A DNA stretch of 64,000 nucleotides from Crambe crambe. Its lineage: Eukaryota > Porifera > Demospongiae > Poecilosclerida > Crambeidae. Both the position numbers and the translations under genes were made by a program. Shown here in pieces: positions 1 through 64,000 of this stretch (position 1 is the first letter of the stretch; the number at the start of each line of letters is the position of its first letter). The notes beneath the pieces were generated by a model. That model saw nothing but the letters and a program-made list of their open reading frames with translations, did not search any database and had not been told where the DNA came from. Where the stretch lies: the NCBI GenBank assembly GCA_963924555.1, contig OZ004598.1:5430858-5494857 (forward strand), read 5' to 3'.

Positions 1-2234
1 CCTGACCTTACAACCATCCAGGAATTCATCTCCTGCTATGTCAGGAATCTTGAAGGACTCCAGAGCTGTCGCCCACTCTGGAAATGATTTCTGATTGGTC
101 GGTCTTCCCCGGCCCTGTCCTTTAGCCACACCTTGTTCTGTAGTGGCATATTCTTGCTCAGGCATACAGTAACCAACAGTGACGCTGTCATTAAACCAAT
201 CAGGATCCACACAGTAAATCTTCCACTCCCGTGCGAATTTGTACTTTGTACCTGCAAACCACATGACTATGATACGGAATAATCACATGGAAGAACCTCT
301 AATCACACGACTATGATACAGAAGAACCTCTAATCACATGACTATGATACAGAAGAACCTCCAATCACATGAAAGAACCTCTAATCACATGACTAAGAAC
401 CTCTAATCACATGACTATGATAGCTCTGATACAGGACATTTCGAAGAAGACACACCTCAAACAAAGGATAATCTAAACATACCTCTGTTTATACACTCTA
501 TAGAAAATAAACCTCCAAAAGAGGACAACCTCTCTTTAAAGGACAAGGATGGGTCCCAAGTGGGTCCATTGTTCGGAGGTTTTATTGTATTACTAATTTT
601 GAGCCAACTGACTTGTTTTGCTGCCCACGAGTAAATGGGTGCACACTCCTTTGGTGAGTTCCCCTGAATAGTTTCCCCCATTCTTCTGACATGCCTCCTT
701 CACTTTCTGCCGGAGTCCCTCATCGAGCCCTGTCACTGTGATGGTGCATCCGGTAAAGGGTAGACAGCGATGCTGGGAGAGAACAGACTGGCTTTTAGCA
801 TCGACGGAGTGTGAGAGCCCTTCCTGCCAGCACCACTCCACCCACGATGGACGAAGTATTGGCAGTGAGTATTGACGAGCCACATGGTACTTAGTACTCC
901 CAACCTCACCAGCTATCAAGTGGGTCACCTGACAATCACACACAATGATGCAGGGTCATTATGAAATGCTGTGTGGTTTGAACTCACTCGTCTGGTGAGG
1001 TTTCCCTCTACTCGTCCTCCCATCAGTTTCACCAGCTGGACCAACCTTTCCTAATGAAGTGAGAAGTCGTGTAACTACATAGCCATTTGGTGGGATATTT
1101 CCCGTGGTTTTAACAGTCAAAAGTGAACCGAGGCATCATGTTGAATGTTTAGATTCACATTTATTGGTCTCATAAAAGAATTGGCCAGAAATTCCCCAAG
1201 TCTATAGCCTTGGTAAAAGTCTGAAAAATGGCTGAAAATTTTTTGCGACCCATTTGAATTTTAACACTCTAAAATGAACCTAGACATCATGCTGAATGCT
1301 TAGATTCACATTTGAGTGTTATTGGTCTCTAAAAATTTAACCATTTTTTTCGCAAGTCTATTATAACCTTTAAAAAAAATTTTTTTTTTAAACGGCTGAA
1401 ATTTTTTTGCGACCAATTTGAATTTTAACAGTCAAAAGTGAATCATGATGTTTAGATTCACATTTGAGTGTCAATGGTCTCACAAAAAATTTCCCACTCC
1501 CCAGCCTAAGGAACATTAACCGAGTGACAATACATATACTCACCCTGGTCTTCTTAGTGCCCGCTTGAGTGAAACAAGCCACCACTCCATGCATGGCCAT
1601 GCTGAAGACAGGTTGCAGACTAGTTGGCAAGGGCTGCATACAATCATAGTGCATTGTACATAATGATAGGATCAACCCTCTTATTCATACATAGTTCAAA
1701 AGACATCTCAGGGAGGTGTGGCCTGTTTGATTAGGGAATGTATCTGCAAATTCTGTTACATTAATTTTCGAGATGAGATGGATGACAGATATCATTAATT
1801 TTTTAATGAAAGGGATTTACTACAATGATTATGTAATGACATACCCATCCATGTTCAATGTGTGCCAAGATTACCAGTGGTCCAACAATCCTACAGTATA
1901 TCGAATATAAACATGGAGGGGTGCTGTCAGTTCAAGTTTGTATTTAATTATTAGCAACTTACCTGCACTTTCCAACCAGCGATTTGTACTGGATACTATC
2001 AAACACCCCCAGGACATAAATACATTCCTTTTCCACTGTTACTTCACCCTCATCCACCCACAGCAGCTCCATTCCTTTCTGCTGCAGAGCCTAAAAGTTA
2101 CAGACAACAGGTGTGAAAAGTTTATAACATGGCTACATAAAAGGTCCTAAATGCACTATGACCTCTGCTGCCTCCTTCATCAAGTTTTCTTCCTCTTTGG
2201 ACCTGACAAACCTCAGGAAACCGGTGCTTTGCAT
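1..2234 (-). CDS. TOPBP1: TOPBP1, N-terminal part (cut by left edge)
   Basis: DNA topoisomerase II-binding protein 1 is a multi-BRCT scaffold for replication initiation (the animal counterpart of yeast Dpb11) and ATR activation. Read on the minus strand, the exons are about 2234-2163, 2090-1963, 1633-1544, 1051-990, 936 to about 630, and about 252 to beyond the left edge. They give a short N-terminal helix-rich lead (MQSTGFLRFVRSKEEENL), a BRCT0-like stretch, then BRCT1 with VTHLIAGEVGSTKYHVA and LRPSWVEWCW, and BRCT2 with GVCTHLLVG and WKIYCVDPDWFNDSV. The final exon ends in FLDGCKV, which starts the next BRCT region. The ATG at 2234 joins in frame to exon 2 and matches the human N-terminus in pattern. 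The gene is divergent from RPP40 with 159 bases between the start codons. Identity is secure; the exact start is likely but unproven. Confidence 0.9.
265..421. repeat. Imperfect minisatellite in TOPBP1 intron
   Basis: About five imperfect copies of a roughly 30-base unit built from AATCACATGACTATGATA and GAAGAACCTCT lie between two BRCT exons of TOPBP1. Copies differ by small deletions, so this is an ageing tandem repeat with no coding content. Confidence 0.8.
1107..1497. repeat. Palindrome-rich interspersed repeat, copy A (TOPBP1 intron)
   Basis: Three imperfect copies of a roughly 165-base unit fill the TOPBP1 intron. Each has a hairpin core in which GTGAATCTAGGCATCATG is followed by GAATGCTTAGATTCAC, flanked by TTTTAACA and TGTTAATGGTCTCA-like arms, then AAATTTCCCAAGTCTATAGCC. 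The same unit recurs in introns of HYDIN (about 37505-37672) and INTS8 (about 55811-56395). There is no open reading frame. It looks like a non-autonomous element or a dispersed satellite. Confidence 0.75.
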
Positions 2235-2372
2235 GCTCGAACATGTGTTGATAGTAGCTTCTTCTGAAGTGAGGAGTTAGCTCATAGCAGCTGCGCGCCT
2301 GTTATATACCATGTACCGCAGAGGGTGATGTTTCTATATGATGCGCACCCGAGCTAGCTCTCCTTCTGCGAA

Positions 2373-2383
2373 GACCCTTTACC
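2373..2383 (+). promoter_or_regulatory. GACCCTTTACC word in TOPBP1/RPP40 shared promoter
   Basis: The exact 11-mer ends 10 bases before the RPP40 ATG. The same word lies just upstream of NDUFAF6 (twice) and ATMIN, and variants occur in two more divergent promoters. Its function is unknown; a core-promoter or 5'UTR element is an inference from position. Confidence 0.4.
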
Positions 2384-2393
2384 AGCTTCTGCT

Positions 2394-3817
2394 ATGGCCA
2401 TTACTCTGCCCTCTTTGGTCAGTCCTAAGAGCCAATTATGGCTAAAAAAGGGAGACTCAGAGAAGCAGTGGAATTTACTGGAGAAGACTATCAGAGACCA
2501 CCCTTTCAATCATGCTGTAAAAACACCAATTATTTAGTTTAATAATCATCTGGTCTCAATAGGTGGAGATATTTCTTCCAGGATGCAACTCTCTCCCAGA
2601 CTCTTTCTCCTCCGCACCTGCTCCCTTCTACTACCACTCCCATCTCCCTCTCAGCCACTTCCTCCAGCCACACCTCCTGTCCCGATATTTCCATGGCAAC
2701 AAGAGATTGTACAACCCACCTTCAGTGCTCTCTATTGGAAGAAGAATAGACATTGATAATGTATTTTCCATAATACCTCCAGGTGGGAATATCCCCTTTA
2801 TTAGTGACAAAATAAAAGAGTATTTTCTCTTATAGGGAAACTTATGATGTCAGTGGATAAAGATATGTATGAGCAGCTAGGACTTCAGGGAACACATTCT
2901 CGTTACCTAAAGCACCGTTATTGTGAGTTGGGTACTTGTCAATCCTTTCCAGTATGTTATGTCGTGCATGCAGTGGTTGAGGTGGACTTAAGTTCTGGAG
3001 CATTCTGTCCCGGGAAACCTGGTTATGAGCGAGTGAAAAGGTGTGTTACAGACAGGCTGCAGCTGGAGGCCGACTATATCCTCACTTGGGAAAATTCTGG
3101 TAATCAAGGGGATGAGGTCTAGACGTAGATAAGAGTGTGGCCTACGTATGTATGTATGTGTGTGCTTCACCTGATTGTGTCTAATATGTGTTGGTACATG
3201 TTTGTCTAGATGCTGAAGTACAGGCTCAGTTCATTGAGGACTTTATGGCTACAAAATGTGGCAATTCTGCTAGCCAGGAAGTTCTGGATGATTTCCTCTT
3301 GCCTCTGATTAGTGGGGACTCTCCCCATGGTCTCCATGACAATGGGGAGACAGTTTCTTGTAGTGCGGAGGAGATGCACACATGGTTGGGTGCTGTCTCA
3401 TGTGGAATTCAAGTTTACAGTGGGGGAGTCCCTGGTGATTATGTCTCTACATTCACACCCCCAGAACCCCATTCCTTATATCAGTATGGAATCCGGACCA
3501 GATGGACTGGAATGGTGTCATCACAACACATTTTCCATCTGCTACAGTGTATCAGGTATGACAAGAATATAATATTGATGGAGAGAAATACCCCTGGACC
3601 CCTGTAATCTGAGTTCGTTTGCAGTTGTTCCCTTGAAGCAAATGCAGATTTGCCCTGGGCAAGCCTGAGTGTGTGGGGGTTTGAGGATGCCCCTGTCTCT
3701 TGGAGGACTAATGAGCATGGATGGCACCAATCAGGAGACAACCACTACAACATTGTACTATTTAGAACAGGTCAGTACTGGATCCTCACCTCCTTAGGAA
3801 CTCATGACATCATATAG
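2394..3817 (+). CDS. RPP40: RPP40, RNase P/MRP protein subunit p40
   Basis: Protein subunit of nuclear ribonuclease P and RNase MRP, which mature tRNA 5' ends and pre-rRNA. Five exons (2394-2516, 2563-2782, 2836-3099, 3210-3555, 3625-3817) have canonical GT-AG borders and sum to 381 residues, close to the human length of 363. Landmarks shared with human RPP40 are SVDKDMYEQLGLQG (human LDKDTYEETGLQG), HTWLGAVSCG followed by YVSTFTPPEP, and PWASLSVWGFEDAPVSW with NEHGW near the C-terminus, ending in YWILTSLGTHDII. The start codon opens a frame that runs to the first donor. RPP40 shares its promoter with TOPBP1. The next gene downstream is convergent, 144 bases away. Confidence 0.93.
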
Positions 3818-3961
3818 AATCAACGTCATTACACAAAGCATGGCGGCTGTCAAGAAATCAAGAAATAGATTATACCTCTATAAATTTCACTTCAAAATTG
3901 ATGAAGAGAATTCTGAATTCAGTTGGAAATTCTTTTTCCTAGTGTGAGAATGTAGTGATGA

Positions 3962-5074
3962 TTAGTGTCTTAGTGATCTCAGCTTGCTGGCGTGTTTCAC
4001 TTTGTTTGGCTGCCAGAGTGGCTCAGGGTTCCCATTAGCTCCGCCCATCCCTGCTCCGAGGAAGGGCGTGACTACAGGAACATGTATGGAGTCCCCTTCC
4101 AGTGCCCCATTTGCCCCCATCTGCTTGTAGGTACTTCTCATATGCAGATGCTTTGAACTGGTTTGACCTTGTGAAGACAAGTAAGGTAATCGAAAGTTTG
4201 TCATATTTCCAGATGGCAAAGGTGGCTGTATTTTCAATACTGAATCTTTCATTGTAAGCTCTGTCCTTCTTCCTTCCATGGTTTCCATGGTTTCCATAAT
4301 ATTAGGGGTGGGGCAGGGGGCAGGGTGGTGGGGAGCAACCATTTCAGAGTTCAAAGTGCACCATTCGAGTGGTTTTCGTCTTTTGGTTTTTCTGTGTGGA
4401 TGAAGCTGTTGGAGTTGGTGTGGACTTTGGAGATGTGCAAGCGTTGGTGTGCTCTGGCTCTTACCTGCAGTCACTCTAGCTCCTTTATCCAGGTCGTGGA
4501 TGGCCTTGGGATCCACTCCAACCCCTTCCAGATTGAGATACTTGAAATTCCCTTCGCTCATTGCACGTAACCTGTTCTCAATAATAATTTGTTCGATAAG
4601 CACCTCAGGCTTCAACTGCATGGAAATGATTCTGGCTAGATCGTTTCGTGCCTTAGTGTCCATCTGGTTTGCAAAGCGGTAAGGGAGAACTGGATCCAAG
4701 TACACTGGTTGGGGATACTGAAGTAGTTGTGTTGGTCTTTGTAGTGACGATGAAGGAGAGGCATGATTTGTGATATTAACCTGAGCATCCTTGCTGAATT
4801 CTTTGGGGTAAGTGTATGAAAAGAATTCATCTAACTCTCCAGTCATGTAGTTTTCTGGTCTCTCACTCTCTTCAACAATGCTGTGGACCAAATACTTTGA
4901 TCGTGAGCTCTGGTGCCTTCTTGTTTTCTTGCTGTTTTGAAATGAAGCATAATTGTATTTTGCATTCGGCTTGATACACTCCCAGCCAGTTATGCCAAAG
5001 TCTTCTGGTCCGTTCTGTACCTTGATATAAGGCTCACAACTCTGAGATAGTAAATATTTCACTCCTGGCTGCAT
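3962..5074 (-). CDS. Unrecognised intronless gene, 370 residues
   Basis: A single open frame from an ATG at 5074 to the stop at 3962. I do not recognise the family. The N-terminal part (residues about 1-35) contains EPYIKVQNGPEDFGITGWEC. A middle part (about 130-190) with PVLPYRFANQMDTKARNDLA and PEVLIEQIIIENRLRAMSEG looks folded and helical. The C-terminal half is rich in H, P, Q, S and K, with a basic cluster HRKTKRRKP and the short repeat METMETMEG, and looks disordered. There is no signal peptide or TM segment. A donor-like CTGCAG-GTAAGA near 4464 could mean part of the 3' half is intronic, but the frame stays open throughout. It is divergent from NDUFAF6 with 263 bases between starts. 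Confidence 0.65.
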   Translation of the reverse strand: MQPGVKYLLSQSCEPYIKVQNGPEDFGITGWECIKPNAKYNYASFQNSKKTRRHQSSRSKYLVHSIVEESERPENYMTGELDEFFSYTYPKEFSKDAQVNITNHASPSSSLQRPTQLLQYPQPVYLDPVLPYRFANQMDTKARNDLARIISMQLKPEVLIEQIIIENRLRAMSEGNFKYLNLEGVGVDPKAIHDLDKGARVTAGKSQSTPTLAHLQSPHQLQQLHPHRKTKRRKPLEWCTLNSEMVAPHHPAPCPTPNIMETMETMEGRRTELTMKDSVLKIQPPLPSGNMTNFRLPYLSSQGQTSSKHLHMRSTYKQMGANGALEGDSIHVPVVTPFLGAGMGGANGNPEPLWQPNKVKHASKLRSLRH

Positions 5075-5286
5075 TATTTTTTTTGGAAGTCCAGACCAGC
5101 CCCACCCCCTTTTTTACATTTGCAGCTATTTCGTGATGAGGCCGAGGGTAGAGCTAATCGGGACTCCCAGTCTCCCAGTCTAGGTAAAAACTTGTCCGGT
5201 AATCACTTTCTTTCTGTATGATCTCTGCTCAGTAGATCTACCTAGATTTACAGGTATACCATTCCGATCGCATCGTCGACCTTGAC

Positions 5287-5326
5287 GACCCTTTACCTTT
5301 TATGATGATATGCCTGACCCTTTACC
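5287..5326 (+). promoter_or_regulatory. Double GACCCTTTACC word before NDUFAF6
   Basis: Two exact copies of the 11-mer, at 5287-5297 and 5316-5326, lie 29 bases apart in the same orientation. The second ends 11 bases before the NDUFAF6 ATG, almost the same spacing as at RPP40. This supports a positioned element rather than chance, but no factor is known to me. Confidence 0.45.
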
Positions 5327-5337
5327 TAAGTGTTGTC

Positions 5338-6826
5338 ATGCAGAGGTATTGGCTCGGGCGCCTATCTTGCAGCCCTTCCTTGCATCCCCGCGGTCAGAAG
5401 TGTAGGAACAGTTCCAACACACCTTCGGGAAAGAGATGGCAGGCCAATGTCAACGAGTATTGCTTAGACATAGTTAAGTGAGTAGTAGACCCCTCTCCTG
5501 TGACTTCCCTTACAAGAACCCTCCACCTTTCTGACCACTCCTCCCTCCTCCCTCTACAGAAAATATGATTATGACCACTATTTATGTTGTCTGTTGTTGC
5601 CACGGACAACCCAAGGAGCTGCCTTTGCAATCAGAGCATTCAATGTTGAAGTGGCTCAGATCCATGATGCAGTGAGCGAGACACAAACTGGACGCATGCG
5701 CATACAATTCTGGAGAGATCTACTTGACAGTGTCTACAAAGTAAAGTAGAGCAGGCCTTCTTCTCTTACTTGTATACTTAAATGGATGTTTAATCACAGG
5801 GGGAGCCCCCTCAGCAACCTGTTGCCATAGCACTAGCCAATGTGTGTGGTAAGAGTATTTATAAAATATTTTGTTAACACAAGTTGTGTTTTGATTAGGT
5901 CCTCCAATATCATCAACTCTCCAAGCATTGGTTTTCTCGTGTTCTGGATGCCAGGGTAAGTCATATGATTATGCACATACTGAATTGGGTATAGTCATGT
6001 GATCTGATTGTGTTATCATGTGATTTACATGGTAATGAAAGTCGTATTACATTGCAACTCTATAGGAGACGGAACTCTCCACAATGGCATACTTATCCAC
6101 TAAAGATATGGAGACTTATGCTGAAAACACCTTTTCTTCTCTTCTTTATCTCACTTTAGAAGCTACTGGTATGAGTAAAAAAAACATTCCAAATCACATT
6201 TTTAACTCCAATTATTGCCTACCTGAATGGACTAGGTGTTAGGAATGTGAATGCTGACCATGCAGCCAGCCATCTTGGTAAGAGTGAGGGCATCGTCACT
6301 CTACTTCGCTCCATTCCTTATTACAGATCCATGAGGAAAGTCATGGTTCCCATGGATATACTCATCAGGGTAACAAGAGACTTATTCCCTGGATGTCTTA
6401 TTACTCTATTTAATGCCCACTTGACTACCAGCACGGAGTAGCACAAGAGGACTTTTTGAAGAGAGATGTTTCTCAGGCTGTCCTTGATTCTGTCTTTGAT
6501 TTTGCAAGTTTGGCTCATACCCACCTAAGCAAGGTATGACTGCTGATTGCTATGGCATGTAACTATAATTATTTCCCATTTTACTTAGGCCCGATCATTA
6601 GGGAAAAACCAGGATTTATCTACCAAAAAAGTCCTCCTTCCTTCAGTGAGTCGACCCTTATCTACTTTTCAATGTAATACTGTGTAGTATTTATTAGGTG
6701 GTGTGTGAAAAGTTTCTAGAGAGGATTCAGTTGGCTGGATTTAATCCTTTTGATGCAAGTCTCACCCAAAGAGACTCCAAGTTACCTTTATTCCTTTTAT
6801 GGAGAAAACTCAAAAGAACTTTTTGA
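5338..6826 (+). CDS. NDUFAF6: NDUFAF6, complex I assembly factor 6
   Basis: Mitochondrial protein of the squalene/phytoene synthase-like fold, needed for early assembly of respiratory complex I. Exon 1 (5338-5477) encodes a short basic, Ser/Arg-rich leader ([20 protein letters not shown]) suited to mitochondrial import, then [19 protein letters not shown] across the first intron. Later exons carry [85 protein letters not shown] and [10 protein letters not shown], each closely matching human NDUFAF6. It ends with [14 protein letters not shown]. The start at 5338 gives the leader and is the only upstream in-frame ATG seen. It is divergent from the unrecognised 370-residue gene, and TOP1 follows on the same strand 524 bases on. 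Confidence 0.93.
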
Positions 6827-7350
6827 TTTAAAATTAATTCTCATCAGACATGCGCGCGCGCAATAATTAATCACTTATCAATTTCCGGTTTGTGGCATCC
6901 TTTGTCTGTGCCACTGTGTGACATTGGGACTTAGTTTTTACTCGAGCGTGTGGACTTAGTCTCTGGAGAGGCCTTGTGGCACTTAGTCATTTTTGGGGAC
7001 AAAATCTGAAAGAGCTGGTAGACTTGGTGAGTATACTAATGGTGTGTCTAAGGTCAGAAACAGCATCTTGGTGAACCGTACCGTATCTGTACGCTTGATA
7101 TAAGCAGGCTGAGCTGGCCACATCAGTGAAACACATCAATATTAAGATGAGGTTTGAAAGGTGCTGTTTCACCTTAAGGCTGTTCTCATTATTAAGAATT
7201 AATCATACCACTGGACTTACTGTATGCACAACTGTATGCTGTGTGGTAGGTATTTCATGCTATAATGTGGTAGGTATTTCATGCTATAATAATAATAATG
7301 ATATTATTAATTACACTATGTGCTTCTAGTGTACATGTGGTCTGGAGATC
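6827..7350 (+). promoter_or_regulatory. TOP1 upstream region with likely 5'UTR intron
   Basis: A non-coding gap between NDUFAF6 and the TOP1 start codon. It begins with a GCGCGCGC stretch near 6852. A strong donor (TTG-GTGAGTAT) at 7027 and an acceptor (CTTCTAG) ending at 7329, 21 bases before the ATG, suggest an untranslated first exon and a 5'UTR intron at about 7027-7329. A 24-base perfect tandem duplication lies at 7243-7290. The 5'UTR intron is inference. Confidence 0.45.
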
Positions 7351-11639
<4,289 letters not shown>

Positions 11640-11865
11640 GAGAGTATCAATTTCTATCACATTTTTTTTTTCTCTTCATGGAAGCTGCAGCACCCTCTTT
11701 AGAATTCTCTCAAGAGGTGATAATTAATAGGAGTCTAATGTTATTTTAGGGAAGAGCTCTAATGCTAAATGCAGTGTTTGTATCATTTTTCCGCTATATT
11801 ATTTTAATTATTATAAAAAAAGCTATTTATAATTATTTTTAAAAATTTGTTCCTTTATGTTTCTG

Positions 11866-13219
11866 TCAGTCATGTGACTCCTCATCACTCATGTGAGCTT
11901 GCATGCAAAATTCCAAACTAGTAGTGGAGGTGGTTTGAGTGCCAAGATCCAGACACTCGGGGGGTAGAAAGGGCACCACATCTGAGAAGAAGTCGATTGT
12001 TTGTGTTCCAAAATCTGTCCTAGATTCAAGTGGGTTCAAAGGGCAGTATAGATCGTTTGAGGATGTCTGTGTTGCTATTCCTAACAGTTGATAGGAAGTT
12101 GTTTGGGTGCCAAATTCAGCTTGATTGGAAGATGGGGAGGGAGTAGTAACAGCATAGTTCTGTTGAGTCTGACTGCTCTGACTGGCAGTCTGAGTTCCAA
12201 AATTAAGGACTTGGGTTTGACTTGGAGGGATTAAGTGGTAGTGTTGAGTCTGACAGCTCTGATTGGAGGTGTGTGTTCCAAAGAATTCTGGTTGGCTGGG
12301 GGTTGGGGTGGAAGGAGTCGTTTGACTGTGCAAAGTTTGTGAACTCTGACTGGAAGTGTGGCAAGAGGTTTGTGTCCCAAAGTTTAAGAATTCCTGGAAG
12401 TCAGTTTGAGTGGCCAAATTACTAATATCAAAGGAATTGTTCAAGCATGGAGACTGTTCGGTTTGTGTGCTAAAGTCCAGAAAGATATTTGGATGAATAT
12501 CAATGCAGTTAGAAGTATCTCTGTGGTCAATTTCCTCAAATGCTGGGTTCAATCCATCAGATGGTCTCCCATCTTTCAGGTCTGCTGGGTCAGTCTGTGT
12601 CCCAGAAGATACGACATCAGATAGCCTCACCACTTGCTTGATGATTACTGGTTCCTTATCCAGAGGTATTGAGGTGGCTATCCCTTTTCTTCTACCCCTT
12701 GGCTTTGAACCTTCAGGCAAGGAATGTTTCTTTCTTTGTGCGTGCTTATAAAGAGCATTCCTTGTTTTGAAACCTTCTCCACATGACTGGCAGCTGAAGG
12801 TCTTACCACACTCAGAGAGGTGCCTGCTGTACTCATCCCGTAAAGAGAAAGATTTCCCACAATTCTGGCAGGAATGAACTTTGTTGCCATGAATCCGCTG
12901 ATAATGCTGTTAAAATATGAACAAGCACCAAGAAGATATCTAATTATAGTACTGTGTATAGGCTTACCTGCTTTAGTTGTCCAAGCCTTGGAAATGGTTT
13001 TCTTCCACTTTTACTCCTCTCACAACTTTCCACAGGGCAGTAGAAAAGATAGCTTCTCGTGCGAGAACTGAGCTGTTTGCCTTGGTGGTGCTTAGTGACG
13101 TGCATGTGGAGTTGAGAGGAGGCCTGGAATAGCTTCCCACAGCCCTCAACGGTGCACACAGATCCGTTACTCTCGATTTTCAGCTCTTCTTCAACAGGCA
13201 CAATCTCCACTTTGCTCAT
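11866..13219 (-). CDS. ATMIN: ATMIN/ASCIZ, zinc-finger factor with TQT array
   Basis: In vertebrates, ATMIN (ASCIZ) is an ATM-interacting zinc-finger transcription factor that drives DYNLL1 (dynein light chain LC8) expression and is itself bound by LC8 at many TQT motifs. Two exons (13219-12968 and 12906-11866) give about 430 residues. The N-terminus has four zinc-finger-like units beginning CTVEGCGKLF and YCPVESCERS, then CQNCGKSFSLRDEYSRHLSE and CGKTFSCQSCGEGF, in the same order and spacing as human ATMIN. The C-terminal 280 residues are disordered and carry nine TQT motifs (GTQTD, STQTE, ATQTD, GTQTS, GTQTA, GTQTT, ATQTS, GTQTI, GTQTT) plus three SQT/CQT variants. It is divergent from SS18 with 147 bases between starts. 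Confidence 0.9.
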
Positions 13220-13249
13220 GATAATTAGTCAGGTCAAAGGTTACAAATT

Positions 13250-13260
13250 GGTAAAGGGTC
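13250..13260 (-). promoter_or_regulatory. GACCCTTTACC word before ATMIN
   Basis: An exact copy of the 11-mer on the minus strand (GGTAAAGGGTC on the plus strand), 30 bases upstream of the ATMIN ATG within the ATMIN/SS18 shared promoter. Its orientation matches the direction of ATMIN transcription, as at RPP40 and NDUFAF6. Confidence 0.4.
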
Positions 13261-13366
13261 GATAGGGTTATACACGCGACAATAAGCCAAGAAGCCAAGA
13301 AGAATGAATCTTTTAGAAGGAGCTAATCTTGATTTGGACTGATTCATACTAGTCTGAAGCGGTAAG

Positions 13367-15054
13367 ATGTCGTCTCCTCCATCTGCTGTACCATCAGTAC
13401 AGAAGGTAACAAAAATCTTAGTAGAACAAAAGGATTTAAATCTGTTGACTTTTCCCTACAGCTATTGGATGAAAATGCCCAACTGATAAGAGTAAGTATT
13501 ACTTGTATTGTTTTATACTCAGTTTCATGGTATGGATGTGTAGGCTCTTGTGGAAAACATGTCTATCAAAGGGAAGGCCATGGAGTGCATCCAGTGAGTA
13601 ACAAACCTATGTGATATCATTCAAATGGTAGTCTGGCATAGCCGCCCCTCGTGCAATAAGACCGAAGGGTCTGGTGACTCCAGCATACTGGACCAGTTCT
13701 TGTGGAATTCAATTGTCACGTTGCGCATGCGTATACTTGAAGTTTGCATGCAGGCTTCCAGTCTTGTATCTCTAACGCTTGGCTGCCTCCTTTGCAGCGG
13801 TTGAAACGGTCATCAATCATATTTCTATCCAGATGTGGTCAGATCTAAGTCACTATACTGATTTTGAAGCTTGCAAGGCTTTTAGTCTGTCGCATCCTAA
13901 CGCTTAGGCTTTTAGTCTGTCGTATTATTGTCGTATCCTAACACTTGGGTCTTAGCTGCCTCCTCTGTGTAGCATCTCGAATCGCTTGAACAGCCATCAT
14001 GTGACATGGTTAGGTTTTTGTGGTTAAATAACGTTGTGTGGTTAGTTAATTGGCCAGTGCTAGATTCTGGCGCTAGAACTGATCTGGTATGCTGGAGTCA
14101 CCAGACCCTTTCCCCTTCCCTTGGGTTGGTAAAGGGTCAGCTACGCCAGACTAATTCAAACGGGTGACAAAAATAGTGACCCATCCTTTAGAAGTTGTCA
14201 GTATACGAATTTATCTCCCCTCGATCACAGGTATCAACAAAGCCTTCACAAGAACCTGGTCTACTTGGCCAGCTTGGCAGACCCCTCCCTCAATATGCAA
14301 ACTGCACTTCCTGTAAGCTAAAAGCTCACTTTAGAACAGGCTAGCATGTCCTTAATTTGGAGTGTTGTGGTCGAGTTGTGTTATGACACTTTGTTATCAC
14401 TGTGCAGCCACCTGGAAGCAAGCAGAGGCCACCTCCCTCCCAAGCCCAAGGAGGACAGCACACAGCTTCTTCAACCTCCACCACAGCATCTCAGTCAACT
14501 GCAGCAGGAGGAGGGGTTCCTGGTCACATGACCACATCCTCAATGATTCAGAGACAGCCTCAGGCACCTTCCAGCAACACAGGTGCTCCGGGCTCTTCTG
14601 AGGTGCAAGGCATAAGTCCAGCAGGAGGTGAGTAAATATTCAACGGTCACAGTAGAGTCTCTTCCTTTAGTGGATAAAAAAACCTTGTACAGGTCAGTTT
14701 GGTGGTGCTGGTGGTGGAAATAAAGGTTACGGGGGAGGATCCATGTGGAGTGGGAGAGGTCAGGCAGACCCTTATGCTATGCAGAGACCGCCAATGGGTG
14801 CAATGGGGGGAGGAGGTGGTTACCAGATGGGGATGTCTCCCGATCAGCTCCGTATGCGGCAGGAGCAGATGATCGCAGCACAGCAAGCACGCCGCATGCA
14901 GCAGTCAGTGGGAGGAGCCATGTATCCCCCCAGGGGAGGAGGTCCGCCCCTTCCTCCAGGCATGATGCCTCAAGGACATCAACCAGGAATGCCTCCGAGC
15001 TATCCACAAAATCCCCATTCCATTCCACCTGGAACCAGACCCATGAGGCCATGA
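13367..15054 (+). CDS. SS18: SS18, SWI/SNF (BAF) subunit
   Basis: SS18 (SYT) is a coactivator subunit of BAF chromatin-remodelling complexes. The first four coding exons encode the SNH domain: MSSPPSAVPSVQK, LLDENAQLIR, ALVENMSIKGKAMECIQ and YQQSLHKNLVYLASLADPS. The rest is a Gln/Gly/Pro/Met-rich low-complexity tail with PPMGAMGGGGGYQMGMSPD, LRMRQEQMIAAQQARRMQQ and PPLPPGMMPQGHQPGMPP. It is shorter than the vertebrate QPGY domain and poor in Tyr, but of the same character. It ends in TRPMRP. The start at 13367 matches the family's Met-Ser start. The intron after the third coding exon is unusually large (about 620 bases) because it carries a 525-bp MITE. It shares a promoter with ATMIN. Confidence 0.92.
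13629..14153. mobile_element. 525-bp MITE in SS18 intron
   Basis: The ends are TAGTCTGGC and GCCAGACTA. Subterminal arms share the 23-base inverted match AGGGTCTGGTGACTCCAGCATAC, around 13668-13690 and in reverse complement around 14088-14108. The flanks ATTCAAATGG (13619-13628) and ATTCAAACGG (14154-14163) form a 10-base target duplication with one difference. The interior has short repeats (TTTTAGTCTGTCG, CTAACGCTTAGG) and no coding frame, so it is a non-autonomous DNA transposon. The duplication size would fit a Mutator-like transposase. The right arm also contains the word GGTAAAGGGTC. Confidence 0.8.
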
Positions 15055-15444
15055 AATGTAGATGTGGTCTCACTATATACATTCATATTGACCCACTTCA
15101 TTAATCTTTGTTTTCTCACCATTATTGGCTCAAAACTTTGTTCACCTTCACAATATACACACCACTCATTGGCTAGCTGCCCCTGTCAGGGAGTCATCAA
15201 CTCTGATGTATACATGAACATAACAAATCAGAACATGCCCTAGCTCAGTTATTATCATGCAGTAATCGTACAAATTATTATTTTTGTACACATGATATTG
15301 AAATCATAATAGTACTCACTCAGTACATATATGGCATACTGCATGCATGGCAGTCATGTGATAGGGTTATATGAAACTATAGAAGCAGTAACTTGTGTAT
15401 TGTCAAGATTAAAGCCAAGACGTCTGTTTCAGCTATATAATACC
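15055..15444. other. Intergenic region between SS18 and the first 8-TM gene
   Basis: This holds the SS18 3'UTR and the upstream region of the first 8-TM gene. It is AT-rich. An in-frame ATG at 15331 could extend that gene by 38 residues, but the tandem paralog aligns from the ATG at 15445. No other gene is seen. Confidence 0.5.
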
Positions 15445-16566
15445 ATGAAGGCATTTTATGGACCGTATCGAAAACTAGTCCTGCTCCCAGTGGTGACCTT
15501 CGCTTTAGGATGGTTGACTTACCTGTCTGGTTTCATCATCCTCATGTATAATGAAGACCACTCCTCTCCTGTTGCTAACTTAGACCATGTCCCTCACTAT
15601 GTGGTCACAACTTGTGGCCCTTTCCTTGTCGTTCTGGCTGTTCTCCATGCTGCTGTTCTCCCAAGTTTTATCAGTGCTCTTCTAGGCTTCTTTGGTGCAA
15701 TACTCAGTGTTATCAACTTCTCATGTGCAGGGTATGTTCTTTATTCTTCTGGTTTAAGTATATTTGAGTCTGGAGAAGAAGCCAATATAGATATTAAGTT
15801 CATGCTTATATTTGTGGGCTGTATTTTAACTGGAGTCTCCTGGACTTTTATCTTGATGTTGTGGAATTGCTTTACGTACAAACGTTTGAGTAACAGCCAT
15901 ATTAATGATGACTATGTTATTGATGAGGAGGGGAACATGGCAACCCCTCCAGAAGTGCCTAAAGACCCACCTCTCTTGGCCGGAGTTGCTCGCAAAGTGG
16001 CTATTGTATTTCTAGTACTTCAAACTGGTTGCTGGTGCTTTTTCATCTCAGGAGTTGATGCTGAGGTTCACAATGGCACTTTGGTGGAGAAAGATGGATT
16101 TGAAGAACTGAGTCTTCACTTCAGCACATGGATAGCAAGTACTGTTGGAGCTCTTCTGATCATTGCAGCAGTCATGCATGCTGGAGCAACTGGAGGAGCC
16201 AGTACAGCTATGGGTGTCTTCACCTCCCTACTGAGTATGCTCTTCCTTACATGTATGGGCTACATAGTCAATGACCATGCTGCTAGTGTATATCAAGAGT
16301 GCTATGGGACTACTCTAAGATGCTTCATTTCTGAAATTCCCAAGTATATACTGTATCAACTGTGTGGAGGGCTGGGAACATGTGTGCTGTGGGCATGTGT
16401 GTTAGCCTTATGGCCCTTCTATTACAAGGCTGATGAGAATATTGGAGAACTGCGCAGGAAGAGACGACAACAGAGGAATTACCTCTTACGAATCCAGGAA
16501 CAACCTTCTCATGAAAGAATTCCTCTATTAAGTGATGAGGATAAGCCTTCTACTCCAACTCTGTAG
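15445..16566 (+). CDS. 8-TM membrane protein, tandem copy 1
   Basis: An intronless frame of 373 residues from the ATG at 15445 (MKAFYGPYRKL), chosen because it aligns with the start of the downstream paralog (MRFFYGKHRRL). An upstream in-frame ATG at 15331 is possible. Eight hydrophobic segments are visible and fall into two groups of four, separated by a polar loop with INDDYVIDEEGN. The halves resemble each other: LGWLTYLSGF against GCWCFFISG, VLHAAVLPSFISALLG against VMHAGATGGASTAMGV, and CAGYVLY against CMGYIVN. A motif ARKVAIVF opens the second half, and the C-terminus LWPFYYK leads into a basic cytoplasmic-looking tail (RRKRRQQRN). I do not recognise the family and make no claim of function. 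Confidence 0.85.
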   Translation: MKAFYGPYRKLVLLPVVTFALGWLTYLSGFIILMYNEDHSSPVANLDHVPHYVVTTCGPFLVVLAVLHAAVLPSFISALLGFFGAILSVINFSCAGYVLYSSGLSIFESGEEANIDIKFMLIFVGCILTGVSWTFILMLWNCFTYKRLSNSHINDDYVIDEEGNMATPPEVPKDPPLLAGVARKVAIVFLVLQTGCWCFFISGVDAEVHNGTLVEKDGFEELSLHFSTWIASTVGALLIIAAVMHAGATGGASTAMGVFTSLLSMLFLTCMGYIVNDHAASVYQECYGTTLRCFISEIPKYILYQLCGGLGTCVLWACVLALWPFYYKADENIGELRRKRRQQRNYLLRIQEQPSHERIPLLSDEDKPSTPTL

Positions 16567-16952
16567 ATAGTTGTGTGTGCGTGATAAAGTTTCCATACGT
16601 ATATACGTGATGCATGAACTGCGCGTGCGCGCGCATGCTCAGTTTTTAATTTTGGTTTTTGTTGTTTTTTTACGAGTGAGCGAGAGCTTTCTCGTAGGAT
16701 GGCAACACAATTGCAATCCATGCCAATCCCATGCCTAAAGGATACTGCCTCCTTGGGATCGCAGGACCAGACGTCTGGCTAGATCGAAAATAAATCTGCG
16801 CGCGTCCACGTGATCACTGATCGATCGTGAGTAATCGCGCGCGCATGATCATGGGTGCTCGGAAATATACGGAATGAGCGCAGCTCATTTACGGAAATTA
16901 TTATGGAACAACAGTGGACTGAATTTTTCTGAGCAGTTACAACTTGTTGGAG
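16567..16952. promoter_or_regulatory. Spacer between the 8-TM genes, with GCGC tracts and CACGTGATCAC
   Basis: Two alternating purine-pyrimidine tracts (GCGCGTGCGCGCGCATGC near 16621, and GCGCGCGCATGATCATGG near 16838) surround a CACGTG E-box at about 16807-16812 inside CACGTGATCAC. The same 11-mer occurs in the NUDCD1/PSMB5 promoter. No gene is seen. Promoter function for the second copy is inference. Confidence 0.4.
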
Positions 16953-18014
16953 ATGCGTTTCTTCTACGGGAAGCACAGAAGACTGTCCATATTTCCTATT
17001 TTTTTATTCCTCGCCGGATGGGTCATTTATCTGGTTGGATTCCTCAAAAGAATGATCAACCCCTACCAGAGGTGGGGCAACTATCCAGCAATGGCTGCTG
17101 CTTGTCTGGCACCACTGATAGCCATTGCAGCTCTACTGCAGTCTTGTCTCAGCGGTCCCCTCAGCGCAACCATGGGCTCCCTCACTGCTGCAGGTACCGT
17201 TATATTTCTCGTATCTCTTGGCAACAGTAGCATCACGTCAGCCACATCGCTGTATCACTACAACTCTACGACAGAGGAACTCTCCATTGCTTATCCTTCA
17301 TGTACTCTCATTGGAAGCATAATATGCAGTCTCTCTCTCACTGTACTGCTCAGTCTGTGGGGTTGCTACAGAGATCCTGTATCTGCTCGCTATGCAACCT
17401 TACAGGATGACGACGATGATGCGAATCCTCATGGAAGCAGTGACCTTTGCCCTGGCCTTGCTCGGAAAGTGGCCATTGGATGTATCATCTTCTCATGTTT
17501 GGGTTGGTGTTTGATGGTGGGAGGTCACTTTTTCATGGTGAAAGATTCCACTTATGACGTTGGTTTCTTCAAGCACGATTTTGGGGAATGGAGTAGTTTT
17601 GTGCTCACACCCCTGCTCTTCATATTTGCCATCATTCATGCTTCCAGCTCAGGACCAGCCAGTTCAGTAATGGGTATAGTCAATGCTCTCCTGAATGGGT
17701 TTGTATTGATTTCTATTGGTTACCTTGTCGTTCACGATTGGGGTGCTTGGCTTGCACAACGTTGCTCTTCAACATGTGACTTTGCTGTTCCTCAAAACCA
17801 TGCTGCTCTCTGTGAGATCATTGGTGTCTTTCTGACGTGCTTCTTTTGGGGTTGTGTGTTGGGGCTGTGGCCATTCTACAAGAAACAAAGCAAACAGGAA
17901 GGTTCTCATAGCATCAATATATCTTTAGGCTATAATCTTCAGAGAGGATCCACAGGCCATGATTTACACCACAGTCGTCAAATGGAAGAAGATGCAGAAC
18001 CACTTGAACTTTAA
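16953..18014 (+). CDS. 8-TM membrane protein, tandem copy 2
   Basis: An intronless 353-residue paralog of the upstream gene, with the start at 16953 (MRFFYGKHRRLSIFPIFLFL). Shared landmarks are the opening FYGxxR, LARKVAI at the start of the second half, IIHASSSGPASSVMGI matching VMHAGATGGASTAMGV, SIGYLV matching CMGYIV, and the closing CVLGLWPFYKK. Eight hydrophobic segments occur in a 4+4 arrangement with an Asp-rich loop (QDDDDDAN) between the halves. The copies are strongly diverged, so the tandem duplication is old. The next gene downstream is convergent, 155 bases away. The function is unknown; it could be a transporter, a receptor or a 4-TM scaffold doublet. Confidence 0.87.
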   Translation: MRFFYGKHRRLSIFPIFLFLAGWVIYLVGFLKRMINPYQRWGNYPAMAAACLAPLIAIAALLQSCLSGPLSATMGSLTAAGTVIFLVSLGNSSITSATSLYHYNSTTEELSIAYPSCTLIGSIICSLSLTVLLSLWGCYRDPVSARYATLQDDDDDANPHGSSDLCPGLARKVAIGCIIFSCLGWCLMVGGHFFMVKDSTYDVGFFKHDFGEWSSFVLTPLLFIFAIIHASSSGPASSVMGIVNALLNGFVLISIGYLVVHDWGAWLAQRCSSTCDFAVPQNHAALCEIIGVFLTCFFWGCVLGLWPFYKKQSKQEGSHSINISLGYNLQRGSTGHDLHHSRQMEEDAEPLEL

Positions 18015-18169
18015 TTATCGTTTTGCCTTATATTACATAATTCACATCATTATGTTCTAGTTCTCCCACCTGACCATGTGACCAAATTTCTTTTACACAT
18101 TAATTTTATCAAGATGTCATTGAATTGGTTGTGGCTAAGACAGATAACATTGGAGGCCATAGCCCACCT

Positions 18170-20451
18170 CTAGGCATGACACTGAGCAACTCTTGCATGA
18201 TTGTAAGTGGATTGTGATTCTGGACATGTGGTGTTGAAATCTGAATTGTCTGAGTATGAATTGGCCAGTGTCTCCAACTTCTCAATACAATGTCTGTGAG
18301 ATTTCGTCAATACAGTTTCATCCAGCAAGCCACGAACCATTGCTAAGATGAAGCCTGGCACTTCTATTGGCTTTACAGGGTCAAAATAATCATCAAAACC
18401 ACTTTTTGTCTTCCCTTCAAGTCTTGTCATGGCTTGATGTGACCCAAGCTTACTGCTATATTAACAAATACAGCACTCAATGTTTATTAATTTGACTTGT
18501 AACTCCAACTGATAACTTACCTAGATTGGTAAACCAAGTAGAGAGACTTTATTAAAGTTTCTCGTAAATATTTTGCTTCATTCCAAGTAAGGTTCATACA
18601 CAAATGCTCCATTAGTGCCTGCAGTCAATCATGCTTACCACACTTATCATGATATCTATATCACTTACAGAGAAGTAGGATTGGAGGTCGTCAGAATGAC
18701 TGACCAATTGAAGGAGGAGTTTGTAACATCCAGCATGAGTAGAAAAACCCCAGCCTGTCTTCTCACTGAGCATGTGCAGTGCTAGGTCCTGGTCACCAAT
18801 GACTACAGCACTCCTAATTAAGTAGTCGTAGAGAAGTGGTCTCCATGTACAATCTAAAATAAAGTGAATAGTGAATTGTAAGGATGAATTAAGTCAGAGG
18901 GCTCTAGGCTACCTCTTCTTTTTCTCTTATCCACTATCTTCATCTGGTCCAATCTCTCTTCTGCTTTACGGAACTGCATTGAATTATAAGCACACAAGAT
19001 AAAACAAAAAGGCTGGCAAGAGACTTAACACGTACCATTGCTTGGTAGCCTTCCAGACCAGACAAACAGATCAGGACTTTGCTCATCTCTGCATACACCC
19101 AAGGAGGGGGTTTCCCATTGTAAGCTTCAATAGTTGCTATGGTTAAAAACATGCAGAATGTTAACACTGCTCCTCAACATCACATGATGTCTATGAACCT
19201 GAGAGGACTCTTGCACAGAGCTGAACTGTCACTCTCTCGTCCTTTAAGAAAGCTCTTCGCATCATAACAAGGGTTAGGTTCTCATACACCTAAAGATAAA
19301 GCATTATAGGACATCAGTGCTAAAGTACGGCAAAATTGACCCTGATATGCTGCCAGACCGCTCAAATTACTTGAGAACTGGGCTTACCTTCCAAGAGGGA
19401 GCTACCCTATATCTGACAGTGATGGAGTTGAAGACATTCATTGCCCAATGAAGCTGGTAGGTTCTTGTGAAAGTGTTGATCAGGAACTCGTAGGTTTGTA
19501 TTGAGGGAGGAGTATTGGTGATGTGCAAGTGCCAGGTAAAGAGATCCATAGCCCTTGTGGCTCGCTTGTCAACAGTTAAGGATGCTGACAGCTGCTCTTC
19601 CTGCAGCCTGGACAAAGAGGTTGAGAAAATGCTGGAGCCGATGTGATGGCTATTTAAGTAACACTTACAACCATGGCCTATCACTGGCCACATCCACAAG
19701 CAGCAGACTAATGATGTGGATTTGGTTCTTAGAAGTTGCTAGTTGAAGAGAGCTCAGGAGGATTTCTTTGACTTCCTCCTTGCCGCAGTCAGCTATCATC
19801 ATGCCACAAAGTAATTGGAAGGTGTTCGAGAGGGATCTGGAATCTTCTAATCCTCCCTGGAGACACAGGCACAGCTTCAAAATTGCACTGTACTGATGTC
19901 TAAAGAAAGAAAGAAAGAAAGAAAGAAAGAAAAACATTTCACTATGTGCCCTATCAATGAACCTGTTTTACGAACCGGTTTAAGACATTTCCTCCTGCTC
20001 TGGCTTTCCTTACCAAATTCATTACATGGTCCACAGACACGCCCACTTCTCCCCAATCGTTTGATCTTTCTTTCATACCACTCCGGATCCAATCCCATGA
20101 CTCCAGAAAGTTTCCACTTCCTGATGTCTTGTCAATGTACGGTTGACGTCTCTTGTAAGACTGACGCAGGAAATCTTTGAGGCCAGGACCTGGTATGAGA
20201 TGGGTGGAATTTTGCATGAAGATGCAGAGTTTGTAGGCAGCCTGAGAAGCAAGTTTGTTGGCTGAAGGGAAGAGAGACAGCATGTTAATGGCTGCCCCCA
20301 ACTGGTGGACTCCTGTATCACGGCTTGTTGGAATGTGTCCAGTGGGAGGAAAGTAGGAAAATATTGAGTCAGCAGTCCTTGATACATCTTGAGGTTGCAT
20401 TTGAGCTATTCTAAGTCCTCTTTCTATTAATGAACGTATCATTTGAGCCAT
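18170..20451 (-). CDS. PPR/TPR-like helical-repeat protein, unidentified
   Basis: About nine exons read on the minus strand. The first (from 20451) begins MAQMIRSLIERGLRIAQMQP, and the last ends NHARVAQCHA at 18170. The protein is almost entirely alpha-helical. Stretches such as IQTYEFLINTFTRTYQLHWA with MNVFNSI, and WRPLLYDYLIRSAVVIGDQD with LALHML, have the helix-turn-helix pattern of pentatricopeptide repeats. A mitochondrial RNA-related role is therefore possible but not shown, and I do not recognise the orthology group. The 5' coding end contains a 42-base tandem duplication that includes the start codon. Exon borders inside the gene are approximate. It is divergent from the small one-TM gene with 76 bases between starts. 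Confidence 0.65.
19901..19932. repeat. (AAAG)8 microsatellite
   Basis: A short pure tetranucleotide tract lying just upstream, in the sense direction, of an acceptor of the helical-repeat gene. Read on the minus strand it is a CTTT tract that serves as the polypyrimidine tract. Confidence 0.9.
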
Positions 20452-20481
20452 TCTAAGTCCTCTTTCTATTAATGAACGCCT
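20398..20481 (-). repeat. 42-base in-frame tandem duplication at a start codon
   Basis: Copies at 20398-20439 and 20440-20481 are nearly identical and encode the duplicated peptide SLIERGLR-M/I-AQM. The upstream copy carries the ATG now used as the start; the downstream copy has ATA at the same place. A stop codon lies in frame just above the upstream copy. Confidence 0.85.
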
Positions 20482-20491
20482 TTATGCAGTC

Positions 20492-20502
20492 GACCCTGTA
20501 CC
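20492..20502 (+). promoter_or_regulatory. GACCCTGTACC, variant of the promoter word
   Basis: One mismatch from GACCCTTTACC, located in the 76-base shared promoter between the helical-repeat gene and the small one-TM gene, 25 bases before the latter's ATG. Confidence 0.3.
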
Positions 20503-20527
20503 TAATTCAAAATCGACTAATCTTTTC

Positions 20528-20839
20528 ATGAAACGATCTTTACCAAATAGGGATCAAAGTTTGGGAGAGATGGTTTCCAGATGGATGCCTAGATTTTCGA
20601 TGAAGGCTGTGGCAATTGGCTGGTAAGTTTAATCATTTTATAGTGGCGGTGACAAGCTCTACTTACTTATGTTTAGGGTGGTTGTGATAATATCAGGAGT
20701 GAGTTCCTTTATCTTGTGCAAGAGGGATATTGATCGACAGAGACTTCAACTCATGAAGGAAGAACAAGGAATCACAAGAGCTCAACTTAAAGCTAGACAG
20801 CCTCCAAAAATAATACGCAATGTTGCCAGGAACAACTAG
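20528..20839 (+). CDS. Small single-pass membrane protein, 85 residues
   Basis: Two exons (20528-20622 and 20677-20839) joined by a 54-base GT-AG intron. The start MKRSLPNRDQSLGEMV is followed by SRWMPRFSMKAVAIGW and the hydrophobic VVVIISGVSSFIL. A charged helix KRDIDRQRLQLMKEEQ and a basic C-terminus with RQPPKIIRNVARNN complete it. The layout of one N-terminal TM helix followed by a K/R/D-rich segment with DRQRL is reminiscent of small mitochondrial inner-membrane assembly factors such as PET117, but the match is too weak to name. It lies convergent to TAF4, 262 bases away. Confidence 0.6.
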
Positions 20840-21101
20840 TTACAAGACCGATCTATTAAAAAATTTGCATTCATGACCTTTTATACCTCCCTCCATTATT
20901 GTAGTAAATTGCTAATGAAAATGAATTTTTTGATGTCAGTTATGAAAGTCTAATAAATAATTGTGGTGAATTGGCGTATACAGGGGAAAAAAGAATTCGA
21001 CTAATTTAGAACAAACTGTTGTGAATTGTGACAGAATAGAATATGTTGTAGAGTGGGGAAATGGAAACAATATAAACCAAACAGGAGTGATTGACATCAG
21101 A

Positions 21102-24021
21102 TTACTTGAGGAGAATTTTGTAGAGTGCTAATGATTTTCTAGTCTCTCTCTCCTGTTCCATGTAGAAGAGGAGATCTCGAGATGTCACATGTCTTTTTGG
21201 TGCTCGGGTTGTAACCTGTTGCAAAAAGTGTGGAAATGAGAATTGAGCCTCAGTATAACAGAGTTTTCCTTACCAGTGGTGCAAATAAACTTGATGTCAT
21301 CAGAGAATTGTTACTAGTGCCACCTTCCAATGATCCCACAGCAGCTGAAGTTCCACCCCCTACAGAATCATCAGCATTGGTTGGGAGGGGTCTCTTTCTC
21401 CCTATGGCTGCTAGAGCTGTACGATTCGCACTCTCATTACGAATTCGAGTAGCTTCATCTTGTTGGATCTATATGAACAGTACACTTTTCTACCACCTCT
21501 TTCTTTTCCACTCTCCCACTCTCTCACCTGTTTAGCTTCTTCTCTGATCTTGGCTGCTTTTTCAGGGTCCGCTCCCTTGGAACGACTCTTTGCTGCTCGC
21601 AGCGTCTGTTCATTCTCCCTCTCCTGTTTACGTTTGTGGATGACACGATCTATCGTCTCCAGCACTCGCAACTGACCCCTCACTTCACTCTGGGCCTGAT
21701 AATTGCTGTCATCCTGCAATAATCAATGAAGAATGTGGACTTTTGAAGGGACAAAATTTGCAATAATATACGATTATGCCTCCCAATAATATACTACTTT
21801 GACTTACTTTGAGCACCTCTGTTCTGTGCTGACTGATTTCTGTCAATTTTTCCACCACATCTCTGATCCTCTCCTGTGTGGCATGGGAGAGGAGAACCAG
21901 GGTCTCCTCCGAAATCTCCTGCACACCATTCACCCTCACTACTCAAAAGACACAAAGATCAAGATAATCACCATTTCTCCCAGTTACACTTTCAATTAGA
22001 ATGCAATAAATGCCAACCCATCCCATTTTCAGTGAGGAAGGAAACCTTCAAATCACTTACTGATAGCCTCAACTTTCTGCCGAAGAGTTGACATGTTGAG
22101 GAAGACAACATCTTTACAGGATCTTGATACAGCACCCTCCCCCATAGTTGGAGGCAGGAACTGAGCTGTCTCTTCCTATTGGTAGTGGTACATATCACAT
22201 GATTTCAAAGATAAGGAGCATGTGATCCACTCACCTGCAAGTTGACCCCCACTTCGTCCAGTATGTCCATCCCCACCTCTTCCTCTTCACTGCATGCATG
22301 GAGAGAGCAGTGAGTGTGTTTTCATAATGTATCCCACAACATGAAACCAAAATTGAAGGGGTGGGGGGCCTCATATTTTATTCCTTCAAATGGAACCTAT
22401 ACTTACTCAATATCCCCCCTAGCTGGGTCCTTTCCTTTGCCTTTCTTCCCAGCTGTACCAGACGTAAGTGAAGTGGTAGAGGTAGAAGAGCCAGGAATGA
22501 GTTTCATGGACGCAAAGCTGACCTTTCCTTTGCCATCGCTACCACTATTCTGGAACCCGCTCCCCTGTTTGTTCATGCCCATCATTAGTGACACCTGCTG
22601 CTCCCGTATAAGTTTCTGCTGCTGTTCCCTCACAACCTTTGCACTCCCTCCATGCTGCTGCTGTTCTCTTGTGACCTTTGCACTTGCTGCAAGCTGCTGC
22701 TTGGCTTGCTGCTCCTTTAACTGTTGCACTTTTTTGCGATGGTGAGTCAAGACAAACTTCTGCTGCTCAAGAGGTAATTTTGCTATCTGATCGCACAATA
22801 CTTTCGGTAATTTAATACCGAGGTTTTCGAAAGTGATTTGATTGGAAGACTGGGCTACAGTGAGCTTCCCAGTTGAAGCAGGTTGTGATGTAGATGAGGA
22901 AGGTGGTATTCCGATAGTGACAGCAGAACCTCCAATGAGAATGGGTTTAGCAACTGTGCCGCCTACACCTGCTATGGAGAACCCAGCCGGTGCAGGGGAT
23001 GGCAGAATGGATGGAGGAGGCTGGGAGCTGGATGAAGTGACTAGTGACACTGCTTGGGAAGAAGGCGGGGGGTTTGTGGAGGGTGTGGTGGTCCCAGATG
23101 AGGAAGAGGAGGAGGAGGAGGGGGCAGTAGGTAAGGGGGAGGAGGAGGTAGAAGTATTAGTTGATGTGTTTTTCTTCTCTGCTATTGCTCGTTGGACTAT
23201 TTCCTTCATAAAGACTTGCTGGAGCTGTAGTCTGGTTTTCAAATGGGGGACACTATTCTGTACATCCATTACAGTAAGTCACATGATAGTTAAGTAAAGT
23301 CACATGATAGTTACGTACCTTGAGAAAGGGCAAGAGACTTGGCTGGTGCTGGGAGTGGAGATCAGACTCTATCCGAGAGGCAAAGTCTTCTTCTGTTATC
23401 TGACCAGTCTGAGGGAATGAGAAGACAGCTGTTTACAAAGGAGGTGGACCTAGCTACTTATGCATGTGGTTGTGTGGTCATACTCACCACTAAATTTTGT
23501 ACCAGCATCTGCACTGTGACTTTTAGTTGAGGGCCCTTCTGTCCAGCAAGGGTTATCAGGCTGGTAAGGAACTCCTGAAGCTTTTGCTGGACAGAAAACA
23601 TATCCTTGACATTGGGGCCACCTCTCTTAGCCAAATGCGAGAGTGCCAGTATATTGGCTTTCTTGTAAGCTGCCGTCTGCTCCTCAGGAGTGAGCTGAGA
23701 GCTCAGGCTGCCCAGGTTGGGAGCAAATGGGGTTATAGGAGAAGAACTGGCAGCACTTGAGGTGGGTGTGAGAGGAAGGGTCCTGGGTATGAAGCTATTT
23801 TCACTGTTAGAAGCTTCTCCTTCGGTTTTGACAGGTGCTGTGAGGTCCATTACGACTCCATCCTTGCCGTTGGTGCCGTTCTGATTGGATATTGGATTCT
23901 CCATGTTTTTTAAGCTTAGCGGTTCCACTGGTTCTGACTTCATAGTTATGGCGCCTTGAGAGGTGTCTGTTACTGAATCTGTGACTGGATTTTCTGCCTT
24001 ATTTTCACTAAGAACACTCAT
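21102..24021 (-). CDS. TAF4: TAF4, TFIID subunit
   Basis: A core subunit of general transcription factor TFIID. The first exon (24021 to about 23470) has a disordered Ser/Pro/Thr start MSVLSENKAENPVTD. The TAFH domain (NHR1) follows, with VQQKLQEFLTSLITLAG, QMLVQNLVV and, across an intron, EEDFASRIESDL. A Ser/Pro-rich linker leads to KTRLQLQQVFMKEIVQ and a Lys/Gln-rich coiled region. The C-terminal histone-fold part has EISEETLVLLSHATQERIRD, VRGQLRVLETIDRVIHKRKQ, LRAAKSRSKGADP and RTALAAIG. The last exon has SRDLLFYMEQERETRKSLAL, ending LYKILLK like human TAF4. The small last exon was found by this match. It is divergent from NELFCD with 263 bases between starts. Confidence 0.93.
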
Positions 24022-24284
24022 GCTTGCATCAGTGACAAAGGATCTTGAGTCTTAGAGCTCTTTCTAGACAGCTAGCACCCATCACAGCGCGATTAAGATG
24101 GATTCCGCCTCTCCTTCTCGCTACAAAATTGCCACCATTTCTGAACTTTTGATGGGCGCCATTTACTTTTTATAGCTAGCATTAACTTCCGCTTATTTCT
24201 AGTATAATTTCCGTAAATTTTGGGTATAAGAAAGCCTTTTTCCACCACCCAGAAAAGCTTCCTATAAGCTTTTAGGATAGGTAT

Positions 24285-26449
24285 ATGGCTGAACCACACT
24301 CAGATGAAATATTCGAATATGAAGAGGTAAGTGTGTAGTTGCAGTGGAAGTTGAGGGAGGAATTGTTTGAATTCTCCATATAATGCACACCATCACCCTC
24401 CAGGAAAAGAAGAAAAGGGAGGAAAGTGATCCCCAATTGCAACAGTATATAGACACTTTCTTGACTAAAGATGCAATTTTGGAACCAGGAATTGTAAAAT
24501 CCTTTGAACAGTCAGTGTGAATGTCCGTGTGTATTTCATCACTACTGCATCAACTAATTTAGGTACCTTGATCTTGGAGGTAGTGAGGAGAGAGGAGTGG
24601 AGGCTCTCTCACAAAGCTATGTTGGTTTGCCAAATATGGTAAACGTGATGATAGAATGGTTGCATGCAGCTGGTTTTCGGAAGAGGGAGATTCAGGGGTT
24701 GGTGGAAGAGCACCTGAAGTCCCTAATTCTCAGGAATTTTGACACTACTAAGGCAGACCTCATCTTCACTGAAGAAGGCTCTGTAAGATCGAACCTGTAG
24801 TCAACATTTTTATCCCATTTCCACTATTTTCTCTCCTTAGACGCCTTCTTGGTTAGAAGAAATGATACAATACCCAACATGGCGGGAGCTATTTTATCAA
24901 CTCTCTGAACAATACCCAGATTGTCTCATGCTCAAATTCACCATCAAACTCATCTCAGATGCTGGTTACCAGAGTGAAATAACCAGTGCTTCCACTGCTT
25001 CTCACCAACCAGAAGTCTTTGCTGGACTTTTTAGGAGCGCCCTCTTACAACTTACCTCCTCAAATACAGTGGAATTAAAGAGACATCTTAAAGAATTTAC
25101 TCATTTGGTCTGCCATAGCCAGCAGACATATTTCTACTCACAGGCAGTTCTTCAGTCCCTGAGTGCTCCAGGGACGGACGACACAGGCAAAGACTTTAAG
25201 CGGTGGTTGGAGGAGGAGATGCAGAGAGAAGCCCAAGCTGGAAGACATGAGGTCACCAACATGTCACTCAATTTCAGTGGGATGGGTTCTTATTTGCGTC
25301 TCTTTGAGGCTCTAGCTGCAATGTTGTCACGCAATGCTCTCAACCCAGCTGACATGTCCATACTTCACAAGCTCTACTCCGAGCCAAACCCACCTCCTGC
25401 ACCCTACCTTCACATCCCTCAGCTTCTTGGTGAGAGTCTCCAGAGAGAAAGAGAGTCATAACAATTTAAATCTGTATTATCTATTCTTCAGACTTGTTGG
25501 TGCAAGCTTTCTTTAAGCCAGGCTCAACCATCAATCCAGACCACAAGGAGAAGTACCTCTATATACTGGCCTATGCCATCAGTATACATGATGACAAATC
25601 TACAGGTGAACCCTGTCTCAAAGAATTCCAGAATACCAAGAAGGCGATAGAAACAGCTCACATGATCTGTTCTCGTGCAAGTGTATCACATGCTGAGCTC
25701 CAAGTTGAGGTTCCCACACTCTTTGAGTGCATGAAGATACCCATTGTCTCCATGGGGGTCATCAGATGGGTGGAGCATACCCTAATTGACCCTACTTTCT
25801 TTGAAGAGGCTGCGGAGAGCTCCTCCCTTTTCTTGGTGCTGCTAGATGAGGCAACATCATGTCACACACTGCAGCATCCTTATATCCTGGAGCTGCTCAA
25901 GAAGTTGATTGAAGGGTCTTACCCTACACTTGAAGTCAATGTTCAGGTGAGTAAGTCAGAATACACGTAGGCAAGCAAGCAAGCAAAAATGACTTCCATT
26001 GCAGTTGGAACTGAAGAAAAGCTTAGTGGAGCACTTGGTACAGTTACTGAGCTGTGGACATGTGTTGCCCGTTGTGGATTACATGAATCGCTGCATGGAG
26101 ATGGAGACATTGGACCAATCACTCATCCGGCACTTTGTGAGTGAAGTTCTCTCCATCATCCAGCAGCCATACTCTGCTGAGTTCAGCAGTGCATTTGAAC
26201 CACTGGTACAAAATCAGGAAATCACTGGACCACTCATCAATTCCAGCAGAACAGACCCTGTCTCTCTATTTCTGAGTATGTTGTGCAACTAGCCCATACA
26301 GTTAGTGCAAGGGCCTATCTGGGTCTTATAAGAGAGGGTTGGAGCATGCTGTAAGAAAGGCTCAAATGGAACTAATCTGAATTAAATCTTCCTTTTTGTT
26401 TTCAGTTGAATCCACTAAGAAAAATCGGAAAAAGAGGAGGGCAAAATGA
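24285..26449 (+). CDS. NELFCD: NELFCD (TH1L), negative elongation factor C/D
   Basis: A subunit of the NELF complex that holds RNA polymerase II at promoter-proximal pauses. The start MAEPHSDEIFEYEE gives a short acidic N-terminus. Then come YIDTFLTKDAILEPGIVKSF, LVEEHLKSLILRNFDTTKAD, LIFTEEGSTPSWLEEMIQYP, TWRELFYQLSEQYPDCLMLK, ISDAGYQSEIT, AMLSRNALNPADMS, KPGSTINPDHKEKYLYILAY and LELKKSLVEHLVQLLSCGHV, each aligning with the human protein in order. The last exon replaces the human C-terminal end with a basic tail KKNRKKRRAK, which looks like a nuclear localisation signal. It converges on HYDIN with 207 bases between stops. Confidence 0.96.
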
Positions 26450-26656
26450 AAATCAAAACTGGATTGCATACTGTAAACAATACCCATTCTTTTTCAAAAT
26501 GTATTCATTACAGCTACTGATTCACAATCAATTTTTAAAAACATTTATGGCAATGGGGAAAAAGTTAATTCATATCCTATTTCATGCTAATGTTAACTGT
26601 TTTATTCTAGTTCTATGTTAGTGTATATAACTCTGTTGCATTGTAATGGAAGAGTT

Positions 26657-29600
26657 TTATTGTTGGGGTTGTCCCCTGAGATAGTAGACCCAAGAAATGT
26701 CTCTTTGTGGCTTACCACTTGTTCCTTTCACCTTCAAACTGGTCACGGTTAACTTGCCGACTTTGACCAGCCCATGACCATGTCTTCCATCATAACTCAC
26801 ATTGATGTTGTAGTTTCTGCGTGGTTTGATGGAGTCTCCAGCAGTTTTGATGGTGAATGCTGGATGGTCCACTGTAAATTTAAATTGAGTAAGTTGATGG
26901 AAGATATTTTTGAATTGGATATTGATATAGGAGCCTGATCTGATCGTGTAAGGGCCTTGGGGTTTGGGAGGGAGACAGTGACCGAATAAAGGGACGACAT
27001 AATCTCCTCCAGTCAGAGAACTGATGGTAAGTAATGCTTGTGTATCACCCAAGTGGGAGGGTTCAAAGGTCACGTCTGTGCTGGCTTCAGTTCCAATACC
27101 ACCAGATGAAGCAACTGTGATAGATTTGTCTGCCACAAAATCATTGCTGTCAACCTATTGCACACAACAAAGGAGGAAGGTGATTATTCTGTGCCACAGG
27201 GATTCTTATGCTTACCTTAGAGATGTAATCTGTCCTTCCTCGAGCATAACTGATAAACCTACAGGTATGATGTTGACTTCCACCTAAGTTGGCAGTGAAA
27301 TGGATGGGTTTCTCATGGGGACAGGGTGTGGCTGTCAGGTGGAGCTCATATTGATAAGTCCCCAAGTCAGAGCTGTGCAAAGTTAGCTTGCCTGTGGTCT
27401 CACCTACTTTAAGTGGGAGGTACTCAAACATACACTTTCCCTCATTCTCTGCTCCAATGATGAAGTTGGAAGGAAGTGTGACATCAGGAACATTGGACAT
27501 GGTTGTCATAGTGACGGGGTTACGGAGGGGATTGGTAATGGATATGGTATCAGTAACGCTTCTCCTGACCTGACTGGTGAGGTTGATGGTTTCGATGACA
27601 CCAGCTGGAGTAGCTTTAAAAGTCACCATGTAGAAGAGATACTCCCCTGTCTCCTCATTCTTGAATGTCACCTGGAAAAAAAATTGAATCACAAAATAAT
27701 ATGCATGCAGAGTTAACTACCACCCCATTAAATTTTACTACTACATAGTATATACCTTGATTGGAACGTTGCACTCCTTGAAGGATTTAAAGTGGAGCTG
27801 ATAATCTTTCTTACCCAGACCCGGTACATCAATGTAATTCAGCCCATAAAGTAATGTTGACTCGTCCAACCGTTCTGCTTTAAGAGGCTCAATGATGACT
27901 ACAAACCTCTGAGGTCTTCTCAGCCAGTTCTCTACTGTGAGTGGTTCAGTGCGAGGTGTCTTGCAAGGCACCTCCTGTGTGATGGCTTTCACAGGCTTAG
28001 GGGGTTCTGCAACACCACTCAGGTGGAAGAATTGTGCATTTCCATCTGGAGTGGGGAAGAAGATAGAGCCGTAATGTTTCTGTTGTTCAGAGGCCATTTC
28101 CAGTGGGTGGTAAGTGAGTTCATAGTGAGAGGATTGGTTGGCTTCCACAGAGATAGTGTCTGGGCCAGTCCAGTACTGGCCATCAATGGTGGGATGGAGG
28201 TCTCTCCAGTGGGTGCTGGTCTTGTTCTGGATGGTCAAGTGACGAGTTTCTGCTGTACGCACAGTCGTGACAAACTGTAGTGTCTGTTAAAAAATGCACA
28301 TGCTATGCTATAATATTCCTTGTAAGTACCTAACTACATGTTTGCATAGATGCCAAGGCAGCTACAGTATAATAATACATACATCTTTGAAAGGGATTTT
28401 CTCAATACAAATTCCACTGAGAGTCAGTTTGAGAGGTTTTCCACGACCCTCTACTACGCACAGCAAGTTCGGTTTTCTGATGTCTTGATCCAGTTTAGTT
28501 GGATGGAACTCCACGTCAAAGGTCAGCTAAAGTTATAGCAATCAACAGTCAAATAATTCAAACTGTTCCTGTAGCTGCATACCTCCATGCCTGATGAAAT
28601 ATAACCATCCTTGGGAGAGATAGAAAATTCTGGAGCAAAAGCCTCTGCATTCCAGTGAAAGGCTCCTCCAATGTCTCCAGTGTTCAACATGAGTAGTTTC
28701 CTAGTGCTGGAACTGTCTTGAACCACAGCTCCAAATGGAATATGCTCAGTGTCGAGGTTGACTTCAAGTCCTTGGCAACAGCCGGTTACTACAAGAAGAG
28801 GCTGGGAGAGACCAAGGCATTCCATTGTCACTTCTTCAGAAAATTGAGGCACACGACATTTTGGATTGAAGGTGATTGTGATATCACAAGATCCACTGTT
28901 TGCTTTGAGTGAGATCTCTCCACTTGGCTCAACGCTTAACGTGCCATCCTTTTGGAGAGCCGGCACACTAGAACTTGGAACAATACTCAGAGAAAGACTG
29001 AGGGCGGTTGGGCTTCGATTCACCAGCTTGACTGTCTTACTGGAAGACACTCTCTCTTGGTCACTGCTGATTTGAAGTGCTCCAAAATTTACTATTTTCT
29101 GTGCTGGATTAGCAAGCTCCAGCCTCATCTCTGATCCCTCACCTTTGACAGTTATTGTCTTGCGGAAGAATCCATTGATTTCGAAAATGACACTCTCTGA
29201 GTATTTTATAGGATTCTGAGGTTTGAATTCAAGCACAGCATATGTTTCTTCCCCTGGGGCTAGGAGACAGGATTTGAACTGGATGTCCAAATGGGGCAGA
29301 GTTTTGAAGAAACAGTGGACACTCATCTCCTTTGACTCTGAGTTGGTGATTTGTAGTTTCTTGCGTTGAACAGGCATGTCTGGACGGTGCAGAATTGAAG
29401 GACCAAAGTTATATTCCTCAAAACTGAACAGAACAGAAGGTTCTACTGCAGAACCCTCCAGTGTGATGGGCAGGCTTGGACCATTGCTAATCTGGGAGCA
29501 AGATTGAAGAAAAAGTATACGATGATATTTCAAATGAAATTGACAAACCTCTAGAATGAGTTGGCAGTTTTTAAGTGTCATTTTAGTGGTTGGAAGGAAC

Positions 29601-32600
29601 TGGAGTTGAGTGACCTCCTTGTTGTTGGCACTGATCTTCCCCTGCTGAGGCTCAAAAGACACCACTCCCCTGTGGCGACTCTGATGAACTATTTCCCAGT
29701 GATATTCAAAATTGTACAAGCTGAGATTGTGGAGTGTGAGTTGTCCTATGGTCTTATCATTCACCATGACTTGACCAAAGTTGATACTTCTCTTATCTGA
29801 TCTTCCCACTGGGAGTTTCATAGAAGATCCCTCTGGGGTCGAATAGGAGAGGCCAACATTGACACTGTAACCTTCAGCTTTTACTTTCAGGAGCAGAGGA
29901 GCGACTTTACGTTTGATGTTGCATTTTAGAGCAAAACTGTAGTCCTTCTCTTGACTAGCAGAGAAACATATAACCACTGGTATCCTATGTGTGACAATGA
30001 TTATTACAGGAGCATGATCAGTAATTATAGTGTATCACCTGGAGTTTGGGGGGATGACTCCAGTCATTGGGTTGACCTTTAAGCGACCAGAATGGCTTTC
30101 AGAATAAAGACTTTGTTCAGTAAAGGAAAAATTGTATGCAAGAGATTCATTATTGATCAGATACACGGTCTCCTTTGCTATGAACCCTGCATGTAAAAAT
30201 AGCCACTGAAATCAAGGCACAGTATAGTAATATAGCTATACCAATGAGGAGGGTTTTGAAGGATAAGTAGCATCGATCAAACATGACTGAAGGATCCAAA
30301 GTCTGTCCCACCAGGAGGAAGGGGTTGGCAAGTGAAAGGGAAGGAATGGAAAAATTCCATAAGCTCTCGACCACATCAAGGCCAGTTGGCTGATACTCAA
30401 AGACCATCTGGTAGAAACATACATCAATGAAAGGGGAGAGAGGGGGAAATAGTTTCTTACTTGGTGTTTTTTGCCTGCCTGCACTACACCTTGCATTGTA
30501 AGACATCTGATGGGCTTAGATAAGGACACATCGTCTGTAGACCATATATACTCGTAACTGGATTTTGTAGGATTGACAACAAAGAACTTCCTGTTTGCAA
30601 AAAAAAGAAAAAAAGAAAAGAAGATACTTTATTGATAAACTTACAGACAGACTGACTGACCTGGTGCTGGTGAGGCCTACTCTGCAGGCTTCAAACTCAA
30701 TCACTCTAATATTGGCCATCTCAACATTGGTGCTACCTAAGCCCTCATCACTTCCTCTCTTGTTCAAATAGTCACTTGGCTCCAGTTCAAAGTGGCAGAA
30801 GGGCATTAGAGATTTCCCTTCTATAGGCAGAACCAGTGGGGAACACGACACATCCAAATAAGGAATGCTATGCATAAAAAGAATGAGCCCAATCAAAGTA
30901 GAACACTTCAACTATTAGTACTTACTGGCATTGGAGGAGATAATGAGCATCTGCAATGCCTAATGGAGAGAACTGAACAGTGATGGGAGCTTCCCCATCA
31001 GGGGGAATGGTGCCAGAGGTAGGCATGATCGAGAAAGGCACCACCTCCCCACCCTCATCAATTACGTTCCTGTTTTCATCCAAACGGAGTTCAATGGGAG
31101 GGGGAGTTGGAGCAGACTCATTTTCCTTCAAGATGGACCATTGGTAATTCAGATCAATTTGCCCGGTGTTCTTCAGGGGGAAAGTGTAAGCCCTTGTTTG
31201 ATACATCAGTGTATCTCTGAATTTAATCTCACGTATGGAACACTCGTATTTGCAAAAATCTGCAATTCCACTCATAAATAACTCGAGATCTCTCTGACTG
31301 TCCTCTACTTCTGAATGGAGTGGCTCTTTCTCTGTCTCAATCACCTTTTTCTTTGCTGGAGATTTCCCAGCCACTGAAACTGCTGTGGCAATGCTTGTGC
31401 TGAGGGAGGAAGAAATAGCCACACTATGACTGCTGATATTCTCCACCACAGAGGGGGCAGAAGGCTGTGATAGTGATGCCACATTCACCCACTGCACAGA
31501 CTTGAGGCGGTCATCCCAATCCGGTACCTCTGAGAGAGGTTTGGTGAATTTAATATGCCATGCTTTTCCCAGGATTTTTTTTGCCTCGAATGAGTGAGGT
31601 TTATTTGCTTTGAAGGTGATGGTGATATCTTTGGAAGCATTTGGTCTGATGTGGCCTATGGACGGTATGAATTGCAGAGAAGGTACTGTTGGCCATTGAA
31701 ACTTTAGCATGTTGCTCCTGGAAAGGTTGGAGAGTTTGAATATTATTTGTCTGCTCTCTCCAACAGCCTGGTTCCCGAAATATATATGGGTGGCTCTATT
31801 GGCTGCAGGAATAAAGATAAATCCAATAATTATTATACACTTAGACTATCTTATATCAGTCATCCCTTTTACCTTCAATGTCATCTTCAGGAAGGTCTTG
31901 ATGATCAAGAGGATCTTCCTCCATTTGGCCTCGGACATTATCAATGGAGACATCTTCCTCACAACCCTCTCCAACCAGCTGGATGGGAAACTTCTCAAAC
32001 ATATTTTCCATAATGCTGACCCTGAGTTTTCCTTTATACTTCTGGACAGCATCAGGCATGAATTTGACATGGCATTCAGCAGTTTCCCCTGGTGCTAGGA
32101 CGAGGCAGATCAATTCAGGAGGAGGTGGTGGAGCAAGCTTGGAAGAAGTTGATTCCACTGGTTTTAAAGTACAAGGCGTAGCTCCTTTTTCATCCTTAGA
32201 GGAAGGAGATGAAGGACCAATGATGTGAAAGACTTCAAATCCATTTGTGATTTCAGCAGTGACAGTTGCAGGAATGGTGCCGGTGTTTTTAAGGGTAAGA
32301 GGCAAGTACTGGCAGTGGTGGAGAGAGAGACGTCGGAATAACATGCAGTAGTTGTTCTTGGAGTTACGAATAATGGGCCTGATCACAGATATCTGGGGAA
32401 GGTTTCCTTCTCCTTGGATGTCAAAGGATAAGGACTTGGCTCTGGCAAAATCAGGAGCGGCTTCAAATATAGCAGAGTATGTTTGAAGGGCAGAAGGGTG
32501 GAATGTGACTGTGGCATATACGAAAGAGTGAGGTGCTATCAGCACTTTTGAGGAAGGCTCCACATCAAAGATGGACTCACGATCACCCTGCCCACTCTTT

Positions 32601-35600
32601 GATTTTCCCAGTGATGTTTTAATTGTAAAAATCACTTCACTTGGGATCTATCAAAATAGGTATATCAGAGAGTCATCTATTTCAACTCCACTACACCCTA
32701 TTACATACCTTGCCAGGATTATTGATCTTGAATCTTGCTTTAGAAGACTGGCCTACAATCACACTCTTGAAGACAAACCTTCTCTCTTCTTCTCCATAGA
32801 CTCCCACACAGCCTTCCTCATGAAACAGATATTGTCCCAACACTCCCAACTGCCTGCACACCCTGTGTTCTTCAAAAATGGAGACTGTGTCTGTGGTGTT
32901 GATCCCAGGAACCAGAACCTCTCCACGCAGCTCATAATGAAGAGGTGCAGAGTCCTTGGGTCGGTCGCTGATTTCGACAGAGAGAAGTTCTTCGCATGTT
33001 CCTGGTTTGTCAGCAATGCAGTCCACTGTGATAACCTGGTACTGGCCAGGGGCAACACTGCCAAAGGCTGGATTGATGCTAAACATACCCAGTATAAGTT
33101 TCTGTGGGCCAGTCAATACTTCAGTCCTGCAATGGTATACATGTAGTGGTATAGTCATGTACAGTGACTATTCATGCTGACATACCTTAGAGGTGTATCT
33201 GATTTAGTCTTTGGCATTGTTTTCGAGATAGAAGTTTTAGGTGAACCCAACCTCTCTCTGGACTTGGCTCTGTTTTTAGCAGCAACAGCAGCCATATTGA
33301 CTGTCCTCTGCTTCTGTTGCTCAAAAGTCATCTGCTTATTGACGGCAAACTTGAAGTCAAAGACTCCCCTGTTCTGGATGGTGAAAATACACTGCTTCTT
33401 GGAGTGAAGGATCATGGATCCAAAGTTTAATTCATCGATAGGGCAAATAGCTGGCCTTGCAAATACAGATCTAGCACTGATGCGGATGGGTATGTTAGCA
33501 ATTACTTCTCCTTTATCACCCAAGTGAATATCGATCACCTGAAATCCATATCATTGGCATGTACTCACTGTTACCTCAACTATATATAGTTCAAGCTACC
33601 TGGCACTTGAGAATGGGGAGGTTCTTTATTTCCATTTCTTTGTCCATCTTAAAGATGATAGCAACATTCTGAGGCTTCTCTGAGGGGTAGAGAGTGGAAG
33701 AAGACGGAGAAATGTAGAAAATCTTGGAGCAGTCTATATCTTTTGGTGCCAGTGAATTATCGAACTTAAAGCTACATGTAAAAAGAGTGGTAGTTATAGA
33801 GAGGGTAATTCCAAGTATTTAGACATTGATGATGACTTACTTGTAAGCGACATCATATTTTCCCTTATTTTTCATCTGAATGACCAGCCTATGTTCATCA
33901 CAGGCCTTCATACACTGGAAGTCCAGACCACCATCTGTCCCACGGGGGAAACTCACATCTATGGCTACGTCATATGCTTCTGCTGTAATCTGAACTGTCT
34001 CCACATGCATCAGACCCATAATCTGTTGTACATCAGACACCTCAATCTTGAAGGCCTTTTTGGAATAGTGGACCTGTTTGGGTGACCTGAAATGAACACA
34101 GAGAGGGAATTCGGAGAGAGGTTGGACTATGCCATGGTCTTGGCTGAAAGAGAATTCATCTCCAAGAGCGTCAATACCATTCAGTTTCCAAGCAACGGGC
34201 AACATAGTCTGGTTGCTAAGATGCACCACATTTGTCTGCTTTCGATGTAAAAGGACTTTCTTGAATTCAAGCACCTTTTTGTCCACTTTGAGTTCTGGTT
34301 CGGCTCCATAACAACACAGTTTGAACTGGATGGGGTCTGGGTTATTTTTCACACAGCATAAGAGGGCATCTTCGAATTTGTCTATGGACTTTGGGTAAGC
34401 CCACATATTCAGTGTCTGTAGAAAATATAAAAATGATGGCCAGAGAGAGACAGGGATGGTATACGTATGTACCTTGCTCTCTCCTGGTAGTAGAGTCATG
34501 AAGGGAGGGTCCAAAAGGTATGTATTGGCACTGGAGTCTTTGAGAAAGTAAAAAGATACTTCAGTTTCCATCATGCTGGTGTTTGAAATGGTTATGGATT
34601 CCATGTTTTCGGGATAACGACCCTCTTTAAATCTGCAGCAGGAAAATTAATAGGGAGGCATGATTAAGTATTCTAATTGAGGAACAGTCTCGTTGTATGT
34701 GGCTGACCTATCCCTAGTTTTGCCACAATGGAGGGGACCGAAATGATATGTATTTTCAGATATGACGAATCGCTTTTGAATGATCTCATCACCATTTCTC
34801 TTCTTTTTCCTGTTTGGGAAGACAATGCGTGGTTCACGACAGATAGAGGGCACAGTGCAGAGTCCTCGACAAAACAGCTGGTAGCGTCTCCTGGTACCGA
34901 CTATCTCAAAGTTTAGAGTTGAGTCATATTTGCCTTTATCAAATGACTTGAAGAGTAGTTTCAGTTTGGTCGTCCCTCCAGCTGGAACAATCCAACGAAA
35001 CTTGATCAAACTGCAAGAAAAAATTATGATAATTCAAGTACTGTAATGCATGCATGGTCGATAGCTGACCTGATGGGTTCTTCATCCTCTTTGCCCATTT
35101 GTTCTTCAACTGGTTGAATGACAGGAGGTTGGGGTGATGATACTGCTCTACTGGAACCCTTCTTGCGGAGTTTCGCAGTATCGTTTCTCATGGTGCTTCC
35201 AGCACCTCTTCGGGAAACTCGTGAACTAGAAGTCACTTTCTTTTCCTTCTCATGTATCTCCTCTAGTTCTGGAGTAGATTTTTCAGCTTCTTCCTTCACA
35301 GGACCATTACTAAGAAGTAGTATAAATAGCTAGCTAAATCAATTTTAATCTGCTTAGCTTCATGAACTTACGGATCATCTAATGAAGCAGTGATAAACGT
35401 GTAGACACTAGCTGGTCGCTCTAGTGATCTCCTCTTCAAAGGAAATGGACACACCTGAAAGATGGCTGGTTCCGGAATGGGAGGACCATTGTGTCCCATA
35501 CCCATTCCCTCTAAGATATCCTCAAGTGAAGGTAAATCGCTGTTCAGTATTTGTTTGGTGATATCAGATGCAGATTGGTCTGTATCGATGTCAATGAAGG

Positions 35601-38600
35601 GAAGACCAAGTCCTTCCCTGCTCTCTTCCTCAATATCTTGTGGAACCACTTCTTGCTCCTTATGCTTTGCTGCCTTGCTACGTCTACTTGGGGTGGGTTT
35701 CTGCTCCTCCACTTCCTGTGGCTTCCTCCTAAACTCCAGCTTTTGTCTGTCCCAGTCATCCAAACAGGGTCGCAAAGATTCCATCCCCAGCTTGTAGTAG
35801 TTGTGAAGCTTTTCCACCTTCACTTGCTCCTCATTGGGCTCCATTGTGACTTTTAAGTTACCTTTCTTGGGCTTGTTCTTGGTAGGTGTGGAAGTGCTAT
35901 TGGAATCTATGATTGATCCAGCAACACTGACTTTAGAGCTAGTGGCAGCAAAACCTCCTATCAAAGAGGGTTGAGCGAGAATCCCAGAGGTCACAGAGGT
36001 CGGACGAGAGGGTTGTGCAGCTGCTGCAATATGATGAGACTTAACAGGAGCAATGAGAGGTCCTCCTCCCAGTGTCTTTGGGGCTGCTTTCTTTCCTTTT
36101 TTCTTTGATGCTTCTTTCAATCGTTCTTCCTCTTCTTTCCTTGCCTGCTCAAGGCGCTCCTTCTCCTCTTTCTCTCGCCGCTTCTGCAAACGTCGAATCT
36201 TTTTTCGTTTGAGCCTGAGCGTATCAATTTCCTCTTTCTGTCTATCAGTCAAGGCCTCATACTCATCCTCTTCTAAATCCAGAAGGTAGGCTATGTGTTC
36301 TTCTTCAAGCCTCTCTGATTCTTTTCTCTTCTCTTCTTCTTCTTTGATCATTGCTAGTTTCTTCTGTTCAATTTCTTCCATACGATTCCTGATAGCATAT
36401 AATTCCATCCCTAAGTGCACAAAGTAAATATGCTTCCTGTTGTTGAAGGCTCTGAGAATGAGGCCAACAGTGACATTAGGGCTGTTGACAAAACATGACT
36501 CGATGCCATCCATAATGACTCCTAATCGACAGTCCACCTGTTGGAAGCGTTGAGAGAGTATTTCTACAATGATATCTTCTTCCAGAGTAGTGGGTAGTAA
36601 GGTCCCGTACGGAGCTGCCATCTCACTCTCTTGCATTGGATCAACAGAGAAAGGCATTGGGGGAAATAAGGTGGAGGTAGACTCCAAAATTCCTCCACCA
36701 TCTCTTTCCTTGGCACTATGACTTTCTTTGGTCCCATATGAAGGATGGAGTTTCTTGGCAGTTGCAACATGCGTATCTGTGAGCTCAGCAGATTTTGAAG
36801 CTTCGATGCAAGACATACGAGCCTTGCGGCCAGCTTTAGTGCTAGCACTGGAGATTGCTTCAATCAATATATCATCAATATGGAAAACAGCTGCATTGTA
36901 GGTTTCACTTAGGGCCTGGGCTTGAGTAGATTTCCCAGAAAAGTGAGGTCCATGAACTATAATAGCAATACCTCTCCGATTCTCGGCCAGTAGAGCCTCT
37001 GGGGACAGGTCGATACCAAGATGGGAAGCAATAGCTGCTGCCAAAGGTGCACATTCTATCTCGGGCTGACTTGGTATAGTGATGCCAGTGGCTACTGTAA
37101 TCCGAGAAACAGATTCAGCCAGTGGTAACTCTAGGTGACTCAAGAGAGTTGGTGGATCAGGTTGAGAGACTTTGACATAGCTCCCGACACCTGGTCCAAG
37201 TTCATTTCGAGATACTGAAATTTCCATGGAGGGCACAGTGGAAGGTTGTAGAGGGACTTCAGGTTGTTGCTGATCATTGGTATCCATTGTGTCAGTGATA
37301 GCATTAACATCGTTGGACTCAAGCTCTGAATGTTCCTTGACCTCAGTCTGCATCTCCTTGACATAAGCTTGGGCTACTTGAGGTGGTATCACTTTACCAG
37401 GCTGGTAGGGAGGTAGGAACAAACGTCCTTGTTGGTCATAGCAATTCCTCAGCCAACGAAGAACCTGTGTTAAAATAATACCATAGCACTAACATTCATT
37501 TATGTGACCAATTATTATTCAAAGTTGAAATTTAAGGCATCATGCTGAATGTTCGTTATTGGTCTTCATTGTTATAGCCTTCTGAATTGGTTTTAACAGT
37601 ATAAAAATTAGGAATTTCAGCCTTAGTAAATAGCCAAAAAAGTGAATCTAGGCATCATGCTGAATGCATACCTCCTCATCCTCCAAATATTGCCTGTCAA
37701 ACTCCAGAGAGTAGAACTCTATTGGGTAAGCAGTAGGATTTGTGATAAGTACCGCTTCCTCTGCACCATTGCTAAATGGAAGGATGGGGCTGAACTCCAC
37801 CACGGTGCGATCAAACTCTAGCTGTGGTTCAGCTCCGAAGCCTCTCACTTTCAAGTGAAGATCAAATTCTGAGTTTCGTTTCATCACAAATGGAATCTCA
37901 TCCTCATACTCAGTCTACATAGTCATAATTTTAAAGCAGGTGAATCATTGATATCTGGAGCAATTATAGTAATCACATCATTATTCCAACATACCTCTTC
38001 AGTGGGCATGAATCTGACTCTGATATCTTGAGTTTGTCCATGGGGCAGTGTGCCAGATGCTGGCTCCACTTCAAAGTATTTTGGGGGAGGCTTCTCTCTC
38101 ATCTTCTTGCGAAGGTGGGGAGGAATGTGACGTGGGATCATTTTGGGTGGCTTGTCAGTTATAGCAGTCCAGTCACATCTGAAGAGTAGAATGATCATGC
38201 CAAGTAGCTAAACTTAGAATGAGGGACTCACTTGACATGATAGGGATTGCTTAGTCGGAGGGTGATTATCTTGGCTTGACCACACAACACTGTTCCAAAA
38301 TCCAATTGAGTGCTGGACACATTCATCCTGGGTCTGGTCACTATGCCACTCAGTCGTAGGTTATATCGAGGACCTCCCTTCAACTGCATGCATGCACATG
38401 TATGTAACAGGTAATGTCCACTCATGCATTACTCACATTGAATTGAAGGACTGAGGATACACTTCCCTCTGGTAGGTTGACTGAGGCAGGGTCAAAGGCA
38501 ACGCTGAAGTCCAGCCTCTCTTTTGGAGGGAGAGACTTTACTTTCTCCACTATATCCACACTGAACCCTGAACCTTCCAGCTGTGCATGGCCAATGTTGA

Positions 38601-41600
38601 GAGAAATGGGGACGTGGGTGGTATTGACTAGGAAGTGGGACCAGCGTCGTACTGCCCCAAAGACAACGTACCCAAAGTTCATACAATAATCAGGTAACGA
38701 AATCCTAGGAGAATTACATACAATGTTTTAGCTAATATTTTTCATGCATGATAATATACCTTGGTCTGGATTTTCCCTTTTCACTAAACATTTTCTCGGC
38801 ATTCCTTGTGGCATATGCTTTAACTAGGAGGCGATCGATCTCAACCTCCAAAGAGTTGTTTGGTGGGGTACCAATACAGCTTTCTTCTGATTCTGGTGCC
38901 ATATTGGTACGCGTAGTGTCATCATCATATGTTAGCATTTGGTGGGTCTCTTTTTCTGGAAGATTGGGCAAGGCTACATCGGACTTGATCGCACTCTGAA
39001 TGCTTGGAGACACATGGCTATGATCTCGAGGCAGATTCATGACAATGGTAGGAAACACAGCCATCCCCGATATCTTGATAACATCAGGCTCAAAGTGAGC
39101 AACTCGCATCTCAAATGACTTGCTGAACTTTTCTGGAAGTCCAGGAAGGAATTTTACTGAAAAAGTTACACTCTCCAAGGACTGAACATGTCCTTTGGAT
39201 GGCAATACCATTAAATCTCTTGGATTGATCATGGTGGTATTCTCATCAAGACCCAGCACACAAAAGTCAAAGTTCACTTTGCCTTGATTGTAGAGGACAA
39301 TTTCCGCAGTTTGAATTTCATCATAGAATACAGTGCCAAGTTTGATATTCTTCTCACTGAACTTGTAGGAGATTTTAGAGGCCTCACCACTGAGGTAGAG
39401 CTTGTAAACAGGACCCCCATCCACCTTGCATGCAGCTGTGACGTCTGCTGTGATGTCTGCGTGGCCATAGAATCTAAACTGGAGTTGGGTTGTAGCACCA
39501 GGCTGTATATTTCCATGCAAAGGCAGGATGTCAAATACCTGGGTAGGGGAGGAATGATAAATTCCATGGGAATTACCTATTATTGAACACTCACTTGTGA
39601 GATGGGAATAGGCTTAAAGGGATTCAGTGCCATATCCCATGGCTCTAACTTCTTTTTCTTCTTCCTTTTCTTCTTCTTCCTCGACTCCACAGGCAAATGA
39701 AACATGCCCAACCGGAGCTCCTTCTTGCTATCCCCAAGGAGATGTGGAGCACTGCTGGAATGCAAGTTAGTCCTTAATATGGACGGTATCGCCGGCTCAG
39801 TAGCCCGCTTAACATGATGGACAGAATGCCTAGCCAGTTTATCTTTCACATCTTCCTGTACACTATTCTCACTAAATTCCTCCTCCTCGCAGGCAACTTC
39901 ATCATATCCATCAGTTGTGCTTGTCTCTTCTGTTAGGGTCTGTGCCATGCTATTCTTCCTAGATGACGGTGCACTGACAGGTCTAGTTGTCGAGTTATCA
40001 ACATCCGAACTAATTGGCCAAGAAGATTGATCTCCATTCAATTCATTGCTACACGTATCTTTTGTGGAAGGCGGATATGTGGAGGATATTAGCTTTTTTA
40101 CCCCTTCTGAAGCACCATCTTTACCATCCAATTCACCATCGACTTTATCACTAACATCACCATCATCAATAGCATTGCTAACACCATCACCACCATCATC
40201 AACTTCTTCCTCAGTAACTAATTCCTCCACACTTGTGCTATCATGATCACTCTCCATGTCCACTCCCTCATCCACCATCTCAGGGTTGGGTCTCCTTACT
40301 GGAGGGCGTTTTATGAAGTACCAGGTATAACTGACTGGTAGAGGGCTGTTGTTGGTCATGGATGCTGGTATCATCCTTTCTGTGTCATTCAGGATACAGC
40401 CAAATTTTATATCTGTCTTATTAAAAACTAAATTGGGAAAGTGAATTTCAGCCTTCAGTAGAATTGCATCCTATAAGATATAAATTTGAAAAATTGCTCT
40501 TAATTTTAAAACAGCTTACCTTCTGGGGGTGTTCCTTGTAAGCTATTGATAAATACTTTTTCTCAAAGCGAGATTGTGCATCTGCACAGTAGGTGGAATC
40601 ATAGAGAATGGTTATAGTGGACTTTTCAGCAGCTTCTAACTGTAGCTCCTGCAAGAGAATAAAATAGAGAGAAGTGAACCCACCAAACAATAATTATATC
40701 TAAGCAACTCGCCATTTTTGCCAAGGCAATTTTTCCTTTGATGAGACAGAAAGGGTAGGGACAGGTGAGGATTGCTGTGACAGGAAGATTGCCAATATTT
40801 CGGACACCCAATTCCTGTGAGTGGTGGTCAAGTTTGCTTCCAGGTGGCTGGTAGACACAGAAATGTACTTCTTTGGAAGTGAACTCCAAGATAGGATGGA
40901 TGAATGTGGCACTAACATCCACTGTCATGATCCTCTCTTTACGAGGATTCCTTCCAATTATGGCATTGCAGACTATTCTCTCATGGACCTCCTGGGGACT
41001 GTATAATATTTATGGACATTTATCTGACATGTACATATCAACTCACATATCTGAGATCCCATGTAGGGTGATTGTAGTAGATTCAAATGGTTCAAGCACA
41101 AGTTTCTCTTGTTTTATTTGAAACAGTGGCTCTTTCAATTCCTCTTCAGCTATTTTGGATTTATGACTAAGGTCATGAACATCTCTACTTGATGCAGTTC
41201 TCAGGGCCCTCTTGTATTTGATGGCAGAGAATCCCTCTGTAATCCAAGACAATGCTTGGACTCGTCTACCTTTATTAGTGAGCTTGAAGTGTCTCCTGAA
41301 ATGTGCTTGGCTGTAGTAGGTGCCTAGGTTAATGGCAGGTTGGAGTGGTGGGTCACTGATGATAGTGGTCCCTACACCCTCTATGCTCAGAAAGATAGTG
41401 AAGTTGACTCCACGAGAAACTAGGATGTTTAGATGATCAGAGAATTTGTAATTGTCGTCCACGAATGCAGTTACAGTAAGTTCCAATGATTCGTTAGGAC
41501 TAAGTCTGGCCGAAAGAGGTGTCACAGTGAACACAGTCTTCCCTTGTGCCTAATGTAGCAAGGGACATAATATAATTATTGGCATTTTTTTTCCTTTAAA

Positions 41601-44600
41601 AACTCACCAAAGTGCAGGCAAATTCAGCAGGGATGATAGACTGATTGGAGACAGTGACTGTTTTACTGATATGAGTTAGGACAGGACATGGTCCAAACTC
41701 CACATGGTAAGGGGTCACGTACACCACCGGCCCTTCCCCAGTGCAACGAAGAGTGACCTCCAGTGGAGGCTCTGTGCTGTGAAGGATCTTAATAGGAGCA
41801 GAAACGGATATCTCACCTTGAAGCTTGGCCTTGACCTCTAGAGGAAGCTTCAAGGTAGTATGGGGGTTAATTACACCAGTGGGGAAGATTGTTGAGTACA
41901 CCAGTGGATTTTGATTGGGTCCAGGAGGAATCGGGACCTCATATCGAACTGGATGATCAGACTTGTTGAGGAGTTGAGCATCTAAGGTATAGGAGTGATC
42001 CAAAAAGCATCGCTTGTAATCCAGGAGAGATGTTAGGAGGGTAATGTTAGGGACTATGGATTTAGCTGTCACGGGGAGAGAGAAGATTTCCTTTTGGGCT
42101 TCCTGTAACTGTAAAACCATCACTGTCGAGTACTTCTGCACCACCAATGGAGTGAACATAACCTGCAAATTCACATGTCATTCAATCTTAAATTTTGCCA
42201 ATCACATTACCCACCTTGATGACTTGTTGGAAATTTGGAGGGAGTGTCCCTGATTCTGGCACAATTATGAATTCCTTACTGCCAGCAGCATCAGGGGGAT
42301 TTGGAGTCTGCGATTCAGAAGTGGAGAGGTCAGATGAATTCTTCTCATCTGGTATATGGATGCAGAAGGACATAGGAATCTCAGAGGTGTTGGAGAGTGC
42401 CACCTCAAAGGTGCTTGTGAAACCTTTATTGGAAAAAAATCTTATTAATTATTATACACTGTCCTTATTATGAACTCACCACAAGAAATGGTTCCAAAGT
42501 CAATGCTATTGCAGTCAAATTGGAAGGTAGGGCCAATGACTACGCCCCTAATTCTCATTGTGAGTGGGACAGGTGAGTCTTTAAGCTGCCACTGAAACTC
42601 TTCGTTAAATTCACCCATCTCTGGCGAACAGAAAGAAATCTGGACGAAGAGTTATTTCTGGTTAATAATCCCTGCTAGGTCCCCTCTCCTTATGCTCTCA
42701 CCTGGATGGCTTGGAGATGACCAGGTGGAAGTGTACCACTGCTGGGCGAAAAGGTAAAGTAAGGTCCAAAAAAAGAAGAGGATGGGACTACAGAATATAC
42801 AGCATCAATATCCCCTTTATTCTCCATTATCATCTCATAAGCATGTGCTGAGTTGACAAACACATTTTGTACATCAAGACTATCAAAAGAGAATTGGCAC
42901 TTTGGACCAGTGCCTTCCCCCTTGATTTTGAGAGGCAAGCGGGATTCTCTGCCAGTGACGTCACAGTATGCCACTCGGGTATAGGAAGTGGCTGCATCAG
43001 GACAAAAGATGACAGAGATCTCAGCATGGGAATTGGGCCACACTTCTCCTTCCTGCAGAGAAAGAAAAAGTTTTCTTCACTAACTTATTAGCTATGGTTG
43101 TAGGCACCATACGTACTAGAGGATCAATAACAAGACACTCGTCAAAGAACATGAAGCGTTCATCATCTGTGTACTTCTATAAGGAATAGGAGAGAGATAC
43201 ATAATAACGTGGACGCTGATTGATTATGATTGTAAGGACTTGCCTTTCTGTTCATATTGAGTGTCCTGTTGAGGATAGGGAGTCTGTCTCTTATGGAAGG
43301 GTTGTGCATGCAACGCTGGTAGAAAGCCTCCTTGGAAAGCTTTTCTTCCTTTGCTATTTGGTCTACGAGACTGAGGAAAGGGGAGGGAGAGATATGAAAT
43401 TTTGAAAGAAAAAAAAACTAATGGACTCACATTTCTCTGTGTAAGTCTTCTTCCATTACACTAGAGAATGCTTTCCACTGATAGCGAGCCACGACATTAC
43501 TCCTATTATGTAGCAGTACTGACCTACATGTACCGTTGAAAATTAAAAACATGTTAGAAGGAGGGTAAATCCCCTTAATCACCTCTCAGAAGTCAGGCCA
43601 ACGAAGGTAGTGTCTAGAGACATGGAACTGCGGTCTAGGCGAACGTTAATGTCAGTAGCACTACCATACAGCTTGGTGTATACCTTCTCTCCCGTGCTGT
43701 AGTGGATGACCAATTCAGCACTGTGCTCGCTCACCTGACGAGGAGTGTATGAAACATTCACTTGCATACATGCATTTGCAGCCAACATAGCAGTGGATGG
43801 AGTCACTGAGAAAGGCCTGGAATGAGATGTTAGTAACTAGCTATGTTGGTAGAGTACTTTATCAATAATGTTACTTTGTAGTTTCGATGGATAACTTGGT
43901 CTCTGCATTGCCTACGTTTCTCATTAAGATAGTCTTGGTGGAGCAGTGCTGCAAAATAGAATTGTCAGTCATTATTATTTAATTCTCCCTAGCTAGTTAG
44001 TCATCTCTTACCTTCACTGGTGCTGCATTGAAACTGATTTGGTCAGGGAAGTCCAGTAGACCTCTAGCTCCAATTGCCCGTATGGGAATCACAAACTCCT
44101 CACGTTCAGTAATGCAAATCAACTCATGCTCATAATCCTACATCAATCATTAACATTATTACAGGGATCATCAATTAGATGATGATATTCACCGTATTTT
44201 CAGAGGGTCTGAAGCTGACAGTATAAGTTACTTCCATGCCTGGTGCCACTTTTCCACCAGCTCGAAGGCAGTTATAGCTGAAGTAAGGGGACTCTTCATC
44301 AGTAATCTTGATGTGTCGAGCCACTCTGTCCAAGTTCCTCAACTGTAGCGGTACTTCATAGACTTGATGTGGCTTGAATTGCTGGAAAATGATCTCAGAG
44401 GGGAAAGGCTGAAACAGAGCCTGGTCTATACTCAAGCTAAAATCCTGCATTGTAAAACGAGCATGAAGACTGGCTAGTTGCTGAGCTCTTACCAGACTCT
44501 TTCTGGTTTTAGGCCAGCTAGCTAGACATGTATATACCTTGTGGTGTGATGCAGCACTTATGTCCAGCAGCTTGATAATCTTGGGTGGGTACATTTCATA

Positions 44601-44833
44601 CGTTTGCTCTAGTTTTTCTTCAGTCGTCAGTTTCATGTCAGCCAGATAGCTTGAAGGGGATTGCTGGGTACATACATCGATTTTTATTAAGTTATTTAGC
44701 TGGCATAAATAACTACCTTGACTTCCATTTTGGGCCCTTTGATTGTCTTAGTAACCTTATGCCCCATTTTCCTTTGGCCAGTTTTCTTCGGACCCCCTCC
44801 GCCTTTGACAGTAGTGACAGCTTGGAGAGACAT
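26657..44833 (-). CDS. HYDIN: HYDIN, axonemal central-pair protein
   Basis: A giant protein of the C2b projection of the ciliary central pair, required for motile-cilia bending; loss causes hydrocephalus in mammals. The gene takes 18.2 kb and about 40 exons. The N-terminus has MSLQAVTTVKGGGG, then LFQPFPSEIIFQQFKPHQVY, and the C-terminus is SWVYYLRGQPQQ, both matching human HYDIN. Between them are many ASH/MSP-type Ig-like domains (recurring FGxxxxG, VxFxP and SGTLPPG patterns). The large middle exon (37422-35368) holds an adenylate-kinase-like insert with the Walker A motif GPHFSGKST near 36928-36954 and a long Glu/Lys/Arg coiled coil, as in vertebrates. All frames appear intact. It is divergent from PRELID3, with an RFX X-box between them. 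Confidence 0.97.
37505..37672. repeat. Palindrome-rich interspersed repeat, copy B (HYDIN intron)
   Basis: A degraded single copy of the unit also seen in TOPBP1 and INTS8. GGCATCATGCTGAATG appears twice, with TATTGGTCTTCATTGTTATAGCC and GAATTTCAGCC between, partly overlapping the start of a HYDIN exon. Non-coding. Confidence 0.6.
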
Positions 44834-44923
44834 CCTCTTTCTAGCCACTAAGTAACTGAATATAAAATCCACCCGCTTTACATGCTGCAACTTGCACGGT
44901 CAAAGAATTGTCTTTAATGCACA

Positions 44924-44937
44924 GTTACCATAGTAAC
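44924..44937. promoter_or_regulatory. RFX X-box in HYDIN/PRELID3 promoter
   Basis: GTTACCATAGTAAC fits the X-box consensus GTNRCC-N(0-3)-RGYAAC at every position with a two-base spacer. It lies 91 bases upstream of the HYDIN start codon. RFX factors drive ciliary genes across animals through this site, so it is well placed to control HYDIN. PRELID3 starts 69 bases away on the other side and may or may not share this control. Confidence 0.75.
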
Positions 44938-45005
44938 AGGAAGTGCCCGCGTGTGAAAAGGGTTAATAATTAAACTTTTAACACCCAGCTCACGATATAA
45001 TCATC

Positions 45006-45865
45006 ATGTTGGAGTGGTCTGATGTCCATATTTTTAGGTATTGTTGCAAAAAGTTTGAAGTCATTCATAGTTAGTGATTAACTTTCCTCTTGCTCACCAG
45101 CCATCAATGGAAGCTGATGGTAGAGGCTGCATATCGCAAGTACCCCAATCCTTACTCCTCTCATGTGCATTCACTGGACACCTTCGATCGGAGAATATCT
45201 GGGAGCACAATTTATAGTAACAGGCTCTTCTGCACTCTGTGGAAAATACCCACAATAGTGCTAAAGGTAATAGAACTTCTTGATATCTGCTAACCCCTAA
45301 TGGTGTTTTGATTCTATACATCACTTGACCTCAGGTAGTGGGAACCAACCCACAAATGTATGTTAAAGAACAATCAATATGTGACTTAGATCATAAAATA
45401 CTCATCATTCAAGCTCAAAATGTGAGTTTTATAATTGTTCCTTCCCTTCCAAAAGTATTATTCTGTAGATCTCCCTTTCAAACTTCTTTACTCTTAATGA
45501 AACTCTCGAGTATTCCATATGCAAAGATGATCCCTCCAAGTAAGTTGAACTTCAAAACTCACTCAGCTCTTGTACTGGGGGTGTGGCTATCCTAAGCCTA
45601 TTCATACGAGTGATAACCGTATTATATATAGGACAATTCTGAAGCAGACAGCCTGCATCAACGTTCATGGCATTCCACTACTAGGAGACCTAATGGAGAA
45701 GCTATGGCTCAGCCAGTATAAATCCTCCATTGCCAATGTATGTTCCATCAACTTAAAGATCTCACTAGCAGTTAAGGGTAATTGGCACACTGAATCTTAT
45801 TTCAGGGAAGAATGGGAATTGAATCAATTGCAGTTCAAATCATTCAAGAAAAACAGTGCTTTTAA
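45006..45865 (+). CDS. PRELID3: PRELID3-like, PRELI/MSF1 lipid-transfer protein
   Basis: A PRELI-domain (Slowmo) protein. Family members bind TRIAP1 and shuttle phospholipid between mitochondrial membranes. Five exons start with MLEWSDVHIF, join to SHQWKLMVEAAYRKYPNPYS (human WDTVIQAAMRKYPNP), and continue with LDTFDRRI, CTLWKIPTIVLKVVGTNPQM, VKEQSICDLDHKILIIQAQN, ISLSNFFTLNETLEYSICKD and a C-terminal helix ending in GRMGIESIAVQIIQEKQCF. The fold is complete at about 170 residues. The A/B paralog split is vertebrate, so no letter is given. The stop is 29 bases from the NUDCD1 stop on the other strand. Confidence 0.88.
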
Positions 45866-45894
45866 CTTTTTTTACTCATACATGATGGCTATAA

Positions 45895-47800
45895 TCATAA
45901 ATCTGGTATTTTTAGAACAGTGAGTTCTTTGCTGCAGAGTACAAACACAATGCCATTATCAGAAGCTACTACTCCTAATATATCTGTCCTGTTTGGAAAG
46001 GTATAAATATGTTCAACAGCTTTTGGAAGACCTTTCTTGGGTTGCAAGTAGACAAATACATGTCGAGTGGATTCAGAAATGACTGCAAACTTGAGATTAG
46101 GTGAACAGGTTGTGAACCTTCGATCCCTCTTGGAAGCCTGGACATAGCCAAGTGCATTGAAGGTGGCTACGTGTGTCCAATAGGACTGGGAAGTTGTGAC
46201 AGATGCTTGAGGTAACCATGTCAATGCATCCACATCATAACGAAGAGAAAAATAGTGAGTTTGTCTGTTCTGACTAGGAGCTGTTAACACCAGTTGGCTC
46301 CCACCAAGACCTATCTGTAATAATGAAAAATAATTATGATCCCATCACAAATGGTTATTATGATTACCCTCTGTTTGAGCTCCCCACTTTCTGATATGAC
46401 GAACATGGTAGCATCTTCATTTGAAGTGTCACACTCCTCCAACATAGACTGCACCATCGGATAAGATTCTTGATGATGCCCACCTTCCTGCTTGAAAGTT
46501 AGACAACTTATTATACCAGAGACATGCATTTTTCAACTGTCCAACTTACATCCTTTCCTGACAACTCAGAAAGCAGTTTCTGTGCTGTTTCCAGCATTTC
46601 AGGGGATATATCGTCTCCCCATCTCTTGTTCTCAGGGAGTTTTGTCCTGGGGCTTGAGTAATCTTTCAAAAGATATTTCCATTCTACTCCTTCCACTTCT
46701 TTCTCTAAAGTCACTTCCAAGCGGTTCTCCTGGATAGTCCAAGTGCTGGCCTCGGGGTCGATGGAGTGAGACAGGTCTCCCCTGAGCAGAGTGGTGCCGT
46801 CAGTGAGTCCCACAACTACCTTATCTGACTCCATCAAACAGCTAATATCTCCTTTCCTCACATCATCAGGCAACTCAAAAGACAATATAACATCAGTCCC
46901 GTTCTGAGTCCACTGATACTTCTCCCTCTCATAACCAAGTCCATGGTATCGTTCTTCCTCATGAAACAATGCATCATCCCCCTCAATGTCACTCACTCTA
47001 ACTTTTTTGGATTTTTGTGTACCGATAAGGGGTGTGGTTTCACTCATAAATAACAGCTGCATTGCTTTTGTGGATGGTTGATGTTGGAAGGCAGTGTAAA
47101 GTGAGAGAGATTTTGATTTAAAGCTATTCAAGAGCAAGACATCTTGATCTATGTCTTTAGGAGTGGCTGGTCTTAAGACTGGGTTGGTCTTGAGGGTGAT
47201 TCTAAACCATTTGTACAGTGCCACTGCACCAGCAGCATCAGGAATTGACGGAGAATGATTACAAAAAAGTTCAGCACACAAGATGTCAGCATGTACACCA
47301 GAAGCCCCCAAAGCGGCCGCTACTATTAAAACAGGATTGTCTTCAGAGACCGAAAATGATTTCAATACACTCCATTTTTCAGAGGTGGTACTTGATGTAG
47401 AGTCATACTTGGTGAATATGACGATGCAGTTGTCACCAGCACTCAATACACCAACATCATCAGTGAGGAATGATAAGGTCATATTAGCATGGTGATCTAG
47501 TTTAGTCTGAGGCAAGTGGAAGACGACTTGTTGAGATATGGAATCATTTTGAAATGTTGACTTCATCACTGACCCATCATCCACCCAAAAGTACACAGAA
47601 GATGGGTCTGAGGGGTCAGGGTGCAGGTGGTTTTGAAGGGTGTACGCTCGCATGTACTGGAAGGAAAATTCACCTTCTTTCAACAGTGCTACTTTCAAAG
47701 GATATGGCAGTTCCGATTTCATAGGAATCAGTGGTTGATTTGAGAGTTTGTAGCCCTCAAACTTGACATTTATGAGCTCTCTATTCGGTTCAAAGGACAT
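45895..47800 (-). CDS. NUDCD1: NUDCD1, NudC domain-containing protein 1
   Basis: A CS/p23-fold NudC-family co-chaperone (CML66), linked in human cells to COPI and client folding. The start MSFEPNRELINVKFEGYKLS at 47800 aligns with human RFEGYKLSLEPL. Beta-propeller-like strands follow, then the CS domain with YQWTQNGTDVILSFELPDDV, then LRGDLSHSIDPEASTWTIQE and LEVTLEKEVEGVEWKYLL. The C-terminal part has DVDALTWLPQAS, THVATFNALGYVQASKRDRR and RHVFVYLQPKKG. The first exon is very long (about 1.28 kb), followed by two short ones. It is divergent from PSMB5 with 60 bases between starts, and almost abuts PRELID3. Confidence 0.95.
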
Positions 47801-47830
47801 CTTGCAATCTTGACCACATGAAAACAATGC

Positions 47831-47841
47831 ACGTGATCACG
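47831..47841. promoter_or_regulatory. CACGTG E-box in NUDCD1/PSMB5 promoter
   Basis: CACGTGATCAC lies midway in the 60-base gap shared by the two start codons. CACGTG is the site of bHLH-ZIP factors (MYC, USF, MITF/TFE). The identical 11-mer occurs between the two 8-TM genes at about 16807. Occupancy is inference. Confidence 0.4.
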
Positions 47842-47860
47842 ATTCAGCAAAATTAAAAGA

Positions 47861-49041
<1,181 letters not shown>

Positions 49042-49143
49042 CATAGCTATCTTTCAAGTGACACACTCTGCAATGACTAACAATAGGTCACACATTCAAC
49101 AATAATTATCAAAATTTTAATATTTAATAATGAAGAGTTGTTT

Positions 49144-49169
49144 GGGGGGGGGGGGGGGGGGGGGGGGGG
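49144..49169 (+). repeat. Poly-G run of 26 bases
   Basis: An uninterrupted run of 26 G on the plus strand, between the convergent PSMB5 and RECQL4 genes and 22 bases past the RECQL4 stop. It can form a G-quadruplex, and in the RECQL4 transcript it would be C-rich. The exact length may be unreliable, since homopolymers this long are error-prone. Confidence 0.85.
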
Positions 49170-49190
49170 TTTCCAAGTATAAAAATAGGA

Positions 49191-52100
49191 TCATTTTCTT
49201 ATTTCCAGGAGTTTTGTGGTGGCCAGCTGACATAGCTTGGGGAAGTCCACATCCAGGTGGCATCGCCAAAACCCTTTCTGTGACCCCCAAACTAGTGCTG
49301 GGAATTTGGGACTAGGGATTCCATGGAATATACATGCAATGGCCCTGCCAGTGAACTGATGGTCTCTGAAACGAGAGACCAAGGTGGCTACATTATGGAG
49401 TATGAGTTCTTCCTCTTCATGTGACAAGTCTGTAGTCGTGGATATAACTGGAATGCCTTGCTCAGTGAGATCTGTAGCAGACAAGCCATCACTGCTAAAG
49501 TACTGTGTGATGATATCTATCAAACAGATGTTATTTGAGGATCTTTCACTACTGTCGTGAGTCTCGGTAGCTACTGCTCTCAATGCAGCATGTAATTGAT
49601 GCAGTTTCATCACTTCTCTTGTCTCTTGCTCAGAAACTTTATCACTCAGTGATTGGATGATGTTCTCTCGCTCCTCTGGAGTCAAGTCCCCTGGGGCTAT
49701 CAGGTGGAATGCTGATTCATCAATCTCGACCAGAATGGTGCTATGGACGCCACTGGAAGTAGAGCATGTCCCTCTGTCGTTAACCTGCAGGCCTATCAGT
49801 TCCGAACGGAAGATCCGAGAGTCCCATCCCATGGAGTTGGCCGTTTCGATGATGGAGAAGGTGATGTGGCTTGCAGACTCTAAATCTACCCCTGAAATAA
49901 TGAGGGAAGGGGGGATTTAATTGCATGAATGATGCGACTTGCTCAAGTTAGCTCACCTTTTTCTCTGAGCCTAGCAGTTGCTGCAGCCACCGATGGTACT
50001 TTTCTTGCCAGAGCTTTCAGTTGGCGGTGACCTCCATAGCACTTAAGGGTGCAAGTGTCACGGACAGGATTCCTGACCTCCAGCCAGCCCTGCAGTTCCA
50101 AGTAACACAGGAGAGTAGCCACACATTCTTCCTTCAAATCCAACTCCAGCACTGTGCTCTCAATGGGGAATGCCACTTCATGTCCTGCACAGATCCTGGG
50201 AGATTTTGATGAAGGGTGTCCAGATGATGCTTGGTCTCTGTTTCTAGCTTCTCTGCAGTGACAAGTAGGAAAAGATTTCTCAACTAGTTTCTTGATGGAA
50301 TAGGGAGGAGCACTATTGCTGTAGGCATGGCGACGCAGTTCATAAAGATCACTTCCCTGAAGTAAAGGTCATGTGAAAATGCATGTGACATGCATGCACA
50401 TGGGCACACTCACCTCTTTGTCTAAAAAGACGTGACAAAAAGCAGGTTTTCCATCACGTCCTGCCCGCCCTATTTCTTGGATGAAAGACTCGAAGCTCTT
50501 TGGGATGTTATAATGAATGATGGCTCGCACATCTGGCTTGTTCAGACCCATACCAAATGCAACAGTTGCCACAACAATACGTAGAGTTCCTTTCATAAAC
50601 TTATTCTGCACTGATTTCCGCTGAGAGGCTGTCAATCCAGCATGGTAACACTCGGCCATGAGTACTGTTTGCCGTTTAGTCCTTGTTCCTCCAGACAAAG
50701 TCTTCTTCCTTTTCCGACTTGATCTTGAAATTGGTTCCATTTCCTCACTGTGTATTTCCTCCACTGTTCCATTCTGGTTCCAAGATTGGAGACTGGTCCT
50801 GAGGAACTGGGCAACAGATTCGGTGGTTTGTTGTCGAGTACAGTAAATGATGATGGAGTCAAGATATCTAAAAGGTTCCCTTTCAAGTAATTCTACGAGT
50901 GCCTGTTATATAGAGTCAGTTACATTAATGATTTGTGAACTTTCTGACCATTATTTTACCTTATCTCGATTTTTATCACTCGAGACAGAAATGGAGAGGT
51001 TATTGGGTAGTGAGGGGCCCCGTAAGATGTTCTCCTGAGCCACTCCCAGATGGCGTGCAACAGACAGTCCAGTAGCATGAGTGGCTGTTGCCGTCAGGCC
51101 TAGCACTACCTGAACCCCCAAATGCTCTCTAAGTGTCTGAGGAAGTAGAGAATACTCATCATTATAATGGAAGGAGAATTGCTATAATACCTTGTAGAGT
51201 CTGAGGTAAGAGGGTCTGAAGTTATGACTCCACTCTGAGATACAGTGTGCTTCATCTATACAAGCAAATGCTATTGGTGGGAGGTTAGGTAATGAGTAGG
51301 GGCCCTCCCTCTTGTTCCATAAAGCTCCTCCCACCAGCGCCTCAGGGGATAGCAAGAGGACATCAACTCGTCCTTCTGAAACCTCACGCAGAACCTTCTC
51401 CCTCTGGAGGCGTGTTTGGTTGTTGTGAAGACACGCCCCCTTGAGTGCTGGCGGGAATCGCAGGACCTGGTCATCCATGAGAGAGACAAGGGGGGAAATA
51501 ACGAGGGTGACACAAGGGGGACGGGTCTGCTTGTAGAGGTACGCTGGAAGCTGATAGCAGAGAGATTTGCCAGATCCAGTGGTAGTGATGACTAGAGTGG
51601 ACACTCCAGAGAGAATCCTCATAACGGCTTCTTCCTGGCCGGGTCTGAAGGTCGAGTGCCCCAGCTTCTTCAGTGCAGCAAAAACAGAGTTGGGTGTGGC
51701 TACACATGCATACAAAAAGCTGGGGATTGAAATTTAATTTTTTACTTCCCTTCCCCCCACTTACAAATAATCTTTCCATTTTCTGTCTTGTATAGTGGCT
51801 CCATGCTCACTGGAGGTGGAGATGGTGTACGGCAAGGAGGAGGGGGGACATAGTTGTTGAGATCCTCTTCATCTCCCTTCTGTGCACCAGCTGCCAGTCT
51901 AGCTGCCTCTCCAACAGATGGAAACTGGCTCTCCTTTGCCAGCACCTCCAAGGCACTCTCACTCAGTTCTTCCTCCAAACCCAGAGCCACAGATTCGTTA
52001 AATTCAACCTTCTGACCAGAAAAAACACCCAAGTTAGTAGAACCACCTTTGTCTGAACAGTTCTTTGCCCAGTGTCCAGGTTTTCCACACTTGAAACAGG

Positions 52101-53675
52101 TAAAACGAACTCCTTTCTTGATAGCCCCTCTGGTTTCCTCCCTTTGCTGCTTCTTCCACTCGCGTTTCTTGAAGGCTGAGCCTGAGAGAGTCCTGCCTGG
52201 TCTACGTGAATGGCGTTTCACCTTCATGTTCAGCCGCACAAAGTTTTCACTCACAGCTCTCCCTTGAGCTCGTGAGGTGGACGGCCTGCAGTGAAGAAGT
52301 GAAAGTAGAAACCTGATAAGCATCACTTACTTTTCTCCTGGAGTTTTTCCTGGTTTTCTGATTTCTTTCACAACAGCTGATGTGTGCTTCACTGAAGACT
52401 CCTCGTCCATGATAGAGCTGTCCAGGGGGTTTGGGTGAGGAGAGAGGGAGGGACTATGTTCCTTGTCCATGATGGGAAAGGGGGAGGAGCTATGTTTCTC
52501 ATCCATGAGGGCGTTGTCTGGGTGAGGAGAGAGGGAGGGGCTATGTTCTTTGTGGGTGAGGGAGTTAGTAAGAAGACGTAATGGACTATTGTAGGGGTGG
52601 GATGAGTGAGGACTGTGAGGTTTCAAAGTGTCTGGGTCTCTTGTTGCCACACCCACGACACTCATAAAAGGAGGATGGGATGGATTCAAAGCTCCAAGTC
52701 CCAATGGTCCCTCATCGTTGAACACACCTACAGAATCCTTCCTGTCCTCTAACGTCTCATTTTGTTCTCCTTTGAACTTCTCCCTGCTGAGACTCCTCCA
52801 AAGCAGACCAGTTTTCCCCTCCTTACCACTCTCCAGTTCTGCCTTCTGTTTCACCACGACTTGCCCATCATCAACTGCCTTCATCTCTCCAACATCACTC
52901 AAGTCAGGCCTGCATCGTTCCAACCAATCCGCAGACACACTGCTATGCCGCAGTGGACCAGATGGTTTACGACACTGGCCGGCTATCATAACGGGAGGTG
53001 ACTCGCAATCATCCAAAAGTGGCTGAGATCGAGAGGTCAAAGCTGGATTTAGCACAACTTTTGGAGAGCTCAAAGCTGGATCAAGCACAACTTTTGGAGA
53101 GCTCAAAGCTGGATCGAGCACAACTTTTGGAGAGGTCAATGCTGGATTGAGCACAACTTTAGGAGAGATCGATGCTGGATTGAGCACAACTTTTGGGTCA
53201 TGACAGACTGGGTTTCTTGTAGTTGTAGCCTTGGGTTTGATGAAGGGGGCCTGGGGTAGGTTCCATGTTTTTTTACGTTGCACAGGTTCAGCTGTGTCTT
53301 GTTTCTGATGATTACGCGATTTATTCAGTGACTCACCAAATACTCCAGCAACATTTATACCATCTTTTAAAGAGTCCAGCTCCTTCTTTGCCCCGTTCTT
53401 CATATTCCTATACTGTCTATAAAGAGCTACAGGAAGTAAATACTCACAGATGCTCTTACAGAAACAAAAGTGCAATACATACTTTGAAATTCAGGTGCTG
53501 TTGACTCCACATCAGTCTGCACATTCGATATGAAAGGTATTGGTTAACTCTGCTGAGATGACAGTAAATAGTTACCTTGGTTGGTTTTCTGCCATGTTTC
53601 TGGAGGAAGTTCCGCTCCCAAAACTTAAGTTTTCTCTTTAAAGAAACCAGCTCCTTATTTTCAACTGCAGACATT
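49191..53675 (-). CDS. RECQL4: RECQL4, RecQ helicase with Sld2-like N-terminus
   Basis: A replication-initiation and repair helicase. The start at 53675 ([20 protein letters not shown]) opens the Sld2-like helix, with [17 protein letters not shown] long disordered region with two Ser-Pro repeat arrays follows. Next is one CCHC zinc knuckle ([14 protein letters not shown]). The helicase core has [10 protein letters not shown], the Walker [72 protein letters not shown] and motif [12 protein letters not shown]. The C-terminus has [19 protein letters not shown] and ends in [11 protein letters not shown] like human RECQL4. All helicase motifs appear intact. It is divergent from INTS8 with 94 bases between starts. 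Confidence 0.95.
53036..53202 (-). repeat. 33-base coding tandem repeat in RECQL4 ([11 protein letters not shown] units)
   Basis: Five tandem units encode [44 protein letters not shown] and [11 protein letters not shown] in the disordered Sld2-like region. Four carry SPK, a minimal CDK-type site. DNA copies are close but not identical, so the array is fairly young or homogenised. A second Ser-Pro-rich repeat ([11 protein letters not shown], twice) lies further on at about 52430-52560. Confidence 0.9.
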
Positions 53676-53769
53676 TGTATTGATTTTCCCGCCAAATACC
53701 CACCCTTCTAATTAAGCGTAAAAAAGGCAGAAATATCATAGTTTAGTTATGCGCATGCGTGTAACAAAA

Positions 53770-56700
53770 ATGTCTTCTGAACCTGCCTTCAAGATACATG
53801 TAGCCAAGGCAAAGGACTTGCCTCAAGCTTGGTATGAGTTAGTCCTCAGGCCTGACAAGTTTGCTGCACACTTGGAAACATTAAAACACAATCCAGATGG
53901 TAAGCTCCTCCCCTAATTCCCTAGATTCCCCAAAAACTTGTTTCTCTGTCACAGCTTCTCCAAGTGCTCCACACCTCATCATCACATTTCTTGATAAATC
54001 TGGGGTCTATTCCGCTCTATCTAATTCCCATTCATCCCTGTCTTTCACGGTCAGATACTACAATTTCCAATGATAAGATTATCATTACTACTCTTCCCTC
54101 CTCCCTCCCTCCCTCTAGGATGTGACAGGGGAGAAGGAAGTAAAGCTGGTCAAGTGTGCTCTGATGGTAGCTTCGTGTCTTTTCTGGAACTCTCCTCATC
54201 TCTGGAAGGAGTGAGCAATTGTTGCTGATGACCCTTTACCACAATGTAATTGGGTATACCCATTATATAGGCTCCCCCTCTCTGTCCAGTTCTGCCTTGT
54301 CTCCCTCCTCTCCAACCACTATCCGTCCCCTGAAATGGGTGTGGTCAGCAATGAGGGGACAATAGCTCATGTGATCTACTCTGAGTGGGTGTTGAGATTT
54401 GTGGTGGAACAGTGTCACTCCTCCCATATCCCTTCCCGCACCCCAGTACAAACCTGGGATACCACCTGTGTTCCAACTGAACAGATTAAAGAATTGGTGA
54501 GTATATCATTAATATACTTGATAAATTACCTTCACTATCACCATTGAACTTTATGGACTTTATACTTTTAGGTGAAATCAAAGAGCAAGGAAGCTTTGAA
54601 TTTTTTGACTGAATTTTTGAAGGCAGTAGAGAGTCTAGCAGATGGAGAACTTCCTAAGAATTGGGCCGTTCCTCGTGTGTGTGTGGACTTGCCTGTGCTG
54701 TCAAGTGGAGAGATCCATTTGGAGCCCTTCAAAGAGGGAGGGTCAGGTGGTGGTCTCTTTAGTGAACACTTATGCCAGGTAAGTACTTGAATGTGTGTAC
54801 AGACAAACATCACCTAATTAAGGGACAAGCCCTTTAATTAAGGAATGAGCCCTTTAATTAAGGAATGAACCCTTTAATTAAGGGTATGAGTCTGTCTGCA
54901 ATTCGAGCTTTCTCCTTTGCAGATTGAATTTGTTGTGGGTTGCTACCATTTTGTGGAGGCTGACTATCACACTGCCCTTCACCACTTCAAGAGAACACAG
55001 CAACTGCTCAGCAGAACAAGTGGAGGAGAGATTGTGGACAATGCTAGACTTGCAGGATTCTTGTTGGCTTGTGAGAGCATGGCAGGAAGAGAGACCAAAG
55101 ATGTACCTCATCGGGAAGACTCCTTGGAACGCCATCTGCGGGAAGCAGTGGGTTTTCTAGCAAGCTAATGAGTTTGAAGCCTACATCTCTGTGACTCCTA
55201 GTGGTCTGAATAAATATAATAAATATAGGGTCCAATGGTCCTATAAATGCAGATTACCTTATTCTGCTGCTACAGATATCAGAAGGGGGAGATATAAAGG
55301 GCTCCCCCGAATGTGAGGAATGTTCTCAAGAGGAGGAAAAGCCAAATGCCAAACGACAAAAAATCAGCTCTGTTGACATCTCGCTCTCTCTGGATGACAG
55401 AGTAGTTCTTTGTAGCTGTCTGAGAAACGTTTTGGAAGGGAAAGCACCCTGTCCACAGCTGTGGCAATTACTGGGGCAACAAAACTACACACCATATCTC
55501 AAATTTCTCTTTCAAGTCAGTCAGTGACGTGTAAATCATGAAATGATTTTTTTTTCTTTCTCTTTTTTTTTTTTTTTTTTTTTAGCTATGTGGAAAATTT
55601 TTGAAGGGGAATCTGCATAGCAAAGAGAAAGTTTGTCTGCAGACTTTCTTGAGGTAAATGTTAAAATGCCTTTACCTCATAATGGTGTCTTAAAATTAAT
55701 AATGATGATGATGTTTAGGAGTTTACGAGGCAGTTATTGTGGAGACTCAAAATCATTGGAGAAGTTGCTTCCATCAGCAGTAACTCAAGAGCTAAGACTC
55801 CATGAGGTATGTAAATGTGACTCTAAGCATTCAGCATGATGTCTTTTGAGTATTAAAACTTAAAATTGGTTGCAAAAAAATTTCAGCCATTTTTCGAACA
55901 TTTACCAAGGCTCTGAAAAATGGCCAAATTTTTTGTGACACCGTTAACACTCAAATGTGAATCTAAGCACTTATCATGATGCCTAGATTCACTTTTGAGT
56001 GTTAAAACTTAAATTGGTTGCAAAAAAATTTCAGCCATTTTTCGAACATTTACCAAGGCTATAGACTTGGGAAATTTCTGAAAAATGGCCAAATTTTTTG
56101 TGAGACCGTTAACACTCAAATGTGAATCTAAGCATTTATCATGATGCCTAGATTCACTTTTGAGTGTTAAAACTTAAATTGGTTGCAAAAAAAATAATTT
56201 TTTTTTGTAATTTGGAAAACAGATAAAAATTTTCATTTCAAAACACTCCAAAGTGAATCTAAGCATCTGCTGAATGCTTAGATTCATATTTGAGTGTTAA
56301 CGGTCCCACAAAAAATTTGGCAAGTCTCTTTATAGCCTTGGTAAATGTTTGAAAATGGCTAGACTTGGAAAATTTCCGAAATTGGTTCTTGGGTCTAGCT
56401 CAATCTTCAAACGGTCCATTATACTAGGATTCTGTGATGGACAAGTATCTTAATGATGGTGAGACGCAAGACAAAATGAGCTACGCTATCTCTTCCTCGG
56501 TTGAGCAACTGGAACGGACAGTAGGGCAAGCCACTTGTTCCAGTGAGGTCCTGGCAGCAGTGGAGAACTTGTATAGAGTAGTTCCTTCATCCCAACACAG
56601 AAATATTTCCTTAAAGGTGAGGGGAGGGGAGGGGGCATTGGATGTAAAATTATTATGTGCATGTCAATAGTGGGTGGGGTCAAGCAGAGGATTCGCTCCC

Positions 56701-57270
56701 GTGGAGGGAGTAGCAGATCTTGTGAGTGTCACCAAGTACAACTGTTTAGTCCACAGAGCACAGGTCACCGCAAAAACCCAGGTATCTATGTTCAGCTGAG
56801 AAAAATGAAATTAAACTGTCTGGCACATTTTTTAGATGTACAGGAAGAGTCATGAGTTATTCACTGGGGCCCTCTCCTCCCTCAAATCTATTTCCTTTCT
56901 GGGTTCAAAGGTCAGACAGCTGGAGACTTACCTTCAAGAGCAGCTGCTGGTGACAGAATTGATATCTCTGGATTCAAGTAGTGGATCTGAGGGCAGAGGT
57001 AGCTGGTCTAAGAAGCACACTTCCCTCTTGGAAAAGTCCAGGGCCTATTATGTAGAAGATCGTCACTGTAAGCTGTAATTACAGGGTGTTCCTCCCAATT
57101 ATAGTCATGTGATGGGGTGTATGGTAGGGTCAGGATTGGACTCCAGCACTCTACATGTGGTGGGAGCATTCCTTCTCAACATGCACGAATTCTCTTTTCT
57201 CAGTCAGCGAGAAAATAACCAGGGACCCAACTCTGTGAGCTCCTCCCCTTCTGTCTAGGGACTAATATGA

Positions 57271-57318
<48 letters not shown>

Positions 57319-58676
57319 CTTGCCCCCAGGTTAGCTAGTGCTATCATTAATATCAAGGAGAGGAAAGACCTGCGAAAGTCCACCAGAAGTCTCTTTGAAA
57401 CAGGTTTGGTTTGAAGCCAATGATCGTTGCAGTGTTTGATACTACTGTGATGGGTGTCTTGCAGTGGTTTTCTTCTTCTCACCTCTTCTTCATAGTAATG
57501 AGGGCAAGGTGGAACTCAATGAACGCCAGTCTAGGCTGCGTACAAACTTAAATCTCTTCATCAGGAACCTCACAGTAAGTATCTTCTCCTTCCCTCCTAA
57601 CCCTCCTCTTCTCTTATATATCCCTCTATCCCTCCTCCCCTCCTGCCTCACCAGGATAACTTGTCACTCTCACTGCTAACAGCTGCTCTGGCTAGAATAT
57701 GGAACATGATTGAGGTTGATCACCATACCACAATGTAATATGACATTATACCACTTGATCACCTACAGAAACCAGAGGAAGAGATAGTGACGGAGTTTAG
57801 TGGCTACTGGCCTACAGCCATTGGCAAGTGAGTGAATGCAGCAGCATTCATTAATACTTATTCCATTATATTTCCTATTCCAGTGCATCCAATATTGATG
57901 CTGGACAGGTCCTTCATATGCTCAATGTTGCACTGAATCATGCCCTTCTGCTCCAGCCACACAACACCTCGTGGATCATTACCAAAGCCAATGTCCACTC
58001 TGGTATGTGATTATGTTGGACTGAAAGTTATCCATGATTCTTTGGTGCCCATTTTGAACTGCTAGCTGTTGGTGAGTATGGTGCAGCTCTTGAGGGTTAC
58101 ATGGAGGCCGCTGCTCTGGCTACCAACCACTTCCATCGAGAAATTCCCGAAGGGGTGTGGTCACAGGCTATTCTTCGTAGATTGATCAGTTGTTGCTGCA
58201 AGTTTAGTTACTTCACACAAGCAGCTATTCTCTGCCAACTTTTGCATCCAGTAGACTATGAACTTGCCTTTAGTATCCTGAGGGAGAACTGCCACGCCAC
58301 CATGGACAGTTTCTTCCCTTACTTCTGGGACATGACCATCATCGAGTACCTCATTTGTATCCATGACAACTTAAAATTGGGGAGGGGGGTTTATTTGTGT
58401 GAAAAGAAATTTTGAATTTCAAAAGGAGTAATTTTCAGTTCCTTGACAGAAATTTGCAGATGTTCATTCCCAGATGGATTCCAACAAACAGGCTGTTGCG
58501 GTAATACTCTGTGTGTACCATGATAAAGAAATTCATTTGTTTTGATGCAGATTCAAGTAGCAGGCCAGGCTGATCTCAACTTCAACAATAGTGTGGAAGT
58601 GCTGAGGAGAGCAGCTCAAGTCCGCAGGAGAAAGTTCTTGAGGACATTTTATACTCAAATCATACATGCCATCTGA
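53770..58676 (+). CDS. INTS8: INTS8, Integrator complex subunit 8
   Basis: A subunit of Integrator that docks the PP2A phosphatase onto the complex to oppose RNA polymerase II pause release. The chosen start is MSSEPAFKIHVAKAKDLPQA at 53770; in-frame ATGs at 53749 and 53755 are possible. Next comes WYELVLRPDKF, corresponding to the human WFEF motif. Then many short TPR-like helical exons follow, with CYHFVEADYHTALHHFKRTQ, RLAGFLLACESM and LCSCLRNVLEGK. The C-terminus has MEAAALATNHFHREIPEGVW, SQAILRRLISCCCKFSYFTQ, AAILCQLLHPVDYELAFSIL, DMTIIEYL and AAQVRRRKFLRTFYTQIIHA, matching human INTS8 to the end. Exon borders in the middle are approximate, and one intron holds palindromic repeats. Confidence 0.93.
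54230..54240 (+). other. Intronic GACCCTTTACC
   Basis: An exact copy of the promoter word inside an early INTS8 intron, about 470 bases downstream of the start codon. It shows that the word is not confined to promoters and weakens a purely positional argument. Confidence 0.3.
54813..54884. repeat. 20-base tandem repeat with TTAATTAA palindromes
   Basis: Four copies of CCTTTAATTAAGGAATGAG-like units at 20-base spacing in an INTS8 intron; each centre is the palindrome CCTTTAATTAAGG. Non-coding. Confidence 0.85.
55811..56395. repeat. Palindrome-rich interspersed repeat, copy C (INTS8 intron)
   Basis: This is the best-preserved array of the family. Hairpin cores (CTCAAATGTGAATCTAAGC paired with CTAGATTCACTTTTGAG) occur near 55819, 55959, 56124 and 56255, giving spacings of 140, 165 and 131 bases. 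Between them lies a second inverted pair (TTTCAGCCATTTTTC against GAAAAATGGCCAAA) and CAAGGCTATAGACTTGGG. It is in the opposite orientation to the TOPBP1 copy. No protein frame is present. Confidence 0.8.
57273..57317. repeat. (GT)n microsatellite at an INTS8 acceptor
   Basis: About 22 GT units run directly into the acceptor TGTGTAG of the exon beginning CTTGCCCCCAGG. The acceptor therefore lacks an ordinary pyrimidine-rich tract. Confidence 0.85.
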
Positions 58677-58946
58677 TGATATTACAATAATTATAATACA
58701 TGTGGACATAGTAACAGTAACATCAGGCAAGGAGAATAAAATCAAGATCAACGGAAATGAGACGCCAGTGAAAAGGAACAAATAAAAAATCAAAACATTG
58801 GTGCATTAGGAACAACAGGAATAGAGTGAAATCAATGTGGAGATGAGGCAATCAAGAGTTATATGCTACACAGGTAAGCCAAGAGCTTGCAAGCAAGTCG
58901 CCATACTGCCTACTATATGTCAGTAAAATGGAGGGGGTAGAGTCGT

Positions 58947-61138
58947 TTATATAGCTTCTCTGTTCTCTTCATCCTTTTGGCCACCATAAGCACCTCTCTT
59001 CCGGCGAGAGTTGCTATAACCCCTCCAACCACCGTCATTATAACCTCCCCTCCCTCCATAACCTTCTCTGTTATCACTGTAGCCTCCTCTTCCACCACCA
59101 CCATATCTGAAATGAACACATCAAAAACTCATACTAGTTAACCATATAATTTCTCACCTGCCACGCCCTCTGTATCCACCTCCATATCCTCTGCCACGCC
59201 CCCTACCTCTCCTGTAGCGATAACCATAGCCCTTGTTCACACTGCTCACACCAAATGTCTCCATGTTCACCTTCCTTTCCTCATTATGAGCAGACTTCCT
59301 ATAATACAATTTAACAAACAACCTAGGACAACTAATTGATCGAGAATGGGTGATTCCCCAAATAATTATCCAATTGTCCTTTGTGTACCTTCCTCGAGTG
59401 TTGCCTTCACATGTGATGTTATCAAAGAAGCTCTTTGACTTGTCATAGTAGTCCTCCTCTTCCACATCCTTCACTTCTCCCTCTTCTTCCTCTATGACCA
59501 CCACATCATCGTCAGAAGGGCTATCTTCTATCCCATCACCATTACTCTCCGATGTCCTCCGAGAACTCCCATCAACACGCAACTTCTCTTTAAACTCGAC
59601 CGCTAGATCTTCCTTCTTGAAACGAGCATTAGCACTCTCAAAGTCAAACTCGCTCTCGTACTTGAAGCTAGACCTTTCAGAATGATCTGAGTTTTGCTTG
59701 TGTTGCTGTCGGCCATAGTCCCTTCCCCCACCTCGGTAGTAGTTGTTTTCTCTACGGCCTCTGTAGTAACCACCTGTGCATTAACACCAAGTATCAGATC
59801 AGAGGAAGTCCCTGGGCTAATTACAGCAAATGAATTTGTCTTGCTATATACCTTACCTCGGTAACCCCTGTCTTCACCACCACGATAATTGCCACGCCTT
59901 CCTTCCCCTCTCTCCCACCTTCCCTGCTCATGTCCCTGGGAGTTTGGTTGTCTTTGTCTATCGGTTGACGGAGCAGCATCTCTCCTCTCCTTATTCTCCG
60001 AACTGGGAACAGACTTTGAAGGGGGAGGGAGAGGTTTTGAATCAATGACAGAATGTATGGGCTTTGTTATGGATACAGGCACAGAAGATGGTAGTTCAGA
60101 TGAATGAGTTACAACTGGAACTTGTTCTGGAGAATAATAAAAGTAATAATCATCACTGGATGGTCTTAAATTAGGTCTAACCTGCTGTGGGGATCACAGG
60201 TGTGGAACTGGCCTGGGGCTTGACTTCTGCACCCACTGGGACATACGTGGGTGTGGCTACTTGGCTGGGAGCTGGAGCCGCGGTATCGATGCTGGGTAGG
60301 GAGCGGGGAGGAGTGATGACCTGGGAAGGAGGGGCACCCACAACAGGTAATTGGGGAGGTACTGCAGATGAAGGAAGGCCTGGATGTGAGAAAAGGGGGC
60401 AAGTGATAATGGGAGTGGAAAATAAACACTAAGTGCTAAACTTGTTCAACTTGCCTTGACTAGAGGTGGGTGGTACTATTGGAATTTGGGGGCGAGACTG
60501 TTGCACATTGAGAGGTGGATGTAAGCCACCTGCTCCCATCATGACGGGGGGCCTGAAGTACTGCACTCCAAAGGGCGAGTATGCACCCATACCAGGAGGA
60601 GGATGGTAATAGTGAGGGTGGGGCCCAGGGGTAGCAGAGGTTGGTTGTGTGGCTTGTTGAGTTTGAGAGTTACGTGTGGTGAGTGGCACTGTAGTAGGTA
60701 CTGGTGGAGGTGCTGCTGATTGCTAATAAGATAGAAATAGAGACACTATTCTAAATAATGCCCACTGTAGGCCTCAGTTTTGACCTACTGCTGATAAAAT
60801 TGCTGGGTCTTGTGGAGGAGAGGAGCTAGGTTCCTCTGGCATCTCACTGACATTTAAGTCCTTGATGTCACTGCCACGGAATATGATAAATTCGTAGATT
60901 TCATTGCGAGGAGGAATCTGCTTGGTTGAGGGTCTGTTTTCTGTTCCAAATGAACGCACTGTATACATAGATAAGCATACATTAGCCTTCAGTTAGTCGA
61001 TTCTTGCATGGACTTACCCTTGGCGAGAGTGACAGTCGATTCTTTCGAATCCACTTGGTAGAGAATTCCTTCATATCTTATTTCGGCCTTCGAAATAAGG
61101 CTTATTTTACTGCCAATAAAAGGCGCGCCAGTGCTCAT
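58947..61138 (-). CDS. LSM14: LSM14 (RAP55), P-body translational repressor
   Basis: An mRNP protein of P-bodies that binds DDX6 and 4E-T and represses translation. The start at 61138 gives the LSm14 domain, [40 protein letters not shown] and [11 protein letters not shown] Pro/Gln/Ser-rich linker follows. The FDF motif [16 protein letters not shown] comes next, then an RGG-rich block, an acidic stretch [18 protein letters not shown], the FFD box [16 protein letters not shown] and the TFG box [13 protein letters not shown]. The tail is Arg/Gly/Tyr-rich and ends KDEENREAI. Every family motif is present in order. LSM14A and LSM14B are a vertebrate split. It is divergent from NUTF2 with 307 bases between starts. 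Confidence 0.95.
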
Positions 61139-61445
61139 AGTGAGTACTGCTGGGAAAAGAAACTCTTCTCGGCAGCTTAGACCGGCTTGGAAATAGCAAG
61201 GTATTCCTTGCAAAGCGATTCAACAGGATTCTCAGCCTTTCTTCAAAAACAACAAAAAAAAAACCCCAAAGAATACAATTCCGGTGTACGCATGCCCAGT
61301 CCGAGTTGCTAGCATATCATGCAAGTGTGAGGATCTATCTAGGAGTTCTTCTAGCAGCTCACACCTCAAGCTCGCATGCATGTTAAAGGGTCTGTGATTA
61401 CTGTGTATATACAGGAGATAAAGAAGTCGAGATACACGGTCTAAG
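61139..61445. promoter_or_regulatory. LSM14/NUTF2 shared promoter
   Basis: A 307-base divergent promoter containing an A9 run near 61253 and GTTAAAGGGTC at 61382-61392. The latter is one base from the reverse complement of the promoter word, 53 bases before the NUTF2 ATG. No gene is seen. Confidence 0.4.
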
Positions 61446-61740
61446 ATGGGTACTCCTGAAGCCATAGGTCAAGCATTTGTTACAAGTTATTACCAAATGT
61501 TTGATACAAACAGAAGTGGGCTAGGTGCTCTCTATGTGAGTTTTACATTATCTCTCCAGCGAAGTGTGTGTGTGTGTGTGCGGTTTTTTCCCTCTTTCTT
61601 TACTGTTTCTAAATGGTGCCCACCCAATCAAAGTTAGTTTATTAGTTTGGCCCAAGTGTGGAAGCTTACTCTAGAGTGCTTAGGAGTGGCTGTCGTTGCA
61701 TAGGGTGTGAGTCATAGTACTGTAGTGATACAAAGATATG

Positions 61741-61797
<57 letters not shown>

Positions 61798-62228
61798 GCG
61801 TCCAGAATCACAACTTATATTTGAGGGAGACCTGAGAGCTGGGGCAGAAGCAATAGTGGCCAAGCTAGTGGTAATCACATGTAGATATAGATCTAGATTG
61901 CTGAATCTGCATGATTTGTATTACACTTTTATTTGTAGTCACTGCCTTTCCAAGCAGTTCAACATCAAATTACAACAGTAGATTCCGTTATGACAGTTGA
62001 TGGAGGGCTTATGGTGTGTGTTGTCGGACAACTAAAGGTTAGACTGCAGATTTTAAAAACAAATTTTGCAGTAGAGTCAAGGTTCAGATATTATCATCAC
62101 TGTGATCTCATATACAGGCTGATAATGATCCAGTGCAAGGGTTCTTTCAGTCCTTCTACCTCAAGCAAATTGGAGACAGTTTATTTGTTTTAAATGATAT
62201 TTTTCGCTTAGCTCTGCATCACCAATAA
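61446..62228 (+). CDS. NUTF2: NUTF2, nuclear transport factor 2
   Basis: A small homodimer that binds Ran-GDP and FxFG nucleoporins and carries Ran back into the nucleus. Exon 1 (61446-61535) is MGTPEAIGQAFVTSYYQMFD then TNRSGLGALY. Exon 2 starts at 61799 (RPESQLIFEGDLRAGAEAIV), and later exons give SLPFQAVQHQITTVDSVMTV, VVGQLKADNDPVQGFFQSFY and LNDIFRLALHHQ. The protein is about 124 residues, the normal length, with a close human match (VVGQLKADEDPIMGF, DMFRLALHNFG). The acceptor of exon 2 uses a CT microsatellite as its pyrimidine tract. The RB-family gene follows on the same strand after 514 bases. Confidence 0.96.
61744..61796. repeat. (CT)n microsatellite at the NUTF2 exon 2 acceptor
   Basis: About 26 CT units end directly at CCAG before exon 2, so the repeat itself is the polypyrimidine tract. 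Repeat length variation could affect splicing; that is inference. Confidence 0.9.
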
Positions 62229-62742
62229 ATTGCTCTTAGAAGTGTATTGTGAACTTTATGTATTAATTCTGCCATGTATTCTGCTTATCATGATCATCAG
62301 TGCGCATAATTTTATTGGGTGGGGCTTTACGGTCCCACGGATTTGGCGCCTTTTTAGAAGCGGTGAGCATTCTGATTGGTCAGACTGTGAAGGCCCGCCC
62401 ATTTTATTATGTCTGCCATGCCAGCGGCAGCTATTTGCAGCCATGTTCTATTTTTTGCAGTCATTTCTTACTTTACTAAAACAGCTAGAAAGGGTTGGAT
62501 TTCTGGACTCCTGAATGCTCCTATATCACTTTTTTTTGTCGTATCAATGATAAGAAGGCTTCTACTACATATTTGGAATTGAAAAAAGCTAAAAAGCCAA
62601 GAGAACCCAAGCCAGTTTTTTTTCTCTCTTCCATTCAAGAAGGTACTTTCACGCTACACTGTTAAGTACGTGGTCGAGGGACTGCTCAAAAGGCGCAGTA
62701 ATTGTATTTTTGATTGGATTCGACGGTGGAGATCAAGCCAAA
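62229..62742 (+). promoter_or_regulatory. RBL upstream region with E2F-type site and CCAAT boxes
   Basis: TTTGGCGCC at 62342-62350 matches the E2F consensus TTTSSCGC over its first eight bases. An inverted CCAAT box (ATTGG, 62375-62379) follows 25 bases on, and a second ATTGG lies near 62713. CCCGCCC is at about 62395. E2F plus CCAAT is typical of cell-cycle promoters. A 94-residue frame here is not supported as a gene. Confidence 0.6.
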
Positions 62743-64000
62743 ATGGAAAGCGATGCCCAAGGCGAGAAGATCAGAGAGGAGTATGATAGTGTGTGTAACA
62801 AGCTCAATATGGATCAGTCCTCCATGGAACGGGCCTGGACTTCTTACTCCGACATTCGAGACTACTATACATTAGAGGTAGCCAGCTAGAATCTCCTGTA
62901 ATAATAACTTAGTGCTAGCTAGCTACTTTAATAGTTCAACACTGCCTTACCTCACCCTTCTCCTGCATTATGTATAGCTCTGCCTGTTATATGCTTAGCT
63001 AATTGTGGAATTGCACACTGACTTGTATATTTGTGGTAATAATTAGTGTATGATCACCAGTTTTTAAATGGGAGATGACTACTGCTTGGTCATAGCCTTA
63101 TTTAATAGGTTAAAAGTGCATGGAGAGTCACCTTAATTGACGGGTCACTAGAGTATGTAATTTAACTTGGGTGGCATGAAGCTCTAATTAGCATCTAATT
63201 TTGAACATTGACCTACCACACGCTTTTTTTTTCTTTTTCTTTTTTTTTTGAGGTATAGCTCATTTTTTGCTGCTATCTTATGATCTCATCCTAATTATGC
63301 CCCTAGGGTAATCAGTTGGAGTGGTTAGGATGTGCTCTGTACGTGGCGGGACAGAGTCTGCAACTGGAGACAGTGGAAGGAGAAGCTCGCAACGGCAACA
63401 GTGTATCGCTCACTCAAATCCTTCGTGCTACTAAACTAAAGTGAGCAGATGGAAATGGGCTATAATTATTGGGAGAAACAGATAATAATTTTTGGGACAA
63501 TTGATTATGTGCCAGTTAATTGAATCTCTGAAAGATCTTGGGCCAGTATTTATTTATTTTTTTGATTGTTGTGCATGGAATACAATGTCAATTGTGTAAA
63601 GAGTCTTTGTTCCATTGTTGGAGGCTTGATCAGGAGTCGTTCTTTCATCAGCAACACCAATCAGAGAGTGGAGACTGTTAGGTATATAGCCAATCAGAGA
63701 GTAGACTCTAGCCTTTGGAGTGGCACCGCTCCTTGTCACTTGCTATTTACAAGCAGCGGCCCTGCTATCTGGACTTGGTACACTAATTGAAAATATCCTA
63801 GGCTCCAAGAGCAAGTCCAACGCCAGTATCTAACTTTCTATTTTGCTATTATCACTAGACTTCAAGGCTCCGTCACCTCTTGTTATTGACTTGAATGGCT
63901 TCTTGCACTACACAGTTGTCTTTGTTGGCATTTTTTCTGGTACCCAAGACGCCCACTTTGTGGTTGTTCTTTGCTGTTCAGGTGTTCTAGCACCTGTCTT
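62743..64000 (+). CDS. RBL: RB-family pocket protein (p107/p130 type), first exons only
   Basis: A retinoblastoma-like pocket protein that represses E2F targets. Only two coding exons are visible: 62743-62877 (MESDAQGEKIREEYDSVCNK, LNMDQSSMERAWTSYSDIRD, YYTLE) and 63307-63440 (GNQLEWLGCALYVAGQSLQL, then NGNSVSLTQILRATKLK). These match the RBL1/RBL2 N-terminal cyclin-like domain (human YTLEGDEVHWLACALYVSCR and NYVSLTRILR) better than RB1. The donor at 63441 leads into an intron that runs past the window edge as far as I can see; no convincing third exon appears by 64000. The two introns hold no recognised gene. Confidence 0.85.

Follow-up and report, generated by a model that had tools for sequence, protein, structure and literature searches.

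Does the 172-base gap between the start codons of HYDIN and PRELID3 in a sponge genome hold a working binding site for an RFX protein, and which of the two genes would such a site serve? The gap (44834–45005) lies in a 64-kb window, the whole stretch of DNA analysed here, which belongs to contig C21; the genome assembly totals 143,139,886 bases and is divided into 119 contigs. Two head-to-head genes, HYDIN on the minus and PRELID3 on the plus strand, flank this divergent promoter region, the limits of which were set by start codons taken from the open frames: 44831–44833 for HYDIN (CAT on the plus strand) and 45006 for PRELID3. The 14-mer GTTACCATAGTAAC at 44924–44937 (no strand assigned) is an X-box with two inverted half-sites, both conforming to GTTRCY, and a 2-base spacer. 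The distance to the start codon is 90 bases on the HYDIN side, a proximal upstream position, and 68 bases on the PRELID3 side. The site satisfies GTHNYYATRRNAAC, which we take to be the X-box consensus string, on both strands. The word "perfect", used for it in the sequence-only reading, applies to this degenerate consensus; from the symmetric GTTGCCATGGCAAC, presumably the X-box optimum, GTTACCATAGTAAC differs at three positions. For GTTRCCNNRGYAAC, 44924–44937 is the sole mismatch-free match in the window. The consensus quoted in the available text of PMC10530576, GTNRCC N0–3 RGYAAC, is satisfied as well.

For the identity of HYDIN, three frames of the gene were searched in Pfam and one in PDB. 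The open frame with the N-terminal exon (44175–44747, minus strand) matched the PDB entry "Hydrocephalus-inducing protein" (E 2e-25), and a second frame (42690–43076, minus strand) contained a HYDIN/VesB/CFA65-like Ig domain (PF22544, E 5.3e-17); the gene thus has both the N-terminal sequence and the Ig-like repeats of HYDIN. No relatives of the HYDIN exon were found in GTDB genome contigs or viral contigs. The first three coding exons of PRELID3 (45006–45037, 45101–45266, and 45335–45421, plus strand; together spanning 45006–45421), with splicing judged by frame, were covered by the domain and PDB searches. They encode a PRELI domain (PF04707, E 4.5e-15), which is closest to PRELID3A and PRELID3B, the top PDB matches; the PRELID3 query also retrieved two weak loci in viral contigs. 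Exons of the proteasome family are located at 48294–48883, approximately 2.4 kb past PRELID3. The sequence-only reading had proposed a consensus X-box, a divergent gap of 172 bases and HYDIN as the adjoining gene, and all three proposals were confirmed, the last of them by the PDB match.

The same genome encodes RFX proteins with a conserved DNA-binding domain. Five pieces of this domain were detected at three loci, one on C12 and two on C18, and the C12 piece shares 48 of 61 residues (79%) with hRFX1. The two loci on C18 (1530673–1531358 and 1550420–1550781) are approximately 19 kb apart on opposite strands and are perhaps the result of an old duplication. We consider it likely that the 14-mer functions as an RFX X-box of the proximal HYDIN promoter and that HYDIN shares this control with a wider set of ciliary genes in the sponge. 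In this model, a dimer of an RFX protein, most likely the RFX1-like one from C12, would occupy the two inverted half-sites and raise HYDIN transcription in cells building motile cilia. Binding, dimerization, activation, and cell type are the inferred parts of the model; the site, its position, the RFX genes, and the excess of similar sites upstream of ciliary-family genes are observed.

The X-box might drive both genes, in which case PRELID3 expression would follow ciliated cells, for example, to meet a mitochondrial need in flagellated cells or sperm. This is compatible with, and not exclusive of, the proposed role at HYDIN. Both start codons border one gap of 172 bases, at 68 and 90 bases from the site, and X-boxes are near-symmetric and can act in both directions. 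Against this, the ETS-like AGGAAGTG (44938–44945, plus strand; it includes GGAAGT), which abuts the X-box on the PRELID3 side, could drive PRELID3 alone. Joint control is a tentative possibility, and the placement of PRELID3 under the same X-box is a guess.

If the HYDIN X-box belongs to a wider set, similar sites should be enriched upstream of other ciliary genes. Sites were scored with a palindromic matrix that was hand-made from consensus strings with our own weights, and upstream regions comprised the 1,200 bases before the first HMM match, not before the transcription start. The first ciliary set consisted of 11 genes (TPH, 2; DM10, 2; SHIPPO, 2; tektin, 3; DUF4200, 2), from which two DUF4200 rows on C17 had been dropped as below the cut-off, as was one CH_2 row on C12 from a later set. 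The ciliary role of the families used is our assumption, as are the gene names CFAP45, MNS1, EFHC, DRC1/2, and SPEF1. The control comprised 15 proteasome anchors, five of which (L051, L062, L063, L066, and PSMB5) start past profile position 30 and may be intragenic, and two of which (L053/L054) appear to be nearly duplicated; a further proteasome locus, at C11:4241687 (L065), was left out. HYDIN itself was excluded from all counts of ciliary versus proteasome genes.

With a threshold of 11, chosen once the scores of the first sets (11 ciliary and 15 control genes) were known, the best site reached at least 11 in seven of the 11 ciliary-family genes and in none of the 15 proteasome anchors (medians of the best scores 13.2 and 6.5, respectively; Mann–Whitney p 0.001). 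Among 1,000 column-permuted motifs applied to these sets, none reached seven genes, and one separated the sets as well by Mann–Whitney. In a first held-out set (CH_2, 2; NYD-SP28, 2), three of four genes scored at least 11 (19.0, 16.5, and a narrow 11.2), which raised the count to 10 of 15 ciliary genes versus none of 15 controls (p 1e-4); of 2,000 permuted motifs, none reached 10 genes of the combined set and one reached three of four in the held-out set. Tctex-1 is a mix of ciliary and cytoplasmic light chains. In this second held-out set, none of the four genes reached 11 (best score 7.9). Including this negative set, 10 of 19 ciliary-family genes have an X-box of at least 11 compared with none of the 15 proteasome controls (Fisher p 7e-4). 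The RFX genes in this genome and the X-boxes upstream of further ciliary-family genes of the sponge support the sequence-only reading in part.

The plain consensus strings, counted without Tctex-1, agree with the matrix in direction, but the numbers are weaker: exact GTNRCCNNRGYAAC was present in 2/15 ciliary and 0/15 control genes, exact GTHNYYATRRNAAC in 4/15 and 0/15, and GTHNYYATRRNAAC with one mismatch in 10/15 and 2/15. Neither FOX nor CCAAT motifs distinguished ciliary from control sets, and GGAAGTG was found in four of 15 ciliary genes versus one of 15 controls.

The distance between X-box and start codon was determined for 11 of the first 15 ciliary genes, with start codons read by eye. 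The gaps ranged from 18 to 238 bases, seven of them between 50 and 140, and the 90 bases at HYDIN fall inside this range. The shortest belong to NYD_C13 (18 bases) and CH2_C15 (20 bases), followed by NYD_C19 (51), EFHC_C15 (57, weak site of 9.2), DUF4200_C5 (60), EFHC_C14 (62, weak site of 9.6), the tektin gene on C15 (68), DUF4200_C19 (80), the tektin gene on C19 (138), the MNS1-like gene (194), and SHIPPO_C19 (238). For Caenorhabditis elegans, an X-box distance of 100–250 bp is given in the accessible part of PMC2873420.

A 14-mer of this kind could also have come to lie between HYDIN and PRELID3 by accident and be functionless. The score of the HYDIN X-box (18.4) is the maximum of the window, and only two of 20,000 dinucleotide-shuffled versions of the gap reached this value, whereas 66 reached 13 and 236 reached 11. 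Outside the gap, the window contains three sites with a score of at least 13 and none of at least 18; at this rate, approximately 1% of 172-base stretches would contain a site of at least 13. The occurrence of these three sites speaks for chance; one of them (27502–27515, score 14.2) falls into a coding frame in the HYDIN region and is itself probably accidental. A match to GTHNYYATRRNAAC is not telling in itself, because it is found at four places of the window (five rows), which exceeds the shuffle expectation of 0.32 rows; three of these places are not at a ciliary start. Also in favour of an accident, the 143-Mb genome contains 12 exact copies of the 14-mer (three for the pattern read backwards), and none of the 11 other copies was placed at a ciliary gene. 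Against it stand the rarity of such a score in the shuffled gap and in the window, the low expected rate for a stretch of this length, and the membership of the adjoining gene in a class in which such sites are overrepresented. Taken together, an accidental origin appears very improbable.

Ten of the 11 other copies (L001–L010) were examined together with their flanks (1.5 kb per side), C21:4148502 being the one left out. Pfam searches covered ten selected frames, nine from L002–L009 and one from L011, a locus beside a related X-box that had no match in Pfam or PDB; none came from L001 or L010. Within this scope, no ciliary gene was found at the ten loci. The neighbours were a TRIM-like gene (L002/L003), TSPO (L006), and UBR4 (L009), together with PDZ (L004) and SRCR (L007) below the Pfam cut-off, and no gene name was assigned to the neighbourhoods of L001, L005, L008, and L010. 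The exact 14-mer was rejected as a marker of ciliary genes, since none of its other copies was placed at a ciliary gene within this scope; alone, it does not predict a ciliary gene. The case for the HYDIN X-box rests on place and gene together and not on the sequence by itself. At L002 and L003 (C5:694196 and 694261), a short tandem repeat just upstream of the TRIM-like frame contains the 14-mer twice, at a distance of 65 bases. At L004 (C6:162586 and 162768), two X-box palindromes lie 182 bases apart near the weak PDZ-like frame, and at C5:8175817–8175878, GTTGCCATAGCAAC is repeated three times with a spacing of 24 bases.

GTTRCCATRGYAAC gave 309 rows genome-wide compared with seven for the control. 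This count was rejected as evidence, because it is inflated by a repeat family and counts each palindromic site once per strand. The palindrome of this family, GTTGCCATGGTAAC, was found at 11 of the 19 loci L011–L029 (L015, L019–L021, and L023–L029), all on C1, approximately 12 bases from one edge of a shared block; the family may disperse RFX sites across the genome. That the HYDIN X-box is a remnant of a repeat carrying such a palindrome is, despite the abundance of this family, exceedingly improbable, as the HYDIN 14-mer differs from GTTGCCATGGTAAC, its flanks are unlike those of the repeat, and the window is absent among the BLAST matches listed.

A further point against the reading of the HYDIN X-box as a working site within the ciliary set is that HYDIN lacks the E-box CACGTG found at six of 10 other ciliary X-boxes. 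This hexamer was noticed by eye in the flanks of the X-boxes, and the genes of its discovery also served for its test. Over the full 1,200 bases, CACGTG was present in nine of 15 ciliary and four of 15 control genes. Of 14 genes, namely 13 ciliary genes and HYDIN, which is without CACGTG, eight had the hexamer no more than 80 bases from the best site (0.66 expected); SHIPPO_C14 and CH2_C20, two of the 15 ciliary genes, were omitted from this count. Within 60 bases of an X-box of at least 11, it occurred in six of 10 ciliary genes, the same as those of the discovery, with gaps of 5–23 bases (L035, L041, L083, L086, L089, and L090); random placement of CACGTG (n = 20,000) gave a mean of 0.78 genes and never reached six. 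At the same distance, no CACGTG was found at the 12 other X-box loci (L001–L011 and L022), the 15 best control sites, or the eight window sites of at least 11, that of HYDIN included. The Tctex-1 genes provided no fresh test of the E-box, because they have neither a strong X-box nor CACGTG.

Near the HYDIN X-box, CACGCG (44948–44953, minus strand) is one base off CACGTG and 10 bases from the site, which may be due to chance. A more far-reaching model, in which sponge ciliary promoters would combine CACGTG with an X-box at approximately 5–25 bases, a bHLH protein would act with RFX, HYDIN would carry a one-base variant, and the control would extend to PRELID3, is in our judgement unlikely. The pairing of CACGTG and X-box is unreported in the accessible portions of the literature found on X-boxes with E-boxes. 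The E-box beside ciliary X-boxes, found and tested on the same genes, is possibly new; its confirmation would add an element to the known control of ciliary genes.

Among the genes for which RFX control has been studied, spag6 is a central-pair gene. According to the available text of PMC10530576, RFX controls ciliary genes in a choanoflagellate, the RFX motif is present in 21.9% of conserved ciliome promoters versus 2.0% of all promoters, and the output of a Salpingoeca rosetta spag6 reporter drops upon mutation of the RFX site. An RFX–cilium link older than animals had been argued from genomes, as far as the accessible part shows (Chu, 2010; PMC2873420). The sequence-only reading had offered the locus, if from a sponge, as a demonstration that RFX control is older than the major animal lineages; this evolutionary claim is not new, because choanoflagellate RFX control of ciliary genes is already reported in the consulted sections of PMC10530576. 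An X-box survey of a sponge did not appear in the available portions of the RFX and sponge literature found (PMC10530576, PMC13331133, PMC4650134, and PMC3493443; few subscription papers).

Compared with the known RFX regulation of ciliary genes, as described in the accessible text of sources including PMC2873420, the sponge shares the inverted GTTRCY half-sites near ciliary-gene starts, an RFX protein with a conserved DNA-binding domain, and the within-genome enrichment of sites upstream of ciliary genes. It differs in being known from sequence alone, in having strong X-boxes at 10 of 19 genes, and in the CACGTG beside six of 10 ciliary X-boxes. As in the S. rosetta spag6 promoter (PMC10530576, available text), an RFX site is found at a ciliary gene; in spag6 it is a single site, GTTGCCAA, proven by experiment, whereas HYDIN has a two-half palindrome identified by its sequence. 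The HYDIN X-box is real, probably working, and of a known kind, now in a sponge. The sequence evidence suggests an RFX ciliary module closely resembling that of other animals and of choanoflagellates; the HYDIN/PRELID3 promoter offers a testable RFX target in sponges and a further case of a known rule.
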